Of a DNA stretch of 49,737 bases, positions 1-49,737 are shown one piece after another. The position numbers and the translations under genes were made by a program. This DNA is from a bacterium. GTDB lineage: Bacteria > Verrucomicrobiota > Kiritimatiellia > CAIVKH01. The DNA lies in NCBI GenBank assembly GCA_030432155.1, contig JAUIHQ010000004.1, positions 1 to 49,737 of the forward strand. The letters are read 5' to 3'. The number at the start of each line of letters is the position of its first letter. The stretch's first letter is position 1. The notes under the pieces are model-generated. The model made no database searches. It saw only the letters and a list, made by a program, of their open reading frames with translations, and had not been told where the DNA came from.

Positions 1-2
1 TG

Positions 3-461
3 TCGGGCGGAGCCCGCGCCCGCGAGGTTCCGGTGAGCGCTATCGATACCGCCGGGGAGGTGCTGGCATCGACCGTCACCGATAACCAGGGCGTCTTTGC
101 CTTTCCCGCTCCCTGCCGGTGCGATCTTACGATTGTTGTCGAATCCGGCGACGGCCACCGGGGAACCTGGACGATCCGGAAGGAAACGCTCCCCGCGGAG
201 CTGTCGCCGGGCCCGGAAACCGCAGACGGCAACATACCTGACGATTCCCTCCAGACCCCCGGCAAACTCGAGCCGCGGCAACCGGCGGATACCGATCTCG
301 CAATGCTGCGGGAACAGGTTCGCGAGCTCGCGGAGCAACTCGACCGGATGCAGAACGAAACACGATTGCGGGACATTCTCGCCGGTATCGGATTTCTGTT
401 GGGCGGAGCCGGTATATGGGCCTGGGCCGCCACACGACGCAAAGCGGACAGGCGGGGCTGA
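3..461 (+). CDS. NikL-like component of an ECF nickel/cobalt transporter, 5'-truncated by the window edge
   Basis: The frame is open to the left edge, and the upstream residues (GGARAREVPV) continue the same beta-rich domain, so the gene starts outside the window and the GTG at 33 is not its start. The visible part has a carboxypeptidase-regulatory-like fold signature (TVTDNQGVFAFP), a polar linker, a short coiled coil (LREQVRELAEQLDRM) and one C-terminal membrane helix (ILAGIGFLLGGAGIWAWAA) followed by basic residues. This layout fits the accessory NikL proteins that accompany NikM/NikN-type nickel or cobalt transporters; the soluble part should lie outside the membrane. Its TGA shares one base with the cbiQ start (TGATG), which indicates translational coupling. 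The family call rests on architecture plus the CbiQ/CbiO neighbours. The metal (Ni or Co) cannot be told from the sequence. Confidence 0.6.
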   Translation, partial: SGGARAREVPVSAIDTAGEVLASTVTDNQGVFAFPAPCRCDLTIVVESGDGHRGTWTIRKETLPAELSPGPETADGNIPDDSLQTPGKLEPRQPADTDLAMLREQVRELAEQLDRMQNETRLRDILAGIGFLLGGAGIWAWAATRRKADRRG

Positions 462-1207
462 TGGATATTTTCACCCCCCAGCCCGCTTCATATCTCCGGG
501 AACTTGATCCGCGGGTCCGGGTGGCTTGCACGTTCGCATTCGCCCTGGCCGTCACCTTTCTATCCCACCTGCCTTCGTTGATCATCGCCCTCGCAACCGG
601 CGCGCTGCTCACGCACCTTTCGCGAAAACCGTGGAAGCGGATCCTGAAGCGCACCGCGGTGCTCAACCTGTTCCTTCTCCTCCTTGGATTGTCGCTGGCG
701 GTTTCGATTCCCGGAGAAATTCTGTACCTGGTCGGTCCGTTCATGCTGTCACGGGAAGGTCTGACCCTGGGCCTCGTCATCCTGCTCCGGGCCAACGCCA
801 TCCTGCTGACCGTCACCGCCCTTCTCGGAAGTATGGAGCCCCCCAACCTCGGGTTCGCCCTGTACCGCCTCGGCGTCCCGGCGTCGTTCACGCACATCCT
901 GCTGTTCATGATCCGGTACATCGAGGTTATCCATGTCGAGTACCACCGCCTTCGGGACGCCATGCAGACCCGGGCGTTCGAACCCGCGACCAACCTGCAC
1001 ACCTTCCGCAGCTTCGGCTACCTGATCGGATTGCTGCTCGTACGCAGCCTCGACCGGTCGAACCGGGTGCTGGCGGCGATGAAATGCCGCGGGTTTTACG
1101 GGCGGTATCACGTGATGCAGACCCTGACCTGGGAACGCCGGGATACTTCATTTACCGTTGCTGCCATCCTCGTGGTTCTGGTTATGATTGTGCTGGAGAT
1201 CATGTGA
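461..1207 (+). CDS. cbiQ: ECF transporter transmembrane (T) component CbiQ
   Basis: This is the membrane coupling subunit of an energy-coupling-factor importer for nickel or cobalt. It transmits ATPase movement to the substrate-binding membrane protein. The 248-residue product has several hydrophobic segments (for example FAFALAVTFLSHLPSLIIAL and the C-terminal VAAILVVLVMIVLEIM). It also has the two family coupling motifs of the Ala-x-x-x-Arg-(A/G)-Phe type, AMQTRAF and AMKCRGF, which contact the ATPase. I chose the ATG at 461 because it overlaps the upstream stop (TGATG) and begins MDIFTPQPASYLRELDPRVR, typical of CbiQ; an upstream ATG at 416 would lie inside the NikL gene. The stop overlaps the cbiO GTG start. 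The metal-binding CbiM/NikM partner is probably just outside the window. Confidence 0.9.
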   Translation: MDIFTPQPASYLRELDPRVRVACTFAFALAVTFLSHLPSLIIALATGALLTHLSRKPWKRILKRTAVLNLFLLLLGLSLAVSIPGEILYLVGPFMLSREGLTLGLVILLRANAILLTVTALLGSMEPPNLGFALYRLGVPASFTHILLFMIRYIEVIHVEYHRLRDAMQTRAFEPATNLHTFRSFGYLIGLLLVRSLDRSNRVLAAMKCRGFYGRYHVMQTLTWERRDTSFTVAAILVVLVMIVLEIM

Positions 1208-1872
1208 ACGACCCCCTCATTCAACTGAAGAACCTGTCCTTTGCCTACGATGCGGAACGGCCGGTACTCGACGGGCTGAGCCTTGACCTTCAGCGGGGGC
1301 AGCGTCTCGGCCTGATCGGGGGCAACGGTTCCGGCAAAACCACGCTGCTTCACCTGATTGTGGGATTGATCAAACCCCGGAGCGGCCGGGTGGTTGTCTT
1401 CGGCCAGACCCGAAGCGGGGAGAGGGACTTCAAGGAAGTGCGACGCAGGGTCGGACTCGTATTTCAGGATGCGGACGACCAGCTTTTCTGCCCGACCGTC
1501 CTCGAGGATGTGGCCTTCGGTCCCCGTAACCTCGGTTGTTCCATCGAGGAGGCAAGGGAATCCGCCGTCACCACACTGCGGAATCTCGGCCTCGAGGGGT
1601 TTGAGAACCGCGTGACCTACCGCCTGTCCGGCGGGGAAAAACGACTGGTCGCCCTTGCCACCGTCCTTGCGATGAAGCCGGATGTTCTTCTGCTGGATGA
1701 ACCGGGGGGCAATCTCGACGAAACGTCGCGGGCCCGGCTCACCGAGATTCTCGCGTCTCTCCCCCAGACCATCCTTCTCGTCACCCACGAGCCGGAGCTG
1801 CTGAACCGCGTGGCGACCGATGTGGTCCGGCTGGAAAACGGAGCGGTCAAAGGAACAACCTCCAGGCCGTAG
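1204..1872 (+). CDS. cbiO: ECF transporter ATPase CbiO
   Basis: This is the cytoplasmic ABC ATPase (222 aa) that powers nickel/cobalt uptake with CbiQ. Visible motifs are Walker A GGNGSGKT (residues 39-46), Q-loop Gln88, signature LSGGEKR (141-147), Walker B VLLLDE (161-166) and switch His195 (VTHE). The start is the GTG at 1204, which overlaps the cbiQ stop as ATGTGA; longer in-frame readings run antiparallel to cbiQ coding and lack family similarity. It is slightly shorter than many CbiO proteins (about 270 aa) and ends soon after the H-loop. Only one ATPase gene is present, so the module probably uses a homodimer, as is usual for dedicated Ni/Co ECF systems. Confidence 0.93.
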   Translation: MNDPLIQLKNLSFAYDAERPVLDGLSLDLQRGQRLGLIGGNGSGKTTLLHLIVGLIKPRSGRVVVFGQTRSGERDFKEVRRRVGLVFQDADDQLFCPTVLEDVAFGPRNLGCSIEEARESAVTTLRNLGLEGFENRVTYRLSGGEKRLVALATVLAMKPDVLLLDEPGGNLDETSRARLTEILASLPQTILLVTHEPELLNRVATDVVRLENGAVKGTTSRP

Positions 1873-1908
1873 TCGTCCGGTCCGCCACCAACCGCCCCGC
1901 CGCGCGAA

Positions 1909-2646
1909 TCAGCGCATGGCCTTCATATACTCACGGCGCATGCGGGCGATGTTGTCGATGGAGATGCTCTTGGGGCAGGCGGCTTCGCACTCGGCGTGAT
2001 TGGAGCAGTTGCCGAATACTTCCCTGTCCATCTGCTCCACCATCCGCAACGCCCGCTGCTTGCGCTCGGCATGTCCCTGAGGAAGCAGGGCAAGCTGGGA
2101 AATCTTCGCGCTGGTGAAAAGCGAGGCTGACGCATTCGGACAGGCGGCCACGCAGGCGCCGCAGCCGATACAGGCCGCGGCATCCATCGCCTTCTCGGCA
2201 ATATCCTTGGATATCGGAATCGCATTGCCGTCCGGGGCCGAGCCGGTGTTCACCGACACATATCCGCCGGCGGCGATAATCCGGTCGAACGCCCCGCGGT
2301 CGACCACCAGGTCTTTGATCACCGGGAATCCCTTTGCCCGGAACGGCTCGACCGTGATCACCGCCCCGTCGGGAAACTCGCGCATCCGCAATTCGCAGGT
2401 CGTGCAGGCCCGTTTCGGGCCGTGGGCCATCCCGTTGATCACCAGGCCGCACATCCCGCAGATGCCCTCGCGGCAGTCGCTGTCGAACGCAACCGGCTCC
2501 TCACCCCGCCCGATGATCTCCTCATTGAGGTTGTCGAGCATCTCCAGGAACGACATTTCGGGGAGAACGTTGTCGATGGAGTATTCGACAAAGCTTCCCG
2601 GGATCTCCGGCCCTTCCTGCCGCCACATCTTGATCGTGAACTTCAT
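1909..2646 (-). CDS. sdhB: Succinate dehydrogenase/fumarate reductase iron-sulfur subunit
   Basis: This subunit carries electrons between the flavoprotein and the membrane cytochrome. The 245-residue product shows all three cluster sites: a plant-type [2Fe-2S] site ([12 protein letters not shown] at 56-67, plus CTTC at 81-84), a [4Fe-4S] site ([12 protein letters not shown] at 159-170) and a third site (Cys214, Cys220, Cys224, followed by Pro) typical of [3Fe-4S] binding. Its ATG shares one base with the sdhA stop, so it is the last gene of a coupled sdhC-sdhA-sdhB operon. The length and sequence style match the epsilonproteobacterial/Bacteroidota/Geobacter-type enzymes, some of which work in both directions. 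The direction used here cannot be read from the sequence. Confidence 0.93.
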
Positions 2647-4577
2647 TACTTGTAGCTCCTCTGTGCCAGATGCACGTTCTCGAATTCCAGCGACTCCTTG
2701 TGCATGACCGGATCCTTGCCCGCGCCCTTGAATTCCCAGGCCGCGACATGACAGAAGGTGTCGTCATGCCGGAGCGCCTCGCCTTCCGGCGTCTGGTGTT
2801 CCTCCCGGAAATGACCACCGCAGGACTCCTCGCGACCGAGCGCGTCCCGGGCCATCAGCTCGCCGAGTTCGAGGAAGTCGGCCACGCGACCGGCAAACTC
2901 GAGGCTCTTGTTCAGATCCTCGGCCGACCCGCCGACCTTGACATTCTTCCAGTAATCCTCGCGCAGGCCCTTGATGTCGCTGATCGCCTGCTGAAGCCCC
3001 TTCTCGTTCCGGCCCATGCCGACCTGGTTCCACATGATCCGGCCGACTTCCCACCAGTACTGGCGAACGGTTTTGTTGCCCTTGATCGAGAGGAGTTTCT
3101 TCACGGCATCATCCACCTCGTTGCGGCTGGCCCGGAACGCGTCATGATCCGTGGTCAGTCCGTCGGGCCGATGTTCGGCGAGGAAGTCACCGATGGTGGC
3201 GGGAATCACGAAATAGCCGTCGGCCAGCCCCTGCATGAGGGCGCTCGCCCCGAGCCGGTTGGCCCCGTGATCGGAGAAGTTCGCCTCGCCGAGAACATAC
3301 AGCCCCTGGATGGTGCTCATCAGGTTGTAGTCCACCCACAGGCCGCCCATCGTGTAGTGCGGGGCGGGATAAATCTTCATCGGCGTCTGGTAGGGATCGT
3401 CGTCGGTGATCTCGTGGTACATCGCGAACAGGTTGCCGTAACGGTCGCGTATCATGTCCTTCCCGAGCCGTTTGATGGCATCGCCGAAATCGAGGTAGAC
3501 CGCGTAGCCGGTGGGGCCGACGCCGAAGCCGTCGTCGCACATCGCCTTGGCCGCGCGGGACGCGATATCGCGGGGCACAAGGTTGCCGAACGCGGGGTAT
3601 TTCCGCTCCAGGTAGTAATCCCGTTCCTTCTCCGGGATCTGGTGGGGCGGACGGTCGTCGCCTTTCTTCTTCGGCACCCACACCCGGCCGTCGTTGCGCA
3701 GGCTTTCGCTCATCAGCGTGAGCTTGGACTGGGTCTCGCCCATCTGGGGCAGGCAGGTCGGATGAATCTGGGTGTAGCAGGGGTTGGCGAAGAACGCGCC
3801 TTTCTTGTAGCACCGCCAGGCCGCGGTGGCATTGGAATTCACCGCGTTGGTGGAGAGGAAGAAGACGGTGGAATACCCGCCGGTGGCGAGGCAAACCGCA
3901 TCGGCGGCATAGGATTCGATCTCGCCGGTGACGAGATTGCGAACGGTGATGCCGCGGGCCCGGCCGTCCACGAGAACCACATCCAGCATTTCACGCCTGG
4001 TGTAGAGTTTCACCCGCCCCTCGTCGACCTGCCGCATCAGCGCGCTGTAGCAACCGAGCAGGAGCTGCTGGCCGGTCTGGCCCCGGGCATAAAAGGTACG
4101 CGAGACCTGGGCGCCGCCGAACGAGCGGTTGGCGAGGGTGCCGCCGTACTCCCGGGCAAAGGGAACGCCGGCCGCCACACACTGGTCGATGATATTGGCG
4201 CTGACCTCGGCCAGACGGTAGACGTTGGCCTCGCGGGAACGGAAGTCGCCGCCTTTCACGGTGTCGTAGAACAGGCGCCAGACGCTGTCGCCGTCGTTCT
4301 GATAATTCTTGGCCGCATTGATGCCGCCCTGCGCGGCCACGCTGTGCGCGCGGCGCGGGCTGTCCTGAATGCAGAAATTCAGCACGTTGTAGCCCAGCTC
4401 GCCGAGCGAGGCCGCAGCCGCTCCGCCGGCCAGGCCGGTCCCGACCACGATGACGGTATACTTTCGCTTGTTGGCCGGGGCCACCAGCTTGATGCCGGCC
4501 TTGTGGTTCTTCCACTTGTCCTGGATCGAACCCTCGGGGATTTTCGCGTTGAGAATGGATTCGGCGCCCGCGGTCAT
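2646..4577 (-). CDS. sdhA: Succinate dehydrogenase/fumarate reductase flavoprotein subunit
   Basis: This is the catalytic FAD subunit (643 aa) interconverting succinate and fumarate on the membrane surface. It has an N-terminal dinucleotide fold ([20 protein letters not shown], around residues 44-63) and the histidine expected to carry covalent FAD (His78, [12 protein letters not shown]). The active-site and capping regions include HPTCLP, and the C-terminal helical domain contains CGGHFREEH. The start is the ATG at 4577, whose ATGA overlaps the sdhC stop; a longer reading to 4685 lies inside sdhC coding and is rejected. The long form with a roughly 30-residue N-terminal extension before the FAD fold is characteristic of the three-subunit b558-type enzymes. 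Confidence 0.94.
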
Positions 4578-5269
4578 GCCGCACCTCCGATCTGGGTGAA
4601 ATAGAAATACAGGGGTAAGACGAGAAAACCTCCGGCCAGCAGCAGGGCGAAGATGAACCCGACGGTGTAAATCAACGGGCTGCATTTGGGCGCCATGGCC
4701 CCCAGCGACTGCAGGGAGCTCCAGAAGCCGTGGCGAAGGTGCATGCCGAGCAGGAACATGACCGCGGCATAGCCGAATGCAACCACCGGGTTGGCGAAGG
4801 CTTCGGCCACCGAGGCATAGAGGTCTTTCATTTCCGTGCCGTGAACCTCGGTTACCGGATGAGGCTCACCGCCGTTGAATTTGAACATCCAGATGTGGGC
4901 GGGGATGAAGAGGAGAAGAATGATGCCGGTGTAAATCATGGACTTCGACGCAGCGGTTACCTTGCTGGGACCGCCCTTGGATGCGGTGACCGCGTACCTG
5001 TCGGTCCGCGCCCGTTTCTTTTCCGCGACGACCTGGAAGGCGGAGATGACATGAAACAGGAAGATCGCCAGCAGGCCCGCCTCCGCGACCCACAGCAGAG
5101 GGCCGAGGCCTTCCAGGTGGTGAGCATAACTGTTGAACAGGTCCGATCCGGCAAACATCGTCAGGTTGCCGCCGAGGTGGACGATCAGGAACAGCATCAG
5201 GAAAATTCCCGATACGGCCATGATGACCTTTTTGCCCACCGTCGATCGAAGGGGTTTGTTCTGGTTCAT
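4574..5269 (-). CDS. sdhC: Succinate dehydrogenase/fumarate reductase cytochrome b subunit (b558 type)
   Basis: This integral membrane anchor (231 aa) is expected to hold haem b and exchange electrons with quinone. About five hydrophobic helices are visible, beginning [22 protein letters not shown]. Histidines inside or next to helices (VHLGG, FHVISAF, HIWMF, HLRHGFW) are the likely haem ligands. A single large anchor instead of separate SdhC and SdhD is typical of the b558 family. A good ribosome site (AAGGA, about 6 nt before the ATG) supports this start. The TGA overlaps the sdhA ATG by four bases. It is preceded by about 100 bases after the lyase gene, so the four genes may form one transcript. 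Confidence 0.9.
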
Positions 5270-5372
5270 GATAATTCCTTTATCTGTCTCATGCCCGGGC
5301 CCGCAGGGGCGCCGACTTGATCAATATGACGTGTTTCCAGTCGACTTCAACCTGGAACTCGATGCCGGGTGT

Positions 5373-6761
5373 TTACTCCAGGTTCGGTCCGGTGCAGTTC
5401 TTGACCAGCTTGTCGAAATCCTCGCCGGTCATGATGCCTTTCTCCACCACGATCTCGCGAGCCGTCTTCTTGGTCTTCAGCGATTCCTTCACCAGCGCCG
5501 CCACCTTGTCGTACCCGAGAATCGGGTTCAGGATGGTGCCCAGCCCGCCGCTGGTCTCGAAATAGTGATAGCAGCGCTCCCGGTTCGCCTCGATGCCGAC
5601 AATGCATTTATCGGCGAGCATCCTCGCGCACCGCTCAAGGATGCGGAATGACTTCACGAGGTTATAACCGGTCACCGGCATGTGTGTGTTGAGCTCGAGC
5701 TGTCCCGCCGCGGCCGCGAGCTGGACCGCATGGTCGTTGCCCATGACCTGGATGCAGGCCATGTTCGCCGCCTCGCAGATGCTGGGATTGATTTTGCCCG
5801 GCATGATCGAGGAGCCCGGCTCCACCGCGGGCAGCACCACCTCGGCGAGGCCGGTGTTGGGCCCGGAAGCCAGCAGGCGAAGATCGTTGCAGGTTTTGCC
5901 GATATCCATCGCGGTCATCCGCAACGAGGAGGACATGTCGGCCATGTCGGTGAGAAACTGGGTGATCTCGATGCCGTTCTCCGCGGGCCGGAAGGATTTC
6001 CCGGAGATCTCGGAGAGTTGTTTGGCGATTTCCGGCCGGTAGGAGGCCTTGGTGTTCACGCCGGTTCCGATCGCATTGCCGCCGGCGCCGATTTCCAGCA
6101 GTCGGTCGCGCGACGCCTCGATGCGGCGGATGTCCTTGCGCAGGCTGTTGGCCCACGCCGCGAATCCCTGGCCAAGGGTTTCCGGGACCGCATCCTGCAA
6201 GTGGGTGCGGCCGCTTTTGATGATGTCCTTGAACTCATCGGCCTTGGTTTCGAGGGTCTCGATCAGATGCTGGAGCGCAGGCACGAGGTCGTCCACGAGA
6301 TAGACGCAGGCTACGCGGATACCGGAGGGAAAGATGTTGTTGGTGGACTGGCCCTTGTTCACGTCGTCGTTGGGATGGATCAGACTGCGGTCGCCGCGCG
6401 TACCCCCCAGCTCCTCGTTGGCGATGTTGGCCAGCACCTCGTTGGTGTTCATGTTGGAGGACGTGCCCGAGCCGGCATGAAAGACGTCGATGGGGAATTG
6501 GTCCTCGAAGCCTCCGGCCAGAACCTTCTGACAAGCCGCCGCTATGGCGTCCTTCTTCTTGTCGTCCATCAGGCCGAGCACGTGGTTGGCCCGGGCGCAG
6601 GCCCATTTCAGGCGAACCATGCCGTGAACGATCTCAATCGGAAGCCGTTCCCCGGCCACGTCAAAATTCATCAACGACCGGCAGGTATGCACGCCGTAGT
6701 AGGCTTCCACCGGAACGTCGAGTTCTCCAAGCGAATCTTTTTCCACACGTGTTTGCGTCAT
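5373..6761 (-). CDS. Fumarase/aspartase superfamily lyase (class II fumarate hydratase or aspartate ammonia-lyase)
   Basis: This 462-residue member of the superfamily either hydrates fumarate to malate or releases ammonia from aspartate to give fumarate. The catalytic loop GSSIMPGKINPS (316-327, with Ser318 as probable base) and GRTHLQDA with His187 are intact. The signatures are mixed. The early YYGVHT, MNTNEVLANI and NKGQSTNN stretches resemble aspartases (Thr in STN, where fumarases have Ser-Ser-Asn). His187, rather than Gln, and the tail NPILGYDKVA look like class II fumarase, although some aspartases also have this His. A strong ribosome site (AAGGAG) precedes the ATG. It lies directly upstream of sdhC-A-B on the same strand, so fumarate supply or removal is the likely role either way. 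Confidence 0.8.
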   Translation of the reverse strand: MTQTRVEKDSLGELDVPVEAYYGVHTCRSLMNFDVAGERLPIEIVHGMVRLKWACARANHVLGLMDDKKKDAIAAACQKVLAGGFEDQFPIDVFHAGSGTSSNMNTNEVLANIANEELGGTRGDRSLIHPNDDVNKGQSTNNIFPSGIRVACVYLVDDLVPALQHLIETLETKADEFKDIIKSGRTHLQDAVPETLGQGFAAWANSLRKDIRRIEASRDRLLEIGAGGNAIGTGVNTKASYRPEIAKQLSEISGKSFRPAENGIEITQFLTDMADMSSSLRMTAMDIGKTCNDLRLLASGPNTGLAEVVLPAVEPGSSIMPGKINPSICEAANMACIQVMGNDHAVQLAAAAGQLELNTHMPVTGYNLVKSFRILERCARMLADKCIVGIEANRERCYHYFETSGGLGTILNPILGYDKVAALVKESLKTKKTAREIVVEKGIMTGEDFDKLVKNCTGPNLE

Positions 6762-6838
6762 GAATCAGGATCTCCTTTTCCAAAAATCGGCATCAAAGTC
6801 TCAACGGTTGTACCACAACCGCCAACCCGAATCGAGCA

Positions 6839-7084
6839 TCAGGGATTCCCCGGTCGAAGCGGGTCGAACAAGTATTCGAGGCCGTTGGCCTTGATTTCAT
6901 ACATGATGCGAAGCATCTCCCCCAGCTTCCCTTCGGGATACCCCTTGCGATGAAACCAGACAACATAGGGCTCCGGCAGATCGACCAGCAGTCGTCCCTT
7001 GTACTTGCCGAAGGGCATGCGGGTGCGGGCCAGGGTGAGCAGGTACGCCTGGTCGATGCTGAGGCCGGAAGGGTCGTCCGTCAT
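6839..7084 (-). CDS. DUF3820 family protein
   Basis: This small cytoplasmic protein (81 aa) has the family core MPFGKYKGRLLVDLPEPYV followed by WFHRKGYPEGKLGEML. DUF3820 proteins are about 70-90 residues long. The core also resembles a segment found next to nuclease domains, and the molecular function is not established. The start is placed at the ATG at 7084, just after a purine-rich GGGGCGAGG stretch; a longer start at 7135 would add 17 unconserved residues overlapping the divergent control region. It lies alone between the lyase gene and the divergent M48 peptidase gene. Confidence 0.75.
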   Translation of the reverse strand: MTDDPSGLSIDQAYLLTLARTRMPFGKYKGRLLVDLPEPYVVWFHRKGYPEGKLGEMLRIMYEIKANGLEYLFDPLRPGNP

Positions 7085-7185
7085 CCTCTCGCCCCTTTGT
7101 GATGGTTGAGACAGCCATGCATCCCGGGTATTCAATCAGGTTCTTTCCCCCCGGCAAAGATTTTCATGCATCCGGGCGCGGTGAC

Positions 7186-7194
7186 TGGTATGCT
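7186..7194 (+). promoter_or_regulatory. Extended -10 element of the M48 peptidase gene, predicted leaderless
   Basis: TG at 7186-7187, one base, then TATGCT at 7189-7194 form an extended -10 with no good -35. Exactly six bases separate it from the ATG at 7201, and no Shine-Dalgarno sequence is visible. Transcription would start on or next to the start codon. Confidence 0.4.
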
Positions 7195-7200
7195 GACGGC

Positions 7201-7983
7201 ATGAAGCGATTACGTCAGATTGTAGCCGCGGGACTGGTGGCCTGTTTCGCGGTCGGATGCGCGACCGTACCCGAAACGGGACGAAAGCAGTTCAACCTGA
7301 TTTCCGCCCAGCAGGAAATGCAGCTCGGTTACTCGGCGTTCGAACAGATGAAGCAGGAAGTTCCGGTCAGCCGGGACCCCGAAGCCAACGCCCTGGTCAA
7401 CCGGGTCGGGCAGCGTATTTCCGCGGTCGCCGATCTCCCGAACGCCCAGTGGGAATTTGTGGTGTTCGAAAGCGAGGAGGCGAACGCGTTCTGTCTCCCC
7501 GGCGGCAAGGTCGGCATTTACACCGGCATTCTCCCCATCACGAAAACCGAAGCGGGTCTGGCCACGGTCATGGGTCACGAGGTGGCCCACGCGGTGGCCC
7601 GGCACGGAGCGGAACGGATGAGCGAGGCGTTGCTGATCCAGGCCGGCGCGGTCGGCCTGGCGGTCGGACTCGGGGACGAGGATCCGGAAACGCTGGGACT
7701 GGCGATGGCGGCATACGGCGCGGGTGCAACCCTGGGCATCGCCCTCCCCCACAGCCGCAAGCATGAATCAGAGGCGGATTACATCGGCCTCAAATACATG
7801 GCCCGGGCCGGATACGATCCGGAGGAGGCGGTTGCGTTCTGGGAGCGATTCGCGGCCTACAACAAAGAGAAGGGCGGGCAGGGCCTGTGGTTCCTTCGCA
7901 CCCATCCCTTGGATGAAACGCGGATTCAGCGGATCCGGTCGTGGGTTCCTGAAGCCCGGCAGGAATACCGGCCGGCGCCATGA
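7201..7983 (+). CDS. M48 family metallopeptidase, periplasmic lipoprotein
   Basis: This zinc peptidase (260 aa) is probably anchored in the outer membrane facing the periplasm, like the LoiP/YcaL group that handles misassembled outer-membrane proteins. A short signal peptide ends in a lipobox-like AVGC with Cys20. The zinc site is HEVAH (126-130), and the third ligand is probably Glu189 in SRKHESEAD. The conserved SEEANAFCLPGGKVGIYTG stretch precedes the active site. The ATG at 7201 starts the signal peptide directly; an upstream in-frame ATG at 7099 would bury it. The stop overlaps the next gene as ATGA. Position -3 of the lipobox is Ala, which is less usual, so lipidation is probable but not certain. 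Confidence 0.88.
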   Translation: MKRLRQIVAAGLVACFAVGCATVPETGRKQFNLISAQQEMQLGYSAFEQMKQEVPVSRDPEANALVNRVGQRISAVADLPNAQWEFVVFESEEANAFCLPGGKVGIYTGILPITKTEAGLATVMGHEVAHAVARHGAERMSEALLIQAGAVGLAVGLGDEDPETLGLAMAAYGAGATLGIALPHSRKHESEADYIGLKYMARAGYDPEEAVAFWERFAAYNKEKGGQGLWFLRTHPLDETRIQRIRSWVPEARQEYRPAP

Positions 7984-8657
7984 CCGGTGTCGAGCTGGTG
8001 GTGGCCCGGTACCGGGAGGATCTTCGTTGGCTCAAACGCGTGCCGCATTCCCTGCGGATCACCGTGTATGACAAGAGCGGTGAAGCAAGCGACGGCCTTC
8101 CGCTACCGAATGTCGGACGCGAAGCTCACACCTACCTGCATCACATCGTCGAACGATACGACGACCTTGCGGACCTTACGTTTTTCGTCCAGGGCAAACC
8201 GTTCGACCACGTACCGGATCTTCACCGCATCCTGCGTCGGGCGGCGGAGGGTATTGAGAAGGTGGATGGATTTCGCTGGTACGGGTTCGTGATTGATGAA
8301 GACGACCGGACCGGCGCCCGGCTTTTCCAGTCGTGGAGCAAGAATCCGGACCGGGAGCTTCTCGACATGGAGGGATTCTGCCGCGCCTTATGGCCGGGGC
8401 CGACGCCCGACTGCTTCCCCTTCTATCCCGGTGCACATTTCGCGGTCACCGCAGACGCCATCCGCCGCAACCCTCGGTCATTTTATGCGAAGGCCCTCAA
8501 CCTGGCCGTTGACCATCCGAACGGCGCCCACTGCTTCGAGAGAACCTGGGACCGGGTCTTCGGAGCCCACGGCATTCCCGAAGCACTCCGCAGCGAAACC
8601 TTCCCGGTCTTCTTCAAACCCATCCGCAGACACATGAACGGGGATAACAAACAGTAA
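7980..8657 (+). CDS. DUF3431 domain protein
   Basis: This 225-residue soluble protein begins ELVVARYREDLRWLKRVP and contains LPNVGREAHTYLHHIVERYD and FVQGKPFDH. These are the hallmarks of DUF3431, a family widespread in fungi and some bacteria and often near glycosyltransferases. The fold resembles a nucleotide-sugar-dependent transferase, but no catalytic DxD can be named with confidence, so the activity is unknown. The ATG overlaps the peptidase stop (ATGA), so the two genes are translationally coupled. The gene ends one base before the convergent phosphatase gene. Confidence 0.8.
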   Translation: MTGVELVVARYREDLRWLKRVPHSLRITVYDKSGEASDGLPLPNVGREAHTYLHHIVERYDDLADLTFFVQGKPFDHVPDLHRILRRAAEGIEKVDGFRWYGFVIDEDDRTGARLFQSWSKNPDRELLDMEGFCRALWPGPTPDCFPFYPGAHFAVTADAIRRNPRSFYAKALNLAVDHPNGAHCFERTWDRVFGAHGIPEALRSETFPVFFKPIRRHMNGDNKQ

Positions 8658-8658
8658 A

Positions 8659-9186
8659 TCACCCAATCCCCTTCTCCATCCACCCCGGCAGCTCATCCAT
8701 GGAGGTGAGACACACATCGGCCTGCGAGGGTTCATCTTTATCGTAGACCCGGACGGTGCGGCAGCCGGCGCGGCGGCCCGCGGTCACGTCTTTCTCCGAA
8801 TCGCCAATCATCCACGAGGCCTTGAGGTCGATGCCGTGTTCCTCCGCCGCCCGCAGGATCATCCCCGGATTCGGCTTCCGGTCCGGGTGATCGCTATCGA
8901 ACCATGGGCAATAATAGATCCCGTGAAGGTCCAGCCCTTCCTTGCGGACATGCTCGAGAAGCGTGTCATGAATCTCACGCACCGCCTCATCCGTCATCCA
9001 TCCCCGCGAGATCCCCGCCTGGTTGGTGATCAGAATCGCCAGGTACCCCTTGTCCAGCGCCACCCGCAGCGCATCGACAAACGCCGGCATGATCGAAAAG
9101 TCCGCCACCCGCTTCACATACCGCTCCGAATCCGGAGGAGGCACATTCACAATCCCGTCCCGATCAAAAAAGATGCATTTCTTCAT
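8659..9186 (-). CDS. HAD-IIIA phosphatase, GmhB/HisB-N-like
   Basis: This 175-residue HAD phosphatase has the nucleophile/acid motif FFDRDGIVN near the N terminus, motif II ILITNQAGISRG, and motif III/IV KPNPGMI and MIGDSEKDVTAGRRAGC. This is the arrangement of D-glycero-D-manno-heptose bisphosphate phosphatase (GmhB) and the HisB N-domain. The insert that in classical GmhB binds zinc through Cys-x-His and Cys-x-Cys reads YYCPWFDSDHPDRKPNPG and keeps only one cysteine, so zinc binding is doubtful. The substrate is therefore uncertain; a sugar bisphosphate for surface glycan synthesis is plausible given the locus downstream. The start is the ATG at 9186, directly before the KKCIFFDRDG core. 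Confidence 0.8.
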   Translation of the reverse strand: MKKCIFFDRDGIVNVPPPDSERYVKRVADFSIMPAFVDALRVALDKGYLAILITNQAGISRGWMTDEAVREIHDTLLEHVRKEGLDLHGIYYCPWFDSDHPDRKPNPGMILRAAEEHGIDLKASWMIGDSEKDVTAGRRAGCRTVRVYDKDEPSQADVCLTSMDELPGWMEKGIG

Positions 9187-9244
9187 GGCGCCCGAGTATT
9201 CACGGATCTGTTCTCGATGACAAGCGACCGACGATACAACCGGT

Positions 9245-9273
9245 TTGACCTGCAGGCGGCATCCGGGTACGTT
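9245..9273 (+). promoter_or_regulatory. Candidate sigma70-type promoter of the GbsR-type regulator
   Basis: TTGACC at 9245-9250, a 17-base spacer, then TACGTT at 9268-9273. The -10 runs into the palindrome at 9271-9288. This is the geometry expected for repression of the regulator's own gene. Confidence 0.4.
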
Positions 9274-9288
9274 CAGTTTGTACTGAAC
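9271..9288. promoter_or_regulatory. Palindromic operator upstream of the GbsR-type regulator
   Basis: Perfect 7-base arms GTTCAGT (9271-9277) and ACTGAAC (9282-9288) around TTGT, ending ten bases before the GTG start. A winged-helix dimer such as the encoded MarR/GbsR-type regulator would bind such a dyad, and autoregulation is inferred from position. Confidence 0.6.
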
Positions 9289-9298
9289 GCTTTGTATC

Positions 9299-9862
9299 GT
9301 GGCGGCGTTCGAGAACAATTCGGAGCGGGATGTGAGGGCGGCGGGGGCCGGGACTTCACCGGGACGAAGTCTGCCCGGGGAGCAGGACGTTGTGCGGCAA
9401 CGGTTTATCGAGGAGGCCGGGCGGTTCACGCAGTCGCTGGGGCTGGGCCGGATCATCGGACAGATTTACGCCTACTGCTACTTTTGCCCATCCCCCTGTA
9501 CCCTGGACGAATTGGCCGAACACCTTGCCATTAGCAAGGGAAGCGCAAGTACGATGGTGCGGCAGCTCGAGAGCTGGGGGGCCCTCCGCCGGACCTGGAT
9601 CAAGGGGGATCGGAAGGACTATTATGAGGCGTCGGATGCCTTCGGCCGGATCGTGCGGAACGCCGCCCGGGATATCGTGGGCCGCAGCCTCGACTCGGTC
9701 AACGAACTGCTGGAGGAAACCGGCCTTCCGGCGGCGGATCCCGACGATGACGACATCCGCTTTGTTCAGGAGCGCATCGAAAAACTCCGCGCCTTCCGCG
9801 ACCGCACCCAGGGCCTGTGGAACAGCCCGATTGTGAAGATGCTGATGAAGGCGAAAGGGTAG
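9299..9862 (+). CDS. GbsR/MarR-type transcriptional regulator
   Basis: This DNA-binding protein (187 aa) of the GbsR branch of the MarR superfamily has GRIIGQIYAYCYFCPSPCTL, then the winged-helix TLDELAEHLAISKGSASTMV with recognition helix SKGSASTMVRQL, the wing WIKGDRKDYYEA and a C-terminal helical dimerisation part. Bacillus GbsR senses choline, but other members control glycan or membrane genes, so the ligand is unknown here. The GTG start at 9299 follows a perfect palindrome by ten bases. The first 30 residues look unstructured, so a later start is possible. The divergent neighbour is the GmhB-like phosphatase, and the surface-glycan locus begins about 1 kb downstream. Confidence 0.82.
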   Translation: MAAFENNSERDVRAAGAGTSPGRSLPGEQDVVRQRFIEEAGRFTQSLGLGRIIGQIYAYCYFCPSPCTLDELAEHLAISKGSASTMVRQLESWGALRRTWIKGDRKDYYEASDAFGRIVRNAARDIVGRSLDSVNELLEETGLPAADPDDDDIRFVQERIEKLRAFRDRTQGLWNSPIVKMLMKAKG

Positions 9863-9882
9863 GCGGGGGATTGGGGGATTGG

Positions 9883-9995
9883 TTGATTGGATGATTGGTT
9901 GATTGGTTGATTGGTTGATTGGGGTATTTGGGTTCTTGGTTCTTCGTTCTTTGTTCTTTGTTCTTTGTTCTTCGTTTTTGGTTTTGGGTTTTTGG
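9883..9995. repeat. Octamer then heptamer tandem repeats
   Basis: Five consecutive 8-base units of TTGATTGG (one with ATGATTGG) occupy 9883-9922. After GGGGTATTTG, nine 7-base units of the TTCTTTG/TTCTTGG/TTTTTGG type follow at 9933-9995. The tract is strongly T/G-biased on this strand and has no coding signal. The rest of the 9863-10136 gap shows nothing recognisable. Confidence 0.85.
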
Positions 9996-10136
9996 TTTGT
10001 TTTGTGTTCCGAATTTGGATGTTGGTTGATTGGGTGGGGAGGTTGGGCGGTCTCTCTATGCTGGATACGCCTCTGCGGATCGTGCTCCATGACCGGACAT
10101 TGGAAACCTATGCGCCTTGTCGGGCGGGCGTCCTGT

Positions 10137-10460
10137 TTACTTCGCGAACATCTCCTGGAGCACATCCAAGACCTTCCCCTGGACAGTTCCGGAGATTGTC
10201 CCGAGTCGCCGGACCAATCGGGTCTTGTCCACGGTACGAATCTGGTCGAGGACAACCTGTCCGCGCTTGCCCTGGAACGAGCAGGGCACCCGGGAGGGAT
10301 AGGGCCGCCCCCTGGTGGTCATGGGAGCAACGATGACCGTTCTGATGTGATCGTTCATCTCGTCCGGCGATATAACGAGACAGGGCCGAGTTTTTCGTAT
10401 CTCGCTCCCGCACGTGGGGTCGAGAGAGATCAGGAATACATCAAACCGGTTCGCTACCAT
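10137..10460 (-). CDS. MazF/PemK-family mRNA interferase toxin
   Basis: This 107-residue toxin has the PemK/MazF fold signature: FDVFLISLDPTCGSEIRKTRPCLVISPD, split around the conserved GSEIRKTRP turn, then TVIVAPMTTRG and VPCSFQGKRGQVVLDQIRTVDKTRL. Members cut single-stranded mRNA at short sequences. I chose the ATG at 10460, which overlaps the end of the antitoxin gene by seven bases; an upstream ATG at 10481 would add MGRGGVG, which lies inside the antitoxin tail. The pair is transcribed antitoxin first and is flanked on the 3' side by low-complexity tandem repeats. Confidence 0.88.
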   Translation of the reverse strand: MVANRFDVFLISLDPTCGSEIRKTRPCLVISPDEMNDHIRTVIVAPMTTRGRPYPSRVPCSFQGKRGQVVLDQIRTVDKTRLVRRLGTISGTVQGKVLDVLQEMFAK

Positions 10461-10708
10461 TCCCACTCCTCCTCGTCCCATGTTGATCCAGTCTCCGCGG
10501 CAAGGTCGAGGAGCTTGTCGTCCCCTGACTCGCTCATACGGGAAAATGCGCCGGCCCAGCCAGCACGCGGCTGTGACGAGGAGCGGATCACCAGCGCTTG
10601 GTTTTGCACCTCCATCTCCACTTCGGTTTCAAAACCGCACTGCTCAATCACCGGTTTCGGCAGTCGAATGCCCCGACTGTTGCCAATCCTGATAAGGGTT
10701 GCCTTCAT
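10454..10708 (-). CDS. MazE/AbrB-family antitoxin
   Basis: This 84-residue antitoxin begins MKATLIRIGNSRGIRLPK, the SpoVT-AbrB swapped-hairpin DNA-binding motif of MazE-type antitoxins (IGNSRGIRLPKPVIEQ). It ends in an acidic, Trp-rich tail (STWDEEEWEW) expected to wrap the toxin. The start at 10708 sits against a perfect dyad (10710-10722), and no Shine-Dalgarno sequence is visible. The gene overlaps the toxin start by seven bases. Longer in-frame readings to 10816 run through a low-complexity stretch and are rejected. Confidence 0.88.
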   Translation of the reverse strand: MKATLIRIGNSRGIRLPKPVIEQCGFETEVEMEVQNQALVIRSSSQPRAGWAGAFSRMSESGDDKLLDLAAETGSTWDEEEWEW

Positions 10709-10709
10709 G

Positions 10710-10722
10710 ATTACAATGTAAT
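10710..10722. promoter_or_regulatory. Operator dyad of the MazEF-like pair
   Basis: ATTACA-A-TGTAAT is a perfect 6-base inverted repeat, and the overlapping GTAATTAC (10718-10725) is itself palindromic. It covers the predicted -10 element and ends one base before the antitoxin ATG. Autoregulation by an AbrB-type antitoxin is the normal arrangement in this family. Confidence 0.6.
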
Positions 10723-10743
10723 TACGTCCGGCGGGCGCGTCAA
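10715..10743 (-). promoter_or_regulatory. Promoter of the MazEF-like pair, predicted leaderless
   Basis: Read on the minus strand: TTGACG (10743-10738), a 17-base spacer, TACATT (10720-10715), then exactly six bases to the ATG at 10708. Both hexamers are close to consensus. No ribosome site is present, so the mRNA probably begins at the start codon. Confidence 0.55.
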
Positions 10744-10882
10744 CCCCTTTGCATGCACCCCCATAACCAATCCTCCAATGAACAAATCCACCCATTCTCC
10801 CACCCGCCCTACTCACACTGGCGGATCATCTTTGTTTTCCGTATACTTACCCTTGGAAACGTTACAACGGACCCTGTGAATC

Positions 10883-11998
10883 ATGAATGTTCCCCTGCTT
10901 GACCTCAAAGCCCAGTACGCGACGATCAAGGATGAAATCGATGCCGCGGTCGCGGCGGTGTTTGAATCCCAATACTTCATTCTCGGACCGGCGGTGGAGT
11001 CGTGCGAGAAGGCGGTGGCCGCCTATTGCGGATCCGATCACGCAGTCGGCGTTTCGTCGGGCACCGATGCGCTGCTGATCTGCCTGATGGCGGAAGGGAT
11101 CGGGCACGGCGATGAAGTCATCACCTCGCCCTACACCTTTTTCGCCACCGGCGGATCGATCGCCCGCACCGGGGCCGTGCCGGTGTTCGTGGATATCTGC
11201 CCGACCACCTACAACCTGTGCCCGAACAAGATAGAGGAAAAGATCACCGGGAAAACCCGGGCCATCATGCCCGTTCACCTCTACGGCCAGTGCGCACATA
11301 TGGACCCGATCCTCGAGCTGGCCGCAAAACACAACCTGCTGGTCATCGAAGATGCCGCCCAAGCCATCGGCGCTTCGTACCGCGGCCGCCGGGCGGGATC
11401 GATGGGCGATTACGGTTGCTTCTCGTTCTTTCCCTCGAAGAACCTCGGCGGCGCGGGCGACGGCGGCATGGTCACCACCTCGGATCCGAACAAGGCGGAA
11501 CGGCTCCGCGACTTCCGCAATCACGGGATGAACCCGAAATATTTTCACCACAGCATCGGCGGGAATTTCCGACTGGATGCCCTTCAGGCCGCGGTGGTCG
11601 AAGTCAAGCTGCGCCACCTCGACGCATGGAGCGAGGCCCGCAAGAAGAATGCCGACCGGTACCGCGCCCTGTTCACGGACCGCAAGCTCGGGGACAAGGT
11701 TTCCCTGCCCGAAGAAAAAGAAGACCGTCACATCTACAACCAGTTCGTCATCCGGGTTCCCCAGCGGGACAAGCTCGTGGCCTACCTGAAACAGGAAGGG
11801 ATCGGCTGCGAAATCTACTACCCGGTTCCCCTCCACCTTCAGGAATGCTTCGCCTATCTCGGCTACAAACCCGGCGACCTTCCGAACAGCGAACAGGCAG
11901 CCGACGAAACCCTCGCCCTGCCGATCTACCCCGAGCTGACCGACGCGCAGGCTGAAGCGGTGGTGGAAACGGTTGCCGAGTTTCTGGAGAAAATCTAG
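10883..11998 (+). CDS. DegT/DnrJ/EryC1/StrS-family sugar aminotransferase
   Basis: This PLP-dependent enzyme (371 aa) transfers an amino group to a nucleotide-linked keto-sugar, a step in making amino-sugars for surface glycans. The Schiff-base lysine is Lys186 in FFPSKNLGG. Asp157 in [11 protein letters not shown] contacts the pyridine nitrogen, and GVSSGTDAL (57-64) binds the phosphate. The C-terminal part has the usual [11 protein letters not shown] and YYPVPLHLQ sites. The ATG is followed by [12 protein letters not shown], the normal family start. The gene opens the glycan locus, and an inserted HicAB pair separates it from the DUF362 gene. A TATACT hexamer at 10842-10847 may be the -10, but no clear -35 is visible. 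Confidence 0.92.
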
Positions 11999-12013
11999 GC
12001 GGCAGAGCAGCAC

Positions 12014-12041
12014 TTGACGCAGTATCACCATTTGATATCAT
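12014..12041 (+). promoter_or_regulatory. hicAB promoter and dyad, predicted leaderless
   Basis: TTGACG (12014-12019), a 16-base spacer and TATCAT (12036-12041) are followed by exactly six bases and the GTG start. Within the promoter, TATCA (12023-12027) and TGATA (12033-12037) form an inverted repeat around CCATT, and TGATATCA (12033-12040) is palindromic. Either is a plausible HicB operator. Confidence 0.55.
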
Positions 12042-12047
12042 TTCCGG

Positions 12048-12302
12048 GTGAACAAAAAGCACCGCAAAACGCTGACATGTGTTTTTGAACGACCGGAGAG
12101 ATCGGACATTCCATGGCGGGATATTGAAACCTTGATCCTGGCACTCGGAGGCGAAGTCACAGAGGGACGTGGGTCACGAATCAGGATTTACCTGAATGGC
12201 GTCCGAGCCGTCTTTCACAGACCTCATCCGGTAAAGACAACAAACAAGGGCGCGGTGAAGTCAGCCAGACGGCTGTTCACGGAAGCAGGGGTACAACCAT
12301 GA
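12048..12302 (+). CDS. hicA: HicA-family mRNA interferase toxin
   Basis: This 84-residue toxin has the double-stranded-RNA-binding-like HicA fold: IPWRDIETLILALGGEV, then EGRGSRIRIYLNG and the active-site stretch VFHRPHP (His57 is the probable catalytic residue). HicA enzymes cut mRNA. The GTG start at 12048 gives the conserved opening NKKHRKTL, and no better start exists. The TGA overlaps the hicB ATG (ATGA at 12299-12302). The pair has a visibly lower GC content than the genes on both sides, which suggests recent arrival. Confidence 0.92.
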   Translation: MNKKHRKTLTCVFERPERSDIPWRDIETLILALGGEVTEGRGSRIRIYLNGVRAVFHRPHPVKTTNKGAVKSARRLFTEAGVQP

Positions 12303-12622
12303 TGGAATACAAGGGCTATTTTGCGAGAGTTGAGTTCGATGATGAGCTTGAAATCTTTCATGGCGATGTGGTGAATCTTCGAGATGTTATTACCTTCCAG
12401 AGCACTACGGTCAAAGGTCTGAAGAAGGCGTTCAAAGATTCGATTGATGACTATCTGGCATTCTGCAAGGAACGCGGGGAGGATCCGGACAAGACCTATT
12501 CAGGCCGCTTCGTTGTTCGAATCGAGCCCGAATTACATAAGTCCATTGCCGTCAAAGCATCTCAAACCGGAGAAAGCCTGAATCAATGGGTTCAGGATCA
12601 ACTCAAGCGGGCCGTTGGATAA
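12299..12622 (+). CDS. hicB: HicB-family antitoxin
   Basis: This 107-residue antitoxin starts with a degraded RNase H-like HicB domain (GYFARVEFDDELEIFHGDVV, VKGLKKAFKDSIDDYLAFC) and ends with a ribbon-helix-helix DNA-binding part (GRFVVRIEPELHKSIAVKAS, SLNQWVQDQLKRA). It should neutralise HicA and repress the shared promoter at 12014-12041. The start overlaps the hicA stop. It is followed after about 40 bases by the DUF362 gene on the same strand, so transcription may run on into the glycan genes. Confidence 0.92.
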   Translation: MMEYKGYFARVEFDDELEIFHGDVVNLRDVITFQSTTVKGLKKAFKDSIDDYLAFCKERGEDPDKTYSGRFVVRIEPELHKSIAVKASQTGESLNQWVQDQLKRAVG

Positions 12623-12662
12623 AGGTCTGAACATCCTTCATTCGGCAAGCTCAGAGTCTATC

Positions 12663-14138
12663 ATGCAAGAACGAACAAGCCTCCTGACCGACGCATCGGC
12701 GGCTCTGGCGCATGACAGGACTGCCGTGTATCCGGCGGACGGCGACGCGCCGTTTCATCCGGAAGCGGTCTATCCCGAACTGACCGGCCTGGTCTCGGAA
12801 ACGTCGGAACGGAACGATGCCTACCGGCTGGTGCGGGAATGCCTGGCCGGGCTGGGCCTCGACCGGGATCGTTTCGGCTCCCCGGCGTGGAATCCTCTGG
12901 GCGATGTGATTCGCCCCGGCGACCGGGTCGTCCTGAAACCGAACTGGGTGCTGCACGTGAACCAGAAGGGGCTGGGCATGGACTGCATGGTCACCCACCC
13001 CTCGGTTCTCCGGGCGGTTCTCGACTACACGATCAAGGCAAAGCCGGGCCGCATCGTGGTCGGCGATGCCCCGATCCAGCTCTGCAAGTTCGACCGCCTG
13101 CAGGACTACGGCTTCCGCTCGGTCATCGATCACGCCGTCGCCCGCGGCCATGCGGTCACCGTGAAAGACTTCCGCCGCACGGTGTTTGACAGCGATCCGT
13201 CGAGCCTGGAGCTGAAAGAGAACCTCCGCCCGATGGAGGATTTCGTCCTGTTCGATCTCGGCCGGGAAAGCCTGCTCGAGCCGATCACCGGCGACTTCCG
13301 CAAGTTCCGGGTCACGATGTACGACCCGCGCAAAATGAAGTCCAATCACGCCCCCGGCGTTCACCGTTACCTCATTGCCCGCGACATGCTGGAAGCGGAC
13401 GCAGTGATCAACCTGCCGAAGTTGAAGATGCATAAGAAAGCGGGCATCACCTGTGCGCTCAAAAACTGGATCGGCATCAACGGCAACAAGGACTACCTGC
13501 CCCATCACCGCAAAGGCCCGGCGCCGGGCGGCGGCGACAACTATCCCGAAGCGTCGCCCACCAAGTGGGCGGCTGAACAACTTCTCGAGCAGGCGTACCG
13601 GCACATGGACCGCAAGGCGGTGTATCGTCTCTTCCATTTCCTCGGGGAGAAGGCCCTGATCCTCAATCTCAAACTGGGCGGGAACGGCGACATCGAAGGC
13701 GGGTGGTATGGGAACGACACGATCTGGCGGACCTGTCTCGACCTGAACCGCATCCTGCTCTACGGGGACACCGAAGCGATGATGCACGATACACCGCAGC
13801 GCCGTCAAATCTCCCTCGCCGACGCCATTGTCATCGGCGAGAACGACGGCCCGCTGAAACCCGACCCGTACGTGATGGGCGGCATCCTCGCGGCGGTCAA
13901 TCCGGCAGTCGTCGACTGGATCGGCGCCTACCTGATGGGCCTCGACCCGCACCAGATCCCCATCTGCGCCCATGCATTCGGCATCACCGCCCATCCGATC
14001 TCAGCCATCGATCCCTCGGCGATCCGCTGCCGCTTCGGCAACGACAACCGCGAACCGGGTGAGCTCGCGGCCGAGCTCGGTCATCACCCCCGCCCCGCTC
14101 CGGGCTGGACCGGCCATTGCGAGCGCGTATCGGCCTGA
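12663..14138 (+). CDS. DUF362 domain protein
   Basis: This 491-residue protein carries the DUF362 core: VVLKPNWVLHVNQKG, THPSVLRAVLDYT and GRIVVGDAPIQLCKFDRL, then AVINLPKLKMHKKAGITCALKNWIGINGNKDYLPHHRKG, quoted here as two adjoining halves (AVINLPKLKMHKKAGITCAL and KNWIGINGNKDYLPHHRKG). There is no ferredoxin-like Cys cluster, unlike some DUF362 proteins. The family is found in sugar and surface-glycan contexts, but no activity is established. The start is the ATG at 12663; an upstream ATG at 12615 would overlap hicB and add 16 unrelated residues. The intervening stretch has a CATTCGGCAAGCTCAG sequence resembling a widespread small genomic repeat. Confidence 0.78.
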   Translation: MQERTSLLTDASAALAHDRTAVYPADGDAPFHPEAVYPELTGLVSETSERNDAYRLVRECLAGLGLDRDRFGSPAWNPLGDVIRPGDRVVLKPNWVLHVNQKGLGMDCMVTHPSVLRAVLDYTIKAKPGRIVVGDAPIQLCKFDRLQDYGFRSVIDHAVARGHAVTVKDFRRTVFDSDPSSLELKENLRPMEDFVLFDLGRESLLEPITGDFRKFRVTMYDPRKMKSNHAPGVHRYLIARDMLEADAVINLPKLKMHKKAGITCALKNWIGINGNKDYLPHHRKGPAPGGGDNYPEASPTKWAAEQLLEQAYRHMDRKAVYRLFHFLGEKALILNLKLGGNGDIEGGWYGNDTIWRTCLDLNRILLYGDTEAMMHDTPQRRQISLADAIVIGENDGPLKPDPYVMGGILAAVNPAVVDWIGAYLMGLDPHQIPICAHAFGITAHPISAIDPSAIRCRFGNDNREPGELAAELGHHPRPAPGWTGHCERVSA

Positions 14139-14181
14139 CGTGAACCGAACAGATCTCCCTTTCCGGGGTATCATCTTCTTG

Positions 14182-17100
14182 ATGCGATTTACGACCATTA
14201 TCTTGACGGCGTTGAGCCTCTTCGTGAGCCCATTCACGCATGGGGCGGAGTATGTTGCGGCGACCAACGGAAGCGACGCGGCAAGCGGACTCTCACCCAC
14301 CAGCGCGTGGCGAACCCTGAACGTTGCCATCAACCGGTTGCAACCCGGCGATGTGTTGAACATCCGTGAGGGGATATACCGGGAGCAGATTCTTGTCACC
14401 AATGCCGGCGGTACGGCGGAGAATCCAATCATCATCCAGGGCTGGAGTAATGAGACGCCCGTCATCCGGGGGTCGGTTGTTGTCACCGGCTGGCAACCCC
14501 ATACATCCTCGATCTGGGTCTACAGCAACTGGCCCCACAACAGCCAACAGGTCTTCGAGGATGGATCCATCCTTGAACAACGGGGATGGCCGAGTGCGTT
14601 TCTCAGCGCCACCGCCTGTTCCTGCGCGGACTGGCTCTACATTCCCAACGGTTTTTCCTGCGGCGATATCGTTCCGGGGCAGGGAATCGATGTCGGGAAT
14701 CCACTGACGAACATGCCGGCGGGATCCTTTTACTACGACCTTGCGGCATCCAATCTCTACATCCGGCTGTCCGACAGCGGAACGCCGGTCGGGCGCGAGA
14801 TCGAAGTCAGCACGAAACGCGGTATCTTCGAAGACAAGTCGTCCGGCGGCTACATCCACCTTCGGGGTTTGATCTTCGAGCATACGTCGACCATCGACAC
14901 ATCGTATGCCGGTTATCCCGGGGTGGTCATCGGGGTTCACGGCGTCATGGAATACTGCACGGTACAATGGTGCGACGGCAGCGGTGTCGTCCCGCGCAAC
15001 AACGCCCGTATTCTGCGAAGCAACATCAGCAACAACGGCGTTCAAGGGATCACCGGAAACAATGTCACCAACATGCTGGTTTCGGGTTGTGTCATCACCA
15101 ACAACAATTACCGCTACTTCAACTATGCCTACTCCGCTGCGATCAAGATGATCCCCGGTTGCGGGGGCATCGTTGAAAGCAACTATGTCGCCAACAATTG
15201 GGGCAGTGCGATCTGGTTCGATACCTGTGCCGCCGGCCACAAGATCACCATCCGCAACAACCGGGTCGAAAACAACCTGACCTTCCCCAACCGGCCCGGT
15301 GATACCTTCCCCTATTCGATCGCTGCCATCTTTGTGGAGATCAGCCGCAATGCGGATATCTACGGGAATCTCCTGGTCAGCAATGCCATCAACGGCATCC
15401 TTCTTTCCGGGTCGAGTGACTGCCGGGTTTTCAACAATACGATCACCGGAACCCGCTCCTCCCCGGGAAGCCACCGAGGCCTCTCCGCCCTGGCCATGCA
15501 GCAGGCTTCGCCCTACATCCAGATCACCAGCAACCAGTTGTTCAACAATCTCCTGATCGATAACAAAACCGACTTCGATGTTTCGGTGATCCGCAACGAC
15601 GGGTACCTGGTGACCGACAACCGGCTGGATTACAACCTCGCCCACCGGACAACCGGCGCGGGCATCTATTGCCCGACCTGCACCGTAACATTTGCCGGGG
15701 GCGGCGGACTTGTGACATCCGACCCCTCCGTGTGGACACTGGCTACCGGGTACGAAAGCAACGGGCTGTTTACGGATCCGTCCCTGAATACCTCGTATGA
15801 GCCGACCTTCGGTTCGGCTGTGATTGATCGGGGAGCGCTCCCGCCGATTCTTTATCCCGACCGCAGAAACCACCCTCGGCTTGTGGATGGTGATGATTCG
15901 GGGGGTGCCGCAATCGATATGGGCGCCTTTGAATATACCGGCTCCGCCTCCCGTGTTCGCTTTGTTGATGCGCAATCGCCATCTCCGGCTCCACCCTACG
16001 AGTCCCCGGCCACGGCGGCTCAACATCCAGATGATATACAACCATACCGGTCCGCCGGCGACACCATCGTCATCGCACCGGGAACATATCTCATGACCCA
16101 GTCCCTGGTGCTTGCTGCCGGTGAGGCATTGCTCGGAAACCGCGAGAACCCGCCGGTTCTCGACGGGCAGGGCTCTGTGCGGGTACTGGACCTGCAGGAT
16201 CCCGGGGCGATGGCGGATGGTTTTCACCTGATTCATGGCCATGCCGATGAAGGCGGCGGGATTCGCATGCAAGGCGGCCTGGTTCAGAATATGACTGTCC
16301 GCGACAACCAGGCATCCATAGGCGGAGGGATCCGGGTTTACAACGGAACCGTCCGGCACAGCTTGGTTGTCAGCAACCAGGCTTCGCTTCACGGCGGGGG
16401 CATCGCTGCCGAAGGAGCATCTTCGCTGTCATTCATCCAGGCAACCGGAAACCACGCCACCCAGCAGGGAGGCGGTCTTTACCTGTCCGAGTCGGCAAGA
16501 GGCATATCGATACACATGGAAGGCAACGAGGCATCGCTGGGGGGCGGCGCCTATCTCTCCGGAGGCGCACGAGTTGATGATGCCGTACTCACCGGTAACG
16601 CGGCGCAACGCGGAGGCGGCCTGGCATCCGCATCCACGTCAACCTCCTCCCGGCTCACCATGTCGGGTAACCATGCCGATCACGGGGGCGGGATCTATGC
16701 AGCAAGTCCGGGGGTTCACCTTGCCATGCTCCGGCTTTCCGGCAACCAGGCCGTAACCAACGGCGGAGGGATTCATGCCGCGGACGGCGGACGGTTTGAC
16801 AACACGCTGGTATATGGCAACAGCGCAGGCGAACAGGGCGGCGGGTTGTTTACCGCGGGCAGCGACCTTCGTCACCTCACCGTGACCGACAATACGGCCG
16901 GGCTGCACGGCGGCGGAATTGCTTCACCCGGGACCGGCGATCTGATCAACTCGATTCTATCCTCCAACCATGCTCCGGACACGCCTGATGCCGCCTTTGA
17001 CGGCGCATGGCATGTTCAGCATTCGCGCATCGAGGGCATCCCGTTGTACGGAGCAGGGAACATCCATGAACCGATCGTATTCCGAAACGCCGGGGCGAAT

Positions 17101-18561
17101 GACTACCGGCTCGACCGGACCTCGCCCGGCATCGATCAGGGCGTCATGATCACCGGCATCGACAACGACCTGGACGGGCGGCCCCGGGCCATTGATGGTG
17201 AAAGCGACGGTATACGCCGGCCGGACATGGGCGCTTTTGAGTCGGACCAGATTCTATATGTTTCCGCGACCGCGACCAACCCCGTACCCCCGTACCGCAA
17301 CCCGGATGAGGCCGTCTCCAGCATTCAGCTCGCCGTCAACTACGCGGCGAACGGCCAGGTTGTTCTGGTAAACGATGGGACCTATCCCCTTACCTCCGCC
17401 CTGTCGATCTTCAAGGGTATCACGATCGAAAGCCGCAACGGTCCATCCGCGACCCGTCTGGACGGGCAGCACTCAACCCGCTGCGTCTTGATGGGGCACC
17501 CGGCGGCGAAACTCGAAGGATTCACCATCCGCAACGGGTACGCCGATGCCGGAGCCGGTGTCTACCTGCAGGGCGCGGGAACCATTTCCCGCTGCATCAT
17601 CACCGGGTGCGAGGCGTATGGGGATGAAGGCGAAGCCTTCGACCGGTCGACGATTTTCCCGGTTTACTATTGCGGCTTCGCGGAAGATCGACGGGTCCAT
17701 GAAGGTGGCGGCGGGATCGCAATGGTGGATGGCGGAAACCTCGAACATTCCATCCTGTGGAGTAATTCCGCGGCGTATGGCGGTGGTGCGGCAGCCATCG
17801 GCGGCGGTACACTCACCCATGTCACGATGAGCGAAAACAGCGCCCAGAAGGGCGGAGGCCTGTATGCCTCCGGCATGGGACCTGTCTACGGATCCGTCAT
17901 CTTCGGCAATCATGCCGGCACGGCTTCCAACCTGTATGTCACCGGCTCGGTTTCCGGCATCACCTTCAGCCTGATTGCACCCTCTCCCGGCGGCGAGGGC
18001 AACATCCATGACGACCCGCTGTTCAACAACCCGGCCGGCGGCGATCTCTCGCCCGGTGCGGGATCACCCTTGATCGATGCAGCATCCGCCACGGGGCTGC
18101 CCGGCCGAGACCTTTACAAAACGTATCGCCCGCTCGATGGCAATCACGACGGTAACGCGCAGCCGGACATCGGGGCCATCGAGATCGGTCATCCCGATGT
18201 CGACCTTGATAGCGACGGTCTCTCCGACCAGCAGGAGGTCGGTATTGGAAGCGATCCGTCCGATCGCGACACCGACCGCGACGGCCAACAGGATGGCGAT
18301 GAATGGATTGCCGGGACATCCCTCACCGATGCCCGGTCGTTCTTTGCCCTGAATGCACCCTCCCTCCAGTCCGATGCGATTGAGCTCGTCTGGGATGTTT
18401 CCAGCGGCCGCGTGTATACGCTTCAAGCGGCCGTGGACCCGCTCGGCATCTTCACGAACATTGCCAACCTGCCTCCGACAACCCAGTCGACCATCTCCGT
18501 TACGATCACCGCCGGGCCTTCGCGCCGGGCCTTCCGCCTGCTCACCGGCCAGGCTCCCTGA
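14182..18561 (+). CDS. Large secreted right-handed beta-helix protein with three anchor-Q-like modules and a calcium-binding-type stalk
   Basis: This 1459-residue exported protein starts at an ATG that opens a signal peptide (LTALSLFVSPFTHGA). It consists of three successive parallel beta-helix modules. Module 1 spans about residues 25-590 (YVAATNGSDAASG, pectate-lyase-like Asn/Gly coils). Module 2 spans about 591-1020, with many repeats of the GGGI-x(n)-NxA type. Module 3 runs from about 1024 to 1333. Each module closes with the same signature: AAIDMGAFEY, RRPDMGAFES and AQPDIGAIEI, the choice-of-anchor-Q style end. A DxDxDG-type stalk follows (DVDLDSDGLSDQQE, DRDTDRDGQQDGDEW, from about 1339). 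The final beta domain (IELVWDVSSGRVYTLQAAVD to the end) is of a kind common in Verrucomicrobiota/Kiritimatiellota secreted proteins. Glycan binding or cleavage is likely, but no catalytic residues can be named. Confidence 0.82.
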   Translation: MRFTTIILTALSLFVSPFTHGAEYVAATNGSDAASGLSPTSAWRTLNVAINRLQPGDVLNIREGIYREQILVTNAGGTAENPIIIQGWSNETPVIRGSVVVTGWQPHTSSIWVYSNWPHNSQQVFEDGSILEQRGWPSAFLSATACSCADWLYIPNGFSCGDIVPGQGIDVGNPLTNMPAGSFYYDLAASNLYIRLSDSGTPVGREIEVSTKRGIFEDKSSGGYIHLRGLIFEHTSTIDTSYAGYPGVVIGVHGVMEYCTVQWCDGSGVVPRNNARILRSNISNNGVQGITGNNVTNMLVSGCVITNNNYRYFNYAYSAAIKMIPGCGGIVESNYVANNWGSAIWFDTCAAGHKITIRNNRVENNLTFPNRPGDTFPYSIAAIFVEISRNADIYGNLLVSNAINGILLSGSSDCRVFNNTITGTRSSPGSHRGLSALAMQQASPYIQITSNQLFNNLLIDNKTDFDVSVIRNDGYLVTDNRLDYNLAHRTTGAGIYCPTCTVTFAGGGGLVTSDPSVWTLATGYESNGLFTDPSLNTSYEPTFGSAVIDRGALPPILYPDRRNHPRLVDGDDSGGAAIDMGAFEYTGSASRVRFVDAQSPSPAPPYESPATAAQHPDDIQPYRSAGDTIVIAPGTYLMTQSLVLAAGEALLGNRENPPVLDGQGSVRVLDLQDPGAMADGFHLIHGHADEGGGIRMQGGLVQNMTVRDNQASIGGGIRVYNGTVRHSLVVSNQASLHGGGIAAEGASSLSFIQATGNHATQQGGGLYLSESARGISIHMEGNEASLGGGAYLSGGARVDDAVLTGNAAQRGGGLASASTSTSSRLTMSGNHADHGGGIYAASPGVHLAMLRLSGNQAVTNGGGIHAADGGRFDNTLVYGNSAGEQGGGLFTAGSDLRHLTVTDNTAGLHGGGIASPGTGDLINSILSSNHAPDTPDAAFDGAWHVQHSRIEGIPLYGAGNIHEPIVFRNAGANDYRLDRTSPGIDQGVMITGIDNDLDGRPRAIDGESDGIRRPDMGAFESDQILYVSATATNPVPPYRNPDEAVSSIQLAVNYAANGQVVLVNDGTYPLTSALSIFKGITIESRNGPSATRLDGQHSTRCVLMGHPAAKLEGFTIRNGYADAGAGVYLQGAGTISRCIITGCEAYGDEGEAFDRSTIFPVYYCGFAEDRRVHEGGGGIAMVDGGNLEHSILWSNSAAYGGGAAAIGGGTLTHVTMSENSAQKGGGLYASGMGPVYGSVIFGNHAGTASNLYVTGSVSGITFSLIAPSPGGEGNIHDDPLFNNPAGGDLSPGAGSPLIDAASATGLPGRDLYKTYRPLDGNHDGNAQPDIGAIEIGHPDVDLDSDGLSDQQEVGIGSDPSDRDTDRDGQQDGDEWIAGTSLTDARSFFALNAPSLQSDAIELVWDVSSGRVYTLQAAVDPLGIFTNIANLPPTTQSTISVTITAGPSRRAFRLLTGQAP

Positions 18562-18566
18562 CCCAC

Positions 18567-20024
18567 ATGTCAAATTCCATTCACCGGTTATGGCTGCGGG
18601 CCTGGAACAGCCCCACGATCACGACATGGGGGAGCTTCATTGCCCAGTCCCTCAGCCTGGTCCTGGTCCTCCCGCTTCTGCTGACCCGCTTCAGCGAGGC
18701 GGAGATTGCGCTCTACTACATTCTGGCCACGATCTGGAGCCTTCTCATGGTTCCTGATTTCGGATTTGCCCCGACCTTTATCCGGGTTCTTTCCTATGCC
18801 AAGGGCGGCAAGGTTCTGCCTCCCGGACCGGATGATCAGGATAACGCCCCCGGCTCCGGACAGCTCAACCGGGAATCGGCAGCGGCGGTGGTTTCAACCA
18901 TGGTCGCGCTCTACCTGGCGATCGGGATGGTTCTCTTTGTTCTGCTTGCAATCTGCGGCCCTTTCTTCCTTCGCAATCCAACCACCGAAGCATTGCCGAG
19001 CCGGGATGTTTGGATCTGCTGGTCGGCCGTGGTCATCAACGGGACGCTGATGTTTTACGGCCAGATCTTTTCCAACTATCTGCAGGGAATGAACCGGGTG
19101 GCCCTGTACCGGCGTTGGGACGCCATCTTTGCCGTGGGCACCGTGCTGGTAAACTTCGGCATCCTGCTGGCGGGACTGGGCATCGTGGAGCTGGTGGTCT
19201 GGGTCTATACCAGCGGCGGACTGATCACCCTTCTCCGGAATCGCTATCTATCGCTTCGCATCGAGGAAGGCTTGTGGAAACAGCTCCCGCGACCGCGATT
19301 CGACCGGGCCATGTTGCGATACGTATGGCCGGCTTCGTGGCGAAGCGGCCTGGGGGTGTTCATGGGGAACGGAACGCTCCAGGGAAGCTCTCTTGTGTAT
19401 GCGAAATTCGGGCCGCCCGGAGACGTTGCCACGTACCTGTTTTCGCTCCGGATTCTCATGGTCATTCACCAATTTTCGCGGGCTCCGTTTTATTCCCGGA
19501 TACCCCAGCTCGCGGCAGCCTATGCCGCAGGGGCAAGGGATGAGCTTCTGCGGGGGATCCGCCGAGGGATGATGATCTCCTACTGGACCTATGTTCCGCC
19601 TGTCATCCTGGCCGGCCTGACCGCTCCTGTCATCCTTGGGTGGATGGGCAGCCGAACTGAATTCGCATCGCCCTCTCTATGGGCCCTGATGGGCGGAGCA
19701 TTTCTGATCGATCGATTCAGCGCCATGCATATCCAGGTCTACAGCCTGTCCAACCGCATCCTCTGGCATATCGTGAACGGGGTTACCGGGATTCTGTTTG
19801 TTGCGGCGGCGGTCATCCTGTTTCCATCGATCGGGATCTATGCCCTGCCCGCCGGGTACCTGGCCGCGACGGCCCTCTTTTATGCATGGTATGCGCCGCT
19901 TCATTCCTGCCGCATGCTGAACCGCCCCTTCATCACATTTGAGTCCCGGCTCTTTTTTCCTCCCCTTATGCTGATGACGCTCTATATGATCTTTGCCTTT
20001 TGGATGGATTTCTTTCATGGCTGA
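18567..20024 (+). CDS. Wzx-like polysaccharide flippase (MATE/MOP superfamily)
   Basis: This integral membrane protein (485 aa) has about 12 to 14 hydrophobic helices, for example FIAQSLSLVLVLPLLLTRF near the start and LMTLYMIFAFWMDFF at the end. The family moves undecaprenyl-linked glycan units from the inner to the outer face of the cytoplasmic membrane. Sequence and helix spacing match polysaccharide biosynthesis/flippase proteins, including the N-terminal YYILATIWSLL and PDFGFAPTFIRV region. The gene starts 5 bases after the beta-helix gene and overlaps the methyltransferase start by 8 bases, so it belongs to one tight operon. The substrate glycan is unknown. Confidence 0.85.
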   Translation: MSNSIHRLWLRAWNSPTITTWGSFIAQSLSLVLVLPLLLTRFSEAEIALYYILATIWSLLMVPDFGFAPTFIRVLSYAKGGKVLPPGPDDQDNAPGSGQLNRESAAAVVSTMVALYLAIGMVLFVLLAICGPFFLRNPTTEALPSRDVWICWSAVVINGTLMFYGQIFSNYLQGMNRVALYRRWDAIFAVGTVLVNFGILLAGLGIVELVVWVYTSGGLITLLRNRYLSLRIEEGLWKQLPRPRFDRAMLRYVWPASWRSGLGVFMGNGTLQGSSLVYAKFGPPGDVATYLFSLRILMVIHQFSRAPFYSRIPQLAAAYAAGARDELLRGIRRGMMISYWTYVPPVILAGLTAPVILGWMGSRTEFASPSLWALMGGAFLIDRFSAMHIQVYSLSNRILWHIVNGVTGILFVAAAVILFPSIGIYALPAGYLAATALFYAWYAPLHSCRMLNRPFITFESRLFFPPLMLMTLYMIFAFWMDFFHG

Positions 20025-20634
20025 ACGCGCACATCCAGATGACCCCGGATTCCGGAGGTCCGGAACCTTCGCCCTTCGAAAAGGCATTGTTCCCTGGTGG
20101 TTCCGCAACCTGTACCGGGCGGAGTTTTTTCACCGGTACCGGTGGGCTTCGCGCCGGGCCGCCGGACGGAGCGTCCTTGATGTCCCCTGCGGAATGGGCT
20201 GGGGTACCTCGCTGATTGCAGGGGCAACGGAGCGGGTCGGGCTCGATATTTCTGAAGAGGCGATCGAAGAGGCGCAGCAGCGCTATGGATCGCTGGCAAC
20301 CTTCTGCGTCGGCAGCATGACCGACCTGCCGTTCGAGGATCAGCGCTTCGACCTCGTTCTCTGCCTCGAGGGAATCGAGCACATTCCCCGCGAGGATGGC
20401 CCGGTATTCATCCGCGAAGCCTGGCGCTGCCTGACCCCCGGCGGGATTCTGCTGATTTCCTCTCCCCACCGCAAAGACGGGAAACACAGCGGCAATCCGT
20501 TCCACACGTATGAATACCCCCCCGCAGAATTGAGGGATCTCGTCGAGCCGGCATTCACGGTCGTGGACAGCCATGAGCGGCGGCTGCGGGATATCCGGAT
20601 CCATTATATCGAAGCACGGAAGCATGAGTCATGA
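20017..20634 (+). CDS. SAM-dependent methyltransferase (class I)
   Basis: This 205-residue cytoplasmic methyltransferase has motif I VLDVPCGMGWGTSL, the acidic ribose-binding strand RVGLDISEEAIEEAQ, LPFEDQRFDLVLC and LTPGGILLISSPH. Such enzymes in glycan clusters often methylate sugars or cap chains; the substrate here is unknown. The ATG at 20017 is chosen because it overlaps the flippase stop; an earlier ATG at 19993 would add eight hydrophobic residues from the flippase tail. The gene overlaps the next one by four bases (ATGA at 20631). Confidence 0.85.
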   Translation: MAERAHPDDPGFRRSGTFALRKGIVPWWFRNLYRAEFFHRYRWASRRAAGRSVLDVPCGMGWGTSLIAGATERVGLDISEEAIEEAQQRYGSLATFCVGSMTDLPFEDQRFDLVLCLEGIEHIPREDGPVFIREAWRCLTPGGILLISSPHRKDGKHSGNPFHTYEYPPAELRDLVEPAFTVVDSHERRLRDIRIHYIEARKHES

Positions 20635-21824
20635 CGCAGCTTGACCTGGCACCCCGCATCGACCGGCTCTTCGACTGGATTAACGGCCTGCGAATCCCCG
20701 GACCCACAGGCCCGTTTCGCTTTTCGGCCTCCTCCCGACATCCCACGGCCTATGCGTCCTGTTTTGCCCTGCTTGCCCACGAGCTTGCCGGACGCCTCCC
20801 CGAGCCCGACAGCCGGGAAGCCGCCGACTGGTGTTCTTATCTTCAGCAGCTCCAGGATCCGGCCACCGGTCTGTTTATCGATCCCCTGATGAAGCCGGGT
20901 GATTTTCCCGAGCACGGCCACAACTGGGATTATGTTTCATGGCAGCTTACATTCTTCTGCGCGGCCGCCCTCGACACCCTCGGCCGACGGCCCAGGCATT
21001 CCTTTGCATTCCTTGATGCCTTTCTGAAAAAGCATCGTGTTGATGCGTGGCTGAGCGGCCTGAACTGGCGAAACCCCTGGCTGATCAGCAACCCCGTGAT
21101 GTTTCTGCTCGGGTTTTTGCTGATGCGGGCATCTTGGAGCAGCGGCGGAAACGACGAGGTTACCGCTCATCACATACTTGACTGGCTCGATGAGCACCAG
21201 AATCCGGACACCGGGTATTGGGATCTCGGGCAGGGTGCGGACGATCTCACCGCGATGGCAGGAGCCTTCCACTTCTATTTCTTTTACCTTTATCTCGGCC
21301 GGCCCATTCATCATCTCGAGTCCATTGTCGATCACACGCTCGCCCTTCAACATCCCGACGGCCTGTACCATCCCGGCGGAGGGGGCGGGTCCTGTCATGA
21401 CCTCGACGCCATCGATATCCTCGTCAAATGCCGCGGCCTGACCCGGTACCGCGCCGAGGATATGGCCGCCTCGCTGGACCGGAGCCTTCAGGCACTTGCC
21501 GCCAACCAGCGGGATAGCGGAGCGTTCTGCGAGGCGGTGAGGCCCTTGCCGCGCAAGACCATCAAGCGCCGGGTGGCGGAAACGCTGTTTCTCGACCGCT
21601 TACTGGGACGGCCCTGGCCGGGAAAGCAAACCAGCCACGCGGGATGGAATCAGATGATATACAACTACGACGAGGGAGATATGTGGTCGGCCTGGTTCCG
21701 CCTCCTGGCCATCGCCCTCATTGCGGCCGATGACCCTGCACGGGTTACCGGTGCACCGGCCTGGACCTTCCGGAAAACACCGACCCTCGGGTGGCACATG
21801 CACGACCCGGACCCTACCGCATGA
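20631..21824 (+). CDS. Unrecognised protein with alpha/alpha-toroid-like (prenyltransferase/squalene-cyclase-type) repeats
   Basis: I do not recognise a named family. The 397-residue product has no signal peptide. It is rich in helices separated by repeated Gly-aromatic turns: TGLFIDPL, TGYWDLGQGADDLTAMAG, DGLYHPGGGGGSCHDLDA, SGAFCEAVRP and NYDEGDMWSAWFR, spaced about 45-90 residues apart. This is the pattern of alpha/alpha-barrel proteins such as terpenoid cyclases, prenyltransferase beta subunits and some glycan-active enzymes. Acidic clusters (GADDLTA, CHDLDAID, DEGDMW) and histidines could line a central cavity. It is coupled by ATGA overlaps to the methyltransferase upstream and the GT2 gene downstream, so it must act in the same pathway. 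A lipid-carrier, cyclase or glycan-modifying role is inference. Confidence 0.6.
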   Translation: MTQLDLAPRIDRLFDWINGLRIPGPTGPFRFSASSRHPTAYASCFALLAHELAGRLPEPDSREAADWCSYLQQLQDPATGLFIDPLMKPGDFPEHGHNWDYVSWQLTFFCAAALDTLGRRPRHSFAFLDAFLKKHRVDAWLSGLNWRNPWLISNPVMFLLGFLLMRASWSSGGNDEVTAHHILDWLDEHQNPDTGYWDLGQGADDLTAMAGAFHFYFFYLYLGRPIHHLESIVDHTLALQHPDGLYHPGGGGGSCHDLDAIDILVKCRGLTRYRAEDMAASLDRSLQALAANQRDSGAFCEAVRPLPRKTIKRRVAETLFLDRLLGRPWPGKQTSHAGWNQMIYNYDEGDMWSAWFRLLAIALIAADDPARVTGAPAWTFRKTPTLGWHMHDPDPTA

Positions 21825-22831
21825 CCTCTCCCGCCATCAGCGTATTGCTGGCTGTTTACAATGATGCGGATTGTCTCACCCCCTGCATCACCAGCATGCT
21901 TAACCAGACCTTCAGAGATTTTGAGCTGATCATCGTTGATGACGGATCAACCGATGCCACCCGCGATCGCCTGCGGGAGTTTGACGATCCCCGCATCCGC
22001 ATTGTCGAGCATGACCACAACCAGGGCCTGACCCGTGCGCTTGCCACCGGCATGCAGCATTGCCGGGGCGACCTGGTTGCCCGCATCGATGCCGACGAAA
22101 CGGCCGATCCCTCCAGGCTGGAACGGCAAGAAGCCGTGTTTGCCGTTGATGAGCGCGTGGGTTTGTGCGGAAGCGCGGCCCTGCTGGTGGATGCTGAAGG
22201 GCGTACAATCCGCCGGGTCCGCCTGCCGCTGCACGACGAGACAATCCGCTGGCGCTCCCTCTTTCTGAATCCTTTCTTCGGTACGGCCATGATGTTCCGG
22301 CGATCCGTGTATCAACGCCTTGAAACCGGTTATGACCCGGCATACCGCACCGCCCAGGACTATGACCTGTTTTCCCGCATGCTTCCCTTCTGCCGGGCGG
22401 TCAACCTTTCGGACATTCTGGTACACTCAAAGGTTCGGGACGGGATCACGGTGCGGCGGCGGGATGAACAGCTCGCCAACCACATGCGCATCGTGCAAAG
22501 GAACCTTCATGCATTGATGCCCGACGTGCCGGTTGATCCCGACCAGGCCCGCATGATGTTCGAGCTCCTCACCGCCCCTGCGGGACGGAGCGTGAAACAC
22601 CGGAACACCGGACCCTGCATCCGTCTTTACCACCGAATCCTGGAAACATACCTGGGCGTGGATGCCGGACCGGCTCCACGCGTCCACCGGGTCGCCACGG
22701 CCGATCTTGCCCACATGATCATGCGTCCGGGCCCGCATGTCAGGGATGCATCTCTTTGGCGGATGCTGTTTCGCCTCGATCCCGCATGGCCGGTACGATG
22801 GCTGCTTCGGGAGACGGGATTCGACAATTGA
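21821..22831 (+). CDS. Family 2 glycosyltransferase
   Basis: This inverting GT-A transferase (336 aa) begins ISVLLAVYNDADCLTPCITS, then FELIIVDDGSTDATRDRLRE, with the metal-binding acidic motif DLVARIDADETADP (the DAD triad). A later acceptor-side motif reads AQDYDLFSRML. It should add a sugar to a lipid-linked acceptor on the cytoplasmic face. The start at 21821 overlaps the upstream stop as ATGA; a longer reading to 21791 lies in the preceding gene's tail. The C-terminal third (from about residue 240) is helical and less conserved. It is followed after 41 bases by the O-antigen ligase-like gene. Confidence 0.9.
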   Translation: MTSPAISVLLAVYNDADCLTPCITSMLNQTFRDFELIIVDDGSTDATRDRLREFDDPRIRIVEHDHNQGLTRALATGMQHCRGDLVARIDADETADPSRLERQEAVFAVDERVGLCGSAALLVDAEGRTIRRVRLPLHDETIRWRSLFLNPFFGTAMMFRRSVYQRLETGYDPAYRTAQDYDLFSRMLPFCRAVNLSDILVHSKVRDGITVRRRDEQLANHMRIVQRNLHALMPDVPVDPDQARMMFELLTAPAGRSVKHRNTGPCIRLYHRILETYLGVDAGPAPRVHRVATADLAHMIMRPGPHVRDASLWRMLFRLDPAWPVRWLLRETGFDN

Positions 22832-22872
22832 CTTGTTCCCTTATCTGACTTGCATCAGCATATTCCACTCTC

Positions 22873-24429
22873 ATGCAACAACCCAAGCCAGCCTCACTCC
22901 AACATGCGATATCCCAGCGGATTCTGATCCAGCTCGGCTTGATTGTCGGCATCCTGCTGATGAGCATGTTCGCGTTTTCCCGCGGGCGGCCGATCTACTT
23001 CGTCGGCATCGTCGCCCTGCCGGTCATGGTGTATTTCATCAATCACCCGCCGGTGCTTTTCGCCTCGGTCATTGCCCTGTTCAACAGCATGCTTACCTTT
23101 CCGGGTATTCCCCAGGGATTGAATGCCTACCATGTGGCCGCCGCCGGTATGATCGGGCTGATTGTCGCATCCCTGATCATCACCAAGAAAACCTATCGGG
23201 GCCCCCGTTATCTTTCCGACAAGTTCCTGCTGTTCTTCACCCTGATCATCCTCATGGTGATGACCGTGCACGGCTCGGGATTGCGGGCGCTCGGGAGCAG
23301 CATGTGGGGCGGCATGGCCTACATCCAGTTGTTTATCGGAATGGGGTATCTCATCGCCAGCCGCTACATCGTCCTGACCGAGAAGCAATGGAAATACACC
23401 GTGGCCGCTCTCGTGCTTCTCACCGCGGTCCCGGCGGTTGCCCAGGTGGTTTTCGTCCTCAGCGGAGGAGCGATTTACCAGCACTACATGTTCGTAAAGG
23501 CGGAAATCGGGGCCCTTGCGTATTCCCTGTATACGCACGAAGCGGCCCAGGGCGTTCCCCGGTACCAGATGCTTGGCAACCTCGCGCTGGCTGTTTTCTC
23601 GCTGGCCATGGTCTTCATGCCCCTCCGGAAATCGGGCATGGTCTTCTTCGTGCTTACCATGATCGGGGTGTTCGTGCTGGCGGGGTACGCCGGATACCGG
23701 AACGTGCTGTTCCGGATCGTGCTGACCCTGATTCTCTTTTTTCTGCTGATTGAACCTCGTAAACGCCCGATACGCGTCGCCATCATGATCGGCCTGGGCT
23801 TCGTCGGCTGGCTTTCACTGATCCCCGTCTCAGGGAGCCTCCCCCTTCCGTTTCAACGCATGATTTCGTGGATACCCGGCATGTCGATTTCCCCGGTGAT
23901 CCTCTATGACACCGCCTTTTCCAATGAGTGGAGGTTCCAGATCTGGGATATGGTCCTGCACGACCTTCCGCAATATCTCTGGGTCGGCCGCGGGTTCGTC
24001 ATGCCGGCCTCGCTTGCAACCCTGACCAGCGAAACCATGGGCGACAGCGTCCTGATGGCCTATCTGTATCACAACTATCACAGCGGCCCCCTGAGCCTGC
24101 TGATGGATCTCGGCATTCTCGGATTCATCGGCTATACCGGTTTCCTGATTTTCGCCATTCTTGAAATGTATCGAGCCTTTCGAAGGCTTGCCCCGGGTAC
24201 ATTCCTTCACCGCGCGTTTGCCTTCTTCTTTGCCCATTTTGTCGTGTTTGTACTCATGTTCTATTTTGTATTCGGGGATGTGAAATCCAGCTCGATGCAT
24301 TTCTTCATCTACCTGTCGATTCTTCGCGGAATCATCCTGACCTCCCGGCAGCAAAAAGCCGGGCAGTCGGTCTCTGAATCATCACCGGACCGGACACCGG
24401 GCGCCTTGCCCCATCCGATCCGGGCCTGA
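22873..24429 (+). CDS. O-antigen ligase/polymerase-like membrane protein
   Basis: This polytopic protein (518 aa) has about 11-13 hydrophobic helices and the signature region of the O-antigen ligase (Wzy/WaaL-like) family near the C terminus: LWVGRGFVMP, then YHNYHSGPLSLLMDLGILGF. In such proteins the preceding periplasmic loop (here around RMISWIPGMSISPVILYDTAF to HDLPQYLW) carries basic and His residues that act on the undecaprenyl-linked glycan. It probably polymerises or ligates the repeat unit after the flippase at 18567 has moved it across. Polymerase and ligase cannot be told apart from sequence alone. It is the last gene before an intergenic region with inverted heptamer repeats. Confidence 0.85.
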   Translation: MQQPKPASLQHAISQRILIQLGLIVGILLMSMFAFSRGRPIYFVGIVALPVMVYFINHPPVLFASVIALFNSMLTFPGIPQGLNAYHVAAAGMIGLIVASLIITKKTYRGPRYLSDKFLLFFTLIILMVMTVHGSGLRALGSSMWGGMAYIQLFIGMGYLIASRYIVLTEKQWKYTVAALVLLTAVPAVAQVVFVLSGGAIYQHYMFVKAEIGALAYSLYTHEAAQGVPRYQMLGNLALAVFSLAMVFMPLRKSGMVFFVLTMIGVFVLAGYAGYRNVLFRIVLTLILFFLLIEPRKRPIRVAIMIGLGFVGWLSLIPVSGSLPLPFQRMISWIPGMSISPVILYDTAFSNEWRFQIWDMVLHDLPQYLWVGRGFVMPASLATLTSETMGDSVLMAYLYHNYHSGPLSLLMDLGILGFIGYTGFLIFAILEMYRAFRRLAPGTFLHRAFAFFFAHFVVFVLMFYFVFGDVKSSSMHFFIYLSILRGIILTSRQQKAGQSVSESSPDRTPGALPHPIRA

Positions 24430-24476
24430 ATAATACCAATCGCAGATACTTACAGGTATAAATGCGCCAGACGATT

Positions 24477-24538
24477 TGGTTTCAGGTTTCAGTGTTCGGG
24501 TGTCAGGAGGGCCTGAAACCTGACACCCGAAACCTATT
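24477..24538. repeat. Inverted pair of heptamer-based repeats
   Basis: Two arms of 7-base units of the GGTTTCA/GGTGTCA/GGTTTCG type lie in opposite orientations around AGGG: GGTTTCAGG and TTCGGGTGTCAGG on the left, and their reverse complements on the right. The units match the tandem array at 48931-48986. The flanks also carry two AATAATACC copies (near 24429 and 24551). No gene is present in 24430-24595. Confidence 0.7.
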
Positions 24539-24575
24539 GAGGAAGGCTGGAATAATACCGATACGTTCTTCCGAC

Positions 24576-24584
24576 TGGTATAAG
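24576..24584 (+). promoter_or_regulatory. Candidate extended -10 promoter of the GT4 gene
   Basis: TG at 24576-24577, one base, then TATAAG at 24579-24584, 11 bases before the ATG, with no clear -35 and no ribosome site. The predicted leader is about five bases. It suggests that the GT4 gene has its own promoter after the repeat region. Confidence 0.35.
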
Positions 24585-24595
24585 ACACGCCCACT

Positions 24596-25771
24596 ATGCG
24601 GATTGCCCTGATAGCTCCGTACCCGACCAAGGGACGCATCCCCGGTGTACGTGCGGATCACGAACATCCTGCACCATGGATCGACGGGCTCGCCCGGGGC
24701 CTTCTCGAGGCAGGCGGGATCGAACTGCTGATCCTTTCCTATTATCGCGGCCTGCGAAAAACACACCGCTTGTCCGCGGACGGGATGGATCTGGTTTATG
24801 TCCCCAAGCATGAACCGTACCGCCTGGACCCACTTCTGCGCCACCGGCCCCAGCTCATCGCTTCCCGCCGGATCCTGAACGCATGGCAACCGGATCTCGT
24901 ACATGGATTCGGGACGGAAACCGGCCACGGCTATACCGCCGTGCACATGCCGTGGCCCTCGGTCGTCTTCATCCAGGGCATCATCGAACGGATTGCCACC
25001 GTCGAGCCGATGCCGAAACGAATCGAACGGTTTCTCGTCCGGAATGAACATATCGTTGTAAGGAATGCCGGCGTTCTCGTCGCGGAAAACCGCTTTGCTG
25101 AGACGTGGGCCCGCGGGATCAACCCCCACGCCGATATCCGGATCATTCCCCACGCAATGAACCGAGCATTTCTCGATACGGAACCGACGTACCGGGATCC
25201 GGTTATCCTGTTCGCCGGCAGATTGAGCCGGTTAAAAGGTGTCGATATCCTGCTCGAAGCATTTGCCCGAAGCCATGCATCGCTGCAGCTTCACCTTGCC
25301 GGCGAGGGTCCGGACCGAATGGCCTTGGAGCAGCAGGCGGTCAAACTCGGCGTGTCGGAGCGCATCCGTTTCCTTGGCCACATCCGTTCACGTGATCTGT
25401 TGAACGCCATGGAACATGCACGGGCCCTTGTGATTCCATCGCGGATGGACACCTCGCCCAATATCGTGACCGAAGCCCATGCCGCCGGACTGCCCGTAAT
25501 CGGCTCCCGCGCCGGGGGGATTCCCGAAATGATCGAGGATGGCGTGGACGGACGGCTGGTTGATCTCGAGGACCTGGATGGCCTGACGAAGGCCATGGAA
25601 TTATTCGGGTTGGATCCCGGTAAAGCGGCAATTGCGGGAGGTCAGGGCCGTACCAAGGTCAGCGTCCTGAACGACCCGCGACGAATTGCCGAACAGCACA
25701 TCACGCTGTATCGCGACCTGATCAGCCATGTCGCCTTCAATCCTCATCCTTCTGCCGGTACGACCGGTTGA
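24596..25771 (+). CDS. Family 4 (GT-B) glycosyltransferase
   Basis: This 391-residue retaining transferase has an N-terminal Rossmann domain (MRIALIAPYPTKGRIPGVRA), and its C-terminal domain holds the donor-binding motifs: VILFAGRLSRLKGVDILLEA, LHLAGEGPD, RIRFLGHI, VIPSRMDTSPNIVTEAHAAG and GGIPEMIEDGVDG. The E-x7-E motif is represented by SPNIVTEAHAAGLPVIGSRA. It should extend or decorate the surface glycan on the cytoplasmic side. It ends within the convergent rsgA gene (35-base tail-to-tail overlap) and closes the glycan locus. The intergenic repeat and its own predicted promoter set it apart from the main operon. Confidence 0.9.
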   Translation: MRIALIAPYPTKGRIPGVRADHEHPAPWIDGLARGLLEAGGIELLILSYYRGLRKTHRLSADGMDLVYVPKHEPYRLDPLLRHRPQLIASRRILNAWQPDLVHGFGTETGHGYTAVHMPWPSVVFIQGIIERIATVEPMPKRIERFLVRNEHIVVRNAGVLVAENRFAETWARGINPHADIRIIPHAMNRAFLDTEPTYRDPVILFAGRLSRLKGVDILLEAFARSHASLQLHLAGEGPDRMALEQQAVKLGVSERIRFLGHIRSRDLLNAMEHARALVIPSRMDTSPNIVTEAHAAGLPVIGSRAGGIPEMIEDGVDGRLVDLEDLDGLTKAMELFGLDPGKAAIAGGQGRTKVSVLNDPRRIAEQHITLYRDLISHVAFNPHPSAGTTG

Positions 25772-26846
25772 AGTTTCTCATCTGTCGCTTCTCTTCCCGC
25801 TTTCGGTCTTTCCTTGCCTGGTCCTTCAGGCGTGATGCAAGGGCTTCCTGTTCCTTGCGCAGCTCCCGGTACTGCCCGTAGGCGGCGGAATCGATGCTTC
25901 CCGCCTCCACCGCGGCCCTTACCGCACATCCCGGTTCGTCACCGTGGCCGCAGTCGCGGAAACGGCACGTTGCGGCCAGGGCGGCAATCTCGGGAAAGGC
26001 GGCGTCGAGGTCGTCCTCCACCGCGATGAGCTGCAGCTCGCGGATCCCCGGGGTATCGATCATCCACCCTCGATCCGGAATCTCGATCAGCTCCCGGGTT
26101 ACCGTGGTGTGACGGCCCCTCCGGTCTTCCTCCCTCACATCCCCCACCGACTGCCTCGTCTCTCCGAGAATCCGGTTCACCAGGGACGATTTTCCCACAC
26201 CGGACATGCCGACGAAGACAAGGGTCGACCCGGGCTCGGCCAGCGCCAGCAAACGGTCCAACCCCTCGCCGGTCTCCGCGGACACGACCATCGCCGGGAT
26301 ATGCGGAAATGCCTCCTTCAACGCTCCGGTCGCCATCGCTCCGCCGTCATCGGACAGATCCACCTTGTTCACAAGAAACACGGGATCGGTATGTCCCGAC
26401 TTCGCGAGGGTTACAAACCGCTGGAGTCGCGGAACCAGAAAGGAGCGCCCGCCATCGAGGGCGCTGACGATCAACAGTTTCGTCAGGTTGGCGGCGAGTA
26501 CCTGCTCTTCCCCGGTACGCCCCGCCACTTTTCGGCCAAGATGATTCCGCCGGGGAAGCCGATGGTGAATCACCAGATCATCGGTGTCTTCCCGGCGCTC
26601 AACCGCCACCCAGTCTCCGGTCACCGGAATGGCCGCCGGATCCTTTGCCCGGTGCCGGAACCGTCCGGCAAGATGCGCCTGCTCTTCGCCGGCATCGGTC
26701 AGCACGATGAAGTGACGCCGCGAAGTGCCGGCGATGCGGGCCGGGAACCATTGCGGTTCATTCAGCGCATCCATTTCCGCCTGCCACTCGTCGTCCCAAC
26801 CCAGTTGACGCATTCGGTTCATGATGGTGTAAAGCGGCGCCATCAT
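25737..26846 (-). CDS. rsgA: Ribosome small-subunit-dependent GTPase A
   Basis: RsgA helps late maturation of the 30S subunit and is a circularly permuted GTPase. The permuted motif order is visible: G4 NKVD (160-163), G5-like SAETGEGL, then G1 GMSGVGKS (213-220), the RHTTV switch (246-250) and G3 DTPG (264-267). The N-terminal OB domain spans about residues 35-105 and the C-terminal zinc site is Cys294, Cys299, His301 and Cys307. The 369-residue length and the basic tail (KDRKREEKRQMRNF) are normal. Several in-frame ATGs lie at the N terminus (residues 1, 2, 9, 12), so the exact start is uncertain by about 11 codons. It overlaps the convergent GT4 gene by 35 bases. Confidence 0.94.
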   Translation of the reverse strand: MMAPLYTIMNRMRQLGWDDEWQAEMDALNEPQWFPARIAGTSRRHFIVLTDAGEEQAHLAGRFRHRAKDPAAIPVTGDWVAVERREDTDDLVIHHRLPRRNHLGRKVAGRTGEEQVLAANLTKLLIVSALDGGRSFLVPRLQRFVTLAKSGHTDPVFLVNKVDLSDDGGAMATGALKEAFPHIPAMVVSAETGEGLDRLLALAEPGSTLVFVGMSGVGKSSLVNRILGETRQSVGDVREEDRRGRHTTVTRELIEIPDRGWMIDTPGIRELQLIAVEDDLDAAFPEIAALAATCRFRDCGHGDEPGCAVRAAVEAGSIDSAAYGQYRELRKEQEALASRLKDQARKDRKREEKRQMRNFNRSYRQKDED

Positions 26847-26936
26847 AAGCTGTTCACATCCACCATGGGCAACTTTTCTTTACCTTTCCATCCAAGTCAG
26901 GGTATGGATGCTGAAACCAATAAGGAGCCGGATACG

Positions 26937-27986
26937 ATGCCATTTTCCCGAATATTCAACAGGACCGCCCCCGCCGCGGGGATTCTCACGCTGCTCTCAA
27001 CCGGGGTTTTCGCCGGAATGGAAAGCGGACGGTATATCGACGAAGGCAAATCCTTCACCATCCGCCTCAGCGCGGGCCAGCTTGACGGGGTGCAGGGCTC
27101 GGTCGAGGAAACCAAGCGGGCGGGAACACCGGAGGTCACGGACGAAGGCCGTTTTCTCGAGACCTATACATTTGAAGAGTTGGGCTTCGGCGACTCCTTT
27201 GCCTCCTTCGGAATCGAGCTGGAGCAGCAGTGGCAGTATGTGACCCTGCACCTCGATGTGAAATACGCCAGCCTCGATGCAAGCTCGGTGGCAAGGCGCG
27301 ATTATGCCATCGGCGTCGAGGATATTGAGTTCGAAGGCGAATCCTACGACTACATGCTGATCCCGGACGGGCAGCCGTTCGACGCGGAAATGGACACCCT
27401 GATTGCGGATCTCAAGTTCCGGATCACCCCGTTTCATTTTGAATCCGAAGACCGCTATGTTTCCTTCAGCCCGTGGGTCGTCCTCGGCATTTATGCCCTT
27501 GCCGGGGATTTCACCGTGGATGCCGGTCCCGCCCAGGGTACGACCCTCTACGAGGCCGATCCTTTTGTTTACGTGATCGGCGGTAAGGGAGAGGGCACCG
27601 CGGCCGCGGCCATGCCGCAGATCGGCGCGGGCGGCGAGTTGCGGTTCGGGCTGTGGGAGATGAACTACGACCGGGCGGAACTGGTGCTGCAGGGCGAGTT
27701 CACCTGGATGGATGTCTCGGCCCGCACCGGCGATTTCGGAATCAGCTCCCGGAACGAAAAGAACATCGATACCTACTTCTTCACCTACGACCTCTCGGCC
27801 CAGCTCGAACTGCCGATGTCCGACGAGCTCGACCTGGTCTTCGGCGTCGGATACGAACACATGGAAGTGGAAGCCGACATCGTCGCCGACCGCCTCGCCC
27901 CCGGCGAAACCACCACCGAGAAGTACGACAAGTTCGTCTCCATGGAGATGGACAGCTATTACGTGTTCGGCGGGGTGAAATTCTGA
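26937..27986 (+). CDS. Putative outer-membrane beta-barrel protein
   Basis: This 349-residue exported protein has a signal peptide (GILTLLSTGVFAG). The rest is built of alternating amphipathic strands with short turns, for example GIELEQQWQYVTLHLDVKYA, YVSFSPWVVLGIYALAGDF, GGELRFGLWEMNYDRAELVL and LDLVFGVGYEHMEVEADIV. It ends in an aromatic residue (YYVFGGVKF), typical of outer-membrane barrels. I do not recognise a specific family, and a role in transport or surface structure is open. The start at 26937 is set by an AAGGAG site nine bases upstream; earlier in-frame ATGs lack one. It stands alone between rsgA and a 200-base gap. Confidence 0.7.
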   Translation: MPFSRIFNRTAPAAGILTLLSTGVFAGMESGRYIDEGKSFTIRLSAGQLDGVQGSVEETKRAGTPEVTDEGRFLETYTFEELGFGDSFASFGIELEQQWQYVTLHLDVKYASLDASSVARRDYAIGVEDIEFEGESYDYMLIPDGQPFDAEMDTLIADLKFRITPFHFESEDRYVSFSPWVVLGIYALAGDFTVDAGPAQGTTLYEADPFVYVIGGKGEGTAAAAMPQIGAGGELRFGLWEMNYDRAELVLQGEFTWMDVSARTGDFGISSRNEKNIDTYFFTYDLSAQLELPMSDELDLVFGVGYEHMEVEADIVADRLAPGETTTEKYDKFVSMEMDSYYVFGGVKF

Positions 27987-28061
27987 ACGCCCCTCGGTGC
28001 GGGCGGAACGGACATTCTTTCATCCAACCAGCCACCAGATCCCCTCTACCGCAGGGTGACT

Positions 28062-28084
28062 CCGCGATCGTGGAGACGGGGTGG
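28062..28084. repeat. 23-nt motif shared with the 47092 region
   Basis: The 23 bases match 47092-47114 at 20 positions, including an identical GGAGACGGGGTGG core. An imperfect CCCCTC...GGAGACGGGG stem-loop surrounds it. The rest of 27987-28188 shows no gene. Confidence 0.5.
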
Positions 28085-28188
28085 ATTGCCGGGTTTCAAT
28101 GAACCGTCCACCGGATGGGGCAGGATGATGGACCGGGTTGCCTGTCCGTCAGCGGGATGGGTGAAGATGAGCGGTACTCAAGATACCG

Positions 28189-28539
28189 TCAACGGCGGCG
28201 ACCCGCGCGGTTCCAGGCATAGAGAACGACACCGATCATCGTCATCAGCGGCGTGAAGTGGGTCATGGGCATCGCGCAGTAGATCCCGCAAACCACCGCG
28301 GATACAAATACCGCCCAGGACGGGGACCTGTTTCGCGATGAAAGCCATCCGCCGGCCAGGGCGCCCATGGCCAGGCCGGCGGGGCCCATGGAGACAAGAT
28401 CGATGATATCGATGATCGCCCCGAACAGAATCGGGTTGATGCCCGCGGAACCGGGGCGCGGGGGCGGCCGCCTGGGCCCGGCCTTGTCATCCTCGGGGGG
28501 GAGAACCTCCGGCTCGAGAACTTCATCCTGCTGCGGCAT
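28189..28539 (-). CDS. Small membrane protein of unknown function
   Basis: I do not recognise this 116-residue protein. It has an acidic, proline-rich N-terminal part (EVLEPEVLPPEDD, RRPPPRPG), then three hydrophobic stretches (ILFGAIIDIIDLVSMG, GLAMGALAGGWL and WAVFVSAVVCGIYCAMP to MIGVVLYAWN) and a basic end (RAGRRR). It is probably an inner-membrane protein. The ATG at 28539 overlaps the stop of the thioredoxin-SHD1 gene (TGATG), so the two are coupled on the minus strand. The coupling suggests a functional link to the exported thioredoxin, but nothing in the sequence defines it. Confidence 0.65.
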   Translation of the reverse strand: MPQQDEVLEPEVLPPEDDKAGPRRPPPRPGSAGINPILFGAIIDIIDLVSMGPAGLAMGALAGGWLSSRNRSPSWAVFVSAVVCGIYCAMPMTHFTPLMTMIGVVLYAWNRAGRRR

Positions 28540-29201
28540 CAAAGGGCTCGGATCGAACGCAGAAATTCCTGGTCACCCTCGGACAACGAATCGATGCCGA
28601 TCTTCATGGTGCGTCCGTCCTGGGTTTGCAGGGTGACGGAGTAACCGATCCGCTGCACATAGCGGGCCTCCACCGTGTTGCCGCTGGCCGAAGTCCAGGT
28701 ACGGAATCCGCCGGCCGGGCCGGCCGTATCGCCGGCTGAGGGGCCTTGGGGCTTCACCTTGCTTCGGTGGGGCTGGATGATCTCTTCAAGGTGTTCCACA
28801 TAGGCTTCCGCGCCCCCGGCTTTGTAACCGGTCTTGCCGATCACATTCTCATCCGGATCGAGCAGGATGATCGTGGGATACCCGCGTATGCCATGCTTCT
28901 GCTTGAGCTTCTCATTCTGATCTCGGGTTTTGGACGAAAGGCTTTTGCCGTGGGGAAAGTCCACTTCGACCGGAATCAGGTTGTCTTTGGCAAACGACTT
29001 GAACTCAGACTTGCTGAACACTTCGTTGTCGAGCTTGATACACCACCCGCACCAGTCGGATCCGGTGAAATCAAGGAACAGAAACTTGCCCTCGGCCTTG
29101 GCCTGGGCCACGGCGTCCTCGTAATCGTCGGTCCAGAGACCGGCCAGGGCCGGCGCAGCGGCGGCCAGTCCGGCGATGAATATGAATGGGAGTGCTTTCA
29201 T
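28539..29201 (-). CDS. Exported thioredoxin-fold protein with C-terminal SHD1 domain
   Basis: This 220-residue protein starts with a clear signal peptide (LPFIFIAGLAAAAPALA). A thioredoxin-7 type domain follows, with active site CGWC (Cys51, Cys54), PVEVDFPHG and the cis-proline region GIRGYPTIILLD. After a Ser/Pro/Gly linker, residues from about 167 (FRTWTSASGNTVEARYV to GIDSLSEGDQEFL) form an SHD1 domain. SHD1 is a small beta domain frequent in Planctomycetes and Verrucomicrobiota exported proteins and is named for its likeness to a yeast Sla1 domain. The product should act as a periplasmic disulfide reductase or oxidase with a binding module. A consensus-like promoter lies directly upstream. 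Confidence 0.82.
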   Translation of the reverse strand: MKALPFIFIAGLAAAAPALAGLWTDDYEDAVAQAKAEGKFLFLDFTGSDWCGWCIKLDNEVFSKSEFKSFAKDNLIPVEVDFPHGKSLSSKTRDQNEKLKQKHGIRGYPTIILLDPDENVIGKTGYKAGGAEAYVEHLEEIIQPHRSKVKPQGPSAGDTAGPAGGFRTWTSASGNTVEARYVQRIGYSVTLQTQDGRTMKIGIDSLSEGDQEFLRSIRAL

Positions 29202-29207
29202 GCTTTT

Positions 29208-29236
29208 ATTGTACTCTTTTCCGGACCCTGTGTCAC
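29208..29236 (-). promoter_or_regulatory. Promoter of the thioredoxin-SHD1 gene, predicted leaderless
   Basis: On the minus strand, GTGACA (29236-29231), a 17-base spacer and TACAAT (29213-29208) precede the ATG at 29201 by exactly six bases (AAAAGC). There is no Shine-Dalgarno sequence, so the mRNA probably starts at the initiation codon. Confidence 0.55.
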
Positions 29237-29288
29237 GAGCAAGACGGGGATTGCCTCAGCGTGCTGGGCCTGTACACAATGGCGGTTC

Positions 29289-30095
29289 ATGACCCGACGT
29301 TCTACAGGCCGATTCGGACGATTTTCCGCGGCGGCGCAGACGTATCACGATGCTGCGGCCGTTCAGCGGGCGGTGGCGGGCCGTACGCTGGCCCTCATCC
29401 CGAAGGCGTTTCAGCCGTCCCGGATCCTGGATGCCGGGTGCGGCACCGGCCAGTTCACGGAGAAGCTGCACGATGCTTTTCCTCTGGCCGAGATCGAGGC
29501 CGTGGATGCCGCGGGCGCGATGATTGAAGAGGCGGCCCGGCGCCTTCCCCATGCCCGGATTTCCTGGAGAACCACCGACCTTACCGACTTCCGGGCTTCC
29601 CGGCCGTTTGACCTGGTGGCCAGCAGCTCATCCCTGCACTGGGTGGATCCGGTCGAGGCGGGCCTGTCTGCGCTGATCCGCGCCATGGAGCCGCAGGGGA
29701 TGATGGTTGTTTCCGTCATGACCGAGGGAACGCTCGGCGAGCTCCATGCCGCACGCTGCATCGCCGCCCCCGACAATCCCCCCCGGATGCGGATGCTTCC
29801 CGCACGGGTCTGGCTCGATCGTATCAAGATGCTGGGGCTGGAGATTCTCGATTCCCGGGAGGAAACCGAAACCGTCTACATGGAGACCACCGCCGACCTG
29901 CTGGACATGCTCCGGCGGCAGGGGGTAACCGGGGGCAACCTATCCCAGGGCCTGAAGCCGCTGACCCGAACCGACATCCGTAACCTGATCACCGCGTACG
30001 AGAATCGGTTTCGGACGCCCAAGGGCATTCCGGCCTCTTTTCGCCCCCTCTATATTCTTGCCCGTCGCCGGGCCCGCCAGTGCGCGAGCCCGTGA
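29289..30095 (+). CDS. BioC-like class I methyltransferase
   Basis: This 268-residue SAM-dependent methyltransferase resembles malonyl-ACP O-methyltransferase BioC, the first enzyme of pimeloyl synthesis for biotin. Visible are the opening GRFSAAAQTYHDAAAVQR, motif I ILDAGCGTGQFTEKL, IEAVDAAGAMIEEA, the BioC-like FDLVASSSSLHWV and the late LLDMLRRQGVTGGN. No other bio genes are in the window, so a role in biotin synthesis is supported by sequence alone. The start is the ATG at 29289; the frame is open further upstream, but that part runs antisense to the thioredoxin gene. A possible promoter TTGCCT (29251) and TACACA (29273) would leave a very short leader. The 3' end overlaps the convergent cytochrome-like gene by 46 bases. 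Confidence 0.75.
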   Translation: MTRRSTGRFGRFSAAAQTYHDAAAVQRAVAGRTLALIPKAFQPSRILDAGCGTGQFTEKLHDAFPLAEIEAVDAAGAMIEEAARRLPHARISWRTTDLTDFRASRPFDLVASSSSLHWVDPVEAGLSALIRAMEPQGMMVVSVMTEGTLGELHAARCIAAPDNPPRMRMLPARVWLDRIKMLGLEILDSREETETVYMETTADLLDMLRRQGVTGGNLSQGLKPLTRTDIRNLITAYENRFRTPKGIPASFRPLYILARRRARQCASP

Positions 30096-30493
30096 ACGGT
30101 CATACCGACGATCCACAGGATGGAGGTCGCGAGGTGCAGCACAATCCACGCCTTACGCCAGCCGTCGGAAACCGACACCTGAATCAGGTACCCCGAAAGG
30201 ATCATCGGCGCGGCGAGAACGACAAGGGTCCAGCCCGATCCCCGGCCCTCGCGGACACGGGTTGACAGGTACGGGAAGGCGTGATTCCACGCATAGATGC
30301 CGAGCAGGAAAACAACCGGAGGCGCCGACAGAACATGCAGGTGCAGCATGTCGGATTGCCAGGGATGGTTTACGACCGCAAACGGATCATCCGATGTCAT
30401 GAAATACAACATGACCGCGAGGAGGATGCCGCTTACGGCCAGAAGAGCCTGGGCGGCATACATAACCAGGTGAAGGACTCGGGTCGGCATCAT
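30050..30493 (-). CDS. Four-helix membrane protein, probable cytochrome b561-like/DUF4405-type
   Basis: This 147-residue protein has four hydrophobic helices: VLHLVMYAAQALLAVSGILL, HVLSAPPVVFLLGIYAW, WTLVVLAAPMILSGYLIQV and WIVLHLATSILWIVGMTVHG. Histidines lie at matching depths on helices 2 and 4 (His53, His71, His120, His134, with His8 and His138 at the edges). This is the pattern of small di-haem b561-type cytochromes that move electrons across the inner membrane. It lies 11 bases after the FMN-binding protein gene and is probably in its operon with the porin gene. Haem binding is inferred from histidine placement. The gene overlaps the convergent methyltransferase gene. Confidence 0.65.
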   Translation of the reverse strand: MMPTRVLHLVMYAAQALLAVSGILLAVMLYFMTSDDPFAVVNHPWQSDMLHLHVLSAPPVVFLLGIYAWNHAFPYLSTRVREGRGSGWTLVVLAAPMILSGYLIQVSVSDGWRKAWIVLHLATSILWIVGMTVHGLAHWRARRRARI

Positions 30494-30504
30494 GATTACC
30501 AGCC

Positions 30505-31044
30505 TTACTCGCGGATCACCTGGTCCACGGCCAGAATGCGCCGGACCGCAAGGGTGGTTGCCCGGGCGGTAAGCGTGGCTCCGGTGATGCCGTCTATGCC
30601 ACGACCGAGGGCAAGCTCGTGGCCCAGGGCGCGACCCCGGAATTGCTCATACCAGGCATCCCGGGCGAGGTACTCCATCGGTTCATGAAACGACAGCACC
30701 CTCACATCCGCAACTCGACCTGTGTCATCCACCGCAACCATCAGGACTTCCGGCAGTGTGCGAACGCGATGCTTCTCGAGATACACGCGCGTTCCCCGAT
30801 TCGCACCGTCGGAAACATCGTACGCATAGTATATGGCGGAAGGAAGCTGCGAGCCCGCGAGTTCCTCCGCCCGTTCCACCTGCCGGTCATCCAGAAAAAG
30901 CGTGACTCGTTCCGGTTCGACGCCCGGCGCAATCTCCCTGAGCGCATCGTCCAGGGACTGAAGCGTACGGGCATGGGCTGCCGGCATCATGCCGGCAGCC
31001 CACAGAAATAGCATCGCTCGAAACAGCGGTCGGTTAAAAGACAT
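30505..31044 (-). CDS. Exported FMN-binding protein (NqrC/RnfG-type covalent flavin site)
   Basis: This 179-residue protein has a signal peptide (PLFRAMLFLWAAGMMPAAHA) and an FMN-binding domain ending in DGITGATLTA. Thr159 is the residue expected to carry FMN through a phosphoester bond, attached by an ApbE flavin transferase (not in this window). The family includes NqrC, RnfG and stand-alone periplasmic carriers that relay electrons. The ATG at 31044 lies inside the 3' end of the porin gene (11-base overlap); an earlier in-frame start at 31128 would sit deep in the porin. The neighbouring four-helix cytochrome b-like protein is a natural electron donor, so the pair could feed an extracytoplasmic acceptor. 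Confidence 0.83.
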   Translation of the reverse strand: MSFNRPLFRAMLFLWAAGMMPAAHARTLQSLDDALREIAPGVEPERVTLFLDDRQVERAEELAGSQLPSAIYYAYDVSDGANRGTRVYLEKHRVRTLPEVLMVAVDDTGRVADVRVLSFHEPMEYLARDAWYEQFRGRALGHELALGRGIDGITGATLTARATTLAVRRILAVDQVIRE

Positions 31045-32287
31045 AGCCCATCGCGAGGTTGAGCTGATCTTCCCCTGTGCCGGCCTCGTTGTCATAGAAC
31101 TGGTAGTCCGCTTTGAATACGATCTCATCGAGCGGCTTATAATTCACGCCGACGGTTATGACTTCCACATCATTCTCTCCGCTTTCCGCGAATCCGGCAG
31201 GAACGGAGTCCTGCGTATCATAAGCTTCATACCGGATGAACGGGATGACCTGGGTTTCTCCGCTATCAACCTCGTTGAGAATGTTGTAGCCGGCCTCGAC
31301 GTACCAACCGAACATGTCCTCCCCGACCGCGGATATCTCCGAATCCAATGCGCCCTCTTCGGCGTTCAGGCGGCTCAACGCCGCGGCATCATCAACCTCC
31401 GCTTTGACAACCACGCTCCGGAACTGGAACCCGCGGTAGCGCCAGTCGATATGCCCCTCAAGAATGGTGGTGGTGATATCGAGATCGAGATCCTGACCCT
31501 GGTCCCCGTAGTAGCCCGAGCCGCCGATCAGCAGACCGTCGGCCGGCTTCCAGTCGAGCCGCAGAATGCCGGAAAAGTCATCCGCCTTGGCTTCCGAACC
31601 CTTTTGGCGGCCGCCCCGGAGTCCCGATGAGGAGAACTCCTCCCCTTCCAGGCTGGTAACGGCATAGGCCTTGTAACTGAAATCCCCGATGTCGCCGAAG
31701 ATCCCGACCCCGTTCTCCCGCCAGGTGGACGGGATGATGCGGGTTTCGATGTCCGGACGCCGGGCGCTGAGGAACGTCGTCGGTTCATGAAGCTCACTGA
31801 TCAGCCCCATGGGAATCAAGAGCAGACCGGCACGCAGGTTCAGCTCCTCGCGGGCCAGGTAATCGATGTAGGCAAATTCAACCGAAACCGACCCCTCTTC
31901 CGACGTCGATGCGTGCTCGAATTCAAATTCCGTATTCAACACCCATTGATCGGAGAACTTGTATCCCACGTAGAGAATGGCGCGGAGGAAATCGAACTCA
32001 TCCGTGGAATCGCCATCGAAATTCTGATACAGCGCCTCGCCGTACCCCCCAATGGAGAGCCCCTGCTCCTTGCGATAAACCTTGGAGGCCGCGGGCGAAA
32101 GCCCGTGTATGGATTCCGCCGGCGGCAGGTAAATTTCACCGAACACATCCTTCTGCCGCTCCTCGGTCAGCAGTTCCACCTTACGCTCCAACTCGGCAAT
32201 TCGTTCTTCCTGAGATTCCTGAGCCCATACACTTGCAGGGCCGACACCAAGGGCCATCGCCGCGGCGAACAACATCCATCGATTCAT
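31034..32287 (-). CDS. Outer-membrane porin with N-terminal coiled coil
   Basis: This 417-residue protein has a signal peptide (MLFAAAMALGVGPASVWA), a short coiled coil (ERIAELERKVELLTEERQK) and a beta-barrel of about 16 amphipathic strands (for example WVLNTEFEFEHA, FRSVVVKAEV, VFKADYQFYDN) ending in the barrel-targeting aromatic terminus LNLAMGYVF. The arrangement resembles phosphate-selective or general porins with a periplasmic coiled-coil head. The substrate is unknown. A strong ribosome site (AAAGGAGG) and a promoter-like sequence lie upstream. The FMN-binding protein gene starts within its last 11 bases, so the three genes down to 30050 are very likely co-transcribed. Confidence 0.8.
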   Translation of the reverse strand: MNRWMLFAAAMALGVGPASVWAQESQEERIAELERKVELLTEERQKDVFGEIYLPPAESIHGLSPAASKVYRKEQGLSIGGYGEALYQNFDGDSTDEFDFLRAILYVGYKFSDQWVLNTEFEFEHASTSEEGSVSVEFAYIDYLAREELNLRAGLLLIPMGLISELHEPTTFLSARRPDIETRIIPSTWRENGVGIFGDIGDFSYKAYAVTSLEGEEFSSSGLRGGRQKGSEAKADDFSGILRLDWKPADGLLIGGSGYYGDQGQDLDLDITTTILEGHIDWRYRGFQFRSVVVKAEVDDAAALSRLNAEEGALDSEISAVGEDMFGWYVEAGYNILNEVDSGETQVIPFIRYEAYDTQDSVPAGFAESGENDVEVITVGVNYKPLDEIVFKADYQFYDNEAGTGEDQLNLAMGYVF

Positions 32288-32328
32288 CTACATCCTCCTT
32301 TGTTTATAACAGTCAACACGAAGGCGCA

Positions 32329-32356
32329 TAAATATACCATCGGGTTTATATGTCAA
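32329..32356 (-). promoter_or_regulatory. Candidate promoter of the porin-FMN-cytochrome operon
   Basis: On the minus strand, TTGACA (32356-32351), a 16-base spacer and TATTTA (32334-32329) give a predicted leader of about 35 bases before the porin ATG at 32287. The overlapping TATATT gives a 14-base spacer and is less likely. Confidence 0.45.
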
Positions 32357-32362
32357 ACAAAA

Positions 32363-32724
32363 AGCCGGCCGTAGTTTCGGTTTTCGATCCCGGAGGCCGG
32401 CGCCTGATAATCACCTGTCCCTGTAAGAGTAGCCGGCCGTAGTTTCGGTTTTCGAAATTAAATCACCTGTCCCCAGTTTCTAAACGGCCAGACCCGCGCA
32501 AGCAACGGACTCGAAAAAAGGCTGCATCCACCTATACCACAACAGCTTACTTCAAATGCAAGGGTCATCGGATATTCACCTGTCCCCAGTCAGACAGCCC
32601 TGTCCCCAGTCAGACAGCCTTGTCCCTGATAAACAACCAAGTACCTGTCCCCCTTTGACCCGTCCCACAATGTTCCTGTCCCTTGTGGCTCTTGTGGCTT
32701 TCCCACAAAGTGCCTGTCCCTTAT
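32363..32724. repeat. Degenerate REP-like region with CCTGTCCC units
   Basis: A perfect 25-base direct repeat (starts AGCCGGCCGTAG) lies at 32363-32387 and 32431-32455. After it come about eight CCTGTCCC-type units (one CTTGTCCC), including a 20-base tandem unit at 32581-32600 and 32601-32620. GGGACAGG units of this kind accompany REP-associated transposase genes in other genomes, but no transposase is present here. The rest of 32288-32796 contains only the porin leader and promoter on the left and about 70 bases before the thioesterase on the right. Confidence 0.65.
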
Positions 32725-32796
32725 AGGGCCGGAGAGCTGTTGGTTGGGATTTCGATGTGGTCAAGGGGGCGGGAATCCTGACATGATGTTCTCATC

Positions 32797-33222
32797 ATGA
32801 ACCGGATCAACGTTGCTTTGCCGGATAACTGGCTATACGAAGTCGTGATTCCCCTGCGGATCACAGACATGAATTACGGTCATCACATGGGGAATGATTC
32901 ATTCCTGGCGGTGCTGCACGATGCGCGGTTCCGATGGCTGCACCAGTTCGGCTGGACGGAGCTGGATATCGAGGGAACGGGACTGATCATGGTGGATGTC
33001 GGCATACGTTTCAAGGCGGAGGCGGGATTCGGCGACGAGCTGCGGGTTTCCCTGCAGATTTCGGACGTGACGGACCTCGGATTCGACATGACATACCTGG
33101 CGGTGAATCAGCGAACCGGTCAGGAAGTGGCCCGGGCCCGCAGCGGATTTGTCTTTTTCGACTACACATCCCGCAAGATTGCCAAAATGCCGGCCGCTTT
33201 TCGCGGGAAGCTGCCCGGGTGA
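32797..33222 (+). CDS. Acyl-CoA thioesterase, hot-dog fold (4HBT/YbgC-FadM type)
   Basis: This 141-residue hot-dog protein hydrolyses acyl-CoA or acyl-ACP thioesters. The strand and catalytic region reads RITDMNYGHHMGNDSFLAVL, corresponding to the DxYGHVNNxxY motif, with Asp and His kept but the double Asn replaced by Met-Gly-Asn. Later core stretches are GTGLIMVDVGIRFKAEAGFG and EVARARSGFVFFDY. The length fits the 4HBT family. It is a single gene between the repeat region and ubiA, which is convergent seven bases away. The physiological substrate is not determinable from the sequence. Confidence 0.85.
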   Translation: MNRINVALPDNWLYEVVIPLRITDMNYGHHMGNDSFLAVLHDARFRWLHQFGWTELDIEGTGLIMVDVGIRFKAEAGFGDELRVSLQISDVTDLGFDMTYLAVNQRTGQEVARARSGFVFFDYTSRKIAKMPAAFRGKLPG

Positions 33223-33228
33223 ACCCCT

Positions 33229-34206
33229 TCAGCTCGCATACAGGAACCGGGCGGTCAGACGGTTCAACAGCCACATCACCAGCAGCAGGAAACCCGCCAT
33301 CACATTCCACGGTTCATGCGGAGACGCCACCGCTACCCCCGCCTGCACCACGATCAGCAGGCTGATCAGCAAACCAATGGTTCCCGGTCTGCTTTGCGGC
33401 ACCATGAAATTCCAGACCGGATGCTGAACGGGCCGGAGATTATCCGCAAACTGGGTGGAGGCATACATGGCAATCCCCGCCGATAGAACAATGGCCGCCA
33501 CCGCCCGCCCGATGTTGTCCAATTGGTCAGGATACAGAGACGCGACAAACATCAGCCCTCCCAGAATCAAGGAAAGGGGCGGAAAAACCCGGGGAGCCCC
33601 GACCTTGTCCCGGGAAACCTCATGCGAAGCAAGCAGGGTTACCGAGAAAATGTAGAGACCGATCATGAACGCGGCACAGATGACCACGGGCTGCAGAAAT
33701 CCCTGGCCGGAAGCAATCGTCGCCCCCAGCAACACGTGAAACCCCCGGCACGCCCCCATGACCGCCGGACCGACAATGCGAAGATCCTTGGCAAACAGGT
33801 CATAGAACAGAACCAGGAAAAGCAGCGACAACGCCGCCCATAAAACAGCGGGCCCGAGCCGCACCGCAATCATTGCCGCGCCGAGAAAACACAGGGATGC
33901 GGCCAGCACCGCCGGCGCCACGCCAACCCGCCCTGACGGAATCGGCCGCCCGGGCCGCTCACGCGCATCCACTTCGGCATCGGCAACATCATTGAGGATC
34001 AGCCCCCCGGTATAGAGCAGGACACCCACGGCGATACCCGGTCCCAAACCGGCAAACGATTCGCGGGCCGTCGGCGTGGTCAGCAAAAAACCGATGATGA
34101 CATCACCGGGAAGGGTAAAAAGGTTCGGAATGCGGAGCATTTCCACCCAGCCCCGCACCCGGGCGCTCCATCCGGGGCGGAGACCTTTCTCGTGCGTATT
34201 CTCCAT
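33229..34206 (-). CDS. UbiA-family prenyltransferase
   Basis: This integral membrane transferase (325 aa from the chosen ATG) moves a prenyl chain onto an aromatic or polyol acceptor. The first Asp-rich motif is NDVADAEVD (72-80), followed by ARERPGRPIPSGRVG, the family hallmark. A second acidic region, YDLFAKDL, is weaker than the usual DxxxD. About nine hydrophobic helices are visible. The spacing resembles geranylgeranylglycerol-phosphate or digeranylgeranyl-type UbiA members and polyprenyl synthesis enzymes, so the acceptor is uncertain. In-frame ATGs at 34242 and 34215 are possible alternative starts. It is divergent from gcvT. Confidence 0.82.
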   Translation of the reverse strand: MENTHEKGLRPGWSARVRGWVEMLRIPNLFTLPGDVIIGFLLTTPTARESFAGLGPGIAVGVLLYTGGLILNDVADAEVDARERPGRPIPSGRVGVAPAVLAASLCFLGAAMIAVRLGPAVLWAALSLLFLVLFYDLFAKDLRIVGPAVMGACRGFHVLLGATIASGQGFLQPVVICAAFMIGLYIFSVTLLASHEVSRDKVGAPRVFPPLSLILGGLMFVASLYPDQLDNIGRAVAAIVLSAGIAMYASTQFADNLRPVQHPVWNFMVPQSRPGTIGLLISLLIVVQAGVAVASPHEPWNVMAGFLLLVMWLLNRLTARFLYAS

Positions 34207-34326
34207 ACACCCCATGGTGGTGAGGACCGGATACCGGGTCAAGGCGCTTGTACGGGCAGTGGCGCAATTCCCCGAATCGTGGTATGTTTCATGTTTTATA
34301 ACTGTTCAGCAGGACTTCGAGATCAC

Positions 34327-35424
34327 ATGACGGAACAACTGACACCGCTACACCAGACACACGTAAACCTTCACGCCCGCATGGCGCCGTTCGGCGGATG
34401 GCTCATGCCCATCCAGTATGAAGGCATACTCGCGGAGCACCAGCACACCCGCGTCAACAGCAGCATCTTCGACATCTCGCACATGGGAGAGTTCGAACTC
34501 CGGGGTCCCACCGCCGGTTCCGACCTTGAGCGACTTCTTACCCAGCGGATCGACACGCTCAACATCGGTCAGTGCCGGTACGGCTTCCTGCTTCAAGACG
34601 ACGGAGGGGTTCTCGATGACCTCACCTGCTATCGACTTGATGAGAACCGATACTGGCTCGTGGTCAATGCCGCAACGTGCGAAGGCGATGCCGACTGGAT
34701 CCGGAGTCGGCTCTCGCCCGACACCACATTCGAGGATCTCTCCCCGGCCACCGCCAAACTCGATGTGCAGGGCCCGACCTCCCGCCGGGACATGGAGGAA
34801 GCCCTCGGCGTATCCCTGCCCGACCTCGGATATTTCCGCAGCACCGCCATCGACCTCCTCGGTATTCCCTGCCTGCTGAGCCGGACCGGCTACACCGGCG
34901 AATGGGGCTACGAACTCTACCTTCCTTGGGACGAAGCCGGGCGCTTCTGGGATGCGTTGACCGCGCCGGGACGGATCAAGCCCGCAGGCCTCGGTGCACG
35001 CGACACCCTCCGCCTCGAGGTCGGCTATCCGCTCTATGGCCACGAGCTGAGCCGTGATCGCACCCCGGTCAGCACATCACGCGGGATGTTTATCGACATG
35101 GAGAAGGATTTTATCGGGAAGGCGGCTGTCGAAAGGGAACTCAAGGAGGGCGCGGGACGCTACGTGGTCGGTCTGCTTCTCGACTCCAAACGGGCGGCAA
35201 GGGCCGACGCCGCGGTCTTCGATGGAGATCGGGAAATCGGCGCCGTCACCAGCGGCTCCCTCGGTCCCAGCCTTGACCGGGCTATCGCCCTGGCCCTTGT
35301 TGACGACGGGTACACATCGCCGGGAACAGAGGTCGAAATCGATCTGCGCGGCAAAAGGCTCCCGGCCACGGTCGTGGAGCTTCCGTTCTACCGGGAAGGT
35401 ACGGCCCGTAAGAAACCGGCCTGA
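34327..35424 (+). CDS. gcvT: Glycine cleavage T-protein (aminomethyltransferase)
   Basis: GcvT transfers the methylene unit from the lipoyl-bound aminomethyl group on the H protein to tetrahydrofolate. The 365-residue length is normal. Hallmarks are HARMAPFGGWLMPIQY (16-31), IFDISHMGEF (the conserved DxSH region), QCRYGFLLQDDGGVLDDL, the folate-binding RTGYTGEWGYELY and the C-terminal KRAARADAAVF/TSGSLGPSL. The start is the ATG at 34327 after a weak AGGACTT site; a longer frame to 34192 is unconserved. Usually gcvT is followed by gcvH and gcvP, but here it is followed by a 220-bp foldback element. T, H and P must therefore be dispersed, or this member may serve a folate-dependent role of its own. 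Confidence 0.9.
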   Translation: MTEQLTPLHQTHVNLHARMAPFGGWLMPIQYEGILAEHQHTRVNSSIFDISHMGEFELRGPTAGSDLERLLTQRIDTLNIGQCRYGFLLQDDGGVLDDLTCYRLDENRYWLVVNAATCEGDADWIRSRLSPDTTFEDLSPATAKLDVQGPTSRRDMEEALGVSLPDLGYFRSTAIDLLGIPCLLSRTGYTGEWGYELYLPWDEAGRFWDALTAPGRIKPAGLGARDTLRLEVGYPLYGHELSRDRTPVSTSRGMFIDMEKDFIGKAAVERELKEGAGRYVVGLLLDSKRAARADAAVFDGDREIGAVTSGSLGPSLDRAIALALVDDGYTSPGTEVEIDLRGKRLPATVVELPFYREGTARKKPA

Positions 35425-35467
35425 TCAGATCGTCTGTGACCGGCCATCATGTCGGATGTCCGATGAT

Positions 35468-35687
35468 CTAGCCCGCATATTGCACGAGCGGTGGAGCCGT
35501 TCGTGCAATATGCGCTTTGATTGCGGTACTTCCGCAACCAAAGTTTCGGCGCGGCGCTTGCGCACCTTGCTCAAGGCTAACCCTTCGACGCGACGAAAGG
35601 CAAATCCGGAGCAAGGCCCGCAAATGCGGGGCGCGTCGAAGCCAGAAGGGCGGATATTGCACGTGTATCGTGCAATATCCGGGCTAG
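35468..35687. mobile_element. 220-bp CTAG-bounded foldback element (MITE-like) with internal stems
   Basis: Ends: CTAGCCCG at 35468-35475 and CGGGCTAG at 35680-35687, within 20-base terminal inverted repeats with one mismatch. Inside are hairpins with perfect 14-base arms (35474-35487/35501-35514) and 13-base arms (35651-35663/35669-35681). Further perfect stems are CCTTGCTC (35565-35572) with 35609-35616, CTTCGACGCG (35583-35592) with 35632-35641, and CCCGC AAAT GCGGG (35617-35630). The two longer internal pairs interleave like a pseudoknot. CTAG at both ends could be a target duplication. It has no coding capacity, and no transposase lies nearby. Confidence 0.6.
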
Positions 35688-36661
35688 CGGGACAGGGAGA
35701 AGGAGCCGCTGTAGTCGCCGTCTTCATTGGCGGCGGTAATTGCGGTGCCGGAAATCGTCCCGATGACCCTGCGATCCACCACGGTGCCATTAAAAATAAC
35801 CGTTCCGGTCAAACCTGCACCGTCGTCGGTACTGCCGACGAGAGAAAATTCATTTCCATCCAGGGTTGCGGTCAGGGCCTGACCGGGGAGCAGAGAATCA
35901 CTGAACACCACGCCCCGATCATCAATAACGACCTGGGCGCCACGGGAGCTGCAGTCCTGGGGTCCATTGGTAACGCTCAAACAGGTCGTGGCGGTACCGG
36001 AATATGTACCGGCGGCATCGACGGGATCGATCGGATCGCCGGAGGATCCGTCGCCGCCGCCCCCGCCGCCATCATCAGAACCCGAGTCGGAAATCAGGTA
36101 CGCGGCCCCGGCCACTGCAACCGCACCTCCGGCAATGATGCCGATGGTGGTGGCGCTGATGCCTTCATCCCGGTTCGGAGATGAGGGCGCGGCCGTCGCA
36201 CCGCCGGATGTATATCCGCCCGTCGGGGTGACAATCGGGGGAGGCGTGGTCGTGGTACGCGGGGCGGGCGTGGTCACCGCCTCCGGATCACGGAGAGCCA
36301 GTTCGTACCAGTCGGTCTCTTCGATCGACCCGCCCTCGTCCTGGGCTTCCATATAATAGGACACGGAGGAAACCCCGCTGAGCATGTTTGCCTCGATCGT
36401 GCCGATATACAGGCTCATCGCCGAAGGATTCATGGTCACACGAAACGGTGCGGCATCGCGGAACAGGGCGTAAAACAGGGTCACGGATTCAACCGCGCCC
36501 TCTCCGCCGGTCACTTTTGCCTTGAGGGTGATCGACTGTCCCTTCACCGCAAAAGACGGGGGGGTATGTTCAATGCGAATCGGTTCCGCGAACGAGGCGG
36601 CGGCCAACAGCGGAACAATCGCCAGCCACCCAAATCGAGAAATGGTTTTCATGCGTTTCAT
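35684..36661 (-). CDS. Exported protein with Ig-like domain, Pro/Thr linker and a mid-protein membrane helix
   Basis: I do not recognise the 325-residue family. After a signal peptide (FGWLAIVPLLAAASFA), residues 27-122 form an Ig-like domain (ITLKAKVTGGEGAVESVTLF, split by VSYYMEAQDEGG). A Pro/Thr-rich linker (TTPAPRTTTTPPPIVTP) follows. A single hydrophobic helix (TTIGIIAGGAVAVAGAAYLI, 171-190), a Gly/Asp/Ser linker and a C-terminal beta domain with two Cys (residues 217-325, TYSGTATTCL, DCSSRG) complete it. Its TAG stop codon comes from the CTAG terminus of the foldback element, so the last residues may differ from an uninterrupted ancestor. The start is the first ATG after a GGAGG site; a second ATG follows three codons later. 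It probably sits in the envelope, with the two beta domains separated by the helix. Confidence 0.65.
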   Translation of the reverse strand: MKRMKTISRFGWLAIVPLLAAASFAEPIRIEHTPPSFAVKGQSITLKAKVTGGEGAVESVTLFYALFRDAAPFRVTMNPSAMSLYIGTIEANMLSGVSSVSYYMEAQDEGGSIEETDWYELALRDPEAVTTPAPRTTTTPPPIVTPTGGYTSGGATAAPSSPNRDEGISATTIGIIAGGAVAVAGAAYLISDSGSDDGGGGGGDGSSGDPIDPVDAAGTYSGTATTCLSVTNGPQDCSSRGAQVVIDDRGVVFSDSLLPGQALTATLDGNEFSLVGSTDDGAGLTGTVIFNGTVVDRRVIGTISGTAITAANEDGDYSGSFSLSR

Positions 36662-36768
36662 CTGCCTCCGGAAATCTCCCGATGATTCAACATCGGGTTA
36701 TCAGCCGGACACCATACACGGGCTGGCGAATCCCGCAAGTGCAAGGTTCGGCAGACGAATGAGCCGGA

Positions 36769-37650
36769 TTACTCGGTGGTTTCAGGCGGAAGCAGCTCGT
36801 CCAGCATCGCGTTGAGCTCATCCTTGGTCGGATTCTTGGCCACAATCACGCCGTCCGGGCCGACTAGATAGGTTGTGGGAATGGCGGAGATGCCGAACGA
36901 TGCGGCCAGCTCATTCTCCCACCCCTTGCCGTCAAACTGCTGAGGCCAGGCGATCTCTTCCTTTTCCAGGAACGACGTCAGCTTTTCACGGTCCTCGTCC
37001 AGGGAGATGCCCAGGATCTCGAATCCACGGTCATGATACCCTGCATACAAGTCCTTGAGCCCGGGCAGCGTGCGGAGGCAGGGTACACACCAGGTGGCCC
37101 AGAAATCGACCAGAACAACCCCGCCGCGGTACTGCTCCATATCGATGTCCTTTCCGTCCAGCGACGTGAAGGACAGCTCCATGACGTCACCGACGCCCAC
37201 CTGGTCGATCATGGCCCGCATATCCTGAATCGCCCCGGCGATGAAATCCGCCTGGTCGTGCTCGGCAAGTTTTTCCGCCATATCATCAAGGAACGTCAGC
37301 GCGTCTTCTTTCCTTTCAAGTTCCTGATTCAGATACACGACCGGCGCGATGTACTCACCCACCAGCTCGCGGCCGTCCACCTCAAGTAGACTCTCCTTCT
37401 CGGTGTAGCGTGACTTGATCACGTCGAGCGCGGCCTCGAACTGCTCACCGTCGAGCAGAGCAACCACCAGGGCGGTCTCAGCCTCCGAGCGATCATCCGC
37501 ATCCGGATGCTCCTCAAGATATGTGCGAACGGCTTCGGCTTTGCGGGCGCTGAAATCCTTGTTCAACGCCTCCAGGGAATCGTAGGCGAATGCAGGAGCG
37601 GCAAGAACAAGGCCGGCCACGAGACGTGCTATGTGTCGGGTTGGGGTCAT
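36769..37650 (-). CDS. TlpA-like exported thioredoxin with N-terminal helical extension
   Basis: This 293-residue protein has a signal peptide (IARLVAGLVLAAPAFA), a helical region of about 130 residues rich in Glu/Asp (for example ERKEDALTFLDDMAEKLAEH) and a C-terminal redoxin/TlpA domain. The active site is ATWCVPCLRT (Cys188, Cys191), followed by FEILGISLDEDREKL and the cis-Pro region FGISAIPTTYLVGPDG. TlpA-like proteins keep periplasmic cysteines reduced, as in cytochrome c biogenesis. Three consecutive ATGs follow GGAGG, and the third (37650) gives a 6-base spacing and is preferred. The N-terminal extension may recruit a partner. It lies 85 bases after the stop of fusA on the same strand. 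Confidence 0.85.
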   Translation of the reverse strand: MTPTRHIARLVAGLVLAAPAFAYDSLEALNKDFSARKAEAVRTYLEEHPDADDRSEAETALVVALLDGEQFEAALDVIKSRYTEKESLLEVDGRELVGEYIAPVVYLNQELERKEDALTFLDDMAEKLAEHDQADFIAGAIQDMRAMIDQVGVGDVMELSFTSLDGKDIDMEQYRGGVVLVDFWATWCVPCLRTLPGLKDLYAGYHDRGFEILGISLDEDREKLTSFLEKEEIAWPQQFDGKGWENELAASFGISAIPTTYLVGPDGVIVAKNPTKDELNAMLDELLPPETTE

Positions 37651-37735
37651 CATCATCCTCCGGTATTTCGGTATTCGACAGATACCAGCCCCGGTGTGTT
37701 CAATGTCCGGTTCACTCCCGCCGGGGAGCCGCCGA

Positions 37736-39826
37736 TCAGCGGACCTTGTTCTGCTCTTTCCGCTTCTTGACGATTTCCTCGGCCAGGCTGAACGGCACCG
37801 CTTCGTAGTGCTCAAACTGCATGGTAAAGGCAGCCCGGCCCTGGGTGAGGGTGCGGAGGTGGTTGGCGTACCCGAACATTTCGGACAGGGGAACCATGCC
37901 CTCGATGATCTTGGCGTTGCCCTTGGACTCCATTTTCTCGATCCGGCCGCGGCGCTGCGCGATCGAGCCGGTCACCGCACCCATGAAATCCTCGGGCGTG
38001 ACCACTTCGACCGACATGATTGGCTCCAGCAGCTCGGGATTCGCCTTCATGAAAAGATTCTTGAACGCGAGACGGGCCGCTTCCTGGAAGGCCACATCGC
38101 TGGAGTCGACATCATGGTACGTACCATCGTAGAGCTCCACCGCAACATCAACCACCGGATACCCGGCGTACGGTCCGGCGAGCATCGCCTTCACAAAACC
38201 ACGCTCCACCGACGGGATGAAGTTCGACGGAATGCGTCCGCCGACAACGGAGTTGATGAAGGAGAATCCCTGCCCGGGATCGCGGGGAATCAGCCGGACC
38301 TTCACATGGCCGTACTGACCGCGGCCGCCGGATTGCTTGACGTACTTGCCTTCGCCGTCGACCTGGGTGGTCAGGGTTTCACGGTACGCCACTTCGGGAC
38401 GGCCGACCTCGGCCTTGACCTTGAACTCGCGCCTCAACCGGTCGACGATGATGTCGAGATGAAGCTCGCCCATGCCGGAGATGATGGTCTCGGAGGTTTC
38501 CTGATCGTAGTTCACGGTGAATGTCGGGTCTTCTTCCGCCAGCTTGTACAGCGCCTCGGACAGCTTCTCATTTTCCGCCTTGCTCTCAGGCGCAATGCTG
38601 ATGGATACGACCGGGGACGGAAACTCGATCGGCATGAGGTGAATGGGCTCATCCTCGTTGCAGAGGGTATCGCCGGTACGGGTGTCGCTCAGGCCGACAA
38701 TGCCGACGATGTCACCGGTATACGCAACATCCAGTGCTTCCTGCTTGATCGCGTGCATGCGCAGGATACGGCCGATCCGCTGCCTCTTGTCCCGGGTGCT
38801 GTTGTACACCGCGGCGCCCTGTTCCAGCTTGCCGGAATAAATCCGGATGAAAGTCAGCTTGCCCATGTGCTTGTCGGACATGATCTTGAACGCCATTGCG
38901 GAGAACGGCGCATCATCCGACGGAGGACGTTGATTGGCTTCCTTTTCCTCGGCGCAAATGACCGGCGGGATGTCCAGCGGGGAAGGCAGGTAGGCGACCA
39001 CACCGTCGAGAAGGCGTTGAACACCTTTGTTTTTGAACGCGGAGCCACAGAATACCGGCACCACTTCGCGGGCGATGGTGGCCTTGCGGAGAACCTTGCG
39101 GGTCTCGTCTTCGGACAGGTCGCCTTCTTCCAGGAACTTGTCGAGCAGCACCTCGTCCTGCTCTGCGCACTTCTCCAGCAGGTGCGTCCGCCACGTCTGG
39201 GCTTCCTCTTGAAGCTCCGCCGGAATGTCTTCCTCCACGAAGTTCTTACCCCACTGATTGTCTTCCTGGTACATGACCGCTTTCATGGTCACGAGATCGA
39301 TGATGCCGCGGAAGTTCTCTTCTGAACCGATCGGGATGACGACGGGAATCGCGTTGGCTCCGAGTTCTTTCTGGATCTGCCCGAGCACGCTGAAAAAGTC
39401 GGCCCCGGTACGGTCCATCTTGTTGATGAACGCCAGCTTGGGCACATTGTATTTTTCACTTTGCCGCCAGACTGTTTCGGACTGGGGCTCGACACCGCCG
39501 ACCGCACAGAACAGGGCGATGGCCCCGTCCAGCACGCGAAGACTCCGCTCCACTTCCACGGTGAAGTCCACGTGTCCGGGGGTGTCGATCAGGGAGATCT
39601 GGTGGTCGCGCCAGGTCAGCGATGTCGCGGCCGAGGTAATGGTAATGCCGCGCTCCTGCTCCTGCTCCATCCAATCCATGACCGCGGCGCCGTCGTGCAC
39701 CTCGCCCACCTTGTGAATTTTACCGGCGTAAAAAAGAATACGTTCACTGCAGGTCGTCTTGCCCGCGTCAATGTGCGCCATAATTCCGATGTTGCGCACC
39801 CTGTCCAACGTTATGCTGCGTGTCAT
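37736..39826 (-). CDS. fusA: Elongation factor G
   Basis: This 696-residue translational GTPase drives tRNA-mRNA translocation. It has G1 AHIDAGKTT (17-25), the switch I threonine region [12 protein letters not shown]3 DTPGHVDF, G4 [10 protein letters not shown] and G5-type [10 protein letters not shown]. Domain III/IV signatures are [20 protein letters not shown] (20 residues), [10 protein letters not shown] and [21 protein letters not shown] site lies about six bases before the ATG. It is full-length and not in a str operon (no rpsL, rpsG or tuf nearby) but is divergent from dnaE. Confidence 0.97.
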
Positions 39827-40142
39827 ACTGTACCTCGTCCCGCATCCGGCGGGCGTATTTCATTACCTGTCCATGGAGTCCGGCCCGATTATCAGAGCGG
39901 GGGATTCCGACGAAAGGCGCGCAATATGCACAGGAACCGGCCGATTCGCAAGGGAAAATCTGGGCGGGGGGCGGGACAGGGCCCGGATCCGGGCTTATCC
40001 GCGGGCTCATCGGAAGCCGCCGGACACCGGGCCTGTTCATAACTCCGCAACCCTCGTTGGGCGCGCATGTTCGAACCGGAGGCTTTTCAGGGGGCTTCGC
40101 ACGGTCTATAACGGTGGCACACGGAGACCATCGGAACGCATT
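39827..40142. other. Divergent intergenic region between fusA and dnaE
   Basis: These 316 bases hold no gene that I can support. They contain the dnaE promoter candidate near the right end and several GC-rich patches with short, imperfect stems. No promoter for fusA could be identified with confidence, and no conserved RNA motif is recognised. Confidence 0.5.
40084..40112 (+). promoter_or_regulatory. Candidate sigma70-type promoter of dnaE
   Basis: TTTTCA (40084-40089), a 17-base spacer and TATAAC (40107-40112), 30 bases before the dnaE ATG. The -10 is close to consensus and the -35 matches at three to four positions. Confidence 0.4.
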
Positions 40143-43100
40143 ATGGCCAAGAACGACATCCCTTTCGTACACCTTCACTGCCATACCGGCTTCAGCCTCC
40201 TCGACGGTGCCAACAAGGTCAAGAACGTGACCCAGAGAGCGGCGGAAATGGGCATGAAGGGCCTCGCGATCACCGATCACGGGGTGATGTACGGGGTCAT
40301 CGATTTCTATCAGCAGGCCCACAAGAATGGGATCAAGCCCATCATCGGCTGCGAGACCTACATGTCCTACGGCCGGATGCACGAACGCAAGACGGAGGAG
40401 GGAACGGGATCGCAGTCGAACCACCAGCTCCTGCTTGCCGAAGACAACACCGGATACCAGAACCTCATCTACCTTGTCTCCAAGGGGCAACTCGAAGGTT
40501 TTTACTACAAGCCGCGTATCGACATGGAACTGCTGGCCGAGCGAAGCAAGGGTCTGATTGCCACATCGTCCTGCCTCAAGGGAAAGATTCCCGAGGCCAT
40601 CGTCCGGGGCGACATGAAGAAGGCCCTCGCCCTCACCGGTCAATTCATCGACATCTTCGGGAAAGAGAACTTCTATCTCGAACTGCAGGATCACGGTCTC
40701 GAGGAGCAGCGCATCGCCAACCGGGGTCTGCTGGAGATTCAGAAAAAGACCGGCCTCCCGCTGATCGTATCAAACGATGTGCACTACCTGGAGCCCGGCC
40801 ATTATGACGCCCACGACGTCATGCTCTGCCTCCAGACCGGCACCACCATTACCGACCCCAAGCGCCTTCGCTACGGCGCCTCCCAATTCTATCTCAAGTC
40901 CGGCTCGGAAATGCTGGAGCTGTTCCGCGAATACCCCGAGGCCCTCGCCAACACGGTGGACATCTGTGAGCGCTGCAACGTGGAGCTCCGCCTCAACAAG
41001 GATCTCCACTTTCCGATGTACCAGGTGCCGGAGGGCTATACCCAGAAGCAATACCTGATCAAACTCGGCAAGGAAGGGTTGCGCAAACGGTACGGCATTG
41101 CCGACATCGACAAACCGAAGAACCCGGACGAAAAACAGGTCGCGGAACGGTTTTACTACGAGCTGTCGATCATCGAGAACACCGGCTTCATCAACTACTT
41201 CCTCGTGGTGTGGGATTTCATCAAGTTCGCCCGCGACAACAGAATCCCGGTGGGTCCCGGCCGCGGTTCCGGCGCCGGCTGCATCGTGGCCTACGCCCTC
41301 GGCATCACCGACATCGACCCCCTCGCCTACAGCCTGATCTTCGAGCGGTTCCTGAACCCGGAGCGCGTGTCCGCCCCCGACTTCGACATCGATTTCTGCA
41401 TGAACCGGCGCGGTGAAGTCATTGAGTATGTCAAAGAAAAGTACGGCCGGGAAAACGTGGCCCAGATCATCACCTTCGGCACGCTGGGGGCGAAGACGGT
41501 GATCCGCGACCTCGCCCGGGTGCTGGAGATCCCCCTGCCCGACGCCGACCGCCTGGCCAAGATGATTCCCGACGACCCGAAGATGACCCTCGAAAAGGCG
41601 ATCAAGGAAAACCCCGAGTTCCGGGATGCCATCGAACACGACGAAAACGCCAAGCGGATCATGAAGTATGCCCCGGTCCTGGAGGGGCTTCCCCGCAATC
41701 CCGGCACCCATGCCGCCGGCGTGGTCATCGGCGAAAAGCCTCTGATCGAAATCGTTCCGCTGGCCCGGGACAAAGACGAGGAGCCGGTCACCCAGTACGA
41801 AATGGGTCCGCTGGGCGAAGTCGGCCTGCTGAAGATGGACTTTCTCGGCCTCAAGACCCTGACCATCATCCAGGAAGCCTGCGATCTCGTGAAGGCCGGC
41901 AAAGGCAAGGAACTCGATCCCTCGGTCTTTCCGATGGAGGACGATGAAACCTTCGAGCTGCTGAACAAAGGCGACACGGTGGCGGTGTTCCAGGTGGAAT
42001 CCAAAGGCATGCGCGACCTGCTCCGGCGGATCGCCCTGAGCAAGTTCGAGGAACTGATCGCCATGATCGCGCTCTACCGGCCCGGCCCGATGAACATGCT
42101 CGACGACTTCATCGGCCGGAAACACGGCAAAGTGAAGATCGAGTATGACCACCCCCTGCTCAAAGACATCCTCGAGGAAACCTACGGGGTCATGGTGTAC
42201 CAGGAACAGGTCCAACAGGCGTCGAATGTACTCGCCGGTTATTCCCTGGGCGAGGGCGACATTCTTCGCCGCGCCATGGGGAAAAAGAAACCGGAGGAGA
42301 TGCAGTCCCAGCGGGAGAAATTCATCAAGGGCTGCAAGGAAAAGAACAACATTCCCCCCGACCTTGCGGGACGGATCTTCGACAACATCGAGCGGTTCGC
42401 GGGATACGGCTTCAACAAGTCCCACAGCGCGGCCTACGCGGTGGTATCCTGGCAGACCGCCTACCTCAAGGCCCACTATCCGGTCGAGTTCATGGCCGCA
42501 AACCTTTCCATCGAAATCAACAACTCGGAACGGATCGCGGAACTGATCAACGAGTGCCAGATCATGGGGATCGACATCCTCCCGCCGAGTGTCAACGAGA
42601 GCGGCGTACGCTTCACCCCGACCGGCCACGCGATCCGCTTCGGCATGGCCGGCATCAAGAATGTCGGACAGGCCGCGGTGGAAACAATCGTTCGCGAGCG
42701 AGACTCGAACGGCCCCTTCAAGGGACTGATCGATTTCTGCAAGCGGGTATCGGGAACCATCGCCAACCGGAAGATGGTGGAAAGTCTCGTCCGCTCCGGC
42801 GCATTCGATTTCACCGGCTTTCCCCGCAGCCGCCTGTTCGGAGCGATTGAATACGCGATGAGCATCGCGGCGTCGGCCAGCCGCGACCGGGAGCTCGGTC
42901 AGTTCTCCTTGTTCGAACAACCGGGCATGGAGCCGGCGGAGGAGGAGAAGGAGGATCTTCCCGAAGCGCAGCCGTGGCCGGAAAGCATGGAGCTGGCGGC
43001 GGAAAAGGAGCTGATCGGATTCTACATATCCGGCCATCCCCTGACCTCCCACAAGTGGGCCCTCGATCTATACAGCCAGGCCGGGATCCACGATATCGCC

Positions 43101-43679
43101 AAAATGGACAACCGCGCGGAAACCCGCATCGGCGGACTCGTCTCCCAGTTCCGCAAGCTCTACACCAAGAAGAACCAGGAGCCCATGTGCATCTTCACCC
43201 TTGAACATCTCGACGGGTTGATCGATGTCGTGGTGTTTCCCCAGGCCTTCCGCGATTTCGGGGTCTATATCCGCGATGAAGCCCCGGTCATGATCTGCGG
43301 TGAAGTCAAACGGGAAGAGGACACGGTCAAGCTGCTGGCCAATGAAGTGTATCCCCTGCCCGAGCTTCACAAGCACTTCGCCGAACGGGTCAGCCTGCAC
43401 ATTCCCGCCACCCGGGCCGATGATGATTTCTTCCGCAAGCTCAAGACCGTCCTCCGCAAACACCCAGGGGATGTGCCGCTGATTCTCTGCATCGTCAAGC
43501 CCGGCGGCGACAAGATCTTCATCAACACCGACCGTGACTACAAGGTTGCGCCGGACCAGGCGTTCGTAAAGGAAGTGGAACGCCTGCTCGGTGAGGACTC
43601 GGTCTACATTGCGGTCAACCCCCGCCCCTGCCTGCGCGCCCGCAAGCAGCGTTCGTTCCGTCCCGCGGCCCGAACGTAA
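40143..43679 (+). CDS. dnaE: DNA polymerase III alpha subunit
   Basis: This 1178-residue replicative polymerase has an N-terminal PHP domain (FVHLHCHTGFSLLDG, AITDHGVMYG) and the palm catalytic region with GPGRGSGAGC and PDFDIDFC (about 412-418, the metal-binding acidic pair). A further core stretch reads ALYRPGPMNMLDDFI, followed by the helix-hairpin-helix part (YGFNKSHSAAYAVVSWQTAY). The C-terminal OB domain reads TRIGGLVSQFRKLYTKKNQE. The PHP metal-binding residues look intact, which in many bacteria means intrinsic proofreading is possible. The start is the ATG at 40143 (MAKNDIPFVHLHCHT); longer in-frame readings run into the divergent promoter region. It lacks an obvious Shine-Dalgarno sequence. 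Confidence 0.97.
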   Translation: MAKNDIPFVHLHCHTGFSLLDGANKVKNVTQRAAEMGMKGLAITDHGVMYGVIDFYQQAHKNGIKPIIGCETYMSYGRMHERKTEEGTGSQSNHQLLLAEDNTGYQNLIYLVSKGQLEGFYYKPRIDMELLAERSKGLIATSSCLKGKIPEAIVRGDMKKALALTGQFIDIFGKENFYLELQDHGLEEQRIANRGLLEIQKKTGLPLIVSNDVHYLEPGHYDAHDVMLCLQTGTTITDPKRLRYGASQFYLKSGSEMLELFREYPEALANTVDICERCNVELRLNKDLHFPMYQVPEGYTQKQYLIKLGKEGLRKRYGIADIDKPKNPDEKQVAERFYYELSIIENTGFINYFLVVWDFIKFARDNRIPVGPGRGSGAGCIVAYALGITDIDPLAYSLIFERFLNPERVSAPDFDIDFCMNRRGEVIEYVKEKYGRENVAQIITFGTLGAKTVIRDLARVLEIPLPDADRLAKMIPDDPKMTLEKAIKENPEFRDAIEHDENAKRIMKYAPVLEGLPRNPGTHAAGVVIGEKPLIEIVPLARDKDEEPVTQYEMGPLGEVGLLKMDFLGLKTLTIIQEACDLVKAGKGKELDPSVFPMEDDETFELLNKGDTVAVFQVESKGMRDLLRRIALSKFEELIAMIALYRPGPMNMLDDFIGRKHGKVKIEYDHPLLKDILEETYGVMVYQEQVQQASNVLAGYSLGEGDILRRAMGKKKPEEMQSQREKFIKGCKEKNNIPPDLAGRIFDNIERFAGYGFNKSHSAAYAVVSWQTAYLKAHYPVEFMAANLSIEINNSERIAELINECQIMGIDILPPSVNESGVRFTPTGHAIRFGMAGIKNVGQAAVETIVRERDSNGPFKGLIDFCKRVSGTIANRKMVESLVRSGAFDFTGFPRSRLFGAIEYAMSIAASASRDRELGQFSLFEQPGMEPAEEEKEDLPEAQPWPESMELAAEKELIGFYISGHPLTSHKWALDLYSQAGIHDIAKMDNRAETRIGGLVSQFRKLYTKKNQEPMCIFTLEHLDGLIDVVVFPQAFRDFGVYIRDEAPVMICGEVKREEDTVKLLANEVYPLPELHKHFAERVSLHIPATRADDDFFRKLKTVLRKHPGDVPLILCIVKPGGDKIFINTDRDYKVAPDQAFVKEVERLLGEDSVYIAVNPRPCLRARKQRSFRPAART

Positions 43680-43722
43680 TCGGTCATTGACCCTGCACCA
43701 GGTTCTCACGAACATGGGCCGG

Positions 43723-44655
43723 ATGAAGGTTTCAGGCTTCACATTTCTTCGCAACGGCAACCGGCTGGGGTATCCGTTCATCCCGTCGATCCGGTCCATC
43801 CTTCCGCTGGTCGATGAATTTGTTGTCGCCCTCGGTCCGAGCGATGACGGCACCGGCGACGATCTCCGGGCCATCGGCGACCCCAAGATCCGCATCCTTG
43901 AAACAACCTGGAACGAGCGCATCCGCAACGATCTTCGGGTCAAGGGCTTCGTGTACGGCCAACAGAAATCCATCGCCCTGTTCAACTGCACCGGCGACTG
44001 GGCGTTTTATCTCGAAGGCGATGAAATCGTTCACGAGGACGACCTCGAACCGATTCGGGCGTCCATGGAACGGCATCTCGATGACGAACGGGTGGAAGCC
44101 CTGTTTTTTGACTATCTGCATTTCTATGGAAACGGCAACACCGTGGCCCGCTCCCCGGCCTGGTACCGGCGGGCGCCGCGCATCCTTCGCAACACCATTC
44201 CCGCGTGGGCGCCCAAGGGCCTTTTTTTCACCGTCCTCGACAGTCATAAAAAAGCCCGTTACCCGAGAGCGGCCCATGCCGGCGGACGGATTTTTCACTA
44301 CGGTTGGGTGCGCGGGGAGGACAAGGTCCAGGCCAGCCGCAATCAGAACCATCGGTTCTGGAGCGCATCCCCGACCACCATCGATCTCGACGATATCGAT
44401 CCGTCGATTCTCCATCGCTACGACGGCAGCCATCCCTCGGTGATCCGCGAATGGCTGCCGGACTCGCAGGACGTCTACATGCCGAAGCCGGGGCATGAAC
44501 TCACCCGCCGCGAGAAGAAACACCGCCGCATGATGAAACTTGAAAACGCGCTCGGCGGCGATTTTACCAAGAAACATTACCGTCCGGCCGACGGGCGATG
44601 GACCACGATGTTTTTCTATCCCCGACCCGGTGACTGGAAGAGAAGGGCAACCTGA
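43723..44655 (+). CDS. Glycosyltransferase-like protein (GT2-related)
   Basis: This 310-residue protein begins MKVSGFTFLRNGNRLGYPFI and continues VDEFVVALGPSDDGTGDDLR and DWAFYLEGDEIVHEDDL, the GT-A-type acidic segment (EGDE) expected to bind a metal-nucleotide sugar. The rest (FFDYLHFYGNGNTVARSPAW, HAGGRIFHYGWVRGEDKV) matches stand-alone GT2-like proteins often found near surface-glycan genes. It is distant from the main locus, 34 bases after dnaE. An ATG nine bases earlier (43714) would add MGR and is also possible. The acceptor is unknown. Confidence 0.78.
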   Translation: MKVSGFTFLRNGNRLGYPFIPSIRSILPLVDEFVVALGPSDDGTGDDLRAIGDPKIRILETTWNERIRNDLRVKGFVYGQQKSIALFNCTGDWAFYLEGDEIVHEDDLEPIRASMERHLDDERVEALFFDYLHFYGNGNTVARSPAWYRRAPRILRNTIPAWAPKGLFFTVLDSHKKARYPRAAHAGGRIFHYGWVRGEDKVQASRNQNHRFWSASPTTIDLDDIDPSILHRYDGSHPSVIREWLPDSQDVYMPKPGHELTRREKKHRRMMKLENALGGDFTKKHYRPADGRWTTMFFYPRPGDWKRRAT

Positions 44656-44683
44656 TGTACGTTCCTGACAGGAAAGGACAGAT

Positions 44684-45367
44684 ATGATGAAAGCACTTGT
44701 GGGAGCCATTCTGATGATCGTGACCAGCGCGGGGGAGATGCCGAACGGCGAGCCGACCGGTCTCTGGCTGGAAGAGTTTTCCGTACCGTATGAGATGTTT
44801 GTGAACGCCGGGTACAGCGTGACTGTTGCCAGCCCGCTCGGTGGGAAAGCGCCGGTCGATCCGCGAAGCCTCGAGCCAGGCGCGAAGCCGGACAGCGCGG
44901 ATCGCTTTCTGACCCTGCTCAAGAACACCGTGCCACTTGAAGAGGTCGATCTATATGCGTATGACGCTTTCTTCTTTCCCGGCGGCCACGGCACGATGTT
45001 CGACTTCCCGGTGAATGAGCATGTGGCCGAGGCGGTTCGCCACGGCCTCGCCGAAGGCAAGCCGGTGGGCCTCGTTTGTCATGGTCCGGCGGCACTTGTC
45101 GGGGCGACCGATAACGGAAGGCCGGTTGTGGAGGGCATGAGCGTCACCGGATTCACCGATGCCGAAGAGGCTGCGGTCGGGTTGACTGACGCTGTTCCCT
45201 TTCTGCTGGAAACCCGTCTTCGCGAGCTGGGGGGCGACTTTTCCGGCGGGGCGAATTTCGAGCCTCATGTTGTGATCGACAACAATCTCATCACCGGGCA
45301 GAACCCCGCCTCCAGCGGGAAGGCGGCCTCCGCGCTCCTGCATCAGCTTGATGTCATGAGGGAGTGA
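44684..45367 (+). CDS. DJ-1/PfpI-family protein (Hsp31-like)
   Basis: This 227-residue protein is of the class I glutamine amidotransferase-like superfamily. The nucleophile elbow is GLVCHGPAALVGA (Cys followed by His), the upstream acidic residue lies in GLWLEEFSVPYEMF, and FFFPGGHGTMFDFP supplies the Gly-rich oxyanion loop. This is the Hsp31/YhbO-type pattern, associated with glyoxalase or deglycase and chaperone activity. The ATG at 44684 follows an AGGAAAGGACA-like purine run, and a second Met lies next to it. It overlaps the convergent ketopantoate reductase family gene by 14 bases at the 3' end. The physiological substrate is not certain. Confidence 0.85.
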   Translation: MMKALVGAILMIVTSAGEMPNGEPTGLWLEEFSVPYEMFVNAGYSVTVASPLGGKAPVDPRSLEPGAKPDSADRFLTLLKNTVPLEEVDLYAYDAFFFPGGHGTMFDFPVNEHVAEAVRHGLAEGKPVGLVCHGPAALVGATDNGRPVVEGMSVTGFTDAEEAAVGLTDAVPFLLETRLRELGGDFSGGANFEPHVVIDNNLITGQNPASSGKAASALLHQLDVMRE

Positions 45368-46286
45368 GAAACCGGAGCATGTCGTAAATCATCCGGATGA
45401 GCGGGGCCGACCCGCCTGCAGACTCACCGCGACGTAACGGTTCTCCGTAGATCGCATCGATTTCCAACGGCCGCCCGAGGTCGAAGTCGATCATCATGCT
45501 GGTCCGGTACGGGGTCATCCGGTCGGTATAATCCATCATCTTCTGAACAAACGCGTCCTCAATGGTATGGCCGCGCGCGGCGGCCAGAGCGACCACTTCA
45601 CGCATGACCCTTTCCACGAGGCCGCGGGTGGACGGATCAGCCATCAGGCGGTCGGTGGTGGTGCGGAGGATGACCGAAAGACCGTTGTAAGGAATATTCC
45701 AAACGAGTTTTCGCCAACGGGCGGCCTCCAGGTTCTCCATGAGCTCCACGTCGATGCCCGCTCCTTCGAAATCCGCGGCGATGGCCCGAAGGGTGTCGCC
45801 GGGCGGCGCATCGTTCCCGTCCGGGCGGTACCGGCCCATGGAAATGTGGCCGTAGTCCACGTAATGAATGCGTCCCGGGCCGGTTTTGTTTGAACACAGA
45901 AAACAGAGTCCGCCGTAGACCCGGTCCGGACCTGCAACTTGGGCTGCGGCATCCTCAACCCCGAGCCCGTTCTGAAGCACCAGCACAACGCCATCCGGCT
46001 TGACCACCTGCGGGAGGATCTCCGGCAGAATGCAATTGGCCGTGGTTTTCAAGGCAACGATGGCCACATCGCACGCCGGCATCTCGCGGACATCGCCATA
46101 AGCCTTCACGTTGTATACGTTATCCGGTCCGTCCTTTTCCGTAAGGACCAGCCCGTTCTCCTTCACGAAATCAGCATCGCTGTGAAGAAGAAAATGAACA
46201 TCCCGGCCCGACCGGTGAAGGCATATCCCGTAATAGCCCCCGAGCGCGCCGGTACCGATGATGGCATAGGAGCGTTTGTCAGTCAT
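45354..46286 (-). CDS. 2-dehydropantoate 2-reductase family protein (PanE/ApbA)
   Basis: This 310-residue NADPH-dependent reductase has the N-terminal dinucleotide site YAIIGTGALGGYYGI, the LVLQNGLG motif, the catalytic Lys region WRKLVWNIPYNGLS and the C-terminal substrate pocket PYRTSMMIDFDLGRPLEID. Members reduce ketopantoate in pantothenate synthesis, but several paralogues reduce other 2-ketoacids, and no pan genes are nearby. I chose the ATG at 46286, which starts MTDKRSYAIIGTG. The long upstream extension has no conserved content and would cross the divergent SGNH gene's promoter. Confidence 0.85.
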   Translation of the reverse strand: MTDKRSYAIIGTGALGGYYGICLHRSGRDVHFLLHSDADFVKENGLVLTEKDGPDNVYNVKAYGDVREMPACDVAIVALKTTANCILPEILPQVVKPDGVVLVLQNGLGVEDAAAQVAGPDRVYGGLCFLCSNKTGPGRIHYVDYGHISMGRYRPDGNDAPPGDTLRAIAADFEGAGIDVELMENLEAARWRKLVWNIPYNGLSVILRTTTDRLMADPSTRGLVERVMREVVALAAARGHTIEDAFVQKMMDYTDRMTPYRTSMMIDFDLGRPLEIDAIYGEPLRRGESAGGSAPLIRMIYDMLRFLTPS

Positions 46287-46299
46287 GATGGTTTCCCGC

Positions 46300-46327
46300 T
46301 TCTCATGTCGTACCCGGAAACTATAGT
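46300..46327 (+). promoter_or_regulatory. Promoter of the SGNH lipoprotein gene, predicted leaderless
   Basis: TTCTCA (46300-46305), a 16-base spacer, TATAGT (46322-46327), then exactly six bases (ACGGGA) before the GTG start at 46334. The GGGA is too close to act as a normal ribosome site. Confidence 0.5.
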
Positions 46328-46333
46328 ACGGGA

Positions 46334-46966
46334 GTGAACAGGATTCAAAAGATTTGCCGAAGGGTCGCCCCGATCCTTGCGGCCATGGCTTGCGTATCGT
46401 GCGGCGGAGCCGCCATGGAGGAGCAACAACCGGTGATTGTGTTCGTCGGCGACAGCCTGACCGCGGGCGGAGACTGGAACGCCCTGCTTTCGCGATCCGA
46501 TTGTGTAAATCACGGCATTGCCGGGGATACATCCGCCATGATTCTCAATCGGATCAACCATTCGTTGAATCCCGGCGCCAGGGCCTATGTGCTGCTGGCA
46601 GGAATCAACGACCTGAGCCGGGGGCGTCCTAGTAACGAGATTTCAGCCAACCTTACCGCCATCATCCAGCGCATGAAACAGGCTTCCCCGGATGCGGTGA
46701 TCATTCTTCAGAGTGTCATGCCGGTGAATGAGAACATCCGGGCGTTCGTGTTCGACCTTGAGGCGATTCCCCGCCTGAACCGGCAATTGGACGACCTTGC
46801 CCGCGAGCTGAAGGTTGATTTTCTCGATATGTATCCCGTCATGCAGGATGACCAAGGACGCTTGAAAACATCCTACACCCTGGACGGCCTGCATCTCTCC
46901 GCGGAAGGATACAGGGTCTGGGCAGACCTGCTGGAGGAACGGCTGCCGGTTGAACCGCTGCCGTAG
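46334..46966 (+). CDS. SGNH/GDSL hydrolase lipoprotein
   Basis: This 210-residue esterase-like protein starts with a lipoprotein signal (RVAPILAAMACVSCGG, lipobox VSC). The four SGNH blocks are VFVGDSLTAGGDW (Ser nucleophile), GIAGDTSAMIL, LLAGINDLSRG (Gly-x-Asn-Asp) and TLDGLHLSAEGY (Asp and His of the triad). It probably acts on acyl or acetyl esters of lipids or envelope glycans from the periplasmic side. The GTG start at 46334 is the only start that keeps the whole signal peptide. It is divergent from the PanE-family gene with 47 bases between. Confidence 0.85.
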   Translation: MNRIQKICRRVAPILAAMACVSCGGAAMEEQQPVIVFVGDSLTAGGDWNALLSRSDCVNHGIAGDTSAMILNRINHSLNPGARAYVLLAGINDLSRGRPSNEISANLTAIIQRMKQASPDAVIILQSVMPVNENIRAFVFDLEAIPRLNRQLDDLARELKVDFLDMYPVMQDDQGRLKTSYTLDGLHLSAEGYRVWADLLEERLPVEPLP

Positions 46967-46974
46967 AAATCTGG

Positions 46975-47056
46975 CCCGCTGCCGCGGGCCGGAACGTTCA
47001 ACGATCAACGTGGTCAACGTCCAACGTTCAAAGGGCCGGAGGGCCGGGCCATGTCG
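46975..47056. repeat. 82-bp direct repeat, copy 1
   Basis: Identical to 47427-47508 apart from one base (G at 47026 versus A at 47478). It contains runs of CAACG-type units (TTCAACG, ATCAACG, TCCAACG) and a GGGCCGGAGGGCCGGGCC tail. The 46967-47555 gap contains no gene that I can support. Confidence 0.85.
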
Positions 47057-47091
47057 CAATCTCCCCGTTCCCATCCGCCGGAGGGGTGGAT

Positions 47092-47114
47092 CCGCGGTAG
47101 CGGAGACGGGGTGG
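47092..47114. repeat. 23-nt motif shared with the 28062 region
   Basis: Matches 28062-28084 at 20 of 23 bases, with a common GGAGACGGGGTGG core. Confidence 0.5.
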
Positions 47115-47234
47115 GTCGCTCGTTACGCACAACGGGTATCTTCTCACGTCCCATTTCATGCATCCGTTGGCCGGAGCAAAAACGCCCAATGTCCCTCTTT
47201 CTTTTTCGAGCAAAGCGAGAAAAAGCGGTGATAC

Positions 47235-47403
47235 GGCTTGCGGGCTTGGGTAGGCGGCGGAAGCCGCCTAGGGAAACGGTGGGCTGTAGTGCCCGGAGTT
47301 CAAGGCGGAGAGGTGGTCGCTGGACTTCTGTCCGCGGCCTCCTCTCCAACGCAGAAGGCCGGGTGCTACAGGCCGCCGCTTTCCCGGCCCAAGCCCGCGA
47401 GCC
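47235..47403. mobile_element. Long imperfect palindrome (foldback/MITE-like)
   Basis: GGCTTGCGGGCTTGGG (47235-47250) pairs with 47388-47403 (15 of 16). GGGAAACGG pairs with the region at about 47378-47387. CTGTAGTGCCCGG pairs with CCGGGTGCTACAG with two mismatches, and GGAGAGG pairs with CCTCTCC. A side hairpin with perfect 8-base arms and a GGAA loop lies at 47251-47270. The element is about 169 bases and non-coding. Confidence 0.55.
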
Positions 47404-47426
47404 TACACGGTCAACCGCGCAGCCGC

Positions 47427-47508
47427 CCCGCTGCCGCGGGCCGGAACGTTCAACGATCAACGTGGTCAACGTCCAACATTCAAAGGGCCGGAGGGCCGGG
47501 CCATGTCG
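47427..47508. repeat. 82-bp direct repeat, copy 2
   Basis: Second copy of the 46975-47056 repeat, offset by 452 bases with one mismatch. With the first copy it brackets the palindrome at 47235-47403. Confidence 0.85.
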
Positions 47509-47555
47509 GTTCTGCATCCTCCTCTGACTCCACGGCGGCCGAGGGACCGGCCGCC

Positions 47556-48836
47556 CTACCGGCCGGCGGATTCGATGTCGGCGCCGAGCGAACCTAACCG
47601 ATCGGCAATGCTCTCGTATCCACGGTCGATGACGTCAGCCGCGTGGATCACGCTGCGGCCTTTCGCACAGAGTGCGGCGATCACCATGGCCATACCGGCG
47701 CGGATATCCGGGGAGCTCATATCAATGCCGTGCAGCCGGGCCGGCCCCTGGACCAGTACCCGGTGCGGATCGCACTGCACGATGCGGGCTCCCATCTCGA
47801 TCAGCCGGTCCACAAAATACATCCGGCTTTCAAACAGCTTTTCAAAGAACAGAACACTGCCCCGGGCCTGGGTCGCCATGACGATGGCCACGCTCATCAG
47901 GTCGGACGGAAACGCGGGCCAGGTTCCATCCTCGATTTTGGGAATCGCCGTCCCCACATCATCCACCACCTGCATGCCGGCCGCTCCATCCACCACAAGG
48001 TCCCGGCGATCCCGCTTCACCGGCGCTCCAAGCTTTTCGAATGTGCGGTGAATCACCTCGGCCGCGGGATCCTGGCCCATACCGCGGACCCGCAGCTTGC
48101 CGCCGGTGACAAAGGCCGCCGCCATGAAGCTCCCGGCCTCGATGTAGTCGGGATCGATGGTGAAGGTTCCGCCCTTCAACCGTACTCCGCCGCGTATGCG
48201 GATGAGATTGGTGCCCGCCCCTTCGATCCTCGCCCCCATGCCCTGAAGCATGCGGGCCAGGTTCTGGACGTGTGGCTCACAGGCGGCATGAAACAACACC
48301 GTTTCCCCACGGGCGGCGGTGGCGGCCATCATCAGGTTCTCGGTCGCGGTCACGCTGGCCTCGTCGAGCAGGATACGCGTGCCTTTCAAACGGTCCGCGC
48401 GGCAGGATACCGAAGAGCCGGACCGTATCTTCGCCCCAAGGCAACGGAACCCGACAAGGTGTGTATCAATCCGGCGCCGGCCGATGATGTCGCCGCCGGG
48501 CGGGTGAATCCCGGCCGTTCCGCAACGGGCAAGCAGCGGGCCGGCGAAAAGGATGGATGCCCGGATGCGGCGACAGGTTTCCCGGTCCAGCCTGCCCGGA
48601 TCGACGCACTTCGCATGCAGGGTCACCGAGCGTCCCTTTCGTGAAACATCCACCCCGAGACCGGCCAACAGGTCCAGCATCACTCCGACATCCACGATTG
48701 CCGGAACATTGCGCAGCGTCACCGGCTGATCCGTCAGCAGGCAGGCGGCAAGCATCGGCAACGCCGCGTTCTTGTTCCCCGAGGGGGTGAACACGCCGCC
48801 GATCGGACGACCGCCTCTGACCATGAGTTTACGCAT
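47556..48836 (-). CDS. murA: UDP-N-acetylglucosamine 1-carboxyvinyltransferase (MurA) with Asp at the catalytic Cys position
   Basis: MurA transfers enolpyruvate from PEP to UDP-GlcNAc, the committed step of peptidoglycan synthesis. The 426-residue length and two-domain inverse alpha/beta layout are normal, with PSGNKNAALPMLAA (Lys22), RIRASILFAGPLLA and PSDLMSVAIVMATQARG near the UDP site. The loop that normally reads GGCAIG reads GGDIIGRRRID here, with Asp116 aligned to E. coli Cys115, the residue alkylated by fosfomycin. Asp at this site is known in mycobacteria, Chlamydia and Borrelia and keeps activity but gives resistance. It lies downstream of glmS on the same strand. No clear ribosome site precedes the ATG. 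Confidence 0.9.
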   Translation of the reverse strand: MRKLMVRGGRPIGGVFTPSGNKNAALPMLAACLLTDQPVTLRNVPAIVDVGVMLDLLAGLGVDVSRKGRSVTLHAKCVDPGRLDRETCRRIRASILFAGPLLARCGTAGIHPPGGDIIGRRRIDTHLVGFRCLGAKIRSGSSVSCRADRLKGTRILLDEASVTATENLMMAATAARGETVLFHAACEPHVQNLARMLQGMGARIEGAGTNLIRIRGGVRLKGGTFTIDPDYIEAGSFMAAAFVTGGKLRVRGMGQDPAAEVIHRTFEKLGAPVKRDRRDLVVDGAAGMQVVDDVGTAIPKIEDGTWPAFPSDLMSVAIVMATQARGSVLFFEKLFESRMYFVDRLIEMGARIVQCDPHRVLVQGPARLHGIDMSSPDIRAGMAMVIAALCAKGRSVIHAADVIDRGYESIADRLGSLGADIESAGR

Positions 48837-48930
48837 TACAATGTATCGTGTCGCTGTTGCACTACCTGTAGATCAGGTTTGCCGCTTCGCTGCTGCCCTC
48901 CGGGCAGCCCGTCTCCCTTCGGTCGGCTCA

Positions 48931-48986
48931 GGTTTCAGGTTTCAGGTTTCAGGTTTCAGGTTTCAGGTTTCAGGTTTCAGGTTTCA
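48931..48986. repeat. Eight tandem GGTTTCA heptamers
   Basis: Eight identical 7-base units occupy the gap between murA and glmS. The same heptamer occurs inverted at 24477-24538. The rest of 48837-49032 shows no gene. Confidence 0.92.
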
Positions 48987-49032
48987 AAGATCAGCATGGG
49001 TCCTGCCGGGTGCTTTGCAAGCGGCCGTGCCG

Positions 49033-49737
49033 TTACTCCACGGTTACGCTTTTGGCAAGGTTGCGGGGTTTGTCGATGTCGGTTCCGCGGGCCTGCGCGG
49101 CGTAATAGGCGAGAAGCTGAAGGGCGACGACGTTGACCATGGGGGTGTATTCATCCCTCGCATCGGGCACGAACATGATGTCTTCCGCGAATCCCGGCAC
49201 GATCGTGTCTCCCTCGGTGGCGACGGCAATGATACGGCCGTGCCGGGCATCGACCTCGCGCATATTGGAAATCATTTTCTCGTACACCTCATCCCGGGTC
49301 CTGGTGCAGATGCAGATGACCGGGAGGTACTCATTGATCAGCGCGATCGGCCCGTGCTTCATCTCTCCCGCGGCATAGCCCTCGGCATGCTGATACGAGA
49401 TCTCCTTGTTCTTCAGCGCGCCTTCAAGCGCGGTCGGGTAATTGAACTTGCGGCCAAGGTAGAGCGAGCTGGCGCCGTCATGATGTTTGTCGGCAATGGC
49501 CTGAATGGCCTCTTTGGATTTCACCACGTAGTGAATGGCATCGGGAATCCCGTGCAGGGCATCCAGCAATTCCGTCTCCTGGCTTTCCGACAAATCATTC
49601 CGGGCTCGTGCGATGGCGATGGAAAGCAGGGCAAACGCCATTTGCTGCGCGGTATGCTCGTAGTCACCGTAGGTGCGCGGCTCCTCGCCCTCCGGAACAG
49701 GTGGCCCCACGATGGGCACATCGGCCAACTCATCGGG
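49033..49737 (-). CDS. glmS: Glutamine-fructose-6-phosphate aminotransferase, C-terminal part (gene continues beyond the window)
   Basis: The visible 235 residues form the second SIS (sugar isomerase) domain of GlmS, which makes glucosamine-6-phosphate for peptidoglycan and surface glycans. Signatures are SLYLGRKFNYPTALEGALK, KEISYQHAEGYAAGEMKHGP and the C-terminal tail DIDKPRNLAKSVTVE, which closes the active site. The frame is open to the right edge, so the N-terminal glutaminase domain and first SIS domain lie outside. The gene ends 197 bases upstream of the murA start on the same strand, with the heptamer array between. Both feed amino-sugar synthesis. Confidence 0.95.
   Translation of the reverse strand, partial: PDELADVPIVGPPVPEGEEPRTYGDYEHTAQQMAFALLSIAIARARNDLSESQETELLDALHGIPDAIHYVVKSKEAIQAIADKHHDGASSLYLGRKFNYPTALEGALKNKEISYQHAEGYAAGEMKHGPIALINEYLPVICICTRTRDEVYEKMISNMREVDARHGRIIAVATEGDTIVPGFAEDIMFVPDARDEYTPMVNVVALQLLAYYAAQARGTDIDKPRNLAKSVTVE

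Follow-up and report, generated by a model that had tools for sequence, protein, structure and literature searches.

The window analysed here, a stretch of 49,737 bp from a genome of the class Kiritimatiellia (phylum Verrucomicrobiota), contains at positions 35468-35687 a block of inverted repeats that lies between two convergent genes, gcvT on its left and a gene encoding a 325-aa protein on its right. On re-reading the sequence, the limits of the block given in a preliminary description, with a CTAG at each end, proved correct, and we could confirm both that gcvT lies directly to the left and that the leftward open reading frame 35684-36661 ends in the right-hand CTAG. The features of the locus are the following:

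34192..35424, + strand: gcvT (aminomethyltransferase), adjoining on the left and converging with the gene of the 325-aa protein; coordinates are those of the ORF as listed, and the true start may be further in
35468..35471, no strand: left copy of the target duplication, CTAG, 4 bp; its direct-repeat nature is taken from 48 copies
35472..35683, + strand: the MITE proper, 212 bp, with ends CCCG...CGGG
35474..35514, + strand: left terminal hairpin, arms 35474-35491/35497-35514, containing most of the left terminal repeat
35515..35543, + strand: second hairpin, CTTTG.../...CAAAG
35545..35640, + strand: central branched part, with an outer stem 35545-35552/35633-35640 enclosing inner hairpins
35583-35592/35632-35641: alternative stem of the central part, interleaving with 35565-35572/35609-35616
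35575..35582, no strand: GG-CTAA-CC close to the middle, with a YTAR of the target type
35651..35681, + strand: right terminal hairpin with 13-bp perfect arms
35684..35687, no strand: right copy of the target duplication, CTAG, of which 35684-35686 is the TAG stop of the leftward gene
35684..36661, - strand: gene of the 325-aa protein, whose stop codon is the target; C terminus as in element-free orthologues

The terminal arms of the MITE are 20 nt long and show a complementarity of 95%. Two long hairpins had been described as perfect; this holds for the right one (35651-35663/35669-35681, 13 bp), whereas the left one is near-perfect, its 18-nt arms (35474-35491/35497-35514) being 94% complementary and perfectly paired over 14 bp only. 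The interleaved perfect stems are present as reported, one of 8 bp (35565-35572/35609-35616) and one of 10 bp (35583-35592/35632-35641). Seven pairs of perfect inverted repeats, each 8 bp or longer, lie in the block, while 100 single-base shuffles gave a mean of 0.39 and a maximum of 4. Folded as RNA it has a z-score of -10.8, and its other strand, folded as DNA, one of -12.2; none of 200 dinucleotide shuffles was as stable on folding. The 212-bp MITE contains no transposase gene, and the frames that cover it are mechanical ORFs running through.

The window genome (3.89 Mb in 466 contigs, 86% complete) was searched for relatives of the block by DNA search, which was followed by an end-motif search that added more, and the full-length set was recovered by a covariance model. 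Ten further full-length relatives and several truncated ones were obtained, the copies being dispersed over the genome. The ten full-length relatives have one common form of 188-196 bp with the tetramers, and the window copy represents a longer form. To these we added copies from other genomes, the closed genome G354 (5,957,605 bp) being scored apart. In the resulting set of 48 copies, which takes in 29 of 47 listed relatives (4 of the others belong to G354 and 14 are partial or at contig edges) and leaves aside copies of the window genome that are truncated and a few other relatives showing inserts or solo hairpins, the flanking tetramers are identical in 39 and differ by one base in 8. Nineteen of the 39 identical pairs are asymmetric direct repeats, such as CTAA/CTAA and TTAG/TTAG in the window genome, and not one pair is inverted only; in G354 the flanking tetramers are identical in 26 of 37 copies. 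Since the asymmetric cases are direct repeats and none is inverted only, the tetramers are target duplications that lie outside the inverted repeat, and the comparison among copies supports the CTAG duplication at the ends of the window element.

A single IS1380 transposase was found in the window genome, a protein of 437 aa encoded on contig C123 (NF033539, 2e-120; PF13701, 7e-166). The element that carries it, the only complete IS1380 copy of this genome, measures 1566 bp including duplications and has the ends CTAG-CCCGGATATTGCATGA and TCATGCAATATCCGGG-CTAG. The MITE agrees with these ends in 15 of 16 letters on the right and in 14 of 16 on the left and has the same 4-bp target duplication, CTAG/YTAR; other IS1380 elements of the class show the same kind of ends, again beside YTAR. 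The preliminary description had offered a MITE as one of two readings, and the many copies in the genome, the partner transposon with matching ends and the 4-bp target duplications bear it out: the block is a real mobile element of a known kind, an IS1380-type MITE, with an unusual settlement pattern and a many-hairpin build that is conserved. We consider it very probable that a DDE transposase of the IS1380 family mobilises it in trans. An intact partner was found in the window genome, but most of the genomes that carry the MITE show none. Across the class the co-occurrence of the two is weak, with the MITE in 24 of 288 genomes, an IS1380 relative in 23 of 288 and both in 4, where about 1.9 would be expected. 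Among the 18 other MITE-bearing genomes, NF033539 scored above cut-off in one and below it in seven more, and it was absent from both closed ones, G354 and G499. MITEs often lose their partner transposons, and a resident intact partner is not required of MITEs in general. Partner loss or poor assembly of repeats may explain the missing IS1380, and a different mobiliser is possible in the genomes that lack it.

By DNA search the family was detected in 12 of 58 genomes and in 14 of 288 genomes of the class, the window genome being counted in both. With the covariance model it was found in 24 of the 288 genomes, representing 19 of 113 genera, at E <= 1e-4, and in 19 of 387 genomes of the phylum, three of these outside the class, at E <= 1e-6. 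A pattern scan of named genomes returned five stretches; each came from an assembly labelled Kiritimatiellales, Kiritimatiellaeota or Lentisphaerales, and so most probably from the class Kiritimatiellia. Plasmid and phage records gave no match to the element. G354 holds 56 end motifs, compared with 0 for the reversed control, and about 43 MITE loci, in a shorter form of about 145 bp. A literature search found neither an IS1380 MITE with CTAG targets nor such repeats in Kiritimatiellia.

The target duplications bear directly on two other ways of reading the locus. The preliminary description had suggested that the insertion set the C terminus of the 325-aa protein, the element bringing the TAG, and neighbouring frames do end in the border tetramer in 43 of the 84 scored copies; however, the border consists of duplicated target sequence, and because the right CTAG is a copy of that target, the 325-aa gene had its TAG before the element inserted. 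The protein was matched in 26 of the 58 genomes searched, the window genome counted. We read 13 relatives and, setting aside one in a wrong frame (L081), found that all 12 readable orthologues without the element end, in the alignment, within one residue of the window protein, so the longer C terminus that the suggestion implied is not seen. In addition, six proteins whose ends lie at an element were tested: four have a C-terminal Pfam domain that reaches to 3 positions or fewer from its own end, and two are uninformative. We therefore find it hardly credible that the element determined the end of its neighbour. It is very improbable, too, that the block is a REP/REPIN-type element moved by a RAYT-like Y1 transposase. 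Such a gene does adjoin the IS1380 element on C123 (L027:1906-2562; Y1_Tnp, 8.6e-13; REP_Tyr_transpos, 72.9 bits, below the cut-off of 80), and the block is built of hairpins, but direct 4-bp duplications flank 39 of 48 copies and the ends equal those of a DDE transposon; to our knowledge, target duplications are not expected of REPINs or of Y1 transposition. Around the RAYT-like gene itself there are short repeats that resemble REP elements of their own.

The other reading offered in the preliminary description was a structured RNA, and here the stems do covary across copies. Over six diverged copies, 96.2% of cells are paired, and both partners have changed in 30 of 88 pairs, compared with 12.4 in shuffles and 1-5 in slid controls. 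G.U and A.C mismatches are, however, equally frequent, 40:40 in 76 sequences from seven groups; most of this count (24 to 23) comes from nine window-type copies, and the G354 alignment contributes 3 usable pairs only. Since selection on a one-strand RNA would put G.U above A.C, the equal counts indicate that the structure is not maintained as RNA of a single strand, and they fit upkeep at the DNA level or arm-by-arm correction during replication. A functional structured RNA, a regulator or small RNA that transposition happens to spread and whose fold is under selection on one strand, would account for the strong fold and the covariation, and the MITE, which often lies directly behind a gene, would be transcribed. 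We nevertheless consider it improbable: besides the balance of mismatches, the orientation relative to the gene is even (13:13), the copies are many per genome and their distribution is patchy, and Rfam gave nothing at gathering score for the window and 12 loci with relatives and, for the element at a loose threshold, one match at chance level (E 0.83). What stands of the RNA reading is a conserved, covarying structure; selection on one RNA strand, with G.U equal to A.C and no Rfam match at gathering score, is not supported. Covariation without strand bias means that MITEs with hairpin arms can pass for structured RNAs.

The copies of the family are found on stop codons in excess, as judged with a simple purpose-made gene caller. 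In G354, where 36 of the 37 full copies among the 43 loci were scored (L325 was left out for a shifted border), the stop of a called gene lies inside the duplicated tetramer in 25 of 36 insertions, compared with 4 of 46 other YTAR in the same sequences. The corresponding figures are 18 of 48 insertions and 7 of 221 background YTAR for the remaining genomes, and 6 of 11 and 1 of 23 for the window genome, which is part of the 48-copy set. When all YTAR of a locus were put on an equal footing, with the insertion site counted among them, a within-locus test gave P = 0.0003 (G354), 0.0001 (others) and 0.009 (window genome alone). The excess also holds when the comparison is confined to YTAR that lie no more than 100 bp downstream of a stop (25 and 5 vs 4 and 11, P = 0.0005). 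These comparisons replaced a first null, drawn from the window only and too small with its 16 sites, in which an open frame of at least 200 codons ended at the border in 12 of 24 own-genome sites, the IS counted, vs 4 of 16. Autonomous IS1380 copies lie on a stop in 1 of 10 cases, whereas MITEs do so in 43 of 84 (P = 0.018), and the excess thus belongs to the MITEs; the ten IS1380 copies are those of 21 loci with clear ends, and their equal duplications (10 of 10) are partly a matter of choice, because they were picked for ends with a matching tetramer.

The likeliest and simplest reason for this excess is retention at harmless sites, which we infer in place of targeting: landing on a stop is harmless because the stop is regenerated and no promoter is hit. 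For a MITE that is numerous in a gene-dense genome, a target that contains a stop, together with a duplication that rebuilds it, would make the gene end a site without harm, and the contrast between MITEs and autonomous copies makes retention versus targeting directly testable. The hairpins behind the stop might also act as a portable gene end, that is, as a terminator or 3'-end stabiliser, with selection for this role giving the excess. The persistence of the excess against YTAR just downstream of stops and its absence from IS1380 copies would agree with such a role; however, harmlessness alone could produce the same pattern, the elements show no orientation bias relative to the gene, and convergent gene pairs are not significantly enriched (16 of 34 vs 2 of 11, P 0.16), so that, judged from sequence comparisons, the role is a real possibility but a doubtful one. 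A broader view, which we put forward tentatively as rather unlikely, is that of a mobile gene end distributed over the phylum, with the overlap of YTAR and stop as a safe harbour, a two-strand fold kept at the DNA level and two modules around a central target motif, which would spread by capping genes rather than disrupting them and may supply portable terminators or insulators.

Returning to the IS1380-type MITE, the events at the locus can be pictured as follows. An IS1380-family DDE transposase would recognise ends of the CCCGNATATTGCAYGA type and insert the element at YTAR, above all at CTAG, with duplication of those 4 bp. The target here was the CTAG in which the leftward gene of the 325-aa protein has its TAG stop, and the duplication preserved that stop. 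The ends of the MITE are drawn out into hairpins and its interior is a chain of further ones, which the family keeps through changes on both sides of the stems. This upkeep probably concerns the DNA, either as a hairpin or cruciform or through arms that correct each other during replication, rather than an RNA of one strand. Copies accumulate on stop codons, where landing is presumably free of cost and where the hairpins are perhaps tolerable, or even useful, as a gene end.

Fifty of the 76 family members carry, near the middle, a target-type tetramer in the setting GG-YTAR-CC, which looks like a module border. In G354, three of the 43 loci (L301, L320 and L323) hold half-elements whose limit coincides with the central CTAG, which suggests that a segment lying between two copies of CTAG could be lost or could move independently. 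An inverted dimer of homologous halves around the central YTAR was considered and is not claimed, because the inner halves share little beyond short words, mostly of 8-13 letters apart from a single longer stretch, with gaps, in the window copy, and because shuffles score as well (5 to 123 of 300 in nine copies). We leave a two-module build as a possibility, on account of the central motif and of the three G354 copies that end there.

With the IS1380 family (NF033539, PF13701) the MITE has in common the CCCGGATATTGCATGA-type terminal sequence and the 4-bp YTAR duplication; it differs in lacking a transposase gene, in ends extended into hairpins, in an interior formed by a conserved hairpin chain and in the stop-codon excess, which is not seen in the IS copies. 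Bacterial MITEs with RNA-like folds include Correia/Nemis, RUP and ERIC. Another is MITEPye1, of the IS1182 type, which, according to the part of the source available (PMC11578231), resembles the present family in being small, multicopy and mostly intergenic, in having the terminal repeats of a resident IS and in folding into stem-loops. From these MITEs, as far as the available text on MITEPye1 goes, the family described here is set apart by its IS1380 type, an architecture conserved across genera with covariation, landing on stop codons and the central YTAR. REPINs and REP sequences with RAYT, in the portions consulted of PMC2817692 and PMC3116915, are likewise small dispersed hairpin elements without a gene of their own, but the MITE has 4-bp duplications and DDE-type ends. 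TIMEs, presented in the accessible part of PMC4133298 as non-autonomous miniature elements derived from Tn3 and mobilised in trans by a transposase with shared ends, are similar in being non-autonomous and in the mobilisation through shared ends that we propose for the MITE; they differ in transposase family and target, and that part of the article reports no conserved many-hairpin interior for them.

Several further loci deserve description. On contig C112 of the window genome (L016:1-1008), a copy occupies the TAA with which a GroEL-type chaperonin gene ends; in the product of this gene Cpn60_TCP1 extends to 487/490 and the GGM-rich tail is intact. Solo hairpins with MITE-type ends occur at L119 about 1480-1540 (G054) and, in the window genome, at L022 785-827 (C154) and L071 about 1007-1035 (C348); equal YTAR flanks are present in two of the three, and these hairpins may represent minimal mobile units or else remnants of deletion. 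Some copies (L134:1364-1642, L230:300-583, L229:710-973 and L253:706-990) have a short palindromic repeat of the TTCGAC...GCTC(A/G)GG type nested within the element, and these inserts occupy comparable positions in the CTTGCTCAAGG / CCTGAGCAAG stem. Finally, elements of G029 (L116, L124, L129 and L235-L237) carry the hairpin ends of the family and YTAR duplications around an interior of different sequence, which is again a chain of perfect hairpins, the design being kept and the sequence not.
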